From NCBI RefSeq assembly GCF_900444995.1, contig NZ_UAPQ01000001.1:62001-126000 (forward strand): 64,000 bases of DNA. The letters are read 5' to 3'. Shown in pieces: positions 1-64,000 of the stretch. A program made the translations under genes and the position numbers. Position 1 is the first letter of the stretch. Each line of letters begins with the position of its first letter. The notes under the pieces were generated by a model that saw only the letters and a program-made list of their open reading frames with translations, had not been told where the DNA came from and searched no databases. Source of the DNA: Actinomyces bovis (GTDB lineage Bacteria; Actinomycetota; Actinomycetes; Actinomycetales; Actinomycetaceae).

Positions 1-1035
1 CTGTGGTCCCTAAATGGACTGTTCCAAGCTCCCGGCGGACCCTGCTGCAACTCCACCATGAACCGTTGGACCCCTCGAGCCTTGCGTGGCCGCTTTATCG
101 GCTGGTGGAATGCCTCCCACAACCTCGGCGCCATGGCCGCAGGCGCTCTGGCTCTCTGGGGCGCAAACACGCTCTTCCACGGCAACGTCATTGGCATGTT
201 TATTGTGCCGGCCATCGTGGCCATACCCATCGGCATCTGGGGCTTCTTCTATGGCAAGGACGACCCCTGCGAGCTTGGATGGGAGCGGCCTGAGACTATC
301 TTCGAAGAGCCAGTTGCCAAGGCCGACGTCGTCACTGAGCAGGTTTCCAAGGGCCGCATCCTGTACGAATACGTCCTCAAGAATCCCGCCGTATGGTTAC
401 TGTGCATCGCCAACGTGGCCGCCTACTGCGTGCGCATCGGCATCGACAACTGGAACGTCCTCTACACCCACGAAGTCTTGGGCTTCTCCGACTACACCGC
501 AGTGAACACCACCATCGCCTTAGAAATGGGAGGTTTGGCAGGATCACTAGCCTGGGGCTTCGTCTCCGACAAGCTCGGTGGGCGCCGCGCCATCACCGCA
601 GCGATCGGCCTAGGCCTAGTGATTGTGCCGATTCTGATCTACTCGCAAGCCACTTCGGAGACCGTCGTCTATGCCGCGTTGTTCTTCATTGGCTTCCTGA
701 TCTTCGGACCGGTCACTCTAATTGGCATCTGCGTGATCGGTTTCGCCCCCAAGACCGCCACCGTAGTGGTCAACGCCGTCCCCAGAGCCTTCGGCTATGT
801 ATTTGGTGACTCCATGGCAAAGGTGCTTCTGGGCCGGATTGCTGACCCGAAGAAGCACGGCGTAACGGTCTTCGGGCACAACCTACACGGCTGGGGCTCA
901 ACCTTTACGGTGTTGATTGTTTCGGCCATAGTGGGCCTGGCCTGCCTGCTCATTGTGGCCCTACTGGAGGAACGTATGCTCCGGGCAGACCGCAAATTCG
1001 CCCAGGACAACCCGCAGGAGGTGGCCACCGCATGA
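1..1035 (+). CDS. Organophosphate:phosphate antiporter (UhpT/GlpT-type MFS), 5'-truncated by window edge
   Basis: The reading frame is open from base 1, so the N-terminus lies outside the window; 344 residues are visible. The first residues (GLFQAPGGP, then NRW and WNASHNLG) match the conserved loop and fifth helix of the OPA branch of the major facilitator superfamily (UhpT, UhpC, GlpT, PgtP), which exchange sugar phosphates or glycerol-3-phosphate for inorganic phosphate. Further helices follow, with the loop motif WGFVSDKLGGRR between helices, as in MFS repeats. The stop codon overlaps the start of the inositol-monophosphatase-family gene (ATGA), so the two are translationally coupled, which suggests uptake of a phosphorylated polyol or sugar and its dephosphorylation. 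Transport versus sensor (UhpC) function and the exact substrate cannot be decided from this part. Confidence 0.85.
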   Translation: MWSLNGLFQAPGGPCCNSTMNRWTPRALRGRFIGWWNASHNLGAMAAGALALWGANTLFHGNVIGMFIVPAIVAIPIGIWGFFYGKDDPCELGWERPETIFEEPVAKADVVTEQVSKGRILYEYVLKNPAVWLLCIANVAAYCVRIGIDNWNVLYTHEVLGFSDYTAVNTTIALEMGGLAGSLAWGFVSDKLGGRRAITAAIGLGLVIVPILIYSQATSETVVYAALFFIGFLIFGPVTLIGICVIGFAPKTATVVVNAVPRAFGYVFGDSMAKVLLGRIADPKKHGVTVFGHNLHGWGSTFTVLIVSAIVGLACLLIVALLEERMLRADRKFAQDNPQEVATA

Positions 1036-1829
1036 GTGTGAAGATTGACGACACCTGTTTAGACCAATTGCTCCAGGTGGCCCTTGGTGTCGTCCAACGG
1101 GCCGCCGAGATAGCCCAGTCCGCGCAGTTGTGGGAAGGCCTAGACGTGCGCACTAAGTCAGGGCGCAATGATCTGGTAACCGCAATTGACCAGGCCGTGG
1201 AGGAGCACGTTGCCCAAGCTCTGAGCTCCCAAACTGGCCTACCTCTGCTAGGCGAGGAAGGGCACGCGGTTGATTCTTTCGCGGGGCTGGTCTGGGTGCT
1301 CGACCCAGTGGACGGCACTATGAATCTGGTGGAGACCCGCCGCGACTACGCGGTTTCGCTGGCACTTTGCCTGGATGGGGTGCCGGTCATTGGGGTGGTG
1401 CGTGACGTGGTCATTGGGCACACCTACAGCGCGGTGCGCGGCAAAGGTGCCTGCTGCGATGGGATACCGCTGCCGCCTGTCGGTGAGGGGCCTGCACGCA
1501 CTGACTGCGTGATCATCACCGATCTCAAGGAGATTCAGGCGCTGCCGAGGCTGGCTCAGTGTCTAGTGGAGTCCCGGGGACACCGCCGTTACGGTTCAGC
1601 CGCACTGGAATGTGTGGAAGTGGCTTGCGGCAGAGCTGGAGCCTTTGTCCATATGTGGGTCTCCCCTTGGGATATTGCGGCAGCTGCCCTGATTTGTGCG
1701 GAGGCAGGGGTTCGTTTCACCCGTTTGGATGGCACACCTTTGGATGTGCGCTACCAGGGTTCTGTGCTGGTAGCCCCTCCTCGCACTCACCAGGAGCTGT
1801 TGCAGCGTCTCATGATTGATGCAGCCTGA
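1032..1829 (+). CDS. Inositol monophosphatase family phosphatase
   Basis: 265 residues, the usual length for Mg-dependent IMPase-family phosphatases (inositol-1-phosphatase, histidinol-phosphatase HisN, CysQ/fructose-bisphosphatase relatives). The metal-binding motifs are present: GEEG at residues 74-77, WVLDPVDGT at about 88-96, and WDIAAAAL at about 213-220 followed by EAG. The start ATG overlaps the stop of the upstream OPA transporter, so no separate ribosome site is needed. Its likely job is to release phosphate from the compound imported by the transporter; this is inferred from coupling, not from substrate-specific residues. The gene faces the LacI regulator tail to tail. Confidence 0.88.
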   Translation: MSVKIDDTCLDQLLQVALGVVQRAAEIAQSAQLWEGLDVRTKSGRNDLVTAIDQAVEEHVAQALSSQTGLPLLGEEGHAVDSFAGLVWVLDPVDGTMNLVETRRDYAVSLALCLDGVPVIGVVRDVVIGHTYSAVRGKGACCDGIPLPPVGEGPARTDCVIITDLKEIQALPRLAQCLVESRGHRRYGSAALECVEVACGRAGAFVHMWVSPWDIAAAALICAEAGVRFTRLDGTPLDVRYQGSVLVAPPRTHQELLQRLMIDAA

Positions 1830-1840
1830 GTGCACGCTGC

Positions 1841-1887
1841 GGGCTGGTCCCAGTCACTCCGCTAGGCGGGGAGGCTGGGGCCAGTTC
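1841..1887. terminator. Bidirectional stem-loop between convergent genes
   Basis: CTGGTCCCAG (1844-1853) pairs with CTGGGGCCAG (1875-1884) over 10 bp with one G-U wobble, and a smaller CTCC/GGGGAG helix can form inside the loop. It lies between the stops of the convergent IMPase and LacI genes. There is no clear U-tract, as is common in high-GC actinobacteria, so function as a terminator is inferred. Confidence 0.55.
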
Positions 1888-1931
1888 CGGTGTAGTTCGA
1901 CTGCCTGATCCCCACAATCTGGCGCAGCCGA

Positions 1932-2963
1932 TTACTTGCGTGGCGCGGGCCCGGAGGAGCCTCTGACCACCAGCTTGGTGTTCACTTTGCATCGCTCAGG
2001 GGCAGCGGCTGCTTGCCTGGTAGGTCCCATCCATTTCCCTGCGAGTTCCACTGCCAGGCTGGCCAACTTGGCTGGCTGCCGGTTGATGGAGGTCAGGTCA
2101 AATGCCTTACTGATAGCGATCTGGGAGTCGTCACAGCCAGTAACCGAAATGTCTTGGCCAGGTCGCTGCCCTCCACGCAGGAGCGCAACATAAGCTCCCT
2201 GGGCGCACTGGTCGTTGTAACAGACTAAAGCGCTTGGCCCACTGTCCTGTTGGAGCTCTCCCCGCTCCAAGAGTCCTCTGGTGGCTTGATAGCCAGCGTC
2301 GGCACTCGCGCCGGCAGCGACCACACGGTAGCTCAGGCCAACCTGGGTAGAGGCCTCCTCGAAAGCCTTCCGGCGGGCGTCCGCTGAGGCTCCCGCTGGT
2401 CCATCTAGGAGCCTTACCTCTCGGTGCTGGTGTTCCCACAGGTGGGCCACCAGTTGCTGCATCCCTACCCTATTGTCAGAGGTGACCAGCGCAGCTGCGC
2501 CGGTGGGCGCATCTTGTCCCACCGCGATCAGCGGCATCCTGACAGACTCAGGACGCAACTCCGGCAGTTGGCTCGGGTCCACCACTACTACAGCCTGGCA
2601 GCGCAGTTGTTCCAGCGCCTGGATAGCCCTGCTGGCTGGGTTGTTCTGGCTGACTGACTGAACCACTAGGTTCAGGCCGATAGCTTCGGCGCGGGCGAGC
2701 ATTTGGTCGTGAAGCTCGGAGTGCAACTCCTGTTCGAGTCTGCAAATCAGTCCTACATTGCGCGGACTAGACCGGCGCAGCAAGGAACCAGCCAGGTCAA
2801 CTTGGTAGCCAATGCGATTGGCTTCCTCACGAATCCGATCGCGGGTCTGCGCCCCCACCCGGGGGCTGCCATTTAAGGCTCGCGATACGGTAGAGATGGA
2901 AGTGCCGGTGGCCTCGGCAACGTCCTGCAATGTGGGACGGCGCGCTATGGCGTCCGAGTTCAC
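1932..2963 (-). CDS. LacI-family transcriptional regulator
   Basis: 343 residues from a GTG start. The N-terminal helix-turn-helix (TLQDVAEATGTSISTVSRAL, about residues 11-30) is followed by the hinge-helix region and a periplasmic-binding-protein-like effector domain, including the typical DISVTGCDD segment near the C-terminus. The start lies 9 nt after the stop of the acidic protein gene, so the two are probably co-transcribed. The gene faces the transporter/phosphatase pair; LacI regulators commonly control adjacent sugar-uptake genes, so that pair is a reasonable target, but the controlling promoter is outside the window. The effector is unknown. Confidence 0.92.
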   Translation of the reverse strand: MNSDAIARRPTLQDVAEATGTSISTVSRALNGSPRVGAQTRDRIREEANRIGYQVDLAGSLLRRSSPRNVGLICRLEQELHSELHDQMLARAEAIGLNLVVQSVSQNNPASRAIQALEQLRCQAVVVVDPSQLPELRPESVRMPLIAVGQDAPTGAAALVTSDNRVGMQQLVAHLWEHQHREVRLLDGPAGASADARRKAFEEASTQVGLSYRVVAAGASADAGYQATRGLLERGELQQDSGPSALVCYNDQCAQGAYVALLRGGQRPGQDISVTGCDDSQIAISKAFDLTSINRQPAKLASLAVELAGKWMGPTRQAAAAPERCKVNTKLVVRGSSGPAPRK

Positions 2964-2972
2964 GAGGGCTGC

Positions 2973-3248
2973 TCAGTCTTTGTCGTCCTCGTCGTCAAAT
3001 TCCTCGTACTCGCCATCGTCGTCGAAGTCGTCGTCGAAGTCTTCGCCGTCTTCTTCCACCGTGTCGAAAGGCAGCTCGATGCCGTAGGTAGTGAACAGGG
3101 CGTCGTCGTAGGTGAAAAAGGCATCCTGGAGGGCGCTCTCGGTGGCGACGACCGCCGGGGAAAGCTCGTCCCCTGTGGCAGCTGCGTCAAGGTGCGCCTC
3201 GAAGGCTGCGATGAGTCGGTTGAGCGCGGACCGCGGGTCGTTCGTCAT
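2973..3248 (-). CDS. Small acidic conserved actinobacterial protein
   Basis: 91 residues. The N-terminal 65 residues (starting TNDPRSALNRLIAAFEAHLDA) look helical; the C-terminus is a strongly acidic Asp/Glu tail from about residue 67. Similar short proteins occur in many actinobacteria, often labelled only as hypothetical or primosomal; I cannot support a specific function. The ATG has no Shine-Dalgarno sequence but a TAGGCT hexamer ends 6 nt upstream, pointing to a leaderless transcript. It is followed after 9 nt by the LacI gene. The acidic low-complexity tail should not be used to infer homology. Confidence 0.75.
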   Translation of the reverse strand: MTNDPRSALNRLIAAFEAHLDAAATGDELSPAVVATESALQDAFFTYDDALFTTYGIELPFDTVEEDGEDFDDDFDDDGEYEEFDDEDDKD

Positions 3249-3254
3249 GACACC

Positions 3255-3260
3255 AGCCTA
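3255..3260 (-). promoter_or_regulatory. Leaderless -10 box for the acidic protein gene
   Basis: TAGGCT (minus strand) ends 6 nt before the ATG at 3248, the spacing typical of leaderless actinobacterial promoters. No -35 box is obvious. Confidence 0.55.
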
Positions 3261-3303
3261 ACTGCTTAAAGCCGACCTGCGTCACAGATGTGGCTGCTGA
3301 CAG

Positions 3304-3342
3304 TCGCGGCGGCCCCGAGCTAGCTGCCCGGGACCGCCGCGA
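3304..3342 (-). terminator. Stem-loop after the FAD oxidoreductase gene
   Basis: TCGCGGCGG (3304-3312) and CCGCCGCGA (3334-3342) form a perfect 9-bp stem with a 21-nt loop, 23 nt beyond the stop of the oxidoreductase gene. There is no U-tract; termination is inferred from position. Confidence 0.5.
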
Positions 3343-3365
3343 TTGGCTGCGCTTTGGGCTCTGGC

Positions 3366-4460
3366 TCAGTCCTTCAGCCCAAGGGTCTGGGAAATGAACG
3401 AGGAGAAGAGGTCCTCCCCTTTAATGCGCGAGGTTTCCTCCGGACCAACCACCACGCGCACCCCCTCGCGCATAACCTGCGAGGCACCACCATTGGGGCC
3501 CAGGGGTAGCACCACTAGCTCAGGCTGAGGGCTGTAGGTGGCGCTGGCAGGGCGTCCCTGGATGCTGTCGGTGATGTTCTGGGCGACCACGGCCGCGTGA
3601 GCGCGGGCAGCGTCGGCGCGCTTGGTCTCACGCACGTCGGTGATGTCACCGATAGCCCAGACACCGGGGTGGTCCACCACGCGCAGCTGCTGATCCACGC
3701 GGATGGTGCCGTCGAAGTGGCGGATCTCGTCGTAGTCAGCGCCCAGGTAGCCGGTGGCGGCGCTAGCCCCGTATGCGCGGAACCACATGTCGGCCTCTAG
3801 CTGCCGTCCCTTTTTGGTGGTGATCCGGAAAGGCGAGAGGATGCCGGGCTCCACCGGGGGCAGGGCGGTGAGCTTGTCACCGGTGATGATCTCCACGCCC
3901 CGCTCGACTAGCTGCGCGCGGATGGATTCACGCAACTCAGGCTTGTAATCGCCGTTGGGGAGGATCTCCTTGGCGGTTTCCAGAAGGGTTACCTTGAGCT
4001 TTGGGAAGGCGGAGGTGAGCTCACCAGCCAGTTCAATCCCGACGTCGCCAGCGCCAGCAATCAGCACCCGCTCAGCCTGCTCTAGGTTGGCGTGGGCGCG
4101 CTCAATGCGGGCTTTGGCGACCACTGCCAGCGATTCCATGTGCTTGGCGGGGAAGGGGTAGGCCGTGCCAGTGGCTAGAACTAGGTGGTCTGCCTCAATA
4201 TCACCGTGGCCAGAGACGGACACAGTGGTGCCCTTGACGGCCAGCGCAGTGCCCTGAATGACGCGCCCATTGGCGAGAAGATTGTCGTAAGGCAGGAAGA
4301 TCTTCTCGGCCCATTCGCGGTCGACGGCGGCGCGTAGCGAGGCGGCGTGGTTGACGAAGCTGTCCTTCTGCTCGATCAGGGTGACTTCTGCAACGGGGTC
4401 CAGGGCCTTGGCTGCCGCAATGCCGCCGTAGCCGCCACCGACGATGGTTACTCGTGTCAT
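3366..4460 (-). CDS. NAD(P)/FAD-dependent oxidoreductase (AIFM2/FSP1- or NDH-2-like)
   Basis: 364 residues. The FAD-binding Rossmann motif VGGGYGGIAAAKAL is at residues 7-20, a second dinucleotide-binding motif (AGAGDVGIELAGEL) is near the middle for NAD(P)H, and VWAIGDITD in the C-terminal third is the usual FAD-contact motif of this two-dinucleotide-binding-domain flavoprotein family. The overall pattern matches AIFM2/FSP1-like and type II NADH dehydrogenase-like proteins that pass electrons from NAD(P)H to quinones. No membrane anchor is visible. The ATG is preceded by AAGGA at 8-nt spacing. Substrate not assignable. Confidence 0.85.
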   Translation of the reverse strand: MTRVTIVGGGYGGIAAAKALDPVAEVTLIEQKDSFVNHAASLRAAVDREWAEKIFLPYDNLLANGRVIQGTALAVKGTTVSVSGHGDIEADHLVLATGTAYPFPAKHMESLAVVAKARIERAHANLEQAERVLIAGAGDVGIELAGELTSAFPKLKVTLLETAKEILPNGDYKPELRESIRAQLVERGVEIITGDKLTALPPVEPGILSPFRITTKKGRQLEADMWFRAYGASAATGYLGADYDEIRHFDGTIRVDQQLRVVDHPGVWAIGDITDVRETKRADAARAHAAVVAQNITDSIQGRPASATYSPQPELVVLPLGPNGGASQVMREGVRVVVGPEETSRIKGEDLFSSFISQTLGLKD

Positions 4461-4523
4461 AGTGCTGTTCCTTCTTAGTTTGCTGCCAGTGGGAGGTTGA
4501 TGCTTGTAGGTGCCTTGGAGCCC

Positions 4524-6602
4524 TTAGCTGCCAGCTAGGCCCCGGCGTTCCAGGAGTGGCTCCAGGCTTGGGGTTCGACCGGTGAGGGCCAGGTAGGAGT
4601 CGAGCGGGTCGCGGGAGTCGCCCCGGCTAAGGAGCTCGCGGCGCAGCCGATCCCCAGCTTGGCGATTGAGCCCCAAGTCGCCATTTTGGGCGCCTTGGCC
4701 GTCTGTGCGCAGCCACTGGGCGGCGTCAGCCACCATGATCTCACTCCAGATATATGCGTAGTAGGCGGCGGCGTAGCCACCGGCAAAGGCGTGCTGGAAG
4801 TAGGTGCTGCGGTAACGCGGGGGCACTAGGGCAGCGTCGATGCCTGCCTCCCGCAGTGCGGCCTGCTCAAAGGCTTCTACCTGCGTGGGGTCAGTGGGCA
4901 GTTGCTCTGGACGCTGAGTGTGCCAGGCTTGGTCCAATAGGGCTGCTCCCAGGTACTCGGTGGTGGCATAGGCTTGGCCGAAGCTGCCTTGGGCCCGCAG
5001 TTGCTCCGCGAGTTCGGCGGGCAGTGCCTCACCGGTGTCCACATGCCGAGCATAGGAGGCCAGCACAGTCGGGTGCAGAGCCCAGATCTCGTTGAGCTGG
5101 GACGGCAGTTCGACGACGTCTTGGGGCACATTGGTGCCTGAGGCACTAGGCCAGTGGCAGTTGGAGAGGATGCTGTGCAGTGCGTGGCCGAACTCGTGGA
5201 AGCAGGTGATGACCTCATCCCAGGTGAGCAAGGTGGGGCCTGCCGCAGGCTGGCTAATGTTCAGGCAGTTGATAATGACGGGACGCTGGCCGGTCAGCTG
5301 GGACTGCTCCACCAGGTTGTCCATCCAGGCGCCGCCGGACTTGCCTTCGCGAGCGTAGTAATCGCCTACGAACAGGGCGAGAACTGGTGCTTCCTGGCCA
5401 GGCGCAGCGGTGGCGGTGTCTCGCACTTCCCACACACGCATCCCGGGGGCGTACATATGCTCAGCCAGGTCTGGGCGTTCTTGGAAGGTAAGGCCGTAGA
5501 GCTTGTTAGCGGCGTAGAAGACGCCTCTTTCAACCACCTGCCATAGCTCTAGGTAGGGTGCCAGGGTCGCGTCGTCGACGCCGAAGCGCTCCTTGCGTTC
5601 GGCTTCCTCGTAGCGGCTCCAGTCAGCCGGGCCAAAGACTTCACCCGGTCGGGTGTGGGGATCGGCAGCCATGCGGGCGGCGTAGCGCTTAGCCTCGGCA
5701 GCGGCGTTGGCCATGGCCGGACCGCTGAGGCGTTGCAACATAGCGCTGATGGCTTCAGTGCTGCCAGCGGCACTGGCGGCAGCCACGGTGGCAGCGTGGT
5801 GAGGGAAGCCAAGCAACTGGGCCCGTTCTGCTCGCAGAGCCGCTTCCTCTAGCACAGCCGCACGCACATCGTGCTCTCCAGACAGGCCCCGTCCCAGGGA
5901 CTTTTCCAGCAGCGTCTGACGGGCGCTATGCGAGGTGATAGTGGCCAGCTCAGGGGGCAGCGTGTAGTTGGCGACGCCGGCCTCATGCATGGCCTTGGCC
6001 ATATGGGTGCCGACGCTGGTACTCAGTGCGCTTAGGCGAGCGTTGATCTCCCGCAGGCGTTGCGCCGCCTGGCCCTGCAAAGCGACGCCGTCGCGCTCGA
6101 AGGATTCCACGGCTAAGCGGATGAGCCGGGCCGTCGGCGGATCAATGAGGCGAGCGTCAGCATCGCGTGGCTCTATCCCCTGCACCTGAGCCTGCTCCAC
6201 GGTCTGGTGCAGCAGCTTAAAGCGCCGGTACAGGCGAGGATCTAGGTCATAGGCGTCACTGTGTTGTGAGAGCTCCGGGGCTAGGCGCTCCTCAAGTTCA
6301 TCTAGCTCTGGGCAGTCGGTGGCACTGGTCAGGGAGTAAAGCACCGTGAGAGCGCGGTCCAAGAGCTCACCGGAGCGTTCTAGCGGCTCCAGGGTGTTGG
6401 CGATGGTGGGGGCACTTGGGTCAGAGGCCACGGCCTCCCACTGGGCTCGTTGCTCAGCCATGCCAACGCGCACGGCCGGCTCAATGTGCTCGGGGCGCAG
6501 CGCGCGGAAGTCTGGCAGACCCAAATCCAATGGCCAGGGCCTAGAAAGCGGATTGTCAGGATGGAGGGTGGCATCCTTGCGCGTGGCGGTCGGGATGGTC
6601 AT
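4524..6602 (-). CDS. dcp: M3-family zinc metallopeptidase, peptidyl-dipeptidase Dcp type
   Basis: 692 residues from the ATG at 6602. The zinc-binding motif HEFGH (within FHEFGHALHSI) lies around residue 470, and DYYAREGKSGGAWM upstream and GGYAAAYYAYIWSE near the C-terminus are the conserved substrate-binding segments of the Dcp/oligopeptidase A group, which cleave short peptides in the cytosol. The frame stays open to a GTG at 6656, but the 18 extra residues do not resemble the family, whereas the ATG at 6602 is preceded by CACGAT ending 6 nt upstream, consistent with a leaderless start. Dcp versus OpdA specificity is an inference from overall similarity. Confidence 0.9.
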   Translation of the reverse strand: MTIPTATRKDATLHPDNPLSRPWPLDLGLPDFRALRPEHIEPAVRVGMAEQRAQWEAVASDPSAPTIANTLEPLERSGELLDRALTVLYSLTSATDCPELDELEERLAPELSQHSDAYDLDPRLYRRFKLLHQTVEQAQVQGIEPRDADARLIDPPTARLIRLAVESFERDGVALQGQAAQRLREINARLSALSTSVGTHMAKAMHEAGVANYTLPPELATITSHSARQTLLEKSLGRGLSGEHDVRAAVLEEAALRAERAQLLGFPHHAATVAAASAAGSTEAISAMLQRLSGPAMANAAAEAKRYAARMAADPHTRPGEVFGPADWSRYEEAERKERFGVDDATLAPYLELWQVVERGVFYAANKLYGLTFQERPDLAEHMYAPGMRVWEVRDTATAAPGQEAPVLALFVGDYYAREGKSGGAWMDNLVEQSQLTGQRPVIINCLNISQPAAGPTLLTWDEVITCFHEFGHALHSILSNCHWPSASGTNVPQDVVELPSQLNEIWALHPTVLASYARHVDTGEALPAELAEQLRAQGSFGQAYATTEYLGAALLDQAWHTQRPEQLPTDPTQVEAFEQAALREAGIDAALVPPRYRSTYFQHAFAGGYAAAYYAYIWSEIMVADAAQWLRTDGQGAQNGDLGLNRQAGDRLRRELLSRGDSRDPLDSYLALTGRTPSLEPLLERRGLAGS

Positions 6603-6608
6603 GGGCTC

Positions 6609-6614
6609 ATCGTG
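6609..6614 (-). promoter_or_regulatory. Possible leaderless -10 box for dcp
   Basis: CACGAT (minus strand) ends 6 nt before the ATG at 6602. Only A2 and T6 of the TANNNT consensus are kept, so support is modest; it also decides between the two possible starts. Confidence 0.35.
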
Positions 6615-6701
6615 CCATGGCCACTGCCAGTTACCGGAACATTTAGGCGAGCTCACTGGGCCTTTTGTCCTGGAGACTTTTCAAGTTGAGTTCAGGACCG
6701 G

Positions 6702-7856
6702 CTATTTCAGCCCCAATACGCCAGCGACGTCAGGCGGGAAGAAGCCGGGACCCTTGAGGACCTTCCCATCCTCCCGATAGACCGGCCTGCCATCCGCCCC
6801 CAGCTTGGACATATTGGAGCGTTGCACCTCCGCCAGCACGGCAGCCAGGTCAATGCCCGTTTCTAGGGCCATCCCGTAGATGACATAGACCAGGTCCGCC
6901 AGGGCGTCGGCAGCTTCAACTGTGTCGCGGGTGCCGTCGTCACTTGCTACGGCGCGTTGGTAGGCGGCTTCAACCTCTTCCCGGGCGGACTGGCCATAGA
7001 CAGCTCCGGTGAGTTCGGCGAATTCCTCAGCGATCAGGCTCATGCGCATATGCAGGCTGCTGCGCTCCAGGCTGGGGCCATCGTCCTGTACGGGCAGTCC
7101 GTACACGGAGTGGAAACGGCGCACCAGGGCCTCCGGATCGTCCCCCTCGCGCTCCCCCACACCCTCATGCGGCACCAGTGGCGTGCGCTTGCTGGCTGCG
7201 TGAGAAGAGCCTGCCACTTGGCCACCGACTGTCACTGGCCCATCCCAGGGGGCAGCTGGCCTCCGCGGCTCTCCCGGCAGGAGCGTGGCCACCCAGCCGT
7301 CGTACAGGGTGCCGTTGTTGGGCAGATAGGAACGGACCCGGCCTTCGCGCCGGAAACCCAAGGACCAGGCCACGCGCCATGAGGGCCAGTTGGGCACGCC
7401 GTCGTGGATGTCGCAGCGCCAGCGCAGGACCTTGGCCTGCAGATGTCCCGCCGGGTCAAAGGCTGCCTCGATCAGGCCCTGGGCCGCTCGGGTGACGGTG
7501 CCATGCCCACGGGCCTCAGGGGCCTGCCAAAAGCCAATCTCCCAGGCGTCCTGACCATCAGAGGCTAAGCCCATCATGCCGACCAGCTCCTGGCTGCCGT
7601 CAGCCTGGACTTCACGCACCGCCCAGTTCAGGGCCTTGCCGTTCTCCCAGCCCGGGCTCACCACCTGTTCGATGAAAAAGACGCCGTCCTCACGGCTGTA
7701 AGGCGTAGGAACGATGGTCCATTCCTGGATCTCTGGGTCTTGGCAGATCTCGGTGATGCGGTCCACGTCATCCAAAGTGGGGGCGGATAGCAGCAGTTCA
7801 GGCAGCCGGTTCCCGTCCCGCTCCACGGTGGGCACTGTGATCTCAAAGGGGCGCAT
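6702..7856 (-). CDS. Fusion of GNAT acetyltransferase and MazG-like NTP pyrophosphohydrolase domain
   Basis: 384 residues in two parts. Residues 1 to about 195 resemble RimJ/RimL-type GNAT acetyltransferases (an acetyl-CoA fold with ARGHGTVTRAAQGL and WRVAWSLGFRREG). After a Pro/Ala-rich linker, residues from about 235 to 384 match the all-alpha phosphoribosyl-ATP-pyrophosphohydrolase/MazG-like family: EEFAEL near 276 and EAADALADLVYVIYG near 311 supply the metal-binding acidic residues, and SNMSKLGADGRPVYREDGKV plus the GPGFFPPD ending are typical of the Cof-like subgroup. The pairing suggests one enzyme that modifies an amine and another that cleaves a nucleotide, possibly in housecleaning or resistance. 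A TAGGGT box 6 nt before the ATG suggests a leaderless message of its own, although the upstream MFS gene ends only 9 nt away. Confidence 0.85.
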   Translation of the reverse strand: MRPFEITVPTVERDGNRLPELLLSAPTLDDVDRITEICQDPEIQEWTIVPTPYSREDGVFFIEQVVSPGWENGKALNWAVREVQADGSQELVGMMGLASDGQDAWEIGFWQAPEARGHGTVTRAAQGLIEAAFDPAGHLQAKVLRWRCDIHDGVPNWPSWRVAWSLGFRREGRVRSYLPNNGTLYDGWVATLLPGEPRRPAAPWDGPVTVGGQVAGSSHAASKRTPLVPHEGVGEREGDDPEALVRRFHSVYGLPVQDDGPSLERSSLHMRMSLIAEEFAELTGAVYGQSAREEVEAAYQRAVASDDGTRDTVEAADALADLVYVIYGMALETGIDLAAVLAEVQRSNMSKLGADGRPVYREDGKVLKGPGFFPPDVAGVLGLK

Positions 7857-7862
7857 GCACTC

Positions 7863-7868
7863 ACCCTA
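7863..7868 (-). promoter_or_regulatory. Leaderless -10 box for the GNAT-MazG fusion
   Basis: TAGGGT (minus strand) ends 6 nt before the ATG at 7856 and overlaps the TAG stop of the upstream MFS gene. Confidence 0.5.
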
Positions 7869-9170
7869 GTCTGCTGCTGGAGCCAGGTCGCCTCTCTGCT
7901 CTCTATGTCCACCAGGTCGCAGGATTGGCCAGGCCAGAGCCAGCACGGCGCCACCGAGCAGGCCATACACAAGTGCTACCCAGGTGCCATGGCTATCTGC
8001 AAACCAGCCTACGACCGGTGGAGAGAGCAGCATGATGACACGTGCGAGCCAAGAGACCACCGTAAGTCCCAGCCCAACCGGCAGGCCGGGCACGTCGTCG
8101 GCAGCGGCATAAGTCAAGGGCACAGCAACTGCACAACCTGCGCCCGTGAGCACTAGGCCCGTGAGCGTGCCTGGAATATTGCCCATGGTCAGCGCCAAGG
8201 TCATTCCAGTCACCACCAGTAGCCCGCCCCCGGCCATCACCCGTCGAGCCCCCAGGCGGTCCACCACCGCATCTCCCAGTAGCCGCCCCAAAATCATGGT
8301 CGCCTGCAGGGCCACCAGACCCATGCCCTGGGTGGCGGCCGGGGCACCTTGTTCGCTTAAGAGCAGCGCGGACCAGTTGCTTGCCACGTCTTCTGGGAAC
8401 ATGGCGGCAGCACAGGCAAGCCCCAGCACTGCGATGATGAGCCCTGCCGCCGCACGCATCCGGGAAGTGCTGGGCTTGTGACCAGGTTTGTCAGTTGGCT
8501 TAGCTGCTGGAGATTCCGCTGTGCTTGCTCGCGGCCCTACTGGTGCTGTTCCCTCAGCTAGAAGCCCCTCTGCTAGCTCCTGAGTGTCTGGTCCAGGCAG
8601 CATCCACTGGTTGGCACCGGCGCAGACGAGCGCAAGTAACGCCAGCACCGCCAGCATGTGCAAGCCCAAAGGTACGCCCCAGCCAGCCAGCGCCTGCCCC
8701 ATAACGGCCCCTAGCACCGCTCCCAGACTCCAAGCCGCGTGGAAGCTAGTGATGATGCTGGAGCCCCAGGCTCGCTCTACGCGCAGCCCGTGGGCATTTT
8801 GGGCCACGTCGACGACGGCGTCGATGCCTCCCACCCAGGCCAGACCGAGCGCCAAAACGATCCATGAGTCAGCTGTGCCCGCCAGCACCAAGCCCAGGCC
8901 ACAAACCACCATGCCGAAGCTGGCTACCCGCGCTGAAGTGAACCTGGCGATCAACCAGGAAGCAGCCAAACCAGCCAGCAGCGCACCCACTGAGCCGAAC
9001 ATGACAGCCTGCCCGAAGGCTGCCTTGCCAATATCGAGGTGCTGCAGGAGTTCCGGGTAACGCGGCACCAGGTTTGAGAAACCCACACCGTTGCAGAAGA
9101 AGGTCAGGTAGACGGCCAGGCGTGCGCGCCAAAGTGCCGCCGAGCGTGAAGCACTGTTGCTACCTGCCAT
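7866..9170 (-). CDS. MFS transporter (YbjJ-like)
   Basis: 434 residues with about 12 hydrophobic segments arranged as two six-helix halves, joined by a long Pro/Lys-rich cytoplasmic loop (about residues 200-235). The pattern FCNGVGFSNLVPRYPEL in helix 1 and the HAAWSLGAVLGAVMG segment resemble the YbjJ-like branch of the major facilitator superfamily; substrate unknown. The ATG at 9170 is preceded by AAGGAGG at ideal spacing, so I choose it over an upstream in-frame start at 9296, which would run through the tRNA-Leu gene. Confidence 0.85.
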   Translation of the reverse strand: MAGSNSASRSAALWRARLAVYLTFFCNGVGFSNLVPRYPELLQHLDIGKAAFGQAVMFGSVGALLAGLAASWLIARFTSARVASFGMVVCGLGLVLAGTADSWIVLALGLAWVGGIDAVVDVAQNAHGLRVERAWGSSIITSFHAAWSLGAVLGAVMGQALAGWGVPLGLHMLAVLALLALVCAGANQWMLPGPDTQELAEGLLAEGTAPVGPRASTAESPAAKPTDKPGHKPSTSRMRAAAGLIIAVLGLACAAAMFPEDVASNWSALLLSEQGAPAATQGMGLVALQATMILGRLLGDAVVDRLGARRVMAGGGLLVVTGMTLALTMGNIPGTLTGLVLTGAGCAVAVPLTYAAADDVPGLPVGLGLTVVSWLARVIMLLSPPVVGWFADSHGTWVALVYGLLGGAVLALAWPILRPGGHREQRGDLAPAAD

Positions 9171-9234
9171 GCGCCCTCCTTGACGGCGGCCGAGCGGATG
9201 TCCCTGAGGCCGGTGGGACTCAGAAAACAACAAG

Positions 9235-9261
9235 CCCCTGGAATCCTTAAGACCCCAGGGG
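9235..9261 (-). terminator. Terminator of the tRNA-Leu transcript
   Basis: CCCCTGG (9235-9241) and CCAGGGG (9255-9261) form a 7-bp stem with a 13-nt loop just beyond the tRNA 3' end. On the minus strand it is followed by CTTGTTGTTTT. The plus strand also has TTTT next to the stem, so it may act in both directions. Confidence 0.7.
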
Positions 9262-9270
9262 TTTTGCGGT

Positions 9271-9357
9271 GTCCGAGGGGGGACTTGAACCCCCACGCCC
9301 GTTTAATAAGGCACTAGCACCTCAAGCTAGCGCGTCTACCTATTCCGCCACTCGGAC
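9271..9357 (-). tRNA. tRNA-Leu (anticodon GAG)
   Basis: The minus strand folds into a class II tRNA of 87 nt: a perfect 7-bp acceptor stem (GTCCGAG/CTCGGAC), anticodon stem CTAGC/GCTAG around loop TTGAGGT (anticodon GAG, reading CUC and CUU), a long variable arm and the T-arm GTTCAAGTC. The base after the acceptor is A (discriminator A73, as expected for leucine tRNAs). CCA is not encoded. Confidence 0.97.
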
Positions 9358-9453
9358 TTGTTGCGCCGACCGGGAGGACAAGCCGCCTGGCGACGGGGAA
9401 GAACTTAGCACGGGCGCTGTGGCAGCACGCAATCTGGGGCTGCGTGCCCCTGG

Positions 9454-10347
9454 TCACAAGGCCTCGGTGTAAATCCTGGCAGCCATGGACCAGCTCTGCC
9501 CCGGTTCAATGACTGGCGCGTCCTGGCGGGCCGCTGCGGTCTCCACGCACAGGAAGCGCGGGAACTCGTCGTCGGCTAGGTCAGCCATGCCCTTGGAGAA
9601 GGTGGACCAGGGGTTCCACACCACCGTCGTCGGAGAGTTAAGGCCTTCCACCACAATGCGCCGATAATTACCTGGATCGGTGACCCGCACGGTCTCTCCG
9701 GAGCGGTACACGCGGTCCACCGGGCCACTTACCCGCAGCGGCCCGTCCTGTACTTGCCCGCTGACACCGTCCTCCGTGTACTCAGCCCCCTCCACGCCGG
9801 TGACCACGCAGGCGGTCACGTCGTGAACAGCCAGATAGGAATGCAGTGCGGCTTCCACTAGGCGCGGCTGGGTGCCGGTGTTGCGCAGGGACAGGCTCAT
9901 GCTGAGCTGCGCGCCGATGCCCACCTCGTACATGGCGGAGATGGAGTCGTGTTCCAGGGTCAGCAGCGCGCGTACACCGCCATCTGGCGTGCTCTGTACG
10001 GTGCGCAGGTCCCAGGTCAAGGTGCGAGCCCAACCGTGTTTGGGACGGGCGCTACCGTCAGGGCCAACGCCAAACCAGGGCAGACACAGCGGAACACCGC
10101 CCCGAATACCGGTTTCCCCGTCAAAGACAGCCTTGCGCGACAGGAATAGGACCGGCTTGCCTCCGCGAGGCACCCAGGAAGTCAAGTGCGCGCCAAAGAG
10201 GTACAGCTCTGCGCTGCCAGCGGATGCATCCACCAGTAGGCGCGGCTCGCCGCCCTGTCCCGGCCCTAACGCTGCCGTGCGAGGCAAGACGGCACGGGAG
10301 GAGTTGGCGTGGCTGGGCGACGCGGCGGAACCGTTAGATGTGGTCAT
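9454..10347 (-). CDS. D-hexose-6-phosphate mutarotase (YeaD-type aldose epimerase)
   Basis: 297 residues from ATG 10347. The aldose-1-epimerase fold is recognised by LYLFGAHLTSWVPRG near the N-terminus, RGGVPLCLPWFGVGP and PKHGWAR (catalytic His) in the middle, and HSYLAV later, all as in YeaD, which interconverts the alpha and beta anomers of glucose-6-phosphate. TAGCGT ends 7 nt before the ATG, indicating a leaderless start; a GTG three codons further upstream is less likely. The gene is divergent from the HAD/AI-2E fusion. Confidence 0.88.
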   Translation of the reverse strand: MTTSNGSAASPSHANSSRAVLPRTAALGPGQGGEPRLLVDASAGSAELYLFGAHLTSWVPRGGKPVLFLSRKAVFDGETGIRGGVPLCLPWFGVGPDGSARPKHGWARTLTWDLRTVQSTPDGGVRALLTLEHDSISAMYEVGIGAQLSMSLSLRNTGTQPRLVEAALHSYLAVHDVTACVVTGVEGAEYTEDGVSGQVQDGPLRVSGPVDRVYRSGETVRVTDPGNYRRIVVEGLNSPTTVVWNPWSTFSKGMADLADDEFPRFLCVETAAARQDAPVIEPGQSWSMAARIYTEAL

Positions 10348-10354
10348 GGAGCAC

Positions 10355-10360
10355 ACGCTA
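10355..10360 (-). promoter_or_regulatory. Leaderless -10 box for the mutarotase gene
   Basis: TAGCGT (minus strand) ends 7 nt before ATG 10347; no Shine-Dalgarno sequence is present. Confidence 0.5.
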
Positions 10361-10401
10361 GTAGGCTTGGCCTGTCAGAGTCGCGTGAGTGAGGAGGACG
10401 C

Positions 10402-12495
10402 ATGAGGCTGCCCAACCTGGGTCTTGTCCTGCGCCGCCCCCGTCCGGTGGCACCGCTAAGCGATCCGGCCCAGCCCCTGGCGTTGTCGCCCGCCCCCACG
10501 GTTGTCTTGCTGGACCTGGATGGGACGCTCACTGACTCTGCCCCGGTGATCCTGCAAGCTTTGCGCCTCACCCACGAGGAACTGGGTATGGAGGTTCCCA
10601 GCGACGAGGAACTCATGCGCTTTGTGGGGCCGCCTTTGTCTGAGGGATTCCGCCTCAACGCTGGTTTGGAAGGCGAGCGCAATGCACAGGCGGTGAGCAC
10701 CTACCGGCAGCACTACCGGCAGATCATGCACACGGCCAAACTCTATCCGGGGATACGCAACCTGCTGGAAGCTTTGGAGGCTGCAGCGGTGCCGGTCTCC
10801 CTGGCCACTTCCAAGAACGAGTCCTTGGCACGCCACATCATTGAAGCCTACGGTCTAGCACCTTGTTTCACGGTGATCGCTGGAGCTGGCGAAGGAGACA
10901 AAGGCGGCGCTAAGTCAGAGGTGGTGCGTTCTGCGCTTGACCGTCTGGCTGCTGCGGGGGCCGATATCAGCCACCCGGTCCATGTGGGTGACCTCTCGCA
11001 TGATGTTGAGGGCGCTCGGAAAGAAGGCGTGGACTGCGTGGGGGTCCTCTGGGGCTATGGGAGTGCGGAGTCGCTACAGGGCGCTGTGGCACTTGCGAAG
11101 ACCCCTGCTGAGTTGGCTGTGCTCCTGGGGGTTGGGCCTGCTGCCCGGGCTGAGCCCGGCAATCGGCAGGGCACCTTAGAGCGCGTCAGTTCAGGTATCT
11201 CCGGACTTGGCTCAAGTCTCTTAACTGGGCTGGCCGAGGTGGAGCGCGTGCGGCGGGAAAACCGGAGGGTTAGCGCGCGGCGCTACCTAGCAGGCCAACA
11301 AACCGGCGCCAACCAGGACACAGAAGACGCTGTGCCTTTCCCGCTGCAGGAGGCGGCAGCGCCCTCACCCGAACGGGTGTTGGACACACTGCCCACCTGG
11401 CTGGTGCGCGGTGGTCTGGGCGCCTGGCTGACGATCGGCTTGGTAATTGCCGTCGGTATGGTCTTCTTTGCGACCTCTAAAATCGTGCCCGTATTTGTGG
11501 GCTTGTTTATCGCTCTAGTTTTAACTGCGATTCTGAACCCACTTACTTCGCTACTGTCACGATTTTTGCCGCGTTACCCGGCGGCGATCTTGTCTCTGCT
11601 GATTGCTTTAGGTGGAGTCTCTGGGCTGGTTTTCTACGTGGTGAACTCGGTGGTGAACCAGTGGAATGTACTGGCCCTTGAGCTCTCCAATGGCCTGGAC
11701 ACGATTATTGCCTTCCTGGAGCACGGCCCTTTGCCTTTTCATGTGTCTCAGCAGCAGCTAAGTCACCAGCTAGCGGCCTGGCTAGAGCAGGGGAAAAACT
11801 ACCTGCGTTCCAATGCTCCATCCCTGGCTACGGAGGTACTCTCCAACGCCCGGACCGTGGTAGATGTTTTCGCAGTGCTGGCCCTGGCACTGTTCACGAG
11901 CATCTTCTTCTTGGCCTCCGGCTCACGCATGTGGCGCTGGTTCTTGGAGGAGTTGCCGGTGCACCTGCGAGGCAAGGTACATCGGGCTGCTGGGGCAGGC
12001 TGGTACACCTTCTCCGGTTATGCCCGTGGCACTGTCCTGGTGGCTTTGACTGATGCGATTATGGCTGGCATCTTCTTGCAGTTTGTGGGGGTGCCGCTGG
12101 CTGCGCCTTTGGCGGTGCTGGTGTTTATTGGCGCCTTCATTCCGATTGTTGGTGCACCTGCCGCTATGATTATTGCGATGCTGGTGGCCCTCGCCTCTGG
12201 TGGCTTAGTTAAGGCTATTGTGGTGGGCCTAGGGGTAGCGATTATCGGTCAGATTGAAGGGCATATCCTCCAGCCCCTCATCATGGGGCGTCAGGTTTCG
12301 CTACACCCGGTGGTGGTGATCATTGCGGTGGCGGTGGGCACTTATGCTGCTGGGCTGCTGGGAGCGATTGTGGCGGTGCCTTTGATCAGTGTGTTGTGGT
12401 CCGTGTACGCCGAGCTGCGAGTCAAGGAAGCGCCGATTAGTGGTGCCCTGCCGGCTTTCCGCTCGTCGAAGGGCAGCACCCTGGAACAGCTCTGA
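10402..12495 (+). CDS. HAD phosphatase fused to AI-2E family membrane protein
   Basis: 697 residues in one open frame. The N-terminal part (about 34-245) is a Gph-like HAD hydrolase: DLDGTLTDS carries the nucleophile and acid/base Asp (residues 38-42), LATSKNE is motif II, and HVGDLSHDVEGA is motif IV. A charged, poorly conserved linker of about 80 residues follows. The C-terminal part (about 330-680) is an AI-2E transporter family (UPF0118, PerM/YdiK/TqsA-like) membrane protein with about 7-8 helices, including FIPIVGAPAAMIIAML and GHILQPLIMGR, which are family signatures. GGAGG lies at good spacing before the ATG. The joining of a cytosolic phosphatase to this transporter type is unusual; the substrate relation is unknown. 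Confidence 0.87.
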   Translation: MRLPNLGLVLRRPRPVAPLSDPAQPLALSPAPTVVLLDLDGTLTDSAPVILQALRLTHEELGMEVPSDEELMRFVGPPLSEGFRLNAGLEGERNAQAVSTYRQHYRQIMHTAKLYPGIRNLLEALEAAAVPVSLATSKNESLARHIIEAYGLAPCFTVIAGAGEGDKGGAKSEVVRSALDRLAAAGADISHPVHVGDLSHDVEGARKEGVDCVGVLWGYGSAESLQGAVALAKTPAELAVLLGVGPAARAEPGNRQGTLERVSSGISGLGSSLLTGLAEVERVRRENRRVSARRYLAGQQTGANQDTEDAVPFPLQEAAAPSPERVLDTLPTWLVRGGLGAWLTIGLVIAVGMVFFATSKIVPVFVGLFIALVLTAILNPLTSLLSRFLPRYPAAILSLLIALGGVSGLVFYVVNSVVNQWNVLALELSNGLDTIIAFLEHGPLPFHVSQQQLSHQLAAWLEQGKNYLRSNAPSLATEVLSNARTVVDVFAVLALALFTSIFFLASGSRMWRWFLEELPVHLRGKVHRAAGAGWYTFSGYARGTVLVALTDAIMAGIFLQFVGVPLAAPLAVLVFIGAFIPIVGAPAAMIIAMLVALASGGLVKAIVVGLGVAIIGQIEGHILQPLIMGRQVSLHPVVVIIAVAVGTYAAGLLGAIVAVPLISVLWSVYAELRVKEAPISGALPAFRSSKGSTLEQL

Positions 12496-12527
12496 GCCGG
12501 CTTGGCTTTACTGAGGCAATAACTAAT

Positions 12528-15500
12528 TCAGCACCAGTCGCGACTACGGGTTGAGGCGACGCCGGGGAGGGCTTCTAAACGGTCTGCGCGGATGGCGGTG
12601 ACGCCGTCGCCTGACTCTACGATGCCGCGCACTACCAGGGCGCTGGCCCGCCGTCCCACCGCACGGAAGCGCCGCCACACGCCGGGGCTGCAGATGATAT
12701 TGAGCAACCCGGACTCGTCCTCCAGGTTCAGAAAGACCGTTCCGACGGCGGTGTGAGGCCGCTGCCGGTGTGTGACGATCCCTGCGACCTCCACCCGCGT
12801 GCCATGCACGATGTGGATGACCTCGGCGGCCCGCAGCACTCCCTGTTCATCAAGCGCTGCTCGCAGGAAAGTCATGGGGTGGGCGCCGGTGGTGGTGCCG
12901 GTGAGCACTAGGTCTGTGACGCTCCGCTCCCTGGCAGGCATTGGCGGCAGCTTAGGGGATTTAGCACCGACGGCCGTACCTGGCAGCGGAGGCTGTATCC
13001 ACGGGAGCGACGCCGTCGACTCCGGGGCGCTAAGCAGTTTCCTACCAAGGGGTTGGCGGCTAGTTACCGCCTGCATACCTCCATGTTCTAGGGCGAGTGG
13101 CCCTGCCGCCCACAGGGCTTCACGACGTTCCAAGCCGAGGGAATCTAGGGCGCCACAGGCTGCCAAGATCTCCAGGCGGGAGCGGCTCAGCGCCACACGC
13201 CGGGCTAAATCAGCCACATCTCGGTAAGGCCCGTGAGCTTGCCGTTCAGCGACAATCTTCTCCGCGGTCTTGGCCCCTATGCCCTTAATGGGGGCCAGCC
13301 CTAGGCGCACCGCCAGCTCCGGGTGAGTGTCTAAACAGCTGAGGGCTTCTGGCGCTGGTGTTCCTGCGGAGCCATGTCCTGCCGCTGCCCGACTCTTAAC
13401 CGCTTCCCCTTCAGCTTGGAGGTATGCAGCGCCGTGGATTTGCTCCACACTGGCCTGTGCCGCGGAGGCGTTGACACAGGCAGGCAGCACCCGCACCCCG
13501 TGGCGGCGCGCGTCAGCGACTAGCGTCTGGGGCGACCAGAAGCCCATGGGTTGAGCGGCCAACACCCCAGCGTAAAAGTCCTCAGGTTTACGGACTTTCA
13601 GCCAGGCGGAGGCATAGACCAGGTAGGCGAAGGAAAAGGCGTGAGATTCTGGGAAGCCAAAGTCTGCAAAGGCCCGCAGTTTGGAGAAAATAGTTTCTGC
13701 GGTGGCAGCCTCGATTCCTCGGCGCATCATGCCTTCAACCAGGCGGGTGTGCAGCGCCTCCATCCGCTCAGTGGAACGCTTGGCTCCCATAGCCTGTCGC
13801 AGGGAGTCGGCCTCGGCTGGACTAAATCCAGCAGTATCCACAGCGATCTGCATGAGCTGTTCCTGGAAGAGCGGCACCCCCAAAGTCTTGGCTAGGGCGG
13901 GGCGCAGACTCTCATGCAGGTAGGTGACCGGCTCACGTCCCAGGCGACGGCGAATATATGGGTTGACGGCTTTGCCTTGGATGGGGCCGGGGCGGATGAG
14001 GGCAACCTCCACCACGATGTCGTAAAAGCAGGCGGGGCGCAGACGCGGCAAAGTAGCCATCTGGGCGCGGGACTCCACCTGAAATACGCCCACCGTGTCT
14101 GCCGCTTGCAGCAACCTATAGACGGCGGGATCATCCTCCGGCAGGGTGTGCAGGCCCCAGGGACGGCCAGTTTGGGCTGGGCGCAGCACTCCCCCAGGAG
14201 CCAACTCTGGCACTGTCTCCCCACGCTGCGACAAGCTGGTGAAGGCCAGCCGCAAGGCGGTGAGCATGCCTAGGCCCAGCAGGTCGAACTTAACCAAACC
14301 GGCCTGCGCACAGTCATCCTTATCCCATTGCAGGACGCTGCGGCCCTCTATAGCAGCCCAGCGCACGGGGCATACCCCAGTGATGGGCCGGTCTGCCAGC
14401 ACCATGCCGCCGGGGTGGACCCCTAGGTGGCGGGGTAGGCGCAGCAGCCGCTTGGCCACTGCCAGGACCTGTGCAGGCACAGGCGAGTCATCTGCCTCAT
14501 TGTGTTCACTATCGTCCCAGCGATGTTCAATGCTTTTAGCCCAGTGGTCCTGAATGCCCGGTGGGTATCCCAAGGCGCGGGCGGCGTCGCGTAGAGCGGA
14601 GCGGGGCCGGTAGGAGATCACATTGGCTACCTGGGCGGCCTGCTCCCGCCCGTAGTGTGAGTAGACATGTTGGATGACTTCCTCACGGCGGCAGGCCTCA
14701 ATATCTAGGTCAATGTCCGGGTAGCCCTTGCGTCCAGGCGACAGGAAGCGTTCAAAGAGCATCTGGTGGCGCACTGCATCCACGGCGGTGATCCCCAGGG
14801 CGTAGCAGACGGCGGAATTGGCAGCGCTGCCCCGCCCCTGGCACAGGATCCCGGCGGACTCACAGAAGTCCACGATAGAGCGCACTATCAGGAAGTAGCC
14901 GGGGAATCCAAGTGCCTCAATGACTGCCAATTCGTGATCCAGTACTTCCCAGGCATGGGGGTCCTGGGAGCGGGCGCCGTAGCGCTCCAAGGCGCCTCGG
15001 CGGGTCAGTTCACGCAGCCAGGTGGCGGGGGTGTGGCCGTCTGGCACCTGTGGCTTAGGTAGCTCCGGGGTGACCAGGGAGAGGTCAAAGGCCAGGGCGC
15101 GGCCGTACTCAGCGGCGGCGTCGACGGCGTAGGGAGCGCGCCGGTGCAAGTAGGCCATGTCTTGGGGGCTGCGCAGCCAGCGACCTACTGCCCCTAGGTA
15201 GGCGCGGGCCCCCTCAAGGTCAGTGCCAAGCCGGTTGGCGGTGAGCACGTCGGCAAGGCGAGAGTCTGCGGGTTTTGCGCACCGCACCGCGCCGGTGGCC
15301 AACAGGGGCAGCTTATAAGCGGCGGCTAGGCCGCTGAGAGCCTGTGTTAGGGCGGCGTCGGTGGGGCCTCCATCTAGGCTCAATTCCACCGCCAGGTCAG
15401 CAGCTCCAAATAGGTCAACCAGTTGCCCTAAACAACGGTCAGCAGCTGGCAGGTTCCAGATCTCTGGCCGGTTGGGGTCGCCCAGGGCGCGCCGTAGGGG

Positions 15501-15929
15501 GCCGCGGGATGTGCCGGTGAGCACCAGGCAGCGTCCCGTACCGCCAGCACCTTGGCTGCCGCTTCCCTGTGTGAGCGCTCCAGCCAGTGTTTCCAGTTTG
15601 TGTGCCGGTTCCTGCCGTTCTCCTGCCTGAAGATTGTGGGCGGAAATAGCGGCCACCAGGCGCCGGTAGGCCTGCGGGTCTCGCGCCAGAACTGGCAGGT
15701 GGGCGCCGTCGGCCAGGGTTAGTTCAGCGCCATGGACCGTGGGCACGCCCAGCTCTCGACCAGCCTGCGCATGTTTGACGATGCCAGGCATGCCGTCGTG
15801 ATCAGTCAAAGCTAGGGCGTCCAGTGCCAGGTATGCGGCGGCTTGAACCAGCTCAGCTGGTTCATTAGCCCCATCTAGGAAGGAGTAGGCGGAGTGGGCG
15901 TGGAGTTCCGCGTAACGGTGGGTGCTCAC
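12528..15929 (-). CDS. dnaE2: Error-prone DNA polymerase III alpha subunit
   Basis: 1133 residues from the GTG at 15929, which is preceded by AGGGG; an in-frame extension to 16049 would run across the predicted LexA site and adds unrelated residues. The PHP domain is N-terminal (YAELHAHSAYSFLDGANEP), the C-family polymerase active site PDIDLDIE lies near residue 403, and a C-terminal OB domain begins near residue 1045. This matches DnaE2, the inducible translesion polymerase that works with ImuA' and ImuB in actinobacteria, rather than the replicative DnaE1. Its partner genes are 5 kb away at 21.0-23.5 kb. An imperfect LexA-type box upstream suggests SOS control. Confidence 0.95.
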   Translation of the reverse strand: MSTHRYAELHAHSAYSFLDGANEPAELVQAAAYLALDALALTDHDGMPGIVKHAQAGRELGVPTVHGAELTLADGAHLPVLARDPQAYRRLVAAISAHNLQAGERQEPAHKLETLAGALTQGSGSQGAGGTGRCLVLTGTSRGPLRRALGDPNRPEIWNLPAADRCLGQLVDLFGAADLAVELSLDGGPTDAALTQALSGLAAAYKLPLLATGAVRCAKPADSRLADVLTANRLGTDLEGARAYLGAVGRWLRSPQDMAYLHRRAPYAVDAAAEYGRALAFDLSLVTPELPKPQVPDGHTPATWLRELTRRGALERYGARSQDPHAWEVLDHELAVIEALGFPGYFLIVRSIVDFCESAGILCQGRGSAANSAVCYALGITAVDAVRHQMLFERFLSPGRKGYPDIDLDIEACRREEVIQHVYSHYGREQAAQVANVISYRPRSALRDAARALGYPPGIQDHWAKSIEHRWDDSEHNEADDSPVPAQVLAVAKRLLRLPRHLGVHPGGMVLADRPITGVCPVRWAAIEGRSVLQWDKDDCAQAGLVKFDLLGLGMLTALRLAFTSLSQRGETVPELAPGGVLRPAQTGRPWGLHTLPEDDPAVYRLLQAADTVGVFQVESRAQMATLPRLRPACFYDIVVEVALIRPGPIQGKAVNPYIRRRLGREPVTYLHESLRPALAKTLGVPLFQEQLMQIAVDTAGFSPAEADSLRQAMGAKRSTERMEALHTRLVEGMMRRGIEAATAETIFSKLRAFADFGFPESHAFSFAYLVYASAWLKVRKPEDFYAGVLAAQPMGFWSPQTLVADARRHGVRVLPACVNASAAQASVEQIHGAAYLQAEGEAVKSRAAAGHGSAGTPAPEALSCLDTHPELAVRLGLAPIKGIGAKTAEKIVAERQAHGPYRDVADLARRVALSRSRLEILAACGALDSLGLERREALWAAGPLALEHGGMQAVTSRQPLGRKLLSAPESTASLPWIQPPLPGTAVGAKSPKLPPMPARERSVTDLVLTGTTTGAHPMTFLRAALDEQGVLRAAEVIHIVHGTRVEVAGIVTHRQRPHTAVGTVFLNLEDESGLLNIICSPGVWRRFRAVGRRASALVVRGIVESGDGVTAIRADRLEALPGVASTRSRDWC

Positions 15930-16022
15930 GCCCGCCCCTGAAGCTGGCGCGGCGTGTTCTCTGCGCTCCCGCACCAGTGGCGCGTGGGGCCCCCGGCGCC
16001 TCCACCCCAAAGCCACAAAGAT

Positions 16023-16038
16023 TCGAACATGTGTACAG
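16023..16038 (-). promoter_or_regulatory. Imperfect LexA (SOS) box upstream of dnaE2
   Basis: On the plus strand TCGAAC-N4-GTACAG. One half-site is a perfect match to the actinobacterial/Bacillus-type SOS box (TCGAAC-N4-GTTCGA) and the other keeps 3 of 6 bases. It lies about 94 bp upstream of dnaE2, in the region shared with lysP. Confidence 0.55.
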
Positions 16039-16141
16039 AATACGCTCACCCACCGACACCAAAACGCGAATCCTGACGAATTACCGCTACAGTGCCCAAG
16101 GCGCGCCCGCGCCTTTCCCTAAGACACCCGGCAGGATTCTT

Positions 16142-17632
16142 ATGAGTGAAGCATCTAGCCAGGATCGGTTGAACCGGTCACTGCGCACCCGCCACCTGAA
16201 CATGATCGCCATTGGCGGCGCGATCGGCACCGGCCTGTTCGTCGCCTCTGGTGCCACCATCTCCACCGCCGGCCCCGGAGGCGCCGTCGTCGCCTATGCC
16301 GTCACCGGCCTTATGGTCTGGCTGATTATGCAGTCCCTGGGCGAGATGGCTGCCTTCCTGCCAGTGTCTGGTTCCTTTGGTGAGTACGGACGCCGCTTTG
16401 TATCCCCCTCCTTCGGCTTCGCGATGGGCTGGAACTACTGGTTCAACTGGGCCATCACCGTGGCCGCCGAGCTGGCAGCCGCTGCCCTGGTTATGAAGTA
16501 CTGGTTTCCCGACACACCTTCCTACATTTGGTCTGCGCTGTTCTTAGCCATCTTGTTCGGGATCAACGCTCTGTCCACCCGAGCCTACGGCGAGAGCGAA
16601 TTCTGGTTCGCCGCTATCAAGGTCATCACCGTGATCGTCTTCCTGCTCCTAGGCGTGGCCATGATCCTCGGCATCCTGGGCGACGCTCCCGGCACCGCGA
16701 ACTGGACTAACGGAGAGGCTCCCTTTAAGGGCGGCCTTGAAGGCATCTTCCTGGTCATCCTGGTGGCGGGCTACTCCTTCCAGGGCACCGAGCTAATCGG
16801 CGTGGCCGCGGGTGAAGCTGAGGACCCAGGCAAGAACATTCCCCGCGCTATCCGCACGATCTTCTGGCGCATCCTGCTGTTCTACATCGGCGCCATCATT
16901 GTGATCGGTTTCCTGATCCCCTACACCGACCCCAGCCTGCTCTCAGCTGCTGAGGAAAACAATATCTCCGTCAGTCCCTTCACCCTGGTCTTCAAGAAGG
17001 CCGGCATCCTGGCTGCCGCATCGTTGATGAACGCGGTGATCTTGACCTCTGTGCTCTCTGCTGGCACTTCTGGCCTGTACGCCTCCACCCGCATGCTCTT
17101 TGCCTTAGCTGAGAACGGTCACGCTCCAGCCTTCCTGACCAAGCTCTCCCAGCACCAGGTGCCCATGAACGCCCTGGTGGCGACGACGCTGGTTGGCTTG
17201 GCGGCCTTCATCACCTCCATCGTGGGTGATGGCCAGGCCTACAAGTTCTTGCTAACAGTCTCTGCGCTCGCTGGCTTTATCACTTGGATCGGCATCTCTT
17301 GGTCCCATTACAAGTTCCGCAAAGCCTTAGCAGCTCAGGGATTTAGCTTAGATATCTTGCCTTACCGGGCTAGCTTCTTCCCGGCCGGTGCGATTATCGC
17401 CTTGGTGGCTTGCGTCGCCATTGTGATCGGTCAGGCCTACGGCCCAATCAAGGAAGGGGCATCTATTGCGAAGCTGCTGCTGCCTTTCATCGGCATCCCG
17501 TTCTTCCTGGCGCTGTGGCTTGGCCACAAACTGATGACTGGTTCTAAGTCGATTAATCCGGCTGAGGCAGACCTGTCCTCTGACACACACCTCACGCTAA
17601 GCCGCGATGCCGCGTTAACCCCCGAGTCTTGA
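16142..17632 (+). CDS. lysP: Lysine-specific permease-like amino acid transporter
   Basis: 496 residues with about 12 membrane helices. The N-terminal HLNMIAIGGAIGTGLFVASG is the amino-acid-binding helix 1 motif of the APC superfamily AAT group. FQGTELIGVAAGEAEDPGKN, RAIRTIFWRILLFYIGA and NAVILTSVLSAGTSGLYAST match the E. coli lysine permease LysP closely, so lysine uptake by proton symport is the best guess; histidine or other permeases of the same group remain possible. The ATG at 16142 is preceded by AGGA; the longer in-frame extension upstream crosses the dnaE2 control region and is unlikely to be translated. Confidence 0.88.
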   Translation: MSEASSQDRLNRSLRTRHLNMIAIGGAIGTGLFVASGATISTAGPGGAVVAYAVTGLMVWLIMQSLGEMAAFLPVSGSFGEYGRRFVSPSFGFAMGWNYWFNWAITVAAELAAAALVMKYWFPDTPSYIWSALFLAILFGINALSTRAYGESEFWFAAIKVITVIVFLLLGVAMILGILGDAPGTANWTNGEAPFKGGLEGIFLVILVAGYSFQGTELIGVAAGEAEDPGKNIPRAIRTIFWRILLFYIGAIIVIGFLIPYTDPSLLSAAEENNISVSPFTLVFKKAGILAAASLMNAVILTSVLSAGTSGLYASTRMLFALAENGHAPAFLTKLSQHQVPMNALVATTLVGLAAFITSIVGDGQAYKFLLTVSALAGFITWIGISWSHYKFRKALAAQGFSLDILPYRASFFPAGAIIALVACVAIVIGQAYGPIKEGASIAKLLLPFIGIPFFLALWLGHKLMTGSKSINPAEADLSSDTHLTLSRDAALTPES

Positions 17633-17709
17633 CCACCCTCCACTAAAGCTCGTGGCTCGCTTCATTGCGACTTCTGAGCCGAACAGACAAGTCATAGATT
17701 GGATCATAC

Positions 17710-18567
17710 GTGCAACGCCGGAACTTTATGCTCCTGCTGGCTGCTGGCACGGCAGGAGCCCTTTCCGCCTGCGCTACCAGCACTCCCAACACAGTTACAG
17801 CGCCGCCTCTACCAAGTAATTCACCATCCCCGATCGCGCCGCCGTCACCCAGCCCGACAGCCTCTCCCACCCCCACCCGCAGCCCCTTGTGGCTACAGGA
17901 TGGTCCGCCACCACTGCCTGCACCACAGACACTTGATGGGGTGTTCACCGGTCTGCCAAAAGCAGTAGGTAACGCGGTGGCAATCACTGTGGACGATGGC
18001 GCTGACGCCTCGGTAGTAGATGCCTATTTGGACTTTGCTAAAGCCTCTGGGGTTCGGCTAACTTTCTTCGTAACGTCCTCATACCCGGGATGGGAAGCTT
18101 GTAAGGACAAGATGCGGCCACTGATTGAGTCTGGGCAGGTACAGCTTGGCAATCACACGGTCACACATGCAGGCCTGACCAGCTTGGGGGAGGCGGGGAT
18201 CATTAAAGAGCTTTCTGGCTGTGAGACTTTCCTAAACCAGACTTATGGCGTCACCGGCACCCCCTTTATCCGCCCACCCTACGGTTATCGGAACCGCCGG
18301 ACAGACTCGGTATGCGCCAAGCTTGGTTACACCGCTCCCACCATGTGGTACGGATCTTTTGGTGACTCTGGATTACTTACGGAAGAGGTGCTGCTAGGCG
18401 AGGCACGTAAGTGGCTCCTGGCCCAGCATGTGGTTATTGGGCACGCTAATTTTCCAACAGTGACGCACCTTTATGGGCAAATCATTGAAATCCTAAGGGA
18501 GCGTTCTCTGCAGACAGTGACCTTGGATGATGTGTTCTTCGGTCCTGGCCATAGCCGACAGGTTTGA
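17710..18567 (+). CDS. Polysaccharide deacetylase (NodB domain) lipoprotein
   Basis: 285 residues from GTG. The N-terminus is a lipoprotein signal peptide with lipobox LSAC (Cys at residue 21), followed by a long Pro/Ser/Thr-rich spacer (about 25-65). The NodB homology domain follows: ITVDDGAD supplies the catalytic Asp and metal Asp, HTVTH the two metal His residues, and RPPYGYRN motif 3. Such enzymes remove acetyl groups from peptidoglycan or other glycans outside the membrane. The first motif has VDDGA where TFDDGP is usual. The lipid anchor and spacer fit a surface enzyme reaching into the wall. Confidence 0.87.
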   Translation: MQRRNFMLLLAAGTAGALSACATSTPNTVTAPPLPSNSPSPIAPPSPSPTASPTPTRSPLWLQDGPPPLPAPQTLDGVFTGLPKAVGNAVAITVDDGADASVVDAYLDFAKASGVRLTFFVTSSYPGWEACKDKMRPLIESGQVQLGNHTVTHAGLTSLGEAGIIKELSGCETFLNQTYGVTGTPFIRPPYGYRNRRTDSVCAKLGYTAPTMWYGSFGDSGLLTEEVLLGEARKWLLAQHVVIGHANFPTVTHLYGQIIEILRERSLQTVTLDDVFFGPGHSRQV

Positions 18568-18590
18568 AGAATGCCCGCAGGCCTGCACTG

Positions 18591-19391
18591 TCACCGGGGC
18601 GTATGCCCGCCAGGGGCTTGGATCCCTAGGTGTGCCAGCAGCAGATAGGCCAGCAGGGCCAGCCCCCAAGAACTAAAGGAACCGATTAGGAACTCCTCCG
18701 CCTTGGCACCAGCCTGAGGGCGACGCGCACCGGCCGTGGGAGAGCTTGGTGGCGCAGCCTTGGGGACATCCGCGCTGATCTCCGGGAAGCGGATCACGCC
18801 TTTGGCGGCAACCACCGCAGCAATCGCGGCTGGGGCGGCGCTGAAAGCCAGCACTAACACCAGCAACCGCTCAAGGGTGCCGATCCAACGCCCACCACCA
18901 AGTAGCGCCCCAACTGGTTCTCGTCGCAAGGCCCCAGCCCCCTCAAGGTCAGCTGGGCGCACTAGCCGCAGCAGTGCGGCGACGACGTCGTTGGCCGGGT
19001 CTGTCAGCAGCAGCCCCACACCCACCAAAGCGCAGCCAGCAACAGCTCGCGAGGCGCTGCCCTGCTCCCCGAATGCCAGCACCGCCGCGAAGCCCACAAG
19101 GGCCAGCGCCCGCCAAAGTGCCGCCTTAGCCCGCCCCTCTGCACCAGCTCGGCCACAGAGCAAACCCCATACGATCCATACCAGGGGTGCCAGGAGTACC
19201 AGCACCAACCACAGGCTCAAGGCCAAATGCAAAGTCCTCAGTGCCACCAGCAGCCCAAAGAGCGAAGTGAGCACCGCGACCGTGAGACCGAGCCGCCGCC
19301 GTAGCTGCGCGCTTCGCCAGTGAAACAACTCACTGAGCAGCCTGGGCAAGGTAGCCACGACCCCTACCAACAACAGCAGTAGTCCACTCAT
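18591..19391 (-). CDS. Membrane protein, DUF3307-like partner of SatD
   Basis: 266 residues with several hydrophobic helices: three or four in the first 120 residues, one around GTLERLLVLVLAFSAAP, and one near the C-terminus. The combination of a RxIGxLERLL segment, VVAAKGVIRFPEI and EEFLIGSFSSWGLALL resembles DUF3307-type membrane proteins that are often encoded beside SatD-family genes; this assignment rests on remembered family patterns. Its ATG overlaps the stop of the satD-like gene by 4 bp, so the two form one translationally coupled unit. Function unknown. Confidence 0.6.
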   Translation of the reverse strand: MSGLLLLLVGVVATLPRLLSELFHWRSAQLRRRLGLTVAVLTSLFGLLVALRTLHLALSLWLVLVLLAPLVWIVWGLLCGRAGAEGRAKAALWRALALVGFAAVLAFGEQGSASRAVAGCALVGVGLLLTDPANDVVAALLRLVRPADLEGAGALRREPVGALLGGGRWIGTLERLLVLVLAFSAAPAAIAAVVAAKGVIRFPEISADVPKAAPPSSPTAGARRPQAGAKAEEFLIGSFSSWGLALLAYLLLAHLGIQAPGGHTPR

Positions 19392-20095
19392 TGGGCTCTC
19401 CTTCGCTTGCGACGGCTAAGCAAACTCACGGATCCATCTGACTCAATTTCCGCCAGCTGGCTTTGCGCCTCCAACAGGCCAGCAGCACTCCCCCGCACCA
19501 GGTCAGAAACGGCCGCCTGCGTAACCCCCTCGCGGTGGGCTGCCTCCGCCTGGGTGGCCCCCATCAATAGGTGGGCCACCAGACGGCGGGGCCTGTTGGC
19601 CATGCGCTCCACCGCCTGATCCCGCAACACCAGGAAGGCGTTGACCAGTGACTCACTAGGTAGGGATGGTGTGCCCCCCTCCCTTTCTGGCGGTGAAGCC
19701 ATACGGAAGCGGGTACGCACGAAACCTAGACCGGCATCCTGAGCTGCATGCGCAGCATTGATCGCCTCCCTGGCAGCCCACCAGGCCGAGCCGTCTTGAA
19801 TGGCGCCAGCATCGTCATTGCCCACCTTGCGAGCTTGCCCAGCCCCGATGCCGAAGCGCAGTGCCAGGCCTTCAGGGAGCAGCAGGTTTGTGCGCAAGGT
19901 GAGAGTGAGTGCAGTCTCCAGGCTGGTGGCGAGAGCCTGAAATTCGTCACCGACTGTGGGGTACGGCGCCTGCGCCAGCTTGAGGTCGGCGGCAGCCCGT
20001 TGGAAGGCGCTCTCAAACTCTTGCTGGGCCACTGCCCGATCTGGGAGCGTGCGCGAGGAGATAATGTCTGCGATCACGGCGTACAACAAAGCCAT
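19388..20095 (-). CDS. SatD-family protein with C-terminal helix-turn-helix
   Basis: 235 residues from ATG 20095. The N-terminus (YAVIADIISSRTLPDR) and TVGDEFQAL followed by LRFGIGAG are the conserved blocks of SatD-family proteins (SAT operon of streptococci, widespread in actinobacteria). The core resembles a nucleotide-cyclase-like fold with weakly kept acidic residues (ADI, GDEF), but catalytic activity is not shown. Around residues 180-200, TQAEAAHREGVTQAAVSDLV reads as a helix-turn-helix, so it could bind DNA. The promoter region contains two matching palindromes (see the operator entries), which makes autoregulation attractive. A longer frame starting at 20134 would cross the -10 box and operator and is rejected. 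Confidence 0.72.
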   Translation of the reverse strand: MALLYAVIADIISSRTLPDRAVAQQEFESAFQRAAADLKLAQAPYPTVGDEFQALATSLETALTLTLRTNLLLPEGLALRFGIGAGQARKVGNDDAGAIQDGSAWWAAREAINAAHAAQDAGLGFVRTRFRMASPPEREGGTPSLPSESLVNAFLVLRDQAVERMANRPRRLVAHLLMGATQAEAAHREGVTQAAVSDLVRGSAAGLLEAQSQLAEIESDGSVSLLSRRKRRRAQ

Positions 20096-20102
20096 ACTTA
20101 AG

Positions 20103-20130
20103 TTTATAACTTGTATTCCTCTGAATACAA
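20103..20130 (-). promoter_or_regulatory. Predicted satD promoter
   Basis: On the minus strand TTGTAT (-35, 20125-20130), a 16-nt spacer and TATAAA (-10, 20103-20108), which ends 7 nt before ATG 20095; leaderless arrangement. The first palindromic operator covers the -35 box and spacer. Confidence 0.6.
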
Positions 20131-20131
20131 G
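20110..20131. promoter_or_regulatory. Palindromic operator 1 (CTTGTA-N10-TACAAG)
   Basis: CTTGTATTC and GAATACAAG form a perfect 9-bp inverted repeat around CTCT. It lies over the spacer and -35 region of the predicted satD promoter, where a bound repressor would block RNA polymerase. Confidence 0.75.
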
Positions 20132-20170
20132 CATTTCACTTTAGTGCCTCTCTTGAGTACAAGCTCATAC

Positions 20171-20192
20171 CTTGTACTAGCAGAGATACAAG
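20171..20192. promoter_or_regulatory. Palindromic operator 2 (CTTGTA-N10-TACAAG)
   Basis: Same 22-bp half-site layout as operator 1, 61 bp away and on the PAP2 side. An extra TACAAG half-site (20158-20163) sits between them, and GTACAAG/CTTGTAC also form a 7-7-7 inverted repeat at 20157-20177. A T and CAGGCT follow the site, echoing the T and TATAAA that follow operator 1 on the other strand. Confidence 0.7.
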
Positions 20193-20220
20193 TCAGGCTC
20201 TTATCTCCTAGCCTGTAGGC

Positions 20221-21012
20221 GTGTCAGTCAGTCAACAGTCTTCCAACCCGCAGCTTCACACCCGCCAGTCCGGCAGTTCGGACGCCACGTCTGAGCACAA
20301 ACCTACGGAGCCTCCCCTTATGCCACCAGCACCCTCGCGCTCCACCTGGACAACATTCGCCTGGCCCCTAGCACTTGGGGCGCTTATCTTCCTAGCTCTC
20401 TCACTAACCCTGCACCTAGCCCCTGCCAACATCGGCAACTTTGACCAGGAGCTAACTCGCACCGCGCTCTCCTGGCGCCACCCAGGTATCACCCCATTGG
20501 TAAGCGCCCTGACAACTCTGGGCTCCCCCTTAGGCATGACACTGCTCACCTGTTTGACCTCCGCCTACTTGGCCATAAGAAGCAGCTGGCGGCCAGCGGC
20601 CTTCACCTTGTGCACCATGCTCGGAGTCGCCCTGCTGTCCGCCGGATTCAAGCTGTTCTTTGCTCGGCCCCGCCCGCCACTGGCAGACCTGCTGGGTTCT
20701 CCTGAAAGCAACTACTCCTTCCCCTCGGGGCACTCCCTGGGCACCGCCGCCTTTGCCACAATCCTGATCTGCCTAGCAGTGCTAGCCCCGCTCTCCGCAC
20801 GCTACAAGGCTGCAGCGATCATCTGTTCTGCCGCGCTAGCACTAGGCGTAGGCCTATCCCGCGTGTACCTGGGCTACCACTGGCCCACAGACGTACTAGC
20901 AGGATGGTCCTTGGGGGTGACCTGGCCTTGCCTGGTACTGCTGGTGGCACTGTTCTGGCGGCAGCGCCAGACTGCCAGCAAACCACCCCAGCTTTCTTCC
21001 GCTCAGTTATAG
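20221..21012 (+). CDS. PAP2-family membrane phosphatase
   Basis: 263 residues with six predicted membrane helices after a hydrophilic N-terminus of about 45 residues. The three phosphatase motifs are complete: KLFFARPRP, PSGH (within SFPSGHSLGT) and SRVYLGYHWPTD. The family hydrolyses lipid phosphates such as undecaprenyl pyrophosphate or phosphatidic acid on the outer face of the membrane. The annotated GTG has no good Shine-Dalgarno sequence; an ATG at codon 34 with GGAG further upstream is an alternative. Its 3' end overlaps the end of imuB by 10 bp tail to tail. The upstream region holds the paired palindromic operators shared with satD. Confidence 0.85.
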   Translation: MSVSQQSSNPQLHTRQSGSSDATSEHKPTEPPLMPPAPSRSTWTTFAWPLALGALIFLALSLTLHLAPANIGNFDQELTRTALSWRHPGITPLVSALTTLGSPLGMTLLTCLTSAYLAIRSSWRPAAFTLCTMLGVALLSAGFKLFFARPRPPLADLLGSPESNYSFPSGHSLGTAAFATILICLAVLAPLSARYKAAAIICSAALALGVGLSRVYLGYHWPTDVLAGWSLGVTWPCLVLLVALFWRQRQTASKPPQLSSAQL

Positions 21013-22655
21013 CAGCCCTCCAGCCACCACCTCCCTGCTCGCACTAGCAGCAGGCTCTCTCCGCTGCGTGTGACCACTTGCAGGTAGGCACGCCGACGCC
21101 CGCCGCTAGGACGCCACCAGGCCTCAGCCACCGGCCAAGGCCCTGCCCAGAGACTAACCTCCTGCTCACCAGCGTAGGGTCCCGCCTTAATCCGCAGAAC
21201 TTTGGGTATGCCATCCAGCCTCCCGTGGGCATCTACCCCCAGGTCACGCCCAGCAGCATCCACAAAGTGAGCTGGAGCCGGGACAGACAGGACAACAGCG
21301 GGAGACGGCGCTGGCAGGGCGCCACGCCAGCTCTGAGGCAGCTGAGTCACTTTACTCGGCGGCTGCGCCCCCATTAATTCCTCCCCCCAGGGAAGCAGGT
21401 GCACGCGCCCGCGCGGGTCCCAGCCCTCCACCACCACCGGCCGAAGAACCGACCCCACCCCCAGCAAAGACTCCACTCTCTCTACGGCTCGACTGGCACG
21501 CTGACGTCCATGCGCCCCTGAGCGCGACCACAATCCGCGCTGCTCCGCCCCAGCCGGATACAGGTCCAAAGCGACGAGACGCAGATGCACCAGCGCGGAG
21601 GCCGGCCCTTCTCCCCCGCCCGCCAGCCAGCCCTCCAGTTGCCAGCGGACCCGATCGGTTACATCCGACGGCGTCGGCATGCCCTCCAAGACCCAGCTGC
21701 GGCTGCGCTCTGCACCGTTTTCACACACCGCTTGCACCTGCAGACGTCTAGCAGCCAAACCCCGCTTGAGCAGCAACTCGCACAGAGACTCCGCCAGAGA
21801 TCTGGCTGCAAAGGCTGCCCGGTCTGAACGCTCCACTGGTGGATCCAGTTCACAGTCAACCTGCAAGTCGGAGTCTGGGCGCCGCTGAGACGAAGAGCGC
21901 ACTTCCTTGCCGGAGGCGAGTGAATGCAACAACAAGCCAATTGGACCAAAACGCGCCGCCACATCCCGCCCCGGCAATACCGCCAAGTCACCAAGCAGGC
22001 GTAAACCTAAGCGAGAGAAGGTCTCTATCAGCGTCTTAGCTTCCTGGCGCACCCGCCTAGTGGTCAGGGCTGCCAGCAAACTGCTCATGGGCCAAGGAGC
22101 TAGGAAATCAGCTACCTCCCCGGCTGGCACAAGCACCCCACGTCTGGCCGCCAGCACCGCCCCCAGCAAAGACTCAGCTACCCCTACCTGTCCCTCCACC
22201 CCCGTGCGTTCAGTAACTATCTCAGTTATGCGGGCAGCTAATTGTGCTTCTCCGCCAGCCCAGCGGGCAGGTCCTCTAGCTCCCGCCAGTGCCAGGCCGG
22301 GGCGGGCGACTATCGGGTCTGCCACCAGCTCCTCTAGGGCCTCCAACACGGGTTCAAAGGCGCGCGCCTCACGCTCTGGCTGAGGCGGCAGCACCACTAG
22401 CTCTGGGCACAGACTGCGTGCCAGGCGCAGTCGCATACCAGCGGTCACTCCCGCAGCCCGGGCTGGAGCCGAGGCGGCCACCACCCCTGCCCCACCAAGC
22501 ACCGCAACCGCCTGGACCGCCGGATTCAAGTTCTTAGCCCCAACGCCGCCTGCAGAGGTCTGCAGGGAAGGAGTTGCTAAAGAGACGACGGGCCAATCTG
22601 GCACCCACAAGGCCAGGAGCCGGGATGTAGGCGCTGCCGCAGCTGCAGAACTCAT
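21003..22655 (-). CDS. imuB: ImuB, Y-family polymerase-like mutasome scaffold
   Basis: 550 residues. The N-terminal half has the Y-family polymerase layout (ALWVPDWPVV at the start, later AAGVTAGMRLRLARSLCPEL and GVAESLLGAVLAA) but lacks the catalytic acidic triad, as known for ImuB, which is an inactive polymerase homologue that bridges ImuA', DnaE2 and the sliding clamp during SOS mutagenesis. The C-terminal third carries the family's conserved WxGP-like pieces (SLWAGPWPVAEAWW). The ATG overlaps the stop of imuA' (ATGA), giving a coupled pair under one LexA box. Confidence 0.9.
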   Translation of the reverse strand: MSSAAAAAPTSRLLALWVPDWPVVSLATPSLQTSAGGVGAKNLNPAVQAVAVLGGAGVVAASAPARAAGVTAGMRLRLARSLCPELVVLPPQPEREARAFEPVLEALEELVADPIVARPGLALAGARGPARWAGGEAQLAARITEIVTERTGVEGQVGVAESLLGAVLAARRGVLVPAGEVADFLAPWPMSSLLAALTTRRVRQEAKTLIETFSRLGLRLLGDLAVLPGRDVAARFGPIGLLLHSLASGKEVRSSSQRRPDSDLQVDCELDPPVERSDRAAFAARSLAESLCELLLKRGLAARRLQVQAVCENGAERSRSWVLEGMPTPSDVTDRVRWQLEGWLAGGGEGPASALVHLRLVALDLYPAGAEQRGLWSRSGAHGRQRASRAVERVESLLGVGSVLRPVVVEGWDPRGRVHLLPWGEELMGAQPPSKVTQLPQSWRGALPAPSPAVVLSVPAPAHFVDAAGRDLGVDAHGRLDGIPKVLRIKAGPYAGEQEVSLWAGPWPVAEAWWRPSGGRRRAYLQVVTRSGESLLLVRAGRWWLEGCYN

Positions 22656-23467
22656 ACAACCACCCGTATATCGCCCGGCCGCACAGGCCTGTGGGCCCGC
22701 GAGCGCGCCTCCCCCGCTTCACCCCAGCGGGCTCCTGTGGCTCCCACGCTCAGGTTTAGGTGTGTACCTGGGCGGGTTGGGTCTTGCAGGCTCCAGGTCA
22801 GGCAGTCCAGGTAGCCCGTCTCTAGCTCATGGGCAGTTGGGGCGGTGAGTAGTTCCGCAGTCCCCGCCGTCAGACTCCTGAAGGGCACCACCACCGCAGT
22901 TCCCTGCTCTGCTTGTGGACTAGCGGTCAAAGAGCGGGCGCCTTCCCAAGGGCTGTCGGTGAGGAGTCGAACTTCTCGCTCACGCACTCGGGCCAGCAGG
23001 GAACGGCGGTCTCGCGCTCGCAGGCGTGAGGCAGCGGAGGCGGTGACCAGCACTACATCTACGCCGTCGAGCAGTGCCCCTAGAACCGGCAGCAGTTGTA
23101 CTCCGGTGCGTTCACCTGCAGGGATGTAGAGCACTCGTTTTAGGTCCAGCCCTAGTTCTGCGGCGGCACACCAACCTAGGTCCTCACCGCCCAGGACTGC
23201 ACACCAGCCTTCTCCTTGAGCCTTGGCGGCTAGCGCTAGTAGCACAGTGGTGGAGCCGATTACCTGGGTTACTCCCACAGGTATTTGCGCCAGTTTGGTG
23301 CCGTCAGCAGCGCCGTCTCCGGGCAGAGGTTCTGACAGGTTGCGCTCCTGCATGGAGCGCAGGCCAGCATGCTCTTCCGCGTGTGCCAGGGCGGCTCGGG
23401 CGAGCGTGAGTCGGTTGGTGGCACCAACTGTTGCCTCCAAGCTCCCAGAGGTGATGCCCCTAGCCAT
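22652..23467 (-). CDS. imuA': ImuA' (SOS mutagenesis accessory protein)
   Basis: 271 residues from ATG 23467. It shows a degenerate RecA-like core: an ATP-site-like segment (GVTQVIGSTTVLLALAAKAQ), AVLGGEDLGWCAAAELGLDL and a C-terminal ending PVRPGDIRVVV. Position immediately upstream of and overlapping imuB, together with a perfect LexA box 22 bp ahead, supports ImuA', the accessory protein that works with ImuB and DnaE2. The upstream in-frame start at 23557 would include the LexA box and is rejected; GAGAGGG precedes the chosen ATG. Confidence 0.85.
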   Translation of the reverse strand: MARGITSGSLEATVGATNRLTLARAALAHAEEHAGLRSMQERNLSEPLPGDGAADGTKLAQIPVGVTQVIGSTTVLLALAAKAQGEGWCAVLGGEDLGWCAAAELGLDLKRVLYIPAGERTGVQLLPVLGALLDGVDVVLVTASAASRLRARDRRSLLARVREREVRLLTDSPWEGARSLTASPQAEQGTAVVVPFRSLTAGTAELLTAPTAHELETGYLDCLTWSLQDPTRPGTHLNLSVGATGARWGEAGEARSRAHRPVRPGDIRVVV

Positions 23468-23488
23468 GTTGAGCCCTCTCAACCCGCG

Positions 23489-23504
23489 TCGAACATTTGT
23501 TCGA
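23489..23504 (-). promoter_or_regulatory. Perfect LexA (SOS) box upstream of imuA'-imuB
   Basis: TCGAACATTTGTTCGA is a complete TCGAAC-N4-GTTCGA palindrome, the LexA site of actinobacteria, ending 22 bp before the imuA' start. Confidence 0.93.
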
Positions 23505-23668
23505 TAAGCGTAGCGTTGCCCTCTGACACCTCCAAGTGCAAACTCAGTAACTCGCACTCGCCGCTGTTAGCTGTACTGCGGTTTACGCAGCTGACACGCA
23601 TAGTCACCGAGGCTTTGTCACGTCTACAGTTGAGTCGTTACCCAGTTCGAGGACTTCTGGAGGTCACT

Positions 23669-24244
23669 GTGCCCAAGCTGAGTCGCCCACGTTCACCCTT
23701 CCCCTACGACCTCCTGCCCGCCCTGCCAACTTTTACTCTGAGTTCCACTGACCTACGTGAGAGCGAACGTGTAGCCGACTGCTTCACCGCCCTGCATGAG
23801 AACATCTCTCCTGCGCTCAGTTGGAGCGGCTTCCCGGAGGAAACGCGCTCCTTTGTGGTCTCCTGCATTGACCCGGATGCCCCTACGCCATCGGGCTGGT
23901 GGCACTGGACCATAGTCGACCTAGACGCCTCCATCACCTCTTTGGCACAAGGCGCGGGGGAAAGTGACCTGATGCTGGAGGGGGCGGCTTTCCATGTGCG
24001 CAATGACTCCGGCGCACACGGCTGGTCCGGCCCCTACCCACCCACTGACGACGGCGACCACCGTTACGTCTTTGCGGTGCACGCCCTGGATGTGGAGACT
24101 TTGGGACTTGATGACGAGGCCAACCCCGGGACGGTGGCTTTCCACGTCTCGATGCACGCGCTCGCCCGAGCCCTGCTGACAGTGACCTACTCGGTTAGCA
24201 GCTCTCAGGGCGCCGAGGTAACTGCCTTGGAGCCGCTACGGTGA
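23669..24244 (+). CDS. YbhB/YbcL-family (PEBP, Raf kinase inhibitor-like) protein
   Basis: 191 residues from GTG 23669, chosen because GGAGG lies just upstream and the longer frame lacks similarity and covers the LexA box. The PEBP signatures are present: ENISPALSWSGFPEETRS, then CIDPDAPTPSGWWHW (DPDAP motif) and SGPYPPTDDGDHRYVF, which form the anion-binding pocket. Bacterial members are soluble cytosolic or periplasmic proteins of unclear role; no signal peptide is seen here. Its stop overlaps the SDR start (GTGA), so both are probably made from one message. Confidence 0.87.
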   Translation: MPKLSRPRSPFPYDLLPALPTFTLSSTDLRESERVADCFTALHENISPALSWSGFPEETRSFVVSCIDPDAPTPSGWWHWTIVDLDASITSLAQGAGESDLMLEGAAFHVRNDSGAHGWSGPYPPTDDGDHRYVFAVHALDVETLGLDDEANPGTVAFHVSMHALARALLTVTYSVSSSQGAEVTALEPLR

Positions 24245-25059
24245 GCACCTCGCACGCCGGAACCCGCACCCGCCGCTCCGCTTCCCGCGCTAATTCAAAG
24301 CCTGCCAAGCGTCCCTTGGCGCTGGTAACCGGAGCCACCAGTGGCCTGGGGTTGGCCGTTGCTCGGGACTTGGCCCACGACCATGACCTGGTGCTTATCG
24401 CTCGCACTTCCAAGGACTTGGAGGAGTTGGCTAGCGTTCTAGGCGAGGAGTCCAAGGCGCAGGTGACGGTTCTAGCTACTGACCTGACTGATGACGCCGC
24501 CACCGCCAAGGCTGTTAAGGCGCTTAAATTGGAGCAGTTGAACGTTTTGGTGCACTGCGCTGGGGTGGAGTCACTGGGCTCTGTGGCGGAGCTTGACGCG
24601 GCCAAGTGGCATGGGGTCATGAATCTCAATGTGATCGCTCCGGCCCTCCTTACCCGCCTGCTGCTGCCGCAGTTGCGTGCCGTCAAGGGTCTGGTGGTGC
24701 TGGTGAACTCTGGTTCCGGGCAGCACACAAACCCAGGCCACGCGGCCTACTGCACCTCCAAGCATGCCCTGCGAGCCCTAGCTAACTGCCTGCGCGAGGA
24801 GGAACGTGGGCAGGTGCGGGTGACCAGCATCTTCCCGGGCCGCATTGATACTCCGATGCAGCGCCGCATCCATCAGCAGACCGTGAAGGCTGCGCGGGCA
24901 GCTACCGGGAAGTCGGCCCGGGGTGGGCGCGGAAATGGCTACCGCCCAGAGGACCATATGACGCCTACCTCAGTGGCGGCCACGGTGCGCCTGGCAGTGG
25001 ACCTGCCGGTTGACGCCGTCGTGGAAGAACTGACAGTCCGGCCAAGTGAACTTTCCTGA
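24241..25059 (+). CDS. Short-chain dehydrogenase/reductase
   Basis: 272 residues. TGATSGLGLAVA near residue 30 is the NAD(P)-binding glycine motif, preceded by a basic N-terminal extension. The catalytic Ser lies in VNSGSG and the YxxxK pair in AAYCTSKHAL, all in classical SDR order. IFPGRIDTP follows as usual. Substrate unknown; the closest general group would be oxidoreductases acting on small carbonyl compounds. Translationally coupled to the PEBP gene by a GTGA overlap. Confidence 0.88.
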   Translation: MSTSHAGTRTRRSASRANSKPAKRPLALVTGATSGLGLAVARDLAHDHDLVLIARTSKDLEELASVLGEESKAQVTVLATDLTDDAATAKAVKALKLEQLNVLVHCAGVESLGSVAELDAAKWHGVMNLNVIAPALLTRLLLPQLRAVKGLVVLVNSGSGQHTNPGHAAYCTSKHALRALANCLREEERGQVRVTSIFPGRIDTPMQRRIHQQTVKAARAATGKSARGGRGNGYRPEDHMTPTSVAATVRLAVDLPVDAVVEELTVRPSELS

Positions 25060-25128
25060 CGCTGACTCAGCCCTGTTTAAGGCTGGCTGATTCCGGCCTT
25101 GCTCTGGCAGGCCCAGATGATCCTGAGC

Positions 25129-25596
25129 TCAGTTTCCACCTGCAAAACCCAGGGTGCGCCAGGCCTCGTACAGGCCTATGGCAGCGGAATTGGACAGGTT
25201 CAGGGAGCGGTTGCCGGGGACCATGGGGATGCGCACCAGGTCGGTGACGCGCGCATGACCCATGATCTCTTCAGGCAGCCCGGTGGGTTCAGGACCAAAG
25301 AGCAGGGCATCTCCGTCTTGCCAGTCCACCTGCGTGTAGAGGCGGTTGCTGCGGGCCGTAAAGGCGAAGATCCTTCCGGGCAGCTGCTCCAGGCACTCGT
25401 CCCAGGTCTGATGCACGCGAGTATTGGCTAGGTCGTGGTAGTCCAGTCCGGCGCGGCGGAGCTTAGCATCATCCATGTCAAACAGTGGATCTACCAGGTG
25501 AAGCATGGAGCCGGTGTTGGCGCTCAGGCGAATGGCGGCGCCAGAGTTTCCGGGGATGCGGGGCTCAAAGAAGACGACGTGCAGCACGCGGGACAT
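25129..25596 (-). CDS. trmL: tRNA (cytidine(34)-2'-O)-methyltransferase
   Basis: 155 residues from ATG 25596, matching the compact SPOUT-family TrmL, which methylates the ribose of the wobble base in tRNA-Leu isoacceptors. HVVFFEPRIPGNSGAAIR at the N-terminus, LLFGPEPTGLPEEI in the middle and IPMVPGNRSLNLSNSAAI at the C-terminal knot (S-adenosylmethionine binding) are the family motifs. The longer frame to 25662 includes the inverted repeat between trmL and acnA and is not supported. Confidence 0.93.
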   Translation of the reverse strand: MSRVLHVVFFEPRIPGNSGAAIRLSANTGSMLHLVDPLFDMDDAKLRRAGLDYHDLANTRVHQTWDECLEQLPGRIFAFTARSNRLYTQVDWQDGDALLFGPEPTGLPEEIMGHARVTDLVRIPMVPGNRSLNLSNSAAIGLYEAWRTLGFAGGN

Positions 25597-25643
25597 CCTG
25601 CCACGTGGCGGCGGAGGAGCCGCCTTTAGAAAGGCACAAGCCC

Positions 25644-25685
25644 GATGGTCCCGGTGTCCCAAGCAGGTGGGTCACCGGGACCATC
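25644..25685. terminator. Perfect 13-bp inverted repeat between acnA and trmL
   Basis: GATGGTCCCGGTG (25644-25656) and CACCGGGACCATC (25673-25685) pair completely around a 16-nt loop. It lies 74 bp beyond the acnA stop and 47 bp before the trmL start. There is no U-tract; a terminator or attenuator of the acnA message is the likeliest role. Confidence 0.6.
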
Positions 25686-25758
25686 AAGCCCATTCAAGCA
25701 GCGAGATTTACAGGCTATTCAGCCCCACTACCGCACTGGCTCGCGCTGCCACACTGGC

Positions 25759-28479
25759 TCATTTGGATTCGCGGACCAGGTTGCGCAACACGTACTGCAG
25801 GATGCCGCCATTGCGGAAGTAATCGGCCTCCCCGGGGGTGTCGATGCGCACCACAGCATCGAACTCCACCACGGAGCCGTCAGCCTTGGCGGCCTGTACC
25901 TTCACGGTGCTGGGGGTGATGCCGTCGTTGAGGGCGGTTAGGCCGGTGATAGAGAAGATCTCTGTCCCGTCCAGGCCCAGCGAGGCAGCGCACTCCCCCA
26001 CAGGGAACTGCAAAGGCACCACGCCCATACCAATCAGGTTGGAACGGTGAATGCGTTCGAAGGATTCAGCAATCACGGCCTTTACGCCTAACAGGGCCGT
26101 GCCCTTGGCTGCCCAGTCCCGGGAGGAGCCAGAGCCGTACTCTTTGCCACCTAGAACCACCAAAGGCACTCCGGCAGCCTGGTAGGCCTGGGAGGCGTCA
26201 AAGATCGACTCCAGTTCACCGCTGAGGAAGTTGCGGGTGTAACCGCCCTCCACGCCGTCGAGCAGCTGGTTGCGCAGGCGGATATTCGCGAAGGTGCCGC
26301 GAATCATCACCTCGTGGTTGCCGCGCCGTGAGCCGTAGGAGTTGAAGTCTTTGCGCTCCACCCCATGCTCAGACAGGTAGCGTCCCGCTGGGGAGTCAGG
26401 CTTGATAGCCCCCGCCGGGGAAATATGGTCAGTGGTCACGGAGTCACCCAGCAGGGCCAGCACGCGCGCTCCGGAGATATCTGCCACGGGGGTCAGGTCC
26501 ATGGTCAGGCCCTCGAAGAAGGGGGCTTTGCGCACGTAGGTGGAGTCCTGGTCCCAAGCGAAAGTCTCCCCCTCGGGGGTGTCCAGGCCGCGCCAGCGCT
26601 CGTCGCCAGCAAAGACATCCGCGTAGTCGCGCGTGTACATCTCGCGGTCAATGGTGGCGTCAACGAGAGCCTGCACTTCGGTGGGGTCAGGCCAGATATC
26701 CGCCAGGAACACGTCCTGGCCTTGCGGGTCTTGGCCCAGCGGCTGGGTGGCGAAGTCAAAGTCCATGGTCCCGGCCAGGGCGTAGGCGATGACTAGCGGC
26801 GGGGAGGCCAGGTAGTTCATCTTGACGTCGGGATTAATGCGCCCCTCAAAGTTGCGGTTGCCGGAAAGCACGGAAACCACAGTGAGATCGGCGTCGTTAA
26901 CGGCTGCTGAGACCTCAGCAGGCAGCGGGCCAGAGTTTCCAATGCAGGTGGCGCAGCCATAGCCCACCACATTGAATCCCAGTTCGTTGAGCGCGGGCCA
27001 CAGGCCAGCTTTCTCGTAGTAGTCAGTGACCACCTGACTGCCGGGCGCTGTGGAGGTTTTGACCCAGGGTTTGCTCTTGAGTCCTTTGGCCACGGCGTTG
27101 CGCGCCAGGATGCCGGCGGCCACCATCACCGAGGGGTTAGAAGTGTTGGTGCAAGAGGTGATGGAGGCGATGGCTACATGCCCGTGGTCCAGTTCGGTGG
27201 CAGTGCCATCAGCCAGGGTCAGAGGTGTGGGCTTGTGGGCCTCACTGGCGTAGATGGGCAGCGCCTTAGCAAAGGCCTCCTTAGCTCCAGACAGCTCAAT
27301 CCGGTCCTGGGGCCGCTTGGGTCCAGCAATGGAGGGCACCACGGTGGCCAGGTCCAGTTCCAGGTACTCGGAGAAGATGGGCTCACGCTTTGCGTCGTGC
27401 CACATGCCCTGCGCCTTGGTGTATTCCTCTACCAGGCGGACGTTCTCTTCACTGCGGCCAGTTAGACGCAGGTAGTCCAGGGTGACGTCGTCAATGGGGA
27501 AGATCGCTGCGGTGGAGCCAAACTCTGGGCTCATATTGCCGATGGTGGCGCGGTTAGCCAAGGGCACGGCAGCGACGCCCTCACCGTAGAACTCCACGAA
27601 TTTACCCACCACGCCGTGCTGGCGGAGCATCTGGGTGATGGTCAAGACGACGTCGGTGGCGGTGGCTCCGGCGGGGATCGCGCCGGTGAGTTTGAAGCCC
27701 ACCACGCGCGGGATCAGCATGGAGACGGGTTGGCCGAGCATGGCGGCCTCAGCCTCAATGCCGCCGACTCCCCAGCCGAGCACCCCCAGACCATTGACCA
27801 TGGTGGTGTGGGAGTCGGTGCCCACGCAGGTGTCTGGGTAGGCCTGGGTGACGCGCTCAGGGCCTTGCGCTGTGGCCCGCTCCACCGTGCGGGTGAAGAC
27901 CGTGCGGGCCAGGTACTCAATGTTGACCTGGTGGACGATACCGGTGCCCGGGGGTACCACGCGGAAGTTAGACAGGGCGCCCTGACCCCAGCGCAGGAAC
28001 TGGTATCGCTCCACATTGCGCTCGTATTCGCGTTCCTTGTTGATTTCTAGGGAGCTGCTCAGGCCGAAGGAGTCGATCTGTACGGAGTGGTCGATGACCA
28101 TCTCGGCTGGGGCGAGGGGGTTGATGACCTCAGGCTTGCCGCCCAGTTCGGCCACGGCCTCGCGCATGGTGGCTAGGTCCACGATGCAGGGCACGCCGGT
28201 GAAGTCCTGCATGACGACGCGCGCGGGGGTGAACTGAATCTCGGTGTCCGGCTCCGCCTGGGGGTCCCAGTTGGCCAGGGCGCGCACGTGCTCGGCGGTG
28301 ATATTTGCGCCGTCCTCGGTGCGTAGGAGGTTTTCAGCCAGGACTTTAAGGCTGTATGGCAGGCGTTCTAGGCCGGCGACGGCGTCAAGCCGGAAGATCT
28401 CATAGGCGCGGCCGTCAACGTCGAGGGTGGCGCGTGCGGCGAAGGTGTCGAGGCTAGTCAAGGTGTCGCTCCTGTCCAT
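25759..28479 (-). CDS. acnA: Aconitate hydratase
   Basis: 906 residues from ATG 28479, the normal length of AcnA/IRP1-type aconitases that convert citrate to isocitrate in the TCA cycle. The three [4Fe-4S] ligand cysteines are in [11 protein letters not shown] and [12 protein letters not shown], and the swivel-domain active-site loop [15 protein letters not shown] is intact near the C-terminus. The N-terminal extension to 28563 runs through a good promoter and is rejected. It stands alone, with a promoter of its own; regulation by iron or a dedicated repressor is not visible. Confidence 0.96.
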
Positions 28480-28530
28480 TCGGGTGCGATTGGGACCTTG
28501 GTACCACGGCGGCACGGGTCCTGGGGCCAC

Positions 28531-28560
28531 GTTATCCGACAACGTGTCACCGCGTGTCAA
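28531..28560 (-). promoter_or_regulatory. SigA-type promoter of acnA
   Basis: On the minus strand TTGACA (28555-28560), an 18-nt spacer and GATAAC (28531-28536). This would give a leader of roughly 45 nt before ATG 28479. The -35 box is a perfect consensus match. Confidence 0.7.
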
Positions 28561-28643
28561 CAAAAGCGAGGAATCTTCAGCTTTTCCCCTAGTCGCCGCG
28601 TGCAGATGTCCGCAGAGATGCCCAAGGCGGCTCAGCTAGAGGC

Positions 28644-30056
28644 TCAGCCTCGTGTTAAGACCGCGATCGTCTCGAAGTGGTGGGTGTGGGGGAACAGGTC
28701 CAGGGCGCTCATAGCAGCCAGGCGGTAACCGCCTTGTATAAAGGTTCCTAGGTCGCGGGCCAGGGCGGCCGGGTCACAGGCCACCAGCACCACGCGCCGC
28801 GGTTCCAGGCCACAAACGGCTGCCACCACCTCCCGGCGCGCACCCGCGCGAGGCGGATCCAAGACGACGACGTCAGCCCGCTGCTCAGCAGCGCCAAAGG
28901 CGCCGCCCACCCCAGCAATGGAGCGCGCGTTGACGCGGCCTGCGAACAGGTGTGCGCCGGAGTGTTCATGCAGGAGACGGCGGGCGTCACGCACCGCAGT
29001 CTCGGAGCCTTCAATGCTGCGAACCTCACCGGCCAGGAGGCTCAATGGCAGGGTGAATAGGCCTGCCCCCGCGTAGAGTTCCAGGACTTTGAGCCCAGGG
29101 GCTTCTTGGAGGGCCTGGGGCTGGCTGAGGCTCCCGGCGGCGGTGGGCTCAGAGCTCAAGGCCGCGCGCAGTACGCGGTCCACCAGCACGGTGGGGGCGT
29201 CTCGATGCACCTGCCAGAAGCCTTCAGCATGCAAGCGGTAGCGAAGCTGACCTAGGCCTATCCCGCTGGCGTCCACCACCTCGTCGATTCGCCGCCGTGA
29301 GGTGGGCCGTCCTTGGGCATTGAGTACTTGCTTCCCGGCCAGCACCAGCGGTTCTCCCGCACTGGGGGCGACGGCGTGCAGGGTGTCTCCAGGCTTGAGA
29401 CCGCGGCGCCATACAACCCTTTCGGTCAGGCCTAGTGCCTGGAGTTCAGGCACAGCCAGGGGCAGGGAGTTCAGCGCTAGCACCTCCCCGGAACGGAAAC
29501 CATGCATTCCCAGCTGTCCGTCGGCGGTTACTGCAAGGCTGATGCGGGTGCGGGTGGCGGTGCCTGCGTGAGCTCGTACCCGGGGCCTGCTGCTGGCCTC
29601 AGCAGCCTGCTCACTGGGCATGGCTTCCACCGCAATGGTTCCGCCTTTGGCTTCATGGAGCGCAGCGACGGCATCCGCCACCTCTTGGCCGCCGATGCGG
29701 CGCAAACAGTCGGCCAGAACCCAGCGCTTCCAAGTACGTTGTGCGGGCAGGGCCACGTGGCTGAGTTCGCCGCCCCCAACTCCCCCACTGCCGGCTTGCG
29801 CCCAGGCGGGACGCACGCGGTCAGGTGAAGCCACCAGGACCTCGGTGGTCTCGGCCCGCCAGGAGCGGGCGCCGCGTTCAGTCAGGCGAGCCCGCACAGT
29901 CTCCCCCGGCAAGGCATGGCGCACGAAGACCACGGGTCCGGTGGGATCGTGCTCCAGGCGAGAGACGCAGTGTCCGCCGTGAGCGGGGGCCCCGACTTTG
30001 AGGACTAGCTCCTCAACCTGCTTGCCCGTCTCGCTGGCCGACTGTTGCTCAGGCAC
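28644..30056 (-). CDS. TRAM-domain RNA (uracil-5-)-methyltransferase family protein
   Basis: 470 residues from GTG. A TRAM-like RNA-binding domain occupies about the first 75 residues (VGAPAHGGHCVSRL). The C-terminal methyltransferase has the SAM motif LELYAGAGLFTLPLSLLAG, VVVLDPPRAGARREV and VLVACDPAALARDLG with the catalytic Cys, ending HTHHFETIAVL, as in RlmD/TrmA-type m5U methyltransferases that modify rRNA or tRNA. The Cys-rich iron-sulfur motif of RlmD is not seen. The gene overlaps the upstream KimA-like gene by 8 bp; this order is common in actinobacteria. The target nucleoside is not assigned. Confidence 0.88.
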   Translation of the reverse strand: MPEQQSASETGKQVEELVLKVGAPAHGGHCVSRLEHDPTGPVVFVRHALPGETVRARLTERGARSWRAETTEVLVASPDRVRPAWAQAGSGGVGGGELSHVALPAQRTWKRWVLADCLRRIGGQEVADAVAALHEAKGGTIAVEAMPSEQAAEASSRPRVRAHAGTATRTRISLAVTADGQLGMHGFRSGEVLALNSLPLAVPELQALGLTERVVWRRGLKPGDTLHAVAPSAGEPLVLAGKQVLNAQGRPTSRRRIDEVVDASGIGLGQLRYRLHAEGFWQVHRDAPTVLVDRVLRAALSSEPTAAGSLSQPQALQEAPGLKVLELYAGAGLFTLPLSLLAGEVRSIEGSETAVRDARRLLHEHSGAHLFAGRVNARSIAGVGGAFGAAEQRADVVVLDPPRAGARREVVAAVCGLEPRRVVLVACDPAALARDLGTFIQGGYRLAAMSALDLFPHTHHFETIAVLTRG

Positions 30057-32199
30057 GAGGCTGCCCCTTCATGGTGTCCTTGGGTCCGTCTGTCTTGGCC
30101 TTCCGGGCTGCGGGGGTGGCGGCAGCCCGGCGTGCGGCGGTGGCCCGGCGCTGGCGGGCCTTGGAAGCTAGGCGCATGGCATCGTCGGCATGGGCGATGC
30201 CCTTGACCTCCTGGGCTGGGTTAATGCGCATGCCTGCGCGCCGGTAAGTGTGGTCGGGGGCGCCCAGGAGCCAGGGCACTGAGGCCACCACCACCCCCGG
30301 GGTAAAGAGCAGCGCAGTCTTGAGTCGGAAGGCCATCTGGTTGTGCAGGGCCTGCTCCCACCAGTGAGCGACTAGGTACTCAGGTAGGAAGATCACCACT
30401 AGGTCGCGGGGAGACTCGCGACGCACGGAACGCACATAGGAAACCACCGGGCGGATCACGTCCCGGAAAGGCGAGTCCAGGACGGTAAGGGGCACCGCCA
30501 GGTCAGCTTCTTCCCATTCTTGCAGCACGCGCTCGGTGCCGCCGTCGCCGATATCTACGGTGACGGCCTCAATGGAGGTGGGGTGGGTGGATTGGGCGTA
30601 GCTGAGGGCCCGCAGGGTGGGTTGGTGCAGGCGGGAAGCCAAGACGATGGCGTGCACGTGGGCGGGAAGCAGCCGGGCCTCGCTGAGGTCCGCCACGGCT
30701 AGTTCCTCGCTGACGCGCCGGTAGTGGCGGCGGATCGAGTTCATGACCACGTAGAGGATCGCCATCACGAGTAAGGTGATCCAGGCGCCGCGGGTCACTT
30801 TGGTGACCAATACGATCAGGAGTACCAGGCCAGTTCCGGCCACACCTATGGCGTTGATAAAGCGCGAACGGCGCATCCGGCTGCGCATGCGCGAGTCGGT
30901 GGCTAGAGCCAGCTCACGGGTCCAGTGGCGGACCATGCCAATTTGAGAAAGCGTGAAAGAGATGAACACGCCGATGATGTAAAGCTGAATCAGACGGTTG
31001 GTGTCCGCCTGGAAGCCCAGGACAAAAGCGACGGCTCCCAGCCACAGCACGATGATGCCGTTGGAGTAAGCCAGGCGGTCACCACGCTGGGAGAGCTGGC
31101 GGGGCAGCAACTCATCCCGGCCTAGCACCGAGCCGAGCACTGGGAAGCCGTTGAAAGCAGTGTTCGCCGCCAGCACCAGGATGAGACCGGTGACCACGGT
31201 GACCAGGTAGAACATCGGCTTGAAACCGGCGAAAACAGCGGCAGCGATCTGTCCAATCACCGGGTCCTGGTGGTAGCCGGCGCCCAGGGGGATGCCGTCT
31301 TTGAGCAGGCTGGTAGCTGGGTCCTCAACCATGCGCACCCCGGTGGCACCAGCGAGGTGCACCACGCTCATGAGCATCAGGGCGGCAATGACGCCAAGCA
31401 TCAGCAGGGTGGTCGCTGCGTTCTTGGACTTGGGTCGCTTGAAGGAGGGGACGCCGTTGGAGATGGCCTCCACCCCAGTCAAGGCGGCGCAGCCAGAGGA
31501 GAAGGCGCGCAGGATCAAGAAGGCCCCCGCCAGGCCGGTCAGGCCTGACTCCCAGCCTCCCGCAGGCACTATCTCGTAGGCAGCTGAGGGAGCTTGCTGC
31601 AGGTGGCCGGTGAACTCTTGGATGAATCCTGTAACCGCCATGGCCCCTACAGCCACCATGTACAGGTAGGTGGGGATAGCGAAGGCACCACCGGACTCGC
31701 GTGTGCCGCGCAAGTTCAGAACTGCCAGGAGACTGACGATGCCAATGGCGATCCAGACCTTATACGGCGCCAAGGAGGGGACTGCCGCCACCAGGTAGGA
31801 AGAGCCTGATGAGATTGAGACGGCCACGGTAAGTACGTAGTCCACCAGCAGTGAGGAGGCGACCACCAGGCCCGCATGCTCACCAAGGTTTGTGGTGACT
31901 ACCTCATAGTCACCGCCGCCGGAAGGATAGGCGTGGACGGTCTGGCGGTAGGAGGCCACCACCACAATGAGCACGCCCACCACCGCCAGGGCAATCCACG
32001 GTGACAGTGCGGTGGCAGCCACACCCGCCACGGCCAGAGTAACCAGCACCTCGTCAGGGGCGTATCCGACCGATGACAGGGCATCGGAGGCGAATACCGG
32101 CAAGGCGATTCGTTTGGGTAGGAGCGTCTCTCCGAGCGCTGCGCTCGGCACGGGACGACCCACAAGAAGCCGTTTGAGGCTGTCTGCGAAGTCACGCAC
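30049..32199 (-). CDS. KimA-like potassium importer (APC superfamily)
   Basis: 716 residues: about 12 membrane helices up to residue 480, then a cytosolic domain of about 190 residues and a Lys/Arg/Ala-rich tail. It aligns through its length with Bacillus KimA (YdaO), a proton-driven K+ importer: SDALSSVGYAPDE, YRQTVHAYPSGGGDYEV, LLVDYVLTVAVSISSG, RAFSSGCAALTGVEAISNG and the C-terminal HWWEQALHNQMAFRLK all have counterparts. Its position next to two RCK (TrkA) proteins supports potassium transport. Many genomes label it only as an APC permease. No c-di-AMP riboswitch can fit in the 59-bp upstream gap. It starts at GTG 32199 without a Shine-Dalgarno sequence; TAGCAT lies 8 nt upstream. Confidence 0.83.
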   Translation of the reverse strand: MRDFADSLKRLLVGRPVPSAALGETLLPKRIALPVFASDALSSVGYAPDEVLVTLAVAGVAATALSPWIALAVVGVLIVVVASYRQTVHAYPSGGGDYEVVTTNLGEHAGLVVASSLLVDYVLTVAVSISSGSSYLVAAVPSLAPYKVWIAIGIVSLLAVLNLRGTRESGGAFAIPTYLYMVAVGAMAVTGFIQEFTGHLQQAPSAAYEIVPAGGWESGLTGLAGAFLILRAFSSGCAALTGVEAISNGVPSFKRPKSKNAATTLLMLGVIAALMLMSVVHLAGATGVRMVEDPATSLLKDGIPLGAGYHQDPVIGQIAAAVFAGFKPMFYLVTVVTGLILVLAANTAFNGFPVLGSVLGRDELLPRQLSQRGDRLAYSNGIIVLWLGAVAFVLGFQADTNRLIQLYIIGVFISFTLSQIGMVRHWTRELALATDSRMRSRMRRSRFINAIGVAGTGLVLLIVLVTKVTRGAWITLLVMAILYVVMNSIRRHYRRVSEELAVADLSEARLLPAHVHAIVLASRLHQPTLRALSYAQSTHPTSIEAVTVDIGDGGTERVLQEWEEADLAVPLTVLDSPFRDVIRPVVSYVRSVRRESPRDLVVIFLPEYLVAHWWEQALHNQMAFRLKTALLFTPGVVVASVPWLLGAPDHTYRRAGMRINPAQEVKGIAHADDAMRLASKARQRRATAARRAAATPAARKAKTDGPKDTMKGQPRA

Positions 32200-32245
32200 G
32201 AGAGGAGATGCTACGTCGCTCTATCGTCTGCGCATAGGTGGGGGG

Positions 32246-32251
32246 TACGGT
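32246..32251 (+). promoter_or_regulatory. Leaderless -10 box for the first trkA gene
   Basis: TACGGT ends 7 nt before GTG 32259; no Shine-Dalgarno sequence is seen for this start. The box supports GTG 32259 over the alternative GTG at 32238. Confidence 0.5.
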
Positions 32252-32258
32252 TGCGCCC

Positions 32259-32924
32259 GTGCACTTCGTCATTATGGGGTGCGGTCGCGTGGGCGCTTCC
32301 ATGGCCACGCAGCTTGACCGCATGGGCCACTCAGTGGCCGTCATCGACCTAAACGCGGACGCGTTCCGCCGTCTGCCACCGGCTTTCTCTGGACGGAAGG
32401 TCAAGGGAATCGGCTTTGACCAGGATGCTCTTGAGCAAGCTGGCATTGATGAGGCTTACGCCTTTGCCGCCGTCTCAAATGGTGACAACTCCAACATTGT
32501 CTCCGCCCGAGTGGCGCGAGAGACCTTTGGTGTGGAGCGGGTGGTGGCGCGCATCTACGACGCCCGGCGCGCCGATGTCTATGAGCGGCTGGGCATTCCT
32601 ACCGTCGCTACCGTCCGACAAACCGCTGAACAGATGATGCGGCGAATGCTGCCCGCCGGTTCCGCCCGGGAGTTCGACGACGTCTCTGGTGCGGTCACAC
32701 TGGCGCAACCTGATGTGGCTCCGGCCTGGGTGGGCACCTCCGTAGACTTCCTTCAGGAGCACTCAGGGGCACGAGTCGCCTGGATCTCCCGCGGCTCTTC
32801 TGCCTTCGTCCCTAAAGGCAGCACGCTCATCCAGGAGCATGACCGCCTGCACGTGGCTGTGGACTCAGACCAGGTCAGTTCAGTGCAGCGCACCCTGTCA
32901 CGCCCGCCCGCCAAGGAGGCCTAA
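32259..32924 (+). CDS. TrkA-family potassium channel/transporter regulator (CeoB-like)
   Basis: 221 residues from GTG 32259. HFVIMGCGRVGASMATQL is the NAD-binding Rossmann motif of the TrkA-N (RCK) domain; a TrkA-C domain follows after about residue 140. Such subunits assemble on K+ transporters and gate them in response to NAD(H) or other nucleotides. A 2-nt gap separates it from the second RCK gene, and the KimA-like importer starts divergently 59 bp away, so the three genes likely act together. GTG was chosen because a TANNNT box sits 7 nt ahead. Confidence 0.9.
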   Translation: MHFVIMGCGRVGASMATQLDRMGHSVAVIDLNADAFRRLPPAFSGRKVKGIGFDQDALEQAGIDEAYAFAAVSNGDNSNIVSARVARETFGVERVVARIYDARRADVYERLGIPTVATVRQTAEQMMRRMLPAGSAREFDDVSGAVTLAQPDVAPAWVGTSVDFLQEHSGARVAWISRGSSAFVPKGSTLIQEHDRLHVAVDSDQVSSVQRTLSRPPAKEA

Positions 32925-32926
32925 GC

Positions 32927-33682
32927 ATGCGGATCATCATTGCGGGGGCAGGCTCAGTGGGCCGTTCCATCGCCCGAGAACTCATTAGCCACGGTCACGA
33001 GGTGACCTTGTTGGACCGCTCCGCAGAGGCCATGCGCATTGCCTCCGTGCCGGAAGCGGACTGGCACCTGGCGGATGCCTGCGACGTAGATACGCTCGAG
33101 GAGATCGGTGCGGCGAACTGTGATGTGGTGGTAGCCGCTACTGGCGACGATAAAGCCAATCTGGTGATCTCCCTGTTGGCTAAGACCGAATATGGCGTGC
33201 CGCGCACCGTGGCGCGGGTGAACAACCCCAAGAACGAATGGCTCTTTGACGACACCTGGGGGGTGGATGTGGCGGTATCCACTCCACGCATCATGACGGC
33301 ACTAGTGGAGGAGGCAGTGAGTGTTGGCTCTCTCGTCTCGGTCTTCACCTTCCACCAGTCCGGTGCCTCTATGCACGAACTGACGCTGGCCCCCGACTCA
33401 CCGGTCATCGGTGAACTGGTGTCTTCAGTGGTGCTGCCACCACACACGGTGATCGCTGCGATCCTGCGCGACTACCGGCCTATCAACCCTGACGAAGACG
33501 AGCGTTTTGAGCGTGGCGACGAGATTCTGTTCTTGACTGCTCAGGAGGGTGAGCACCAGCTGGCGGAGATCCCGGCGCTTTTCAGCGCCCAAGACCTGCC
33601 AGTGGCTGCGGGCGCCCCAGCCAGTGCTGGGCCAGCCAGTACCGGGCAGGTCAGCGTTGGGCAGGCTCCGGCGCAGGCCTGA
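32927..33682 (+). CDS. Second TrkA-family RCK protein (CeoC-like)
   Basis: 251 residues. RIIIAGAGSVGRSIARELI is the TrkA-N nucleotide-binding motif; RVNNPKNEWLFDDTWGVDVAVS and the C-terminal TrkA-C domain (MHELTLAPDSPVIGELV, then GDEILFLT) complete the usual single RCK unit. The last 30 residues are an Ala/Gly/Pro-rich tail that overlaps the 3' end of the opposite DUF3159 gene by 32 bp. It is a typical partner of the preceding RCK gene in actinobacteria. Confidence 0.9.
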   Translation: MRIIIAGAGSVGRSIARELISHGHEVTLLDRSAEAMRIASVPEADWHLADACDVDTLEEIGAANCDVVVAATGDDKANLVISLLAKTEYGVPRTVARVNNPKNEWLFDDTWGVDVAVSTPRIMTALVEEAVSVGSLVSVFTFHQSGASMHELTLAPDSPVIGELVSSVVLPPHTVIAAILRDYRPINPDEDERFERGDEILFLTAQEGEHQLAEIPALFSAQDLPVAAGAPASAGPASTGQVSVGQAPAQA

Positions 33683-34460
33683 TAACCAACCACACAAACC
33701 ACAGGGTCAGGGCGAAAAGCGGCACCCCTAAAGCCAGCCGAGCAAGGCCTAGGGCACCCAAGGCCTTATCTCCAGCCAAGTAGAGCGGCACCTCCACCAC
33801 CAGCCGCAGTGCAAACATGGCGGCGAGGATCGCGGTGCCCAGGTAGTAGCGGCGGCGCTCGCCGCGCTGTGCTGGCTCCTGACGCCAAGTGAACCAGGGC
33901 GTTGGCTGAGCTGTTGTCTGGCCCTGTGCCGTCGCAGTGGTGTCGTCCGCAGTCTCAGCGGCGACAGCGTCGGCCTGCGCCTGCTCGCCATCGTCTGCAT
34001 CCTCAGAAGCTCCGGCGAGTTCACCTGAGGCGCGGTGCCACAGCTCCATGAGCACACCCACCAGTGGGAAACCCAACAGGAGTGACAGCAGGCAGGCGCT
34101 GAGCCAACCGGCGTTGATGATCAAGCCGGTGGCGTAGAAATTGGAGGCTTCACCACTGCGCCAGGCCCATAGGGCGGATAGGCCCGCCAGGGCGGCTCCG
34201 CCGAGCACCTGGGTCAGGCCTTGGCGCTGCAGCAGGCGCACAACCATGGCGATGGCGCTAAGCGCGAGTGAAGCCACCAGCGCAGGTACCAGCGCCTTAG
34301 GCTGCACCGCCAGGACCAAGATAAAAACCAGGGTCGGAGCCATAGACTCCACGACCCCGCGCCAGCCCCCTACAGCAGCACTGGCATCAAAGCGTTCGGA
34401 GTCAATCGCACTCAGACCGGTACGGTTCGCTGCGGCCAGATTCTGCTCGGTTGGACTCAT
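33651..34460 (-). CDS. DUF3159 family membrane protein
   Basis: 269 residues with about six hydrophobic helices; the stretch NFYATGLIINAGWL and the C-terminal WRQEP...YLGTAILAAMFALRLVVEVPLYL pattern identify the actinobacterial DUF3159 family. A charged, Ala-rich loop of about 45 residues lies in the middle. Its ATG overlaps the OB-fold gene stop (ATGA), continuing a coupled run of three genes. Function unknown; the family is regularly found with DUF3710 and OB-fold genes next to TrkA genes. Confidence 0.85.
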   Translation of the reverse strand: MSPTEQNLAAANRTGLSAIDSERFDASAAVGGWRGVVESMAPTLVFILVLAVQPKALVPALVASLALSAIAMVVRLLQRQGLTQVLGGAALAGLSALWAWRSGEASNFYATGLIINAGWLSACLLSLLLGFPLVGVLMELWHRASGELAGASEDADDGEQAQADAVAAETADDTTATAQGQTTAQPTPWFTWRQEPAQRGERRRYYLGTAILAAMFALRLVVEVPLYLAGDKALGALGLARLALGVPLFALTLWFVWLVIRPAPEPAQR

Positions 34461-34831
34461 TGACCTGGCCCTAAGAGTTCGTAGCTCGGGTTGTAGATGA
34501 TGGGGCGGGACCGGCCTGCGGTCACCATGCCTTCAGCCACCAGGTGCGCGCCGGGAGCTACCCCCGCAATATTGCGCCGCCCTAGCCAGATGAGGTCTAC
34601 GGCGCCGGTGCCGTCGTAGAGCCGAGCCACCAGCACTGGTTTGGCGGAGGCCGGGCGGTGCGTAACCGCCTGCAATACTCCGGATACGCGGGCCCGACTC
34701 CTGGCCTGCACCTGATCCAGGTGCACCGTGCCGCGGCGCAGCGCATCCGCTGCCTCGCTGCGCGCGGTCAGGTCCTCACGGCTGGGACTTAGCCCCTTCA
34801 GTAACGCACCTAAGCGGGACAGGAGGCTCAT
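34457..34831 (-). CDS. OB-fold nucleic-acid-binding protein
   Basis: 124 residues. The core VRARLYDGTGAVDLIWLGRR-like segment (LVARLYDGTGAVDLIWLGRR, about residues 68-87) and the following GAHLVAEGMV are the RecG-wedge/tRNA-anticodon type OB fold. It overlaps both neighbours by 4 bp. Probably binds nucleic acid; the role of this conserved actinobacterial set is not known. Confidence 0.83.
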   Translation of the reverse strand: MSLLSRLGALLKGLSPSREDLTARSEAADALRRGTVHLDQVQARSRARVSGVLQAVTHRPASAKPVLVARLYDGTGAVDLIWLGRRNIAGVAPGAHLVAEGMVTAGRSRPIIYNPSYELLGPGQ

Positions 34832-35535
34832 CGCACCTCGGCGATGGTCGGGCCGGGGGCCAGCGGGTCCAATCCGGGCAGGTCCTCAGCTTCTGGGCCA
34901 GGCGCCTGCCCCGGGGGGTGAATCGGCAGCGCTTCACGCGGGGGTCGCGGCACGTCGTCGCGGTGTACCACGATTCCCGATAGGACCTCTTCGAGGGCTT
35001 CAGCCGCTTCCGCGGAGGTGGCCGCTGGCCCCAGGAAGTCTGCGCGCAGCATCCAGCGCGGGCCGTCCCAGCCCACTAGGCGCAGATCGTGGCGGGCTTG
35101 CTTGCCAGACTGGTCCACCGCAATTACGACGGTCTTCAGTTCCCTGCCAAAGTTGCCGTCTGCCACGGTGACGTCTCCGCCTTGCTCGGTGATCATGGCG
35201 GTGAGTTCTTGACGCACCTCATCCCAGAGGGACTCGGAGCGGGGCGCGGCCATAACTCGCAAGCTCATTAGAGAACCGCCTAGTACCAAGGAAACAGCGG
35301 CAATGTCTGCCCCTGGCTGGGCGGCCTCAAAGCGCAGTTGCATGCCGTCTACCACCGGTATGCGCAAGGAGCCCAGGTCGATGCGAGTGACCTCATCTTC
35401 TGAGAAGTCACGTGAATCCCAGGGACCTTTAGCGGACTCCTGCTCCGCCGAGTTGCGCTGCTCACCCTGGGGCTCCGTCTGGTCCTTGGCGGACGAGGCC
35501 TCGTCCTTGTCACGACGGCGGGAGAACAGTGCCAT
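34828..35535 (-). CDS. DUF3710 family protein
   Basis: 235 residues. A Lys/Glu/Gln-rich N-terminus (about 1-45) is followed by the DUF3710 core: RIDLGSLRIPVVDGMQLRFE, then AAPRSESLWDEVRQEL, DGNFGRELKTVV and LRLVGWDGPRWMLRADFLGPAA. In many actinobacteria the preceding gene is dut (dUTPase); here none is present upstream. It is coupled to the OB-fold gene by a 4-bp overlap. Function unknown. Confidence 0.88.
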   Translation of the reverse strand: MALFSRRRDKDEASSAKDQTEPQGEQRNSAEQESAKGPWDSRDFSEDEVTRIDLGSLRIPVVDGMQLRFEAAQPGADIAAVSLVLGGSLMSLRVMAAPRSESLWDEVRQELTAMITEQGGDVTVADGNFGRELKTVVIAVDQSGKQARHDLRLVGWDGPRWMLRADFLGPAATSAEAAEALEEVLSGIVVHRDDVPRPPREALPIHPPGQAPGPEAEDLPGLDPLAPGPTIAEVR

Positions 35536-35608
35536 AGCTGGGCTTCTTTCAGTGTAAACGGCGGTAACCGCCCGGCTTTAACGGGCGCTAGGTAGGCGCG
35601 GGCTGGGG

Positions 35609-35914
35609 TCAGCCGGCGCAGTCGGTGCAGACCGACAGGCCGGTGGCGTCGTCAACGTACGCCAATTGGCTGCGGTGATGCACCAGGAAGCATTCGGAGC
35701 AGGTGAACTCATCCTCCAGTTGGGGGACAACGCGCACGGAAAGCTCCTCGCGGGAAAGGTCGGCGCCGGGGAGTTCAAATCCCTCAGCTACCTCGTTCTC
35801 GTCCTCCTCAATAGCTGCGGAGGACTGGTCTTTTTGGCGCGCAGTAAGTTCTTCGAGCGAATCGGCCTCAGGCTCGTCGTCGTTCTTGCGCGGGGCGTCG
35901 TAGTCGGTCGCCAT
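35609..35914 (-). CDS. DUF4193 family zinc-ribbon-like protein
   Basis: 101 residues from ATG 35914 (GAGG just upstream). MATDYDAPRK at the start and a CxxC...CxxC pair (FTCSECFLVHHRSQ, then SVCTDCAG) at the C-terminus are the hallmarks of DUF4193, a small acidic protein conserved in actinobacteria that probably binds zinc. The longer frame to 36049 has no family similarity. A 73-bp gap separates it from the DUF3710 gene. Function unknown. Confidence 0.88.
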   Translation of the reverse strand: MATDYDAPRKNDDEPEADSLEELTARQKDQSSAAIEEDENEVAEGFELPGADLSREELSVRVVPQLEDEFTCSECFLVHHRSQLAYVDDATGLSVCTDCAG

Positions 35915-36198
35915 TGCCTCGTCACTCTCTGTGCTAGATCGTTCTCGGGCGGCACCGTGAACCAGGACACAGTCACGCCCGTCCGATAAGGGCAGCCGGA
36001 TACTAGCACTTGCTTTCAGGTAGGAGAAGAGGAAGTTCCAGGACCACATTCAGCTTGCATTCAGAGCTTGTCAGGATGCTGGGCTTTTCAAGGCCTAGAT
36101 GTGGCGTATCTGGGCGCTTTTCAGGCGGGGCACACCGGGAAGCCTCCCCCAAATAACGATCGGTAGGTGGCAGTCTTGCGCTTGAAGGAGGCAATCAC

Positions 36199-37485
36199 AT
36201 GATTGATCTGGAGCTGCTGGGAGCGAACGGCGACGCCATCGTCATGACTGACCCGGAGGGACAGCGCTACAAGCTCATCATTGATGACGCCCTGCGGGCT
36301 GCTGTGCGGCGTGACCGTCCAGCGGCTTTGGACTCCCCTAGCACCGCTGAGACGGGCAAGGCACTGACGCCCCGAGAGATTCAAACTCTGCTGCGCTCGG
36401 GGGCCACTGCAGAAGAGGTTGCCGCCACTACTGGCCTTTCTATTGAGCATGTGCACCGTTTTGAGGGGCCTGTGCTCGCCGAACGCAACTGGGCGGTGGA
36501 GCAGGCGCGCGGTTGCCGCATCGGCTGGGAGAAAGATTCGCCGGTTCTGGGTGAGTTGGTGGTTGATCGCTTAGCCACACGTGGCGTGACCCCGGAGTTA
36601 CTTGAGTGGGACGCGGTGCGTGATGGCCGCGCTCCTTGGGAGGTCTTATTGACCTTCGTTCAGGGTGCTGAGGAGAAGCAGGCCCGCTGGGTGCTGGACC
36701 TGTCTTCGCGCGCGGTAACGGCACTCGACGACGAAGCTCGTTGGCTGACGGAGGCCGCCAGTGGTTCACGGCGTCCGGCGGTGTTCGACCAGGACTCTCG
36801 GGCCCGTGGAGCTTCTGCACAAAGTGGTCACAGCAATGGGAACAGTGGGAATGGTTTGACTTCCCGCCCGGTGCCACCAGCTTCGCTTATCTCTCCTGCC
36901 GAGCCGCCCTCAGTGGAGACGGCGGATGCGGCGCCCAGCACGATTGCGACTGCTTCACGGCGGATTGACAGTTTCCCTCCAGCACGGCCAACGGCCCACC
37001 CGGAGTCCACAGACGCCTTATTGGCTGACTTGGCTGCAAGCCGGGGGGTGCGGGCGGAGCCAATGGTTCCGGAAGAGTCCGGGGCAATGCCGGTGCTCAG
37101 CGAGCCGGAGGCGACGGCTGCCCAACAAGAGGAGACTACGCAGGCCGCTGAGGTGGTTTCCATCGCGGACCGCCGGCGGGCCCACTCGATTCCTACTACT
37201 GGCAATCATCCTGCAGGCACGCGCCGACCCGCCCGCGAGGAGGATGAGACGGTGGCCTCACCGCTGGTTGCTCAGGCCCTGCAGGAGTCTCAGACCAAAG
37301 AGACTGAGCAGGTGTTGAGTCAGCAGGAAGAACTTCCCGGTATGGCTCCGGAGCCCACTAAGGCTCCCGCTAAGACCTCAGCGAAGGGAGCTGCGGGTGG
37401 GATTGGTGCAGGCAAGTCCAAGCGCCGCAATCGCCGTTCAGTGCCTTCCTGGGATGAGATCGTCTTCGGTGCCAAGCCTGAATAG
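36199..37485 (+). CDS. sepH: Cell-division regulator SepH
   Basis: 428 residues preceded by AAGGAGG at 8-nt spacing. The N-terminal DUF3071 domain (about 1-185) is clear: IDLELLGANGDAIVMTDPEG, then a helix-turn-helix-like ALTPREIQTLLRSGATAEEV, and AEQARGC-type and WEVLLTF segments. The rest is a low-complexity, Pro/Ala/Glu-rich region of about 210 residues ending in a basic tail (KSKRRNRRSVPSW). In Streptomyces and Mycobacterium SepH binds FtsZ and promotes Z-ring assembly. Usually one gene copy per genome; location beside DUF4193 is the normal actinobacterial context. Confidence 0.9.
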   Translation: MIDLELLGANGDAIVMTDPEGQRYKLIIDDALRAAVRRDRPAALDSPSTAETGKALTPREIQTLLRSGATAEEVAATTGLSIEHVHRFEGPVLAERNWAVEQARGCRIGWEKDSPVLGELVVDRLATRGVTPELLEWDAVRDGRAPWEVLLTFVQGAEEKQARWVLDLSSRAVTALDDEARWLTEAASGSRRPAVFDQDSRARGASAQSGHSNGNSGNGLTSRPVPPASLISPAEPPSVETADAAPSTIATASRRIDSFPPARPTAHPESTDALLADLAASRGVRAEPMVPEESGAMPVLSEPEATAAQQEETTQAAEVVSIADRRRAHSIPTTGNHPAGTRRPAREEDETVASPLVAQALQESQTKETEQVLSQQEELPGMAPEPTKAPAKTSAKGAAGGIGAGKSKRRNRRSVPSWDEIVFGAKPE

Positions 37486-37497
37486 CCGCTGCGCTAG

Positions 37498-38793
37498 TTA
37501 GGCAATGGTGCGCAGCAGCGGGATCTCCATCTCAGCTGGGGTGAAGGAACCGTGCACTCCCGGCAGAGACATCGCTTGAGCGCTGTGCACCCGACTGTCC
37601 ACCACTACCCAGTCTTCTGCGAGCGCCACAACGACGTCGCCCACGACCTCTTGGGCGCGCGCCCCTAAGGGCCCCAGCTGCTTAGCGGACTGCGCCTGGG
37701 TGCCGATCCACAGCGCCCGCTCCCCCAGCTCACCGCGCCAGCGTTCGGCTACGGCGACTGCGGCGTCTTTACTTCCGCCAGGCACGTAAAGGTGCAGGCA
37801 GCGGGGTTCTCCAGCCACAGCCGCCACCCCCGCAGCCAGGGTGGGGGTTTTGGCGATGTCTATGCGCCGACTGGGCTTGGTGTCGATCATGCCGTGGTCA
37901 GCGGTCAGAAGTATGCGGGTGCCGCGCGGAACCCGGCGTAGGAGCTCGGCCAGCATGCGGTCCAGGCGTTCTAGTTGGGCGAGCCATTCTTGGCTGGTCC
38001 AGCCGGATTGGTGACCGGTGTGATCAAGCTCGCCGACGTATAGGTAAACCAGGGGCGTGCCTTGGCGCAAGGCGCGGGCGGCAGCTCCGGCGCGGGACTC
38101 CAGGCGGTCTGTGCCGTGGTGGCTAGCTCCGCGCAGCGCAGCTTCTGTGAGTCCGGAGCCAGAAAAGCGGGCAGGACTGACTGCCACGGCTAATGGTGTG
38201 GCGGCGCCGTCCTGGTGGCTGCGCGCAGCGCCAGGGGTGATTTGCAGGCCTTCGAAGATGGTCGGCACGTCTTGCCAGCTGCGCGGGTCCAGGGTGGTGT
38301 GTTCCCAGGAGATTAGGCCAAGTAACTGGCCTGGGTGCGGCGCACTTTGTTCGGTGAGTTGGTTTCGCTTGCCGGGGTGAAGGACGGCGTACCCAACCAT
38401 GCCAGTCATGCCAGGCAGGGCGCCGGTGCCTAGGGTGGTGATGGCTGCGGCGGTGGTTGAGGGCCGGCAGGTCTGGGCTGTGGGTCCGGGTTGCCCGCTG
38501 CGTTCCGCGTTTTCAGCTTCGTTTAGGAGCCGGCGCAGAGTGGGGGCGTGTCCGCGCCGCTCACGCAGCTGAGCTAGGCCCAGGCCGTCAACTAGGACCA
38601 GCACCGCGCCGGGGACGGCCTCAGTGTCCGGCAGGAGGCCTAGAGCGCTGGCGCCTCTGGTGGCTTCAGCGTGGGTGAGCGGGCTGGCACCGGTGAGCGG
38701 GTCTGGGGTGGGCTCGGCTAGTTGTAGTCCGGCGGCGACAGCGGTGATCCCAAGCAGTTCACGCAGCTGTGGCGCAGCCTCAACTTGCTTCAC
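37498..38793 (-). CDS. Alkaline-phosphatase-superfamily phosphodiesterase/nucleotide pyrophosphatase
   Basis: 431 residues from GTG. VLVLVDGLGLAQL carries the first metal-binding Asp, STTAAAITTLGTGALPG the nucleophile Thr region, GELDHTGHQSG and LLTADHGMIDT the other metal ligands, as in type I phosphodiesterase/NPP proteins. No signal peptide is evident. Its GTG overlaps the DUF5998 stop by 4 bp; this pair is conserved in actinobacteria next to sepH. Substrate unknown. Confidence 0.87.
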   Translation of the reverse strand: MKQVEAAPQLRELLGITAVAAGLQLAEPTPDPLTGASPLTHAEATRGASALGLLPDTEAVPGAVLVLVDGLGLAQLRERRGHAPTLRRLLNEAENAERSGQPGPTAQTCRPSTTAAAITTLGTGALPGMTGMVGYAVLHPGKRNQLTEQSAPHPGQLLGLISWEHTTLDPRSWQDVPTIFEGLQITPGAARSHQDGAATPLAVAVSPARFSGSGLTEAALRGASHHGTDRLESRAGAAARALRQGTPLVYLYVGELDHTGHQSGWTSQEWLAQLERLDRMLAELLRRVPRGTRILLTADHGMIDTKPSRRIDIAKTPTLAAGVAAVAGEPRCLHLYVPGGSKDAAVAVAERWRGELGERALWIGTQAQSAKQLGPLGARAQEVVGDVVVALAEDWVVVDSRVHSAQAMSLPGVHGSFTPAEMEIPLLRTIA

Positions 38794-39452
38794 AATCGAG
38801 CCCCGCAGGCCTGGGCGGTGGCGTGGGAAAGCGCGCTGGCAAAGGCCTCCGCCTTGGCTAGGGCGTCGATGCCCTCCACGCCCGCAGCCACGCGCATGAC
38901 AATGTCATCTGGAACCGAGACGCCGCTCAGACCGTGGTTGGCTTGGCAATTGGGGTCACCGCAGCTGACTGGCTCTAGGTCCAGGCGGCGCACTGCACCC
39001 CAGCCTGCTGCGATGGTCATCTCCGTGAGCTGGCCGCCGTTATTGTTGGCGTCACGCATGGCCCGGCTGATGGAAACCGAGTAGATGCGGGAGATGGAGA
39101 CGGCTTCACTGGTCGCAACCGCCCCGAGCTGGCCGTTCTCCCCGGGGGCGTCGTCAACGTGAACGATCAGGAGCCGGGTGTCAGTCAGCGCCAGGGCGGT
39201 GAGGTGACGATGAACGGCGTCTTGGATAGTGGTTTCTGACTGGACCAGGCTGGCCTTGACAGCCTCTCCTGCGAGCACCATTTCCAAGGTGTCCAGGACC
39301 AAATCGGGGTAAAAGCCAGCATGCCGTACTTCTTGAGCCAGCGCCTCCCAGGCCAAAGAGCCCGCTTGCGAGCCAGGCGTGCCTGCCCGGTCCTCTTCTG
39401 CCGCGGCTTTAGCGGCCTCCGCTGTATCTCCCTGACCTATTGCTTTCACCAT
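38790..39452 (-). CDS. DUF5998 family protein
   Basis: 220 residues from ATG 39452; an in-frame GTG at 39494 is a weaker alternative. The segment HAGFYPDLVLDTLEMVLAGE, HLTALALTDTRLLIVHVDD and the Cys-containing GDPNCQANHGLSG near the C-terminus match the actinobacterial DUF5998 family, sometimes labelled phosphodiesterase without evidence. CACAAT ends 6 nt before the ATG, so a leaderless start is plausible. Coupled to the downstream phosphodiesterase gene by overlap. Confidence 0.8.
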   Translation of the reverse strand: MVKAIGQGDTAEAAKAAAEEDRAGTPGSQAGSLAWEALAQEVRHAGFYPDLVLDTLEMVLAGEAVKASLVQSETTIQDAVHRHLTALALTDTRLLIVHVDDAPGENGQLGAVATSEAVSISRIYSVSISRAMRDANNNGGQLTEMTIAAGWGAVRRLDLEPVSCGDPNCQANHGLSGVSVPDDIVMRVAAGVEGIDALAKAEAFASALSHATAQACGARL

Positions 39453-39624
39453 GCGGACATTGTGCCACCGAGCACCGACACGCTCCGCGACCACCTACCC
39501 CGCCAAGCGCTAGGACTACGACCGGGCGCTAGCGTCAGCAACTGAGCCGCGACTGTGACCAGCGCGCCCTTGGCTCAAGAGTGTCGCTGCCCGCCGCCCC
39601 GCCGCAAACTACGAGAATGCCCCC

Positions 39625-42159
39625 ATGTCGCCAAAGGCCACGACCGCCACCCCGCCGCCAATTGACGGTGAGATCGTCGAGCAGGATCTCTCCACGGAGA
39701 TGCGGAGCAGCTACCTCGAGTACGCCTACTCCGTCATCTATGCGCGCGCCCTGCCAGACGCTCGTGACGGCCTTAAACCCGTCCAGCGGCGCATCCTCTT
39801 CCAGATGGATCGCATGGGCCTGCGCCCAGACCGCCCACATGTGAAGTCCTCCCGGGTGGTTGGGGACGTGATGGGGCGCTTGCACCCCCACGGCGACGTC
39901 GCTATCTATGAGGCCCTGGTGCGCCTAGCGCAGCCCTTTACCCTGCGCCTGCCGTTGGTGGACGGGCACGGCAACTTCGGCTCCCTGGACGATGGTCCCG
40001 CTGCCTCGCGTTACACCGAGGCGCGCCTGGCTGCCCCTGCCCTGGCCCTTACCGCTGACATCGACGAGGAAACCGTCGACTTCTCCCCCAACTACGACTA
40101 CACGCTTACCGAGCCAGAGGTTCTGCCCGCTGCTTTCCCAAACCTCCTGGTGAACGGCACCTACGGCATTGCCGTTGGCATGGCCACCAATATGCCACCC
40201 CACAATTTGGTGGAGGTGGTGGCGGCTGCCCGGCATTTGATTTCCCATCCGCAGGCCACCCTTGATGACCTGATGGCCTTTGTGCCCGGCCCGGATTTGC
40301 CCACTGGCGGCATGATCGTGGGACTCGACGGCGTGCGCGAGGCTTACCGGAGTGGCCGCGGTCTCTTCAAGACCCGTGCTACTGCCCGCATCGAGAACGT
40401 CACTGCCCGCAAGAAAGGCATCGTCGTCACTGAGTTGCCCTATTTGGTGGGCCCGGAAAAGGTAATCGCCAAGATCAAGGAAGCTGTCTCCTCCAAGAAG
40501 CTTCAGGGCATCACCGACGTCGCTGACCTCACCGACCGCAAGCACGGCACCCGCCTGGTCATCGGGGTTAAGAACGGTTACAACCCTGAGGCCGTATTGG
40601 CCCAGCTCTACAAGCACACGCCGCTGGAAGATTCCTTCGGCATCAACAATGTGTGCCTGGTGGATGGTCGCCCCTCCACACTGGGCTTGCGCGAACTGCT
40701 AGACGTGTTTGTCCGCCACCGCCTGACCGTAGTGGAACGCCGTACCCGCTTCCGCCTAGGCAAGCGCAAGGAACGCCAGCACCTAGTGGCAGGCTTGTTG
40801 GTGGCCATCCTCAATATTGACGAGGTTATCCAGCTGATCCGTTCCTCTGAAGACGCGGCGACTGCCCGCACCCGCCTCATGCAGGTCTTTGACCTAACTG
40901 AGCCGCAGGCCACCTACATTCTGGAACTGCAGCTGCGGCGCCTGACCAAGTTCTCGGTGATTGAACTAGAGCAGGAGCACGAGGAACTGGCCAAGGAAAT
41001 CGCTGAGCTAGAAGCGATCTTGTCTGACGACACCCTGCTGCGCCGTGTGGTCTCTGGTGAGCTGGCTGAAGTGGCAGAGCGTTTTGGCACGCCGCGCCGC
41101 ACAGTGCTGCTGGAAGCGCCCGGGGCTGGTGCCGGGGCGCTGGCCGGTGGTTTAGGGGCGCCTGCCGGGGCTGGTGCGGGTGCCTCACTGGCGGCTCAGC
41201 AAGCGGCGATGACGGCGATGGCTAGGGCCAAGGACGTGCCCTTAACCATCCCGGATGACCCCTGCCGGGTAATGCTGTCGGCCACTGGACTGCTGGCACG
41301 CACGCTTGGGGCTGAGCCGGTGGCGCGCACGGGCGCACGGCAGTCACATGACGCCCTGGTCAGCCAGGTGCCCACCACCGCACGCGGGCAGGTGGGCGCA
41401 GTTACCGACGGCGGGCGCCTGATGCGCTTGGACGTGGTGCAGGTGCCGGAGGTGCCGCGTCTGGAGGGCGCACCTTCCTTGGCTGGCGGCACGCCTGTGG
41501 GACTGCTGGTGGACCTGGCACCTGGGGAAAAGGTTGTGGGAATCGTGCCAATCGGTGATGACGCCACCACACCAGTGACCCTGGCCACCAAGCAAGGCGT
41601 CATCAAACGGGTTAAGCCCGGGGATGAGCCCGCCCGCGGTGACTCTTGGGAGGTCATCTCCCTGGCCGAGGGTGACCGGGTGATCTTTGCCAGCATTTCC
41701 AATGACACTGACATTCTGGCGCTGGTAACTAGCGACGCTCAGTTGCTGCGCTTTGAGGCCGCTAAAGTCCGCCCTCAGGGGCGGGCAGCCGGCGGCATGG
41801 CGGGGATCGCGCTGCATGAGGGGGCGCGCGTGATTGCGGCGGCCAGTGTGCCTGAGGAGTTCTTGGCTGAGGCCGTGGTCGTAACCGTGGCAGCCTCCGA
41901 GGGGGCGCTGCCAGGCATGGACTCCGGCTCCGTCAAGGTCAGCCCCTTGGACCGCTATCCCGCTAAAGGCCGGGCTACCGGTGGTGTGCGAGCGCAGCGC
42001 TTCTTGCGGGGTGAGGACGAATTGGTGCTGGCTTGGGTGGGCGTCGGGCCAGCCCGTGCGGTGGGTGCGGGTGGCCAAGGTGTGGAGCTACCTGCTGTAG
42101 ATGAGCGCCGGGACGGCTCCGGTACACCGCTGAGCGCACCGGTGGCCGCCATCGGCTGA
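39625..42159 (+). CDS. parC: DNA topoisomerase IV subunit A
   Basis: 844 residues. The breakage-reunion domain contains the catalytic Tyr130 in [10 protein letters not shown] and the quinolone-resistance region [17 protein letters not shown] (residues 87-103). The C-terminal beta-pinwheel follows from about residue 520. A GyrA box (QRRGGKG) is absent; the corresponding site reads [12 protein letters not shown], which favours ParC over GyrA. parE lies 2.8 kb away on the other strand. The ATG lacks a Shine-Dalgarno sequence; GAGAAT ends 6 nt upstream. Together with ParE it decatenates daughter chromosomes. Confidence 0.9.
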
Positions 42160-42227
42160 TCTGGCCGCCATCTAGGTCCCTGGCCGATTGGTCGGGCAAA
42201 GCAGGGGTTTTTGACCCGCGGGCTCGC

Positions 42228-42233
42228 TACTCT
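42228..42233 (+). promoter_or_regulatory. Leaderless -10 box for the amidohydrolase gene
   Basis: TACTCT ends 6 nt before ATG 42240; no Shine-Dalgarno sequence is present. Confidence 0.5.
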
Positions 42234-42239
42234 CGGCCT

Positions 42240-43856
42240 ATGCCTTCCCTGCTGCTTCGCCACGTCCGGCCCCTGCAATTCAGGACCCGCACTGAGCTGG
42301 GGCGCCTGCGTGCCGCCGGGGCCGTGCCCGCGTCGGCGCACCCCAGCACCACCGAGCTAGGCCGGAACCCTGTTGACCTGCGGATCGTAAACGGTGTGGT
42401 CACTGAGCTAGGCCCCCACCTGGAGCATCGCGGAGAGGCTCTGCTTGACGCCGAGGGGGCGTTGGTGATCCCCGGGCTCTGGGATGCGCATGCGCATCTG
42501 GATCTGGAGGCCGCCCGCAGGGCACGCCTTGACACCACCGCCACCCGCTGCGCAGAGGAGGCCCTGCAGCTAGTCGCCCAGGCTATGGCCGCTTTACCGC
42601 CGCAAGCAGCTCTCCCGACGGTGCAAGGCTTCGGACACCGGCTGGCAAACTGGCCGCGCGTGCCCACTGTAGCCGAGCTCGATGCGGTAACCGGCGAGGT
42701 CCCCACGGTGCTGATCTCTGGAGATGTGCACTCCGGCTGGTTGAACTCAGCCGCCCTAAGGCTCCTGGGGCTGCCGACCGCCACGGTGCAGGACCCGGGG
42801 GCGCCCATGCGCGAGGACCCCTGGTTTGCGGTACTCGACCGGCTGGATGAGATACCCGGCACCCGGCAGCTGCGTGAATCCGGCTATGCCCGCCTGCTCC
42901 CTGACCTGCTCGCGCGTGGCCTCACTGGCGTAACCGATATGGCCTGGTCAGACGGTCCAGAGGACTGGCCTCGGCGCCTGGAGTCCATGCAGGCCCAGGG
43001 CACCCGGCCCGCTGTCCTGCCACGGATCAGGGTGGCGGTCTACCGGGACAAGCTGGAACGCTGGATCACCTCAGGATTGCGCACCGGAGACACTCTGCCT
43101 GGCTCTCCCGCCCAGGGGATTATCACGCAGGGGCCGCTTAAAGTAATCGCCGACGGCTCCATGGGGACAGCCAGCGCCCATATGTGTGAGCCCTACCCGG
43201 CGGCCCTGGGCACAGACCATCCCTACGGCGTAGTCAATATCAGCAGGGATGAACTTACTGAGCTTATGCAGCACGCCCACCAGGCTGGCTATGAGGCCGC
43301 GATCCACGCCATCGGGGATGCAGCTGTGGAGGATGTTGCGGCAGCATTTGCTGCCTCAGGAGCTAAAGGACGTCTGGAACACGCCCAACTGCTTCCCCGC
43401 GATTCCCAGCGCCCCGGCTCAGCCCTATCCACCCTGGTGTCTTGTGGTGTTGAGCTGTCGGTACAGCCCGCCCATCTCATCGACGATTGGCAGGCCGTCG
43501 GTCGGGTGTGGCCGGGGCTGGAGCAGCGCACCTACGCCTTCGCCGATATGCTCCGCGGCGGCGCCCTGCTGGCCTTGGGCTCAGACGCCCCGGTAGCCCC
43601 CTTGGACCCGTGGCTGGCTATGTCAGCTGCAGTAGGACGGTCCACACCCGACGGGCAGGTGTGGTCCCTCGACCAGCGGTTAACTCCCGAGGAGGCGCTG
43701 GCAGCTTCGGTGAATGGAGCTGGCCCGGTGGGGGTGGGTTCTGGCAGCGATCTGGTGTTGCTAAACACTGATCCGCTGGGGCTGGAGGCTCCAGAGCTGG
43801 CGCAGTTGCGCCCGGCAGCGACCATCGTTGCCGGTGAGGTGGCCTACCTGTCCTGA
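42240..43856 (+). CDS. Amidohydrolase family 3 (YtcJ-like) metal-dependent hydrolase
   Basis: 538 residues. The metal-binding motif HAH (within GLWDAHAHLDL) lies near residue 82; HAIGDAAVEDV, LEHAQLLP and LALGSDAPVAPLDPW carry the remaining His/Asp ligands of the amidohydrolase-fold YtcJ group. The family removes acyl or amide groups from small molecules; the substrate is unknown. No signal peptide is seen. The gene follows parC by 80 bp with its own TANNNT box, and faces a GNAT gene. Confidence 0.87.
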   Translation: MPSLLLRHVRPLQFRTRTELGRLRAAGAVPASAHPSTTELGRNPVDLRIVNGVVTELGPHLEHRGEALLDAEGALVIPGLWDAHAHLDLEAARRARLDTTATRCAEEALQLVAQAMAALPPQAALPTVQGFGHRLANWPRVPTVAELDAVTGEVPTVLISGDVHSGWLNSAALRLLGLPTATVQDPGAPMREDPWFAVLDRLDEIPGTRQLRESGYARLLPDLLARGLTGVTDMAWSDGPEDWPRRLESMQAQGTRPAVLPRIRVAVYRDKLERWITSGLRTGDTLPGSPAQGIITQGPLKVIADGSMGTASAHMCEPYPAALGTDHPYGVVNISRDELTELMQHAHQAGYEAAIHAIGDAAVEDVAAAFAASGAKGRLEHAQLLPRDSQRPGSALSTLVSCGVELSVQPAHLIDDWQAVGRVWPGLEQRTYAFADMLRGGALLALGSDAPVAPLDPWLAMSAAVGRSTPDGQVWSLDQRLTPEEALAASVNGAGPVGVGSGSDLVLLNTDPLGLEAPELAQLRPAATIVAGEVAYLS

Positions 43857-43878
43857 ACCGCCTCTGTATGCGTGCGGC

Positions 43879-44943
43879 TCACACGTCCATGCCGTAGAGG
43901 ATGGTTCCACGAGTGGGTAGGTATCCCAGTTCCTCGTAGAGACTGACGGCACCGGTGGGATTGTCTGAGTCGACGCCGGCCGCCGCGTAGTCCATGCCGT
44001 CTGCTGCATAAGCGTGCATGGCTGCGGCTAGCAGTGCCCGCCCCACGTCACGCCCACGGTACTCAGCCAGCACCCCGAGCATATCCGTGTAGCCTTCGCG
44101 CCAGCCCAAGGCCTCCCAGTCCTGCTCGAAGCGCGCCGAACGCAGGTATCCGGCCACGCGGGCCCGATCGCCGGAGCGGTCCATCACCACAAAGCACCAG
44201 CTGGGCTCAACATGTGTGCGTCCTGCCGCCCACTCTTCTGGACTGAGCCCCACAGCTCCCCCGGCCTCTCCCTGAGTCTCAAGGGTGGCCAGGTTGTGCG
44301 CCCGCAAGACGGCGTCGTCAATCTCTTCGGTCCAGGGCTCTACCGATAGGAAGGCGCCTAGCCTGGCCTCGGGCACGCCCTGGCTCAATGGCCGCCGCAG
44401 TTCCTGGTACCAGCGCAGCGGCCGCAATCCCAGGGACGCCAGGTGTTCCTTCATGCGCTCGTCGTCAGCCAACACGGTGGTAACCACGTGTGCGGGCACC
44501 TGTGCGCCGTCCCCATCAGCCTGGGCGGCACGCTCAATGCCGATCAGGTGGCGCGCCCGCTCAGCCTGCCAGCGCAGTAGTGCCCCACCAATGCCGCGCT
44601 CGCGCCACTCGGGATCAACCACCCCGGTCATAGAGGCGTAGACCTCGCCTGCCGGGCGCAGCCGCACTAGGCCAAAGCCGCGCATCACGCCGTCGGCATC
44701 GCGCCCAGCCACCCCGGAGTAAGTCGGGTCGATGAAGTACTCGGCTGTCTCAGCCTCACTGGTGCGGTAGGGCGGGTTATCCACGGCCTCGGCTCGGGCA
44801 ATCAGCGCCGCCAACTCCGGGTTGTCTTGCATAGATAGCGGCGACCAGTGCAGCAGGCTGGGCAAGGCGGAACGCGGTCCGGGGCGGAGCATGGACCAGA
44901 TTCCGGTCCGGGCGTGGTGTTCAGAGCCGTAGAAGGGCGCCAT
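43879..44943 (-). CDS. Tandem-GNAT N-acetyltransferase (MshD-like)
   Basis: 354 residues with two GNAT domains. The first has VVDPEWRERGIGGALLRWQAERA (acetyl-CoA loop RERGIGGAL), the second VLAEYRGRDVGRALLAAAM and GVDSDNPTGAVSLYEELGY. Two fused GNAT domains in about 300-350 residues resemble mycothiol synthase MshD, but the match to its substrate-binding residues could not be verified, so a general acetyltransferase is called. It begins at ATG 44943, overlapping the parE stop by 1 bp (TGATG), so it is coupled to parE. Confidence 0.75.
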   Translation of the reverse strand: MAPFYGSEHHARTGIWSMLRPGPRSALPSLLHWSPLSMQDNPELAALIARAEAVDNPPYRTSEAETAEYFIDPTYSGVAGRDADGVMRGFGLVRLRPAGEVYASMTGVVDPEWRERGIGGALLRWQAERARHLIGIERAAQADGDGAQVPAHVVTTVLADDERMKEHLASLGLRPLRWYQELRRPLSQGVPEARLGAFLSVEPWTEEIDDAVLRAHNLATLETQGEAGGAVGLSPEEWAAGRTHVEPSWCFVVMDRSGDRARVAGYLRSARFEQDWEALGWREGYTDMLGVLAEYRGRDVGRALLAAAMHAYAADGMDYAAAGVDSDNPTGAVSLYEELGYLPTRGTILYGMDV

Positions 44944-47189
44944 CAGGCATCAATCCGTTCGCGGTCAATCTTTTCCGCGCCCTCCACGATGAAGGCGCGG
45001 CGTGGCTCTACGGCGGAGCCCATGAGCAGTTCAAAGACGTTCTCGGCCTCCGCGAGCATAGCTTCGTCAGCCAGGGTGATGCGCCGCAGGGTGCGGTGCT
45101 CAGGTTCCATGGTGGTCTCTGCAAGCTGGTGGGCATCCATCTCACCCAGGCCCTTGTAGCGCTGCGGCTCTTTGAAGCTCCGCCCTTGCTTTTCCAGACG
45201 ACGCAGCGTGCGTACCAGCTCATCGTCAGAGTAGGTGTAGATGATCTCTTTCTTGCGACGTCCCTGGGCACTCACTTCCACGCGGTGCAGCGGTGGGACA
45301 GCGGCGTAGACGCGCCCGGCTTCGATCAAGGGACGCATGTAGCGGAAGAAGAGGGTGAGCAGCAGGGTGCGGATGTGGGCGCCGTCCACGTCCGCGTCGG
45401 TCATTAGGATTACTTTGCCGTAGCGGGCCTGCGCCAGGTCAAAGGTGCGCCCAGAGCCGGCTCCCACCACCTGGATGATTGCGGAGCACTCGGCGTTGTG
45501 CAGCATGTCCGCTTGGGAGGCCTTCTGCACATTGAGGATCTTGCCGCGGATGGGCAGTAGCGCCTGGAACTCGGAGTTGCGGGCGTTCTTGGCGGTGCCG
45601 AGCGCCGAGTCACCCTCCACGATGAACAGTTCTGAGGCGGCGACGTCGTCACTGCGGCAGTCGGCCAGCTTGGCAGGCAGGGTGGAGGTCTCCAGGGCGG
45701 TTTTGCGGCGGGTGATCTCCTTGTGCATGCGTGCGCTCACCCGTGCCCGCATCTCCCCCACGATCTTTTCCTGCAGGGCCCGGGACTGGGTCTTAAGGTC
45801 GCGCTTTGACGAGGTGAGCAGCGCCGTCAGCTCGGACTCCACCACCTTGGCCACGATATTGCGCACCGGGGCGGTGCCTAGGACCTCTTTGGTCTGCCCC
45901 TCGAACTGTGGCTCGGGCACACGCACGGTGACGACGGCGGTCATGCCGGCCAGGATGTCGTCCTTCTCAATTTTGCCGTCGCGGGCGGTGACTTTGAGGG
46001 CGCGAGCGTTGTTGTCGATTTGCTTGCGCAGCACCTTGGTGAGGGCTTGTTCGAAGCCGGTCAGGTGGGTGCCGCCCATGGGAGTGGCAATGATGTTGAC
46101 GAAGGACCTTTCGGTGGTGTCGTAGCCAATGCCCCAGCGCAGGGCTATGTCCACAGAGCAGGTGCGCTCCACCTCCACAGGGCGTAGATGCCCGCTGCGT
46201 TTGTCTAGCTGCTGGACGGTTTCGGTGTACTGGCCTTCGCCGGTGAGGCGGAAGGTGTCGGTGACGGAGGCGTCGGCAGCCAGGAAGTCCACAAAGTCGG
46301 CGGTGCCGCCCTTGGCCTGAAACAGCTCGACGCCGTCGTCCATGCCGGTGTCGAATAGGTCTGCGGCGTCCTCGGTGGCGTTCTTAGCGCTGGCACGCAA
46401 AGCCGCGTCCTCAGGTGCCTCCTGCCCTACTTTGGCGGCGTGTGACTGAGCGGCGGCGATGGCTTCTGGGGCGCGCTCATCCACCAGGGTGAGCGTCAGT
46501 CCTGGCACTAGAAAGGAGGTTTGGCGCAGGCGGGCGCGCAGGGCAGCGGCGTCGTACTGGTCAGGTTTGGGGAAGATTTGGGGGTCGGCCCAGTAGCGCA
46601 CGCGAGTGCCGGTGAGGCCGCGCTTAACCTTGCCGGTGATCCGCAGTTCGGTGGCTTTGGTGTACTCCGAGAAAGGGGCTGCCAGGCTCGGCCCGGTGGA
46701 AGGGTCGGCGAAGACGCCAGGCACGCCACGGCGGAAACTCATGGCGTGGGTTTTGCCGCCGCGGTCAACTTCCACATCCATGCGGGCAGCCAAGGCGTTC
46801 ACTACGGAGGCACCCACGCCGTGCAGGCCACCGGCAGCCCCGTAGGAGCCGCCGCCGAACTTTCCCCCCGCGTGCAGTTTGGTGTAGACGAGTTCCACAC
46901 CGGTCAGGCCGCTGGAGGGCTCCACATCCACTGGCACACCACGGCCGTTATCCCGTACTTCAATGGAGCCGTCCGTGTGGACGGTGACCTCGATTTTGGT
47001 GGCGTGCCCCTCTAGGGCTTCGTCTACGGCGTTGTCCACGATCTCCCAGACGCAGTGCATGAGGCCGCGTTGGTCGGTTGAGCCGATGTACATGCCGGGG
47101 CGTTTGCGCACGGCCTCCAGCCCCTCGAGCACGGATAGGTGCCGGGCGGAGTAGTCGCTGGGGCTGGTTGTCTTCTCGGATGCGGGCAC
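44943..47189 (-). CDS. parE: DNA topoisomerase IV subunit B
   Basis: 748 residues from GTG. The GHKL ATPase region begins with LEGLEAVRKRPGMYIG and contains EIVDNAVDEAL and GLHGVGASVVNAL; the Toprim part has EGDSALG, PIRGKILNV and TDADVDGAHIR, and the C-terminus QRYKGLGEMDA. The region around residues 245-300 is longer than usual, with an Ala/Asp/Glu-rich insert (APEDAALRASAKNATEDAAD), between the ATPase and transducer parts. TAGATT ends 6 nt before the GTG (leaderless). Works with ParC encoded 2.8 kb away on the other strand. Confidence 0.92.
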   Translation of the reverse strand: MPASEKTTSPSDYSARHLSVLEGLEAVRKRPGMYIGSTDQRGLMHCVWEIVDNAVDEALEGHATKIEVTVHTDGSIEVRDNGRGVPVDVEPSSGLTGVELVYTKLHAGGKFGGGSYGAAGGLHGVGASVVNALAARMDVEVDRGGKTHAMSFRRGVPGVFADPSTGPSLAAPFSEYTKATELRITGKVKRGLTGTRVRYWADPQIFPKPDQYDAAALRARLRQTSFLVPGLTLTLVDERAPEAIAAAQSHAAKVGQEAPEDAALRASAKNATEDAADLFDTGMDDGVELFQAKGGTADFVDFLAADASVTDTFRLTGEGQYTETVQQLDKRSGHLRPVEVERTCSVDIALRWGIGYDTTERSFVNIIATPMGGTHLTGFEQALTKVLRKQIDNNARALKVTARDGKIEKDDILAGMTAVVTVRVPEPQFEGQTKEVLGTAPVRNIVAKVVESELTALLTSSKRDLKTQSRALQEKIVGEMRARVSARMHKEITRRKTALETSTLPAKLADCRSDDVAASELFIVEGDSALGTAKNARNSEFQALLPIRGKILNVQKASQADMLHNAECSAIIQVVGAGSGRTFDLAQARYGKVILMTDADVDGAHIRTLLLTLFFRYMRPLIEAGRVYAAVPPLHRVEVSAQGRRKKEIIYTYSDDELVRTLRRLEKQGRSFKEPQRYKGLGEMDAHQLAETTMEPEHRTLRRITLADEAMLAEAENVFELLMGSAVEPRRAFIVEGAEKIDRERIDA

Positions 47190-47195
47190 GCCCGG

Positions 47196-47201
47196 AATCT
47201 A
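47196..47201 (-). promoter_or_regulatory. Leaderless -10 box for parE
   Basis: TAGATT (minus strand) ends 6 nt before GTG 47189. Confidence 0.55.
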
Positions 47202-47472
47202 GTCGATGGCAGGCCGCAAGCGTCACTGCCGCGCCGCAGGGCAAGGCGGCGCGAGGCGGGCGGGTTGAAGGCACCAGAGCCAATGAAGGCCTGCGAGATG
47301 TCCCATCCACCTCCCGATAATGACGAAGTGTCTACAAAATTGCCGGAATTAAATGCTTGTTCTTTTAGTTATGGGCGGCGTCCGCGTCGGATCAGCACTC
47401 GCCGATCACCCGAAATGACGCATCCGCAACGGCGGTTCTCCACCGCCCCGATCACGAGGTTCTTTAAAGCCC

Positions 47473-48021
47473 ATGCATGACTCGACCACACCTGCCCAGA
47501 CCTCCCCGACAGCCCTGCGCACAGGCTCTGACATCGTCACTTCCGCCGCAGCCCGCCGAGCGCTAGCGAGCTCCCGCATCATCGTTGGCGCCTACTTCCT
47601 GTGGGCCTTCTTCGACAAGATCTTCGGGCTGGGCTACGTGGTTCCCTCGGAGAAAGCATGGATCCGCGGCGGCACGCCCGCCCAGGGCTTCATCAACAAC
47701 ATCAAGGGGCCTTTCGCCGATGTCTTCTCAGTCTTCGCCAACACTGGCGGTGATGTGTTGTTCATGGCGGCACTTCTGGGCATCGGCACCGCACTGCTCC
47801 TGGGCATCGGACTGCGCATCGCCGCGGTAAGTGGCACGCTCCTCATGCTCATGCTCTACCTGGCCGAATTCCCCCTCGTCAACGGAGGTACCAACCCGAT
47901 CATCGACGACCATTGGCTCTTTGCCGCCATCATGATCACCTCTGCCCTAACTCTTGCAGGCGACACCTGGGGACTGGGTCGCCGCTGGGCAGCCAAGACC
48001 GGCGACGGCTGGCTGCGATGA
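47473..48021 (+). CDS. DoxX/DoxD-family membrane protein
   Basis: 182 residues with four predicted helices after an N-terminal hydrophilic part of about 30 residues. The stretch ARRALASSRIIVGAYFLWAF, DKIFGLG and a second helix GIGTALLLGIGLRIAA fit the DoxX family, small membrane proteins linked to thiosulfate or quinone redox metabolism. Its stop overlaps the next start (ATGA), giving a coupled pair with a DCC-family thiol protein. The 283-bp region upstream contains AT-rich blocks (47330-47365) and no clear promoter. Confidence 0.75.
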   Translation: MHDSTTPAQTSPTALRTGSDIVTSAAARRALASSRIIVGAYFLWAFFDKIFGLGYVVPSEKAWIRGGTPAQGFINNIKGPFADVFSVFANTGGDVLFMAALLGIGTALLLGIGLRIAAVSGTLLMLMLYLAEFPLVNGGTNPIIDDHWLFAAIMITSALTLAGDTWGLGRRWAAKTGDGWLR

Positions 48022-48503
48022 AAAACCTGGCTCAGCCAATCCCCGCATCCACCGAATCAGCATCAACTTCATCCGTCGGTCCAGTGCTCATCTATGACCA
48101 AGATTGCTCGATATGTACCGCCTTCGTGCGCCAATTGAGCAGGCGCCTCCGTCCCTCGTCTGGGCTGCGACTAAGTCCTGCGGCTCATTGGGATGGCCCC
48201 GGGGCCGAATGGACGGGGCGCTCAGCGGTCTTCTACGACCCGCGCGAAGACGCCTTTTACGTGGAGGAGCAGGCCATCGGGAGGGCGCTTATGCACACAG
48301 GCCCCTTGCTCCGGGGACTCGGCAACATCATTATTCACCAGCCCTGCAAGCTCTTAGCTCGGGCGGTGTACCGCGTGATTGCCCGCAACCGGCACAGTCT
48401 TGGCTGCCAGGGCAGCTGCACCATCCCTCAATCGCGGGAGCCCACCTCCACTCGGCCCAACCGGTCGGCTGTGGGCGAACGCGCTGTGCCGGGGGCGGAA
48501 TGA
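48018..48503 (+). CDS. DCC-family (DUF393) thiol-disulfide oxidoreductase-like protein
   Basis: 161 residues starting at ATG 48018, which overlaps the DoxX stop. IYDQDCSICTAFV (DxDCxxC) is the signature of the DCC/DUF393 family, with a thioredoxin-like redox-active Cys pair. YDPREDAFYVEEQAIGRALMHT follows as usual, and a later LGCQGSCTI keeps two further cysteines. The pairing of DCC and DoxX genes is common; membrane-linked redox chemistry is the likely theme. The frame upstream of 48018 belongs to the DoxX coding region and is ignored. Confidence 0.82.
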   Translation: MKNLAQPIPASTESASTSSVGPVLIYDQDCSICTAFVRQLSRRLRPSSGLRLSPAAHWDGPGAEWTGRSAVFYDPREDAFYVEEQAIGRALMHTGPLLRGLGNIIIHQPCKLLARAVYRVIARNRHSLGCQGSCTIPQSREPTSTRPNRSAVGERAVPGAE

Positions 48504-48550
48504 TGATTTCGGTGACGGCGGCGAGCAACTGCGCATGGTGTGATCGAGCC

Positions 48551-48814
48551 ATGAACACGACTAGCCCCGCCGTCACCGAGTCGGTGACCACCACGTCCGT
48601 GTTGGACTCCCCTACCCCCATCTCCCACACCGAGCGTCCCTTGACCACCGCGGACCGTTGCGACGCCTGTGGCGCGCAGGCCTATCTCCGCGTGGTTCTC
48701 GCCTCCGGCGAGCTGCTGTTCTGCGCCCATCATGGACACAAGAACGCTGCCGCCCTGGATCGGGTGGCACTTTTCATTCAAGATGAGTCCGCTCGCTTGA
48801 CCAAAAGCGAGTGA
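48551..48814 (+). CDS. DUF7455 family small protein
   Basis: 87 residues. LTTADRCDACGAQAYLRVVL followed by SGELLFCAHHGHKN contains CxxC plus C..HH, probably a zinc site; similar proteins (LTxADRCDxCGAQAY) sit beside the primary sigma factor gene in many actinobacteria. The start is uncertain: ATG 48551 has TGTGAT 6 nt ahead, whereas ATG 48500 overlaps the DCC stop (ATGA) and would give 104 residues. Function unknown; a link to RNA polymerase is only suggested by neighbourhood. Confidence 0.78.
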   Translation: MNTTSPAVTESVTTTSVLDSPTPISHTERPLTTADRCDACGAQAYLRVVLASGELLFCAHHGHKNAAALDRVALFIQDESARLTKSE

Positions 48815-48893
48815 GCGTGAGTCTGCGCAAGACTGTTGAAAATATGCGCCTAGTGCTCGGTTCAGCCTGAACTACAGCGCGCCTAGACGATTT

Positions 48894-48933
48894 CGGCGCC
48901 TGGCCCTCCAATTGCGGAAGCGGCCAGGCGCCG
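48894..48933. terminator. Stem-loop between DUF7455 gene and rpoD
   Basis: CGGCGCCTGGCC (48894-48905) and GGCCAGGCGCCG (48922-48933) form a perfect 12-bp stem with a 16-nt loop between the converging 3' ends of both genes. No U-tract. Likely a bidirectional terminator. Confidence 0.65.
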
Positions 48934-48951
48934 ACGTCGTGAAAGCGGCTT

Positions 48952-50625
48952 TCAGTCCAGGTAGTCGCGCAGAACCTGACTACGCGAGGGGTGACGCAGC
49001 TTGCTCATGGTCTTGGACTCGATCTGGCGGATGCGCTCACGGGTAACCCCATAGACCTTGCCGATCTCATCCAGGGTCTTGGGCTGCCCATCAGTCAAGC
49101 CAAAGCGCATGGAGACAACGCCAGCTTCACGCTCAGACAGAGTGTCCAACACTGCATGCAGCTGCTCCTGCAGCAGGGTGAAGGAGACGGCGTCGGCAGG
49201 TACCACTGCCTCGGAGTCCTCAATGAGGTCACCGAACTCACTGTCACCATCCTCACCCAGCGGCGTGTGCAGGGAGATGGGCTCACGCCCGTACTTCTGC
49301 ACCTCAATGACCTTCTCCGGGGTCATGTCTAGCTCAACAGCCAGCTCTTCCGGGGTGGGTTCGCGGCCAAGGTCCTGCAGCATCTGGCGCTGTACGCGGG
49401 CCAATTTGTTGATGACCTCAACCATGTGCACGGGAATGCGGATGGTGCGGGCTTGGTCAGCCATGGCACGAGTAATGGCCTGGCGGATCCACCAGGTGGC
49501 GTAGGTGGAGAACTTAAAGCCCTTGGTGTAGTCGAACTTCTCTACGGCGCGAATCAAGCCCAAGTTGCCTTCCTGGATCAGATCCAGGAAGAGCATGCCG
49601 CGGCCGGTGTAGCGCTTAGCCAGGGAGACAACCAGGCGCAGGTTGGCTTCCAACAGGTGGTTCTTGGCCCGCTGACCGTCCTGCGCCACCCAGTGCAACT
49701 CGCGGCGGTAGCGGGCCTCAAGCTCATTACCTTCGGTGCCCAAGAGGTGCTCGGCGTACATGCCGGCTTCAATACGCTTAGCCAGTTCAACCTCTTCAGC
49801 GGCGTTGAGCAGCGCAACTTTACCGATCTGTTTGAGGTAGTCCTTGACCGGGTCAGCGGTGGCACCAGCGGTCACTACCTTCTGCGCGGGCTCGTCAGCC
49901 TCATCAGAGTCGGAGACGGTGAAGCCGCCGTCCTTGTCCTTTTCGGCGTTCTTGCGGCGCTTACCGCCCCTGCGGGCAGCTTCCTTCTCAGCCTGCTCTC
50001 GGCGGATCCGCTCCAGGTCACCGGTCAACGCGGCAATGGAGGGCTCCATCTTGATGCCTTTAATGACCCAACCCCGGAAGACATAACCATTCTCGGTCAG
50101 GAAGTCACGGGCCACCATCGGGGCGGAGTCGCCTAGCACGAAGCGAGGCACGGGGCCGTGGCCGTAGGGGGCCAGGACAATGGGCTCCTCCAGGGTGCCG
50201 TGACCGGAGATCTCCAGGTTCTCCACCACGGTGCGCGATCGGATGAACAGGGTCGCCCCAGGCGCTAGGCGCACACCCTTGAGGGCCGCTGGAGTGTTAA
50301 AAGGCTTGCGCTTGGTGCCGTCACCGTTCTCTTCCAGGGTGACGTCTAGGTAGTAGTCGCGCTTCTCTACCGGCGGCTCCGGCTCTGACTCTTCAGCTTC
50401 CTCGTCGTCCTCATCGTCAGAGTCCTCGTCATCGGAGTCCTCATCATCCTCGTCAGAGTCGTCGTCCTCATCGAGGTCATCGTCGTCGAGGTCATCATCG
50501 AGGTCGTCGTCATCGTCGTCGAGGTCATCGTCCAGATCGATGTCGTCGTCCTCGCGCTCCTCCTCGGGGATATCGTCCACGGGGGCAGCCTTGCTACGCT
50601 TCCGCTGAGCGGTGGAAGAAGCCAC
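48952..50625 (-). CDS. rpoD: Primary RNA polymerase sigma factor with unusual N-terminal insert
   Basis: 557 residues from GTG 50625, preceded by AAAGGA. Order: short basic start, an acidic Asp/Glu tract (about 18-85), an insert of about 105 residues (89-193), a basic helical stretch (about 194-230), then the sigma core from about residue 257 ([14 protein letters not shown], region 1.2). Region 2 ([20 protein letters not shown]) and region 4.2 ([20 protein letters not shown]) identify a housekeeping sigma-70 factor. The insert begins [19 protein letters not shown] and contains [19 protein letters not shown] and [11 protein letters not shown], which resemble the first coils of a right-handed beta-helix protein (DUF1565/NosD type); this is not a known sigma-factor domain. 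Confidence 0.95.
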
Positions 50626-50760
50626 GGAGTTCCTTTCACAGGAGGGCATGCGGTCGTGGGGCCGCCGAAGCGACACCTTGTTGGCAACCGTCGGATCATA
50701 CCGTTTATTCCCACGTGACTTTTACCGCTCTGAGCAACGACCCGCCGTCGAGTTCTCCGT

Positions 50761-50766
50761 TACTGT
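50761..50766 (+). promoter_or_regulatory. Leaderless -10 box for the polyprenyl synthetase gene
   Basis: TACTGT ends 6 nt before ATG 50773. Confidence 0.55.
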
Positions 50767-50772
50767 GCTGCT

Positions 50773-51936
50773 ATGGCAGAGCTTCCCGCCCGCCTGGACT
50801 CGATCATTCCCTTGGTCGACGCCAGGATTTCCCTAGCCCTTGAGTCCCGAAGCCAGCGTTGGGCCCACCTGCCCCACGCCTCCGAAGAGTTAATTGGCAT
50901 TGCTGCAGCCCTGACAGCTGGCGGAAAACGCCTGCGGGCCGTGCTCGCTTCGATCGGTTACGCCTCTTTGCGCCACCGCTCAGCTGACGCGCAGCGCCGC
51001 GCGCGTTTCATGGCTTCTCAGCAGGCGATCTCCCTTGGTGCCGCCTTAGAGCTCTATCAGGCCAGCGCTCTAATTCACGACGACGTGATCGACGACGCTC
51101 CCACGCGCCGTGGCCAAGCTGCCACGCATATCCGTCTGTCCGAACTGCACCAGGACTCCGACTGGCTGGGCTCGGCCTCAACTTTCGGACGCTCCGGCGC
51201 GGTCCTGTTGGGGGATCTAATGCTTTCTGCCGCCATGGAGGTGATGGATGAGGCCGCCCAGGTGGTGGCGGATGCCAATCCCTCCGGTGCCCATGAGGCC
51301 AGGGCCGCATTCAATGCGATGACGGCGGAGGTGGCGGTGGGCCAGTACCTGGACCTGCGCGCTGAAATGTTGCCATTGCCTACCCCAGAAGAAGATCCGA
51401 CGACGGCCGGTTTGCGCATGGAGCGTGAGGCCCTGACCGTCGTCATCCACAAATCGGCCCGCTACTCCGTGATGCACCCGCTCGTAATCGGGGCTTTACT
51501 TTCTGGCGCTATCCCCTACTCCCCTGCGCTATCTGCACTGTCCCGTTTTGGTGAGGAGCTGGGGGTTGCTTTCCAGTTGCGCGACGACGAGCTCGGGGTC
51601 TTCGGGGATCCTCAAGTCACTGGTAAGCCCGCGGGAGGCGACTTGGTGGAAGGCAAGCGCACTGTCCTACTTGGACAGGCTTGGCGCCGTACGGATGCTG
51701 CTGGCCGTGAGCTTTTGCGCACTGTTCTGGGCAATTCTGAGGCAACCGCAGAGCAGCTTGCTGAAGCAACCGCGCTCATTGAGCGCTGCGGTGCGCGGGC
51801 TGAGCTGGAGGAGCGAATCGCGGATGTCACTGCGGCAGCTATGAGAACCTTGGAGGGCCTGCGTTCTGCACTGCACCCGGCGGCGGCTGAGGATCTTAGA
51901 GCTATGACCAGCCTGCTCACGGACCGGCGCGCCTAG
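50773..51936 (+). CDS. Polyprenyl diphosphate synthase (trans-isoprenyl)
   Basis: 387 residues. The first Asp-rich motif is LIHDDVIDDAPTRRG and the second RDDELGVFGD; GGKRLRAVLA upstream is the substrate-binding region. These mark a chain-elongating E-type isoprenyl synthase, probably making the side chain of menaquinone or another long prenyl diphosphate. The sixth-residue determinants of chain length were not read. TACTGT lies 6 nt ahead of the ATG and there is no Shine-Dalgarno sequence, so the message is probably leaderless. The PASTA kinase gene follows 54 bp later with its own box. Confidence 0.88.
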   Translation: MAELPARLDSIIPLVDARISLALESRSQRWAHLPHASEELIGIAAALTAGGKRLRAVLASIGYASLRHRSADAQRRARFMASQQAISLGAALELYQASALIHDDVIDDAPTRRGQAATHIRLSELHQDSDWLGSASTFGRSGAVLLGDLMLSAAMEVMDEAAQVVADANPSGAHEARAAFNAMTAEVAVGQYLDLRAEMLPLPTPEEDPTTAGLRMEREALTVVIHKSARYSVMHPLVIGALLSGAIPYSPALSALSRFGEELGVAFQLRDDELGVFGDPQVTGKPAGGDLVEGKRTVLLGQAWRRTDAAGRELLRTVLGNSEATAEQLAEATALIERCGARAELEERIADVTAAAMRTLEGLRSALHPAAAEDLRAMTSLLTDRRA

Positions 51937-51978
51937 GGGACGCCTCCCCAATTGGCGGGAGAGCGCGACTAAAGCCTC

Positions 51979-51984
51979 TACACT
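51979..51984 (+). promoter_or_regulatory. Leaderless -10 box for the PASTA kinase gene
   Basis: TACACT ends 6 nt before GTG 51991. Confidence 0.55.
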
Positions 51985-51990
51985 GCGCTT

Positions 51991-54141
51991 GTGGCCCAGG
52001 ATCCCCTCATCGGACGTGTAGTCGACTCTCGTTACAAGATTGTCGACCGGGTAGCCCGTGGCGGCATGGCCACCGTTTACCGCGCGCAAGACCGGCGCCT
52101 GGATCGGCTGGTGGCTTTGAAGGTCATGCATGCCCATTTGGCGGAGTCCAGTGACTTTGTGTCCCGCTTCCGGCGTGAAGCGCGGGCTGCAGCGCGCCTG
52201 TCTAACCCCGGGGTGGTGGCAGTCTTTGACCAGGGCAGTCTGGACGGCGTCGCCTATCTGGTTATGGAGTATGTGGAAGGCCCAACTCTGCGAAACCTCG
52301 TGACGGCAGGGCCCCTGTCCGTCTCTGAAGCCTTGGAGCTCACGATTCAGGTGCTGCGGCCTTTGGGGGCTGCGCACCGCGCTGGCTTGGTGCATCGGGA
52401 TATTAAGCCGGAGAATGTGCTGCTGCCCGCCGATGGTTCGGTTGCTAAGGTCGCGGATTTTGGGCTGGCCCGGGCGGTCACTGAGACCACGCAGACCACC
52501 ACCGGCAATGTGCTGGGCACAGCGGCTTATCTGGCGCCTGAGCTCATCACCAGCGGCGACTCAAGCCCACGAGCGGATGTCTTTTCTGTGGGCGTGATGC
52601 TCTACGAGATGCTCACCGGAGTGCAGCCCTTCCGGGGTGAGACCCCCATCCATATTGCCTTCCGCAATGTGCATGAGGATGTGCCAGCGCCCTCGGCCCT
52701 AGTCCCTGAGCTACCAGCTTCTGTGGACCAACTGGTGGCGGCTTTGGCAGCGCGTGATCCCCAAGCACGCCCATCTACTGCTGATGCCGCTGCGGTGCAG
52801 GTGCGTTCAGCCTCGGAGGCACTTAAGCCGGAGGAACTGGCTATTCGCCGCAGTGGTGGGCTGGTGTCGGTGGATGGCTACGGCGCAGACCTGGTGGGGC
52901 GAGCGCGGGCCGCGCTAAAGCTTGCGGACGGGGAGCAGCCCGTGCCCCCGGCAGACTCCCCCGCCACTGCGCCCGCTGATGGTGCTTCTGCGGAAGAGTC
53001 CAGCCAGCGTCCTGAGGCAGAGTTCCAGGTGGGAGGCCGCACGGTTTCTTTGCCGGTGGGCTCGATCGGGCCGGTGGGCACTACGCGCCTAGAAACTAGC
53101 GGTCCTGGCCACACCAGTGTGCTGCCGACGGGCCCAAGAACTGGCCAGGCGACGCCGTCAAGCCCGCTGCCAGCGGGGCCGAGCGGATCAGCAGATCAGG
53201 CGCTAGCACCTACTGCTTCAGCCTCACTGGCTCATCCCCGGCGGCGTGCCCTGCTTGGGCTCGGCGCTTTGGGCCTGCTGGGCCTAGGAGGCAGCGGGGC
53301 CGGTTGGTACTTCCTGGCGGGACCTGGCCGACGTGTCAGCGTTCCTGACATCACGGGGATGTCTGCCGTGGAGGCGGAGCAGCGGGTTGCTGACGCCGAA
53401 CTCAAGTGGAAGCGCGCAGAGGATGCTTTCTCTGACACGGTGGCTGCGGGTGTGGTTATCTCCACGACTCCGGAGCCTGGCCGACGGCTGGCGCCGGGTA
53501 CTGAGCTGACGGTGGTGGTCTCCAAAGGCATTGAACAGGTGACTGTGCCTGAAATCGTAGGGAAGACTAAGGAGGAAGCCACCAAGCTTTTGAGCGCCGC
53601 GAAGCTGCGGCTGGGTGCGGTTACTGAGGAGTATTCGGCCTCGGTGGCCTCCGGGCAGATCGTGTCTTGCACTCCGGAAGCTGGTGCCACTGTTAACCAC
53701 TCCTCGGCGGTGGCGGTGGCAGTCTCTAAAGGCAAGCGCCCAGTGACGGTGCCCGACGTCGTCGGGATGACGAAGGCCGAGGCTGAGAAGGCCATTAAGG
53801 ATGCGGGTCTGAAGGTGGGCACGGTGCAGGAGACAGCTTCTGACACTGTGGAGTCTGGGAAGGTGATTTCCTCGAATCCTTCAGCCAACACGGCAAATGT
53901 CTTTGCGGGTGACGCCGTTGACCTTGTGGTTTCAAAGGGGCAGCAGATGGTGACTGTTCCGGATGTCTCCTCAATGGATGAGGAGGAAGCCAAGACCACC
54001 CTTGAGCAGGCCGGCTTCATCGTGCAGGTGCAGAAGGTGCGTCGTCCGCTCTTGTCTTTCCGTGACGTTGCCGACACTGACCCGGCGGCGGGTTCCAGCG
54101 TGAAATACGGCTCGAATGTGACACTTAAGGTCTACGACTGA
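51991..54141 (+). CDS. pknB: PASTA-domain Ser/Thr protein kinase (PknB/Stk1 type)
   Basis: 716 residues from GTG. Kinase domain about 14-270: VARGGMATVYRAQD glycine loop, VALKVM (ATP Lys), HRDIKPENVLL near 134 and DFGLA. A Pro/Ser-rich juxtamembrane stretch follows, one membrane helix (about 418-440), and four PASTA repeats (449-716) outside the cell; these sense muropeptides or lipid II and control wall growth and division. It converges with aroG, 9 bp apart. The usual pbpA/rodA/pstP neighbours are absent, so this is probably an additional PASTA kinase rather than the division-cluster copy. Confidence 0.93.
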   Translation: MAQDPLIGRVVDSRYKIVDRVARGGMATVYRAQDRRLDRLVALKVMHAHLAESSDFVSRFRREARAAARLSNPGVVAVFDQGSLDGVAYLVMEYVEGPTLRNLVTAGPLSVSEALELTIQVLRPLGAAHRAGLVHRDIKPENVLLPADGSVAKVADFGLARAVTETTQTTTGNVLGTAAYLAPELITSGDSSPRADVFSVGVMLYEMLTGVQPFRGETPIHIAFRNVHEDVPAPSALVPELPASVDQLVAALAARDPQARPSTADAAAVQVRSASEALKPEELAIRRSGGLVSVDGYGADLVGRARAALKLADGEQPVPPADSPATAPADGASAEESSQRPEAEFQVGGRTVSLPVGSIGPVGTTRLETSGPGHTSVLPTGPRTGQATPSSPLPAGPSGSADQALAPTASASLAHPRRRALLGLGALGLLGLGGSGAGWYFLAGPGRRVSVPDITGMSAVEAEQRVADAELKWKRAEDAFSDTVAAGVVISTTPEPGRRLAPGTELTVVVSKGIEQVTVPEIVGKTKEEATKLLSAAKLRLGAVTEEYSASVASGQIVSCTPEAGATVNHSSAVAVAVSKGKRPVTVPDVVGMTKAEAEKAIKDAGLKVGTVQETASDTVESGKVISSNPSANTANVFAGDAVDLVVSKGQQMVTVPDVSSMDEEEAKTTLEQAGFIVQVQKVRRPLLSFRDVADTDPAAGSSVKYGSNVTLKVYD

Positions 54142-54150
54142 GTTTGGCGT

Positions 54151-55494
54151 TTAGCCGCGCAGCATCTCCGCCACTTCAAAGGCCATCTCTAGGGACTGCT
54201 GGTGGTTGAGGCGCGGGTCCACCAGGGTTTCGTAGCGCTGAGCCAGGGCGGCCTCGTCAATTTGTTCACCGCCGCCTAGGCATTCGGTGACGTCGTCGCC
54301 GGTGAGTTCCACATGGATGCCACCCGGGTGGGTGCCAGCTGCCCGGTGTACCTCAAAGAAGCCGCGGACTTCGTCCATGATGGTGTCGAAGCGGCGGGTT
54401 TTATAGCCGTTGGCGGTGGTGATGGTGTTGCCGTGCATGGGGTCGGTGACCCAGGAGACGGGGCGTCCGTCCGCCTGGATGGCTTCAATCAAGGGCGGGA
54501 GGGCCTCCCGGATGCGGTCGGCGCCCATGCGGGTGATGAGGGTTAGACGGCCGGCTTCTCCCTGGGGGTTGAGGCGCTCCACGAGTTCCAGTACTTCTCT
54601 GCCTGTGGTGTTGGGGCCGATCTTCACGCCTACGGGATTGTGCACTCCAGCGAGTAGGGCCACGTGGGCATCCTGAGGTCCGCGGGTGCGTTCCCCGGCC
54701 CACAGCAGGTGAGCCGAGGTGTTGTATAGGCGCCCGGAGCGGGAGTCCTCCCGGATCATGGCGTCTTCGTATTCCAGGAGTAGGGCCTCGTGGGCGGCGT
54801 AGAAGTCCACTTGGCGCAGCGCGTCAAAGTCCACTCCGGCAGCGGCCATAAAGCGCATGGCGCGGTCGATCTCGTCGGCGAAGGCTTCGAAGCGTTTGTA
54901 GGCGGGGTTGGCGGTGAATCCACGGTTCCAGGAGTGGACTTCGCGTAGGTCGGCGTAGCCGCCCATGGTGAAGGAGCGGATGAGGTTGAGGGTGGTGCCG
55001 CTGCGCAGGTAGGCGTCGAGCATGCGCGCAGGGTCGGGGGTGCGGGCTTCGGGGGTGAAGGCGTGGTCATTTACGGAGTCGCCTCGGTAGGCGGGCAGGG
55101 TTAGGCCGTCGCGGGTTTCTGTGTCGCTGCTGCGGGGCTTGGCGTATTGGCCTGCCATGCGGCCGATTTTGACGATGGGCATGGAGGCGCCGTAGGTGAG
55201 TACGGCGGCCATCTGCAGGATGGTTTGGAGTTTGAGGCGGATGTTGTTGGCGGTGTTGTCTATGAAGGATTCGGCGCAGTCTCCGCCCATTAGGGCGAAG
55301 GCTTCTCCGCGTTCTACTTTGGCCATGGCTTGGCGTAGGGCGTCTACTTCTCCGGCAAAGACGAGTGGTGGGCGGGTGCGCAGGTCTGCGGCGACGGCGG
55401 CGAGCGCCTCGGCGTCGGGGTATCCGGGCTGTTGGGCGGCTTTGCACGCCCGCCAACTGGGGGCGGTCTGGGGCGTGGAGAGCTCGTTCATCAC
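54151..55494 (-). CDS. aroG: Class II 3-deoxy-7-phosphoheptulonate synthase
   Basis: 447 residues. The class II (plant-type) DAHP synthase features are complete: GGDCAESF with the metal Cys, KIGRMAGQYAKPRS, SFTMGGYADLREVHSWNRGF, IGPNTTGRE and WVTDPMHGNT with metal-binding residues. It condenses phosphoenolpyruvate and erythrose-4-phosphate at the entry to aromatic amino acid synthesis. The start is GTG 55494 with TATGCT ending 6 nt upstream, so leaderless; an ATG lies one codon later. Feedback-regulatory residues were not examined. Confidence 0.95.
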   Translation of the reverse strand: MMNELSTPQTAPSWRACKAAQQPGYPDAEALAAVAADLRTRPPLVFAGEVDALRQAMAKVERGEAFALMGGDCAESFIDNTANNIRLKLQTILQMAAVLTYGASMPIVKIGRMAGQYAKPRSSDTETRDGLTLPAYRGDSVNDHAFTPEARTPDPARMLDAYLRSGTTLNLIRSFTMGGYADLREVHSWNRGFTANPAYKRFEAFADEIDRAMRFMAAAGVDFDALRQVDFYAAHEALLLEYEDAMIREDSRSGRLYNTSAHLLWAGERTRGPQDAHVALLAGVHNPVGVKIGPNTTGREVLELVERLNPQGEAGRLTLITRMGADRIREALPPLIEAIQADGRPVSWVTDPMHGNTITTANGYKTRRFDTIMDEVRGFFEVHRAAGTHPGGIHVELTGDDVTECLGGGEQIDEAALAQRYETLVDPRLNHQQSLEMAFEVAEMLRG

Positions 55495-55500
55495 GGCAGC

Positions 55501-55506
55501 AGCATA
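55501..55506 (-). promoter_or_regulatory. Leaderless -10 box for aroG
   Basis: TATGCT (minus strand) ends 6 nt before GTG 55494. Confidence 0.55.
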
Positions 55507-55587
55507 GGCCGGGGTGTGGCGGAGCCCCCGCCATTGCGCAGTATGCGGACGGCAGGGGCTCCGGTGTTCAACGCTGGGTTGCGTGCC

Positions 55588-56817
55588 TCAGTGCTCGGGG
55601 GCGGGCTCGGCGGGGGCGACGTCCTGGCCTAGCTCGGCCATGAGCTTGGTGAACCAGTCCTGGGTGATGTCGAAGGGCTTGCCTCCGGCGATGCGCGGGA
55701 AGGGGATGGCGGTGAGGGTGTCACCGTTTTCCTCGTCGTGGCCGATGACGCCGGGCTCGCCGCGCAGGGCGCAGTCGACGGCTAGGTCGCACATCTGCTT
55801 GATGAGGTCTAGGTCCTCCTGGTTGGCGGCGGCGGCGCGCGAGTAGTAGCCGGACTTCTGGACCATGACTTTCTCGGCGCCAATCAGCTCAGCGAACTGC
55901 TTGGCGAACCACTGGCCGGGGTTGATGGTGTCTAGTTTGACGTGGCCGAAGGGGTCCCGCTGGACTTCCTGGCCGGCAGCTTCCATCTCCGCGATGATTT
56001 CTGGCACGCCGGCGCCCTCAGACAGGAAAATGTTGACATTGCCCTGCTGGTCCATGATGGCTTTGAGGCGCTTGGCTTCGGCAGCCAGGTCCAGCTTCAT
56101 TTCGGGCAGGAAGACGGCGTGCACGTCCCAGCGCTCTTTGGTCAGGCCCAGGGAGGGGGCCCACTGCTTGGTGTCGAGCAGCTGGTGGTAGCGGCGGGCG
56201 GTCTCGGCGGTGAGGTAGCCACAGTTGCGGCCCATGCATTCGTGGACGATCAGCATGCGGGGGTTGGAGCGGTGCTCACCGATGACGTTGAAGGCGAATC
56301 CGGCGCCCTGTTCGGCAGCGGTCCAGGCGCCCAGGGACTGGCGGATCGGCACGACGTCGTTGTCGATGGTCTTGGGTAGGCCGACGACGGTGAGCTCGTA
56401 GTCGTTTTCGTGCAGGTAAGCGGCTAGGTCAGCGGCGGTGGTGTTGGTGTCGTCGCCACCGATGGTGTGCAGGACGTCGACGCCGTCCTTGCGGAGCTGC
56501 TCGGCAGCGAATTCGAGGGGGTTGACGCCCTCTTCTACCAGGCCGCGCTCCACGAGGTTCTTGGCGTTGGTGAGCTTGACGCGGGAGTTGCCAATTGGGG
56601 AGCCGCCGAAGTCGCGCAGTAGGCCAGCGTTCTTGCGGGCTTCCTGGTCGATGACCCGGTAGTTGCCGGTGAGCAGGCCGTGGTAGCCGTACTGGTAGGC
56701 GATGATCTCAACCTCTGGGGCCACCTCGGTGTAACGCTCAATGAGGTCGCCGACGGCGGCGGACAGGCAGGGGGCGAAACCGCCCGCGGTGAGGAGTGCG
56801 ACGCGACGGATCGACAT
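55588..56817 (-). CDS. pfp: Pyrophosphate-dependent 6-phosphofructokinase
   Basis: 409 residues from ATG 56817 (GAAAGG upstream). VALLTAGGFAPCLSA is the phosphate-binding loop; TIGGDDTNTTAADL has Asp at the position where ATP-dependent enzymes have Gly, the accepted sign of PPi use; PKTIDNDVVP is the catalytic motif. The enzyme phosphorylates fructose-6-phosphate with PPi, reversibly, and is the typical phosphofructokinase of Actinomyces-like bacteria. The in-frame extension to 56922 is not family-like. It stands alone on the minus strand between aroG and a short lipoprotein ORF. Confidence 0.93.
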   Translation of the reverse strand: MSIRRVALLTAGGFAPCLSAAVGDLIERYTEVAPEVEIIAYQYGYHGLLTGNYRVIDQEARKNAGLLRDFGGSPIGNSRVKLTNAKNLVERGLVEEGVNPLEFAAEQLRKDGVDVLHTIGGDDTNTTAADLAAYLHENDYELTVVGLPKTIDNDVVPIRQSLGAWTAAEQGAGFAFNVIGEHRSNPRMLIVHECMGRNCGYLTAETARRYHQLLDTKQWAPSLGLTKERWDVHAVFLPEMKLDLAAEAKRLKAIMDQQGNVNIFLSEGAGVPEIIAEMEAAGQEVQRDPFGHVKLDTINPGQWFAKQFAELIGAEKVMVQKSGYYSRAAAANQEDLDLIKQMCDLAVDCALRGEPGVIGHDEENGDTLTAIPFPRIAGGKPFDITQDWFTKLMAELGQDVAPAEPAPEH

Positions 56818-57021
56818 CGTGAACCTTTCGGTGTTGGACAGGTGTAACGGGCCCCATCCTAGCTGGGCGGGCTGGAGGCGCTCGCACGCCCCTAAGCCCT
56901 GCATTCCGATTCCCGGCCTCACCTCAGAGCGAAATCATCGCCCCTCAAGACGATAGATAAGAGTAAGATTTATTTACGGCGCCATTCATTGCTACAACCT
57001 CTATTTTTGAAAGTGGGTCTT

Positions 57022-57258
57022 ATGCCTTCCCAAACCACTCGCCCCCCTCCTGCTCCGCGCTCCCTGACTCGCCGGACGGCATTGCTGGGAGCAGCGGCGC
57101 TTCCAGTTGCCACCTTCCTCGCTGCTTGCTCACCCAATAAGTCATCATCAGCTGGCATTGCAACGGCGTCTCCCAGTGCCCCCTCACAGGGGAGCGACGA
57201 CACCCGGAGCTTTGCCATCCTGGCAAGCTGGGGAGCGTCGCTAACAATGGCCGCTTAA
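57022..57258 (+). CDS. Short Tat-type lipoprotein, possible gene remnant
   Basis: 78 residues from ATG 57022 with a weak upstream AAAGTGGG. The N-terminus has a twin-arginine pattern (LTRRTALLGAAALP) and a lipobox LAAC (Cys at residue 36), followed by a Ser/Pro-rich tail of only about 42 residues. A full lipoprotein, such as a solute-binding protein, would be several hundred residues long; no continuation was found in other frames before sodA. It could be a decayed gene or a small lipoprotein. Upstream sequence (56940-57010) is AT-rich compared with its surroundings. Confidence 0.5.
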   Translation: MPSQTTRPPPAPRSLTRRTALLGAAALPVATFLAACSPNKSSSAGIATASPSAPSQGSDDTRSFAILASWGASLTMAA

Positions 57259-57400
57259 GGACCGCCTGCTTCCCTCGGCACCTTTTCTAGGCGCTAACAG
57301 TTCCTAAAGCCCAGCTTCCTTGAGGGACTAGACCTGCCCTGGCGCTTCTCGCTTGGGACTGGAGTCAACCAATCAATCCATCAATCTGAAAGACGCAACC

Positions 57401-58027
57401 ATGGCTACTTACACTCTGCCCGCTCTCCCCTACGACTACGCCGCCCTAGAGCCCCACATTTCCGGGCGCATCATGGAACTCCACCACGACAAGCACCACG
57501 CGGCCTACGTCAGCGGCGCCAATGCCGCGCTCGAAGCCTTGGCCGCAGCCCGGGAGTCAAACGACTTTGCCGCCATCAACCTGTGGGAGAAGAACCTCGC
57601 TTTTAACCTGGCCGGTCACACCAACCACACCCTCTTCTGGAAGAACCTTGCCCCGAAGGCTGGCGGCGAGCCCGAGGGTGAGTTGGCTGAGGCCATCAAG
57701 GATTCCTTTGGCTCTTTCAAGCAGTTCCAGGCTCAGTTCACAGCTGCCGCCCTGGGTATCCAGGGCTCAGGCTGGGCGATGCTCGCCTTCGACGTATTGT
57801 CCGGCAAGCTCGTCGTCCTCCAGCTCTTCGACCACCAGTCCAATCTCCCCGCGGGCACGCTCCCCCTTTTCCTCGTAGATATGTGGGAGCACGCCTTCTA
57901 CCTGGACTATCTCAATGTCAAGGCCGACTACGTCAAGGCCATCTGGAACATCGCCAACTGGCAAAACGTCTCCGAGACCCTCAGCCTGGCTGTCTCCAAG
58001 CGCTCTGAGATTCTCAAGACTTCCTGA
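57401..58027 (+). CDS. sodA: Superoxide dismutase (Fe/Mn family), His145 paralogue
   Basis: 208 residues from ATG 57401. The metal ligands His28, His76, Asp160 and His164 are all present (in [18 protein letters not shown] and [11 protein letters not shown]). Residue 145 is His ([10 protein letters not shown]), as in the Fe-dependent SodA of Mycobacterium tuberculosis, which suggests iron preference. The protein is cytosolic with no signal peptide. A close paralogue with Gln145 lies 3.4 kb downstream. The start was set at MATYTL because an upstream in-frame ATG is not family-like. A strong hairpin follows at 58071. Confidence 0.95.
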
Positions 58028-58070
58028 GCTTCAACACGCCAGACCTTAGCTTCAGGCTCAGGCGCTATGT

Positions 58071-58101
58071 GGGCCCCGCGATCGATACGGTCGCGGGGCC
58101 C
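58071..58101. terminator. Strong hairpin after sodA (first copy)
   Basis: GGGCCCCGCGA (58071-58081) and TCGCGGGGCCC (58091-58101) form a perfect 11-bp stem with a 9-nt loop between the converging sodA and acyltransferase genes. No U-tract. Confidence 0.7.
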
Positions 58102-58131
58102 CTCATGGCACTCAGACAGTTCTACAGGCTC

Positions 58132-58992
58132 CTAGCCTTCGTCCCCCTCAGGCTCCCCAGAGTCAGTCTCAGCCTCCGGCTCCTGGGGCGGTTCGGGCAC
58201 CTCGACGTCGGGGACCGGGCGTCCACCGGGAGCATCCATCACTGGCGCGGCTGGGCGCCGCAAGCGCTGCTCGGCCAGCATCTCCTCGGTGACCTCCAGG
58301 GCGCTCTTATGCTCAGCGTCCATCGCCTTCTTCACATCAGCGGCATACAAGTCCACGTACTCCTGCCCGGACAGGGACATCAGGGAGTACATGATCTCGT
58401 CCGTGATGGAGCGCAGCACAAAGCGGTCATTCTCCAAGCCCTGGTAGCGGGAGAAGTCCAAGGGCTTGCCCACCACAATCCCCACCCGGTGCCGTGTGGA
58501 GGGCAACACCTGCCCAATCGGCTGAGCCAGGTTGGAGCCAATCATCGCCACCGGAATCACCGGCGCCCCCGTGGCCAACGCAATGCGCGCCACCCCGGTC
58601 TTACCCCGGTACAAGCGTCCGTCAGGGCTGCGCGTGCCCTCCGGGTAGATACCAAAAAGCTCCCCCGAGCGCAGGCGATCAATCCCCGCCTGCAAAGCCG
58701 CCTGGGAGGCCTTGCCACCGGAGCGGTCCACCGGGATCGTGCCCACGGCTGTCATGAAGCGCTTCACGGCCCAGCCCTTGACTCCCTTGCCGGTGAAGTA
58801 GTCCGACTTGCCGATGAAGGCGACCTCCCGGTCGATCAGGAGCGGGAGGAAGAAGGAATCGATAACCGCCAAGTGGTTGGAGGCCAGTATGGCGGCGCCG
58901 GTGGCGGGGATATTCTCCTCGCCGCGGATCCAGGGCTGGTATAGAAGCTCCATGCCCGGACCGGCCACAACCTTCATTGCACGGTATGCCAC
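58132..58992 (-). CDS. PlsC-family 1-acylglycerol-3-phosphate acyltransferase
   Basis: 286 residues from GTG with AGGAGG upstream. NHLAVID (NHxxxD motif, near residue 40) and YPEGTRSPDG (second motif) are intact, together with VIPVAMIGSN, as in lysophosphatidic acid acyltransferases that make phosphatidic acid. The C-terminal 60 residues are a Pro/Glu-rich tail outside the family core. It is divergent from the nuclease gene. The acyl and acceptor substrates are inferred from family only. Confidence 0.9.
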   Translation of the reverse strand: MAYRAMKVVAGPGMELLYQPWIRGEENIPATGAAILASNHLAVIDSFFLPLLIDREVAFIGKSDYFTGKGVKGWAVKRFMTAVGTIPVDRSGGKASQAALQAGIDRLRSGELFGIYPEGTRSPDGRLYRGKTGVARIALATGAPVIPVAMIGSNLAQPIGQVLPSTRHRVGIVVGKPLDFSRYQGLENDRFVLRSITDEIMYSLMSLSGQEYVDLYAADVKKAMDAEHKSALEVTEEMLAEQRLRRPAAPVMDAPGGRPVPDVEVPEPPQEPEAETDSGEPEGDEG

Positions 58993-59043
58993 GGGTCCTC
59001 CTGCTCGGGACTGCGCCTGACCCTTCAGACGCGCCTCTCAGTC

Positions 59044-59049
59044 TAGCCT
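59044..59049 (+). promoter_or_regulatory. Leaderless -10 box for the DEDD/GIY-YIG nuclease gene
   Basis: TAGCCT ends 6 nt before GTG 59056. Confidence 0.5.
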
Positions 59050-59055
59050 TCCACT

Positions 59056-60729
59056 GTGTCCTTCCAGCCGTCCTTCGCAGACATGGGCACTCCTCTGTCT
59101 GAAGTCACCTTCGTGGTGGTGGACCTGGAAACCACCGGTGGGGCGCCCGGCGCCAAGGCCATCACAGAGATCGGCGCCCTACGGGTCAAAGGCGGTGAAG
59201 TGCTGGGAGAACTCGGAACCCTGGTCAACCCCGGCGCCCCGATCCCCGCGCAGATCACCCTGCTCACCGGAATCACCAACGCCATGGTGGCCACCGCTCC
59301 CCCACCCCGCATCGCCCTAAGCACCTTCTTGGAGTGGGCACGCCTGCATGAAGAGAGCACCGTGCTGGTGGCACACAATGCTCGCTTCGACGTCAGTCAC
59401 CTAAAGGCCGCCGCCCAGGCATTTCAGCTTGACTGGCCCGCCCCACGCGTACTGGACACCCTGGCGCTGTCTCGGCGCGCTTGGAATCGCACCGAAGTCC
59501 CCAACCACAAGCTCTCCACTTTGGCCACCTTCGTAGGCGCCAGCACCTCCCCCACCCACCGCGCTCTGGATGACGCCCGCGCCACCGTAGACGTGCTGCA
59601 CGCAGCCTTAGAAGTCCTGGCGAGCCTGGGCCTGACCCATATGGAGGATCTCGCCACCGCACAAGACCAGGTGCCAGCCGAGCTGCGCGCCAAGACCCGC
59701 TTAGCTGACGGACTGCCCAGCACGCCTGGTGTCTACCTCTTCCTCTCCCCCGCCGACCAGGTGCTATATGTCGGTAGCGCAGTGGACTTACGACGTCGCG
59801 TCCGCTCCTATTTCAACGCTGCAGAAACTCGCGCCCATGTGCGCCGCATGCTCAAAATCGCCAATCACGTGCGGGTGATCGAATGCGCCACCTTGATTGA
59901 GGCCCGCATTCGTGAACTGCGTCTGATTGAAGAATTGGACCCGCCCGCCAACCGGCGCTCCCGCGCCCCCAAACGGCGCCCCTGGATGTGCCTAGTCACC
60001 CACCCGCACCCGCGTCTGAGCCTAAGCACCGTGCCGGACACCAGAGCCTGCCATGAGGTGATCGGTCCCTTCTCTTCCCGTTCCTCCGGTGCCGCTGCCG
60101 TGCGTGCCGCCGAGTCGGTGCTGCGGCTAGAGAGCTGGGATGGCGCCAATACTTCCCTGCCCGCCCCCGGCCAGAAGGCCAGCTCGCCGCCGGAACTAAC
60201 AGCAGCGCAACGCCTGTCTCAGGCCCGCCGAGCACTCAGCAACGAGCCCGATCTGGTGGCTATGCCCCTGTTAGAGCGCATTAGGGAGCTTGCCACGGCG
60301 GAACGCTATGAGGAGGCGGGCTTGTGGACGGCGCGGCTGCGCTCCTTTCTTCGCGCCGCTGAACGCGCCCAACGGGTCCGGCCGCTCCTGGCCTGCCCGC
60401 ACCTAATCGCCGGTCGACGACGCGACGTGGGCGGTTGGGAACTCGTCTGCGTGCGCTGGGGGCGCTTGGCAGGCTCAGCTACCTCGCCACCCGGCGCGGA
60501 CCCCCGGCCCATCGTTGAGGCGCTGCGAGCCACCGCGCAGGTGGTTGAGCGGCCCGAGCGGATCGGCGGCACCACCAGTGTGGAGGAGACACTGCTGCTA
60601 GCGGACTGGGTGTTAAGTGAAGGCGCCCGCCTAGTGGAAGTAGACCCTCCAGACGATGACCCTGCCGTGCTATCTAGCCCGGTGGCAGGTGCTGCCCGAC
60701 ACCAAGACGTGCTCCGCTCAGACCGTTAA
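59056..60729 (+). CDS. DEDD-type exonuclease fused to GIY-YIG nuclease domain
   Basis: 557 residues. The N-terminal DnaQ-like 3'-5' exonuclease (about 15-190) has VVVDLETTG (motif I), VLVAHNARFDVSHL (motif II) and HRALDDARATVDVL (motif III). A UvrC-N/GIY-YIG domain follows (about 220-300: LPSTPGVYLFLSPADQVLYVGSAVDLRRRVRSYF, shortened here to its GVYLF...YVGSA core) and a less conserved C-terminal region. Such proteins (Rv2191-like) occur in many actinobacteria and probably trim or incise damaged DNA; this is known for the related Cho/UvrC group but not for this protein. TAGCCT 6 nt before the GTG suggests a leaderless start. Confidence 0.88.
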   Translation: MSFQPSFADMGTPLSEVTFVVVDLETTGGAPGAKAITEIGALRVKGGEVLGELGTLVNPGAPIPAQITLLTGITNAMVATAPPPRIALSTFLEWARLHEESTVLVAHNARFDVSHLKAAAQAFQLDWPAPRVLDTLALSRRAWNRTEVPNHKLSTLATFVGASTSPTHRALDDARATVDVLHAALEVLASLGLTHMEDLATAQDQVPAELRAKTRLADGLPSTPGVYLFLSPADQVLYVGSAVDLRRRVRSYFNAAETRAHVRRMLKIANHVRVIECATLIEARIRELRLIEELDPPANRRSRAPKRRPWMCLVTHPHPRLSLSTVPDTRACHEVIGPFSSRSSGAAAVRAAESVLRLESWDGANTSLPAPGQKASSPPELTAAQRLSQARRALSNEPDLVAMPLLERIRELATAERYEEAGLWTARLRSFLRAAERAQRVRPLLACPHLIAGRRRDVGGWELVCVRWGRLAGSATSPPGADPRPIVEALRATAQVVERPERIGGTTSVEETLLLADWVLSEGARLVEVDPPDDDPAVLSSPVAGAARHQDVLRSDR

Positions 60730-60822
60730 ACGCCCCACAGCTGCCCGGACCAGCGCAAAGACGCCGCAGCGCCCAGCAAATGCCAGAGAGCTACGTCGTC
60801 GCGACTGGGGACCTAGGGCGGC

Positions 60823-61242
60823 TCAGGCGGCGCTGCGCAGGACCTTGGCCAAGGTCTCCTGCAAGGTCATGGGGTCCAGGGGGCGGGAGACAATCGCATC
60901 TGCCTTAGCCCAAGTGGCCAGCCAGGCGTCCTGCGGGCGCGCGGTCAGCAGGACCACGGCAGGTCCTTTGCCCACGGTGGTCATCAGTTCATGAGCCAGA
61001 CCCATGCCGCCAAGCTTCTTGGCTTCCGCGTCTAGGACCAGGGCAGCAAAAGGCGGCTTGCCGGCCTTCTCACGGTCAGCAATGGCCAGGCGGACACCAT
61101 CAGCGGTGGCGCATTCAGTCCAGTTCACCAGGGGTAGCCCCTTGGCCGGGCGGCGACCGATGCCATTAATCACCTGCTGGCGCACATTCGAGTCGTCAGC
61201 GAAGACGAGCAACTCAAGGCTCTCGGCGGCCTGGTCGGTCAT
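60823..61242 (-). CDS. Orphan receiver-like protein without output domain
   Basis: 139 residues from ATG 61242, preceded by GGAGG. It has a single CheY-like fold: ELLVFADDSN with the paired acidic residues, FAALVLDAEA with the phospho-acceptor Asp, VVLLTARPQDAW with the switch Thr. The usual Lys in the C-terminal KP motif is Arg (IVSRPLDP). No DNA-binding or ANTAR domain follows and no kinase gene is nearby. It may sense or pass on a signal by protein contact. The longer frame to 61383 is rejected for lack of similarity. Confidence 0.75.
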   Translation of the reverse strand: MTDQAAESLELLVFADDSNVRQQVINGIGRRPAKGLPLVNWTECATADGVRLAIADREKAGKPPFAALVLDAEAKKLGGMGLAHELMTTVGKGPAVVLLTARPQDAWLATWAKADAIVSRPLDPMTLQETLAKVLRSAA

Positions 61243-61388
61243 GGTTCCTCCATACGGCGTAGGGCGGCGACTGAGGACAGTGTAGCGGCCCACGTCACGC
61301 TCTAAGCAGAGCCATTCCATAGGCACTAGGTCCCAGCTAGCCCGATATCCTGGAAGCGTTCCACTAGTCATCAGATAAGGCAACCGCT

Positions 61389-62012
61389 ATGACCGTCTAC
61401 ACCCTTCCCGAGCTCCCCTACGACTACACCGCCCTAGAGCCGCATATCTCCGGCCGCATCATGGAGCTGCACCACGACAAGCACCACGCCGCCTACGTGG
61501 CTGGCGCCAACGCTGCACTTGAGGCCCTGGCCGCTGCCCGTGAGTCCGGTGACCTGGCTACAGTGAACCTGTGGGAGAAGAACCTGGCCTTCAACCTGGG
61601 TGGTCACACCAACCACTCCGTGTTCTGGAAGAACCTGAGCCCCAACGGCGGCGGCGAGCCTGAGGGTGAGTTGGCCGAGGCTATCAAGGACTCCTTCGGT
61701 GACTTTGCGCGCTTCAAGGCCCACTTCACCGCAACCGCCATGGGAATCCAGGGCTCCGGTTGGGCCGTCCTGGCCTACGACTCGCTCTCCAACAAGCTGG
61801 TTATTTTCCAGCTCTTCGATCAGCAGGGCAACGTACCGGTAGGCACCATTCCGCTGTTCATGGTGGATATGTGGGAGCACGCTTTCTATCTGGATTACCT
61901 CAACGTCAAGGCCGACTACGTCAAGGCCATCTGGAACATCGCCAACTGGGCGGATGTTTCTGCGCGCCTGGCCGACGCCGTCGCCCGCACGCAGGGCCTG
62001 ATCCTGCGCTGA
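61389..62012 (+). CDS. sodA: Superoxide dismutase (Fe/Mn family), Gln145 paralogue
   Basis: 207 residues; AAGG lies upstream of the ATG. Metal ligands His28, His76, Asp160 and His164 are kept. Residue 145 is Gln ([10 protein letters not shown]), as found in manganese-type SodA proteins of the same group, so it probably prefers Mn. Most residues are shared with the first copy; the duplication is probably old, since differences are spread over the protein. A strong hairpin at 62028-62065 ends the gene. Confidence 0.96.
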
Positions 62013-62027
62013 TCTCCTAGCGCTAAG

Positions 62028-62065
62028 GCTGTGGCCCCGGAACCAGCAAGTTCCGGGGCCACAGC
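62028..62065. terminator. Strong terminator after second sodA
   Basis: GCTGTGGCCCCGGAA (62028-62042) and TTCCGGGGCCACAGC (62051-62065) form a perfect 15-bp stem with an 8-nt loop, followed by TTTAG. It lies between the converging sodA and FKBP genes and can serve both. Confidence 0.85.
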
Positions 62066-62091
62066 TTTAGCAAGTTGCGAGTCGTGAGTTC

Positions 62092-63045
62092 TTAGCCCAG
62101 ACGCTCCAGATCGATCACACGAGCCATTGACGGCGTACCCGAGTTGGCATCACCGGGAATCAGGGCCACTACGCGGGAACCCACCGGCACCCCCACAAAG
62201 CCCTTAATGATCTCGTCAGTGCCTGCCAAGATGGTCAGCGGGTGGTTCTCATCCCAGGTGGAGTAGGTCTCCTTGTTGTCCCAGCTGGTGCCATAGTTCT
62301 GGACGACTACATTGGAGGTCTCGGTGATGGCCTCACCGGTGCCACGTGCCAGCACGAAGAACTCGTTCTGAGTTGGCTCGGCAGCGCCTTCGTTGACGGA
62401 GATCTTGGCGGGACCTCCCAGGTCTCCGCTGACAGTTAGGCCGCGGTCGGCAATCTGCTGGGCGCCTTCCATCACAGCATTCTTGGTGCCGGAGTTAATG
62501 TCAGTAATCGACTCGGTTCCTACGACGTCAACCACAAAGACGAGCGAGCCGGTGGGGAAGCCACTGGCGGCATCGGTGCCGTAGGCGTACTGGGCAGGGA
62601 TAGACATTAATAGGCGGTCACCCACGTGAGTGCCGGGCAGGCCACAACGCCAGCCAGTAATGACGCCATCAACCGAGAAACTGGCTGTCTTCTTGAAGGA
62701 GAAAGAAGACTCGAAGGGCTTAGCCCCATCCCACTGCCAGCCGACGTAGTTCACGGTGATAGAGGAGCCCTTAGCGACCTCCGCACCATCACCGGTCTTA
62801 AGCGTCTTAACAGTGAGATTCTCGGGCGCCTTCTCACCAGACCACTTGATAGTCGGCTCCGCACCGTAGTCACCAGTGATGGTCGGGAGAGCAGAAGAGT
62901 CCTTGTCAATCGTCAGGGTTGAACAGTCGACATTCTTAGCAACCGGGATCGACTTGGGCTCCTCCTTCTTATCCTTTGAGCAGCCTGTCAGGCCAAGCGT
63001 GGCGGCTAGGGCCAAGACGGCCAGGACTTTTGGCGTGCGGCGCAC
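62092..63045 (-). CDS. FKBP-type peptidyl-prolyl isomerase lipoprotein
   Basis: 317 residues from GTG with GAGGAG upstream. The signal peptide ends in the lipobox LTGC (Cys at 22), so it is anchored outside the membrane. A complete FKBP domain spans about 75-185 (VNYVGWQWDGAKPFESSF, then VITGWRCGLPGTHVGDRLLMSI and PAQYAYG). A second FKBP-like unit follows to the end (WDENHPLTILAGTDEIIKGF, VGSRVVALIPG), but it lacks most of the active-site aromatics and looks degenerate. It assists folding of exported proteins. Confidence 0.92.
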   Translation of the reverse strand: MRRTPKVLAVLALAATLGLTGCSKDKKEEPKSIPVAKNVDCSTLTIDKDSSALPTITGDYGAEPTIKWSGEKAPENLTVKTLKTGDGAEVAKGSSITVNYVGWQWDGAKPFESSFSFKKTASFSVDGVITGWRCGLPGTHVGDRLLMSIPAQYAYGTDAASGFPTGSLVFVVDVVGTESITDINSGTKNAVMEGAQQIADRGLTVSGDLGGPAKISVNEGAAEPTQNEFFVLARGTGEAITETSNVVVQNYGTSWDNKETYSTWDENHPLTILAGTDEIIKGFVGVPVGSRVVALIPGDANSGTPSMARVIDLERLG

Positions 63046-63102
63046 AGATACTCCTCAGAGTTGTGTTGGGTGGGGTTTGGAAGGGTGTAGTTAAGCGGCA
63101 GC

Positions 63103-63504
63103 TCAGTGGAAGGACTCGCCGCAGGCGCAGGTGCCAACCGCGTTGGGGTTGTCAATGGTGAAGCCCTGCTTCTCGATGGTGTCTGCGAAGTCAATCGTGG
63201 CGCCAGATAGGTAGGGCACGCTCATGCGGTCCACCACTACCTCGACGCTTTCCATATCCGCGCTGCCCGTCGGGAAGGAGCGCAGGGCATCGCCATCGAG
63301 CAAGCGCTCGTCAAAGTAGAGCTGGTAGACCAAGCCGGAGCAGCCCCCGGGCTGGACTGCCACGCGCAGGCGCAGGTCGTCGCGGCCCTCTTGGGCTAGC
63401 AGGCTCGCGACCTTGGCGGCAGCCACCTCAGTCAGGGAAACCTCGTGGGTGGGGGTCTCGGTGGTTGTGGTGGTGGACGCGGTGGTCGCGGTGGGCTCTG
63501 CCAT
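63103..63504 (-). CDS. erpA: A-type iron-sulfur cluster carrier (ErpA/HesB)
   Basis: 133 residues. The three conserved cysteines lie in PGGCSGLVY and GTCACGESF, as in the HesB/IscA/ErpA group that passes Fe-S clusters to target proteins. An N-terminal Thr-rich stretch of about 20 residues precedes the core and is unlikely to matter for function. AGGAG lies 8 nt before the ATG. Placing it next to the FKBP and ABC-F genes gives no further hint. Confidence 0.93.
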   Translation of the reverse strand: MAEPTATTASTTTTTETPTHEVSLTEVAAAKVASLLAQEGRDDLRLRVAVQPGGCSGLVYQLYFDERLLDGDALRSFPTGSADMESVEVVVDRMSVPYLSGATIDFADTIEKQGFTIDNPNAVGTCACGESFH

Positions 63505-63525
63505 TTGCGGGACTCCTGTGTCTGG

Positions 63526-63543
63526 TCAGCCCGGTTGGGCTGA
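63526..63543. terminator. Small hairpin between the ABC-F gene and erpA
   Basis: TCAGCCC (63526-63532) and GGGCTGA (63537-63543) pair around GGTT, followed on the plus strand by GGTTTTC. Both flanking genes read on the minus strand, so a function is uncertain. Confidence 0.4.
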
Positions 63544-63662
63544 GGTTTTCAAGGCACGTGCAGCGGGGCGCGCGTGCTTCTACTGACACCCTACTTCCAT
63601 GGGCTACGTATCTGCCATGTGAGCCACACAGTGACGGGTCTCACCATGGTTGCTTACAGGGC

Positions 63663-64000
63663 TTAGGCGAGGGTAACGAGCTCCATATAGGAGTCATTCC
63701 AAAGGTCTTCGTCCCCATCAGGCAGTAGCAACACGCGGTCTGGTTGCAGGGCCGCCACCGCACCCTCATCGTGGGTTACCAGCACGACGGCGCCAGCGAA
63801 GGTGCCCAGCGCACGCAGCACCTCCTCACGACTGGCGGGGTCAAGGTTGTTGGTGGGTTCGTCCAGGAGCAGCACATTGGCTGAGGAGACAACCAGCAGA
63901 GCCAGAGCCAGGCGAGTCTTCTCACCTCCGGAGAGCACACGGGCGGGTTTATCGGCGTCGGCACCGGAGAACAGGAAAGAGCCCAGCACGGAGCGCACTT
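63663..64000 (-). CDS. ABC-F ATPase, C-terminal part (cut by window edge)
   Basis: About 112 C-terminal residues are visible. VLSGGEKTRLALALLV is the ABC signature and LLLDEPTNNLDPASREEVL the Walker B with the second half of an ABC-F ATP-binding cassette, followed by VVLVTHDEGAV (H-loop). Members such as EttA and Uup act on ribosomes. The rest lies beyond the window edge, so the subfamily cannot be decided. The gene is upstream of erpA by 158 bp. Confidence 0.88.
   Translation of the reverse strand, partial: VRSVLGSFLFSGADADKPARVLSGGEKTRLALALLVVSSANVLLLDEPTNNLDPASREEVLRALGTFAGAVVLVTHDEGAVAALQPDRVLLLPDGDEDLWNDSYMELVTLA

Follow-up and report, generated by a model that had tools for sequence, protein, structure and literature searches.

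A domain related to the first coil of right-handed beta-helix proteins, probably captured, in the primary sigma factor of Actinomyces

Primary sigma factors are among the most conserved and essential bacterial regulators, and region 1.1 (PF03979), a folded module N-terminal to region 1.2, is their usual gate. Mycobacterial SigA, like the Actinomyces SigA described here, has a long N-terminal extension with an acidic stretch ahead of region 1.2, and this stretch, residues 132-179, is required for initiation (PMC10011835). In M. smegmatis, CD and NMR show the extension to be disordered (PMC11656743), and PMC12288462 describes mycobacterial sigma 1.1 helices that lie beside the beta-prime insertion and gate DNA entry. 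The Actinomyces domain that is the subject of this study resembles region 1.1 in its position as a module N-terminal to region 1.2 of a primary sigma, but it is unrelated in sequence and, judged by homology, would differ in fold, region 1.1 being helical and the Actinomyces domain beta.

The window, i.e. the whole stretch of 64,000 nucleotides of Actinomyces bovis DNA analysed here, contains a sigA/hrdB-type gene on the minus strand (48952-50625) with an open and intact frame of 557 codons plus stop. It starts with a GTG (50623-50625), preceded at a distance of five bases by a Shine-Dalgarno-like GAAAGGA (50631-50637, minus strand). Four Pfam domains above cut-off (Sigma70_r1_2, r2, r3 and r4) place regions 1.2, 2, 3 and 4 in this order, and NCBIfam sigma models match as well. 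The genome holds a single match at E<=1e-130 and two further sigma-70 genes, both shorter than sigA. The product is the primary (group 1) sigma-70 factor of the SigA/HrdB type. Residues 1-88 (50362-50625) comprise a short basic N-terminus followed by a long Asp/Glu tract, with 53 acidic residues among the 75 that precede the domain. The in-frame insert noticed in the preliminary description occupies exactly residues 89-193 counted from the GTG (50361-50047, minus strand), and the motifs quoted for it are present. This probably captured, beta-helix-cap-like domain is followed by a genus-conserved linker (residues 194-257; 49855-50046) with a 23-residue stretch that reads as helix-like, a basic stretch and a conserved 10-residue motif, closing with a stretch of 25 residues; the conserved unit thus extends beyond residue 193. 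The sigma core, regions 1.2 to 4, takes up residues 258-557 (48955-49854).

Downstream of sigA, the DUF7455 gene (48521-48814, plus strand) is convergent with it at a distance of 137 bases, so that the two do not form one transcription unit and the suggestion of a common control unit has to be given up. On the other side, 1.4 kb away, lies a gene for a PASTA Ser/Thr kinase (51991-54141, plus strand). In M. tuberculosis, the N-terminus of SigA undergoes phosphorylation, with PknA implicated (PMC10011835).

The domain at residues 89-193 was found in the sigma factor of all 49 Actinomyces genomes at E 5.9e-59 or better, with 76-95% identity to the window segment in the other 48. The frame continued from the segment into the start of region 1.2 in every one of them, the remainder of the core being cut off at loci L028 and L029 (genomes G040 and G030). 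All 28 loci from named Actinomyces, which derive from separate assemblies including two MAGs, contain it. An HMM of the sigma domain matched 26 of 3692 other ORFs at E<=1e-3, compared to 0/3692 reversed and 0/3692 shuffled sequences; many ORFs of this set had been chosen for similarity, and ORFs containing DYYLDV, including the fucosidase-type L057, were excluded from it. Occurrence in all 49 genomes and in separate assemblies, together with these controls, rules out chance, low complexity or an assembly fault as source of the segment.

Outside the genus, searches of 164 genomes of other Actinomycetaceae gave no match better than 2.3e-13, and those inspected were secreted-looking proteins. Among 297 genomes of the order the best match outside Actinomyces (1.1e-11) was L033, a fucosidase-type ORF, and among 396 genomes of the phylum only the window's own genome matched at E<=1e-11. 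The survey of Actinomycetaceae sigma factors proposed in the preliminary description, based on 40 sigma loci sampled from 33 of the 35 other genera, found the insert in none of the 38 N-termini read in the other genera (leaving aside L121 and L136), with genera g17 and g20 covered by the whole-genome search only. Retention throughout the 49 genomes suggests that the domain probably has a job in starting transcription.

The non-sigma matches that were inspected are chiefly of two kinds. In secreted right-handed beta-helix proteins (L035, L063 and L070; Pfam Beta_helix) the segment constitutes the first coil, and in these three it is preceded by what reads as a signal peptide. In the second kind, large proteins that are secreted and combine an alpha-L-fucosidase domain (PF01120, which we take to be GH29) with discoidin-like domains, an architecture defined by Pfam in L057, L058, L064 and L065, the segment stands alone with no helix after it. 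KHHDGF and WFDGA, which together with WWPSESD we read as fucosidase motifs, occur in 13 of the 14 fucosidase-type ORFs; the locus-truncated L036 has WWPSESD only. One further match fits neither type: an ORF of 114 aa starting at position 1827 of L072 (G132:C20; E 1.3e-5), possibly a remnant.

A profile built from sigma rows only aligned in hhalign with the fucosidase-type domain at 99.2% (E 6e-20, columns 1-103) and with the beta-helix first coils at 98.8% (E 1e-16, columns 1-82); E-values between such hand-made profiles, whose rows were picked from matches, are generous. Against PDB, a mixed profile scored strongly (5.8e-14) and the sigma-only profile modestly, with 7v6m at 7.5e-5, the lacto-N-biosidase 6kqs at 3.7e-4 and 7dmk (BcAlyPL6) at 1.8e-3. 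The structures matched by the domain are 7v6m (entered in PDB as a fibronectin type III domain-containing protein), the lacto-N-biosidases 6kqs and 5gqc/5gqf, and the alginate lyases 7dmk and 7o84; 7v6m and 6kqs are presumably GH136 enzymes. LnbX (5GQF) is a GH136 enzyme with a beta-helix fold (PMC8106489). The sigma domain has in common with the first coils of 6kqs, 5gqc/5gqf, 7v6m, 7dmk, 7o84, L035, L063 and L070 the pattern YYxDxS..GDGS..PFN....L.PGD.L..K.GT....L...G.GT...PI.I..YG. However, the enzymes continue into many coils, whereas the sigma domain ends after about 105 residues and no consecutive coils (Beta_helix or PbH1 repeats) were found in it. From the first-coil pattern and the homology to solved right-handed parallel beta-helix members, we infer that the segment forms a folded domain of first-coil type.

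None of the Pfam families covers the segment, Beta_helix included, and 0/13 rows of alignment A1 matched DUF1565/NosD at E<=1. A match to the NCBIfam PdxT model (E 0.11-0.13) lies far under its cut-off and was attributed to chance. The link to beta-helix proteins put forward earlier is borne out by the first-coil alignments and the solved enzymes; its DUF1565/NosD part finds no backing, and the nearest relative is a stand-alone domain rather than a full beta-helix. A resemblance of a different kind is seen in the N-terminal domain of an asparaginyl-tRNA synthetase (PDB 4zya, E 0.055), which we take to be the appended domain of the human cytoplasmic enzyme. The two have GDGTK.KPF.T of the first coil in common, but the match spans 48 residues only; a parallel capture in eukaryotes is possible.

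In a tree of 34 domain rows (11 sigma, 14 fucosidase type and 9 helix type) the sigma and fucosidase-type rows grouped together, split from the helix type with 98/99 support. The sigma branch is long (1.87), and the tree leaves the exact sister group unsettled. The fucosidase-type domain of Actinomycetales (e.g. L057, L064 and L067) shares with the sigma domain homology over its full length, up to a closing G-W motif, as well as the lack of a following helix and the joint clade, and is 26-39% identical to the window segment. It differs in its net acidic charge, in lacking most of the 28 residues invariant in sigma only (see below), and in its context, a secreted enzyme in which it follows a discoidin-like domain; the sigma domain is seated in a sigma factor. 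To judge by these comparisons, its nearest relative is the stand-alone domain of secreted fucosidase-like proteins. To our knowledge, no catalytic or binding function has been assigned to this stand-alone domain.

A tree of 85 sigma cores, 47 of them from Actinomyces (L028 and L029 being too short), recovered Actinomyces as one clade (96/82) with G048 outside the other members. The G048 lineage retains a short lysine-rich N-terminus ahead of the acidic tract, which indicates that the domain was probably gained once and that a lysine-rich tail was lost afterwards. Such a tail is missing in Actinomyces: the maximum number of lysines per 50 upstream residues has a median of 1 (0-8, n=49), compared to 13 (4-19, n=38) in the relatives, the stretches counted being at most 200 residues before the domain in the former and at most 305 before region 1.2 in the latter. 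Base composition of the domain (GC 0.629, GC3 0.79) is close to that of the core (0.600 and 0.767); it thus carries no foreign signature, and a recent transfer is rejected on compositional grounds. Phage records gave weak matches only (E 1e-3, 32.5% identity, in eight records of Klebsiella phages about 300 kb in size), so that a phage origin was discarded, and the plasmids searched contained no match. A donor within Actinomyces was likewise discarded, as a large fucosidase-like protein with the domain occurs in one of the 49 genomes only (G045:C1:2100674-2102413, L064). Eleven other Actinomyces genomes encode fucosidase ORFs of 443-482 aa, and 37 encode none at E<=1e-6. A single capture, predating the radiation of Actinomyces, would have taken the domain from a lineage of stand-alone domains in secreted fucosidase-like proteins; that a capture took place we hold with great confidence.

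Pairwise dN/dS values (NG86, 49 loci, pairs with dS 0.05-1.0) were 0.062 for the core, 0.226 for the domain and 0.269 for the linker. At about 0.23, some 3.6 times the value of the core, the domain is under purifying selection. Among 47 sequences, each distinct when domain and linker are taken together, 54 of 106 domain columns were invariant. Twenty-six of these agree with half or more of the rows of the fucosidase or the helix type, which marks them as fold residues, while the other 28 do not and count as sigma-only. Nineteen of the 28 fall at residues 152-193, in or near a 15-residue stretch and IKGIKM; in the last part of the domain the relatives align poorly, and part of this excess therefore depends on the alignment. 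The sigma-only residues would suit a docking site that recruits a genus-specific regulator or anti-sigma factor instead of gating DNA, comparable to MoaB2 on mycobacterial SigA. In M. smegmatis, the N-terminal domain of SigA, which is disordered, helps to bind MoaB2, an inhibitor of SigA-dependent transcription (PMC11656743). The adjacent DUF7455 gene, convergent as it is, does not offer itself as a partner encoded in one unit with sigA. We know of no partner gene for the sigma domain. We consider docking unlikely, and yet the main rival to a gating role.

The same residues, together with charge, bear on whether the domain still binds a sugar or other small ligand, so that housekeeping transcription would respond to the level of that ligand. 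Its relatives do occur in carbohydrate-active enzymes, but 28 of the 54 invariant residues differ from those in most relatives, and a net acidic charge was found in 21 of the 24 relatives inspected (some flanking residues included), compared to about equal numbers of basic and acidic residues in 12 sigma rows. A ligand sensor is thus highly improbable in our judgement.

What the domain may have replaced was approached through the N-termini of related sigma factors. Of 46 primary sigma factors from other families of the order (L210 being left out), 27 proved to have a region 1.1-like domain when searched with an iterated HMM started from five seed segments, compared to 0/39 of other Actinomycetaceae, 0/48 of Actinomyces (without L121 and L029) and none of the reversed rows; a rerun with script-cut seeds gave the same counts. 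The sample is uneven, because 30 of the 47 other-family sigmas were the closest core matches. The Pfam model of region 1.1 (PF03979) did not match the window SigA N-terminus. When applied to ten rows it exceeded its cut-off in two (L193 and L198), came near it in L223 and L189, matched L185 weakly (E 0.11) and missed the remaining five. The preliminary description took the usual actinobacterial N-terminus to pass from low-complexity sequence directly to region 1.2. This agrees with the other Actinomycetaceae, where few of the 38 N-termini read carry other modules, and fails for the 27 other-family sigmas with the region 1.1-like domain. The contrast of 27/46 with 0/87 suggests that Actinomycetaceae have lost region 1.1 and that the captured domain sits in the vacated place, although the 19 of 46 other-family sigmas that lack region 1.1 make losses outside the family possible too.

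Other modules were seen at this position in further genera of the family. The sigma ORF of L105 (892-2409; G128) begins with a module that reads as Ig-like, belongs to no Pfam family and shares 45-53% identity with three repeats in a VanY D-Ala-D-Ala carboxypeptidase that looks secreted and is encoded in the same genome (L170:355-1992, minus strand); as a side reading, it may be a second captured extracellular module in a sigma of the family. A Rho_N/SAP domain occurs at the N-terminus of the primary sigma of L115 (G193; Rho_N 3.9e-15) and, more weakly and below cut-off, of L114 (G059). The broader proposal that foreign modules tend to land in the sigma N-termini of this family, and that the Actinomyces beta-solenoid domain, recruited from a secreted glycosidase-like protein, is a non-homologous replacement of region 1.1 and a new promoter-opening gate, appears to us possible but doubtful.

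Such variety, with Ig-like and Rho_N/SAP modules and K-rich tails at the same place, and a sigma core nearly unchanged in Actinomyces, would also suit a passenger or spacer, in which case a folded domain came to lie in a disordered region that tolerates insertions and is kept only to avoid misfolding or aggregation. Against this stand its retention in every Actinomyces genome and the invariance of about half of its columns, 28 of which are not common to half of either relative group; these sigma-only invariants make a pure spacer less likely, and we rate it as quite unlikely.

The mechanism that we propose assigns the domain a place in the holoenzyme and a gating role that we infer from mycobacteria. 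The rigid N-terminal module would keep the upstream helix and the acidic tract in place where DNA enters the polymerase, adjoining the actinobacterial beta-prime insertion, and would tune promoter opening in sigmas devoid of region 1.1, while the sigma-specific conserved face (a 23-residue portion) would make the contact with a partner, with DNA or with the polymerase itself. In the window's genome, the N-terminal 411 aa of beta-prime align over an equal length with beta-prime chains in PDB, without gaps in the case of the best chain; among these are 6eyd and 5vi5 from M. smegmatis and 5uh5 from M. tuberculosis, which implies that the beta-prime insertion is present. Together with the requirement for the mycobacterial acidic stretch and gating by sigma 1.1, its presence points to a rigid module that may position the acidic tract. 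At the thresholds used, only three Actinomyces-specific sites were detected in the sigma core, leaving no clear co-evolved contact patch, and it counts against the mechanism that the remaining Actinomycetaceae do without both the domain and a recognisable region 1.1, and that 19 of the 46 other-family sigmas have no region 1.1 either. Gating by a rigid module is plausible, but we give it somewhat less than an even chance; capture and mechanism taken together, as the best explanation of the data, we judge slightly more probable than otherwise.

Among the matches listed, searches of titles and abstract starts of open-licence PMC articles returned no report of an enzyme domain captured by a primary sigma. 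As far as these literature searches show, a domain from an extracellular enzyme entering the primary sigma factor of a whole genus has not been described before. Actinomyces are common oral bacteria, and our data suggest that models derived from mycobacterial SigA need not apply to them. Their sigma factor offers a way to test directly what purpose the N-terminal portion of a primary sigma serves: if an unrelated fold can replace region 1.1, the requirement would be for bulk, charge and position, and not for a specific fold.
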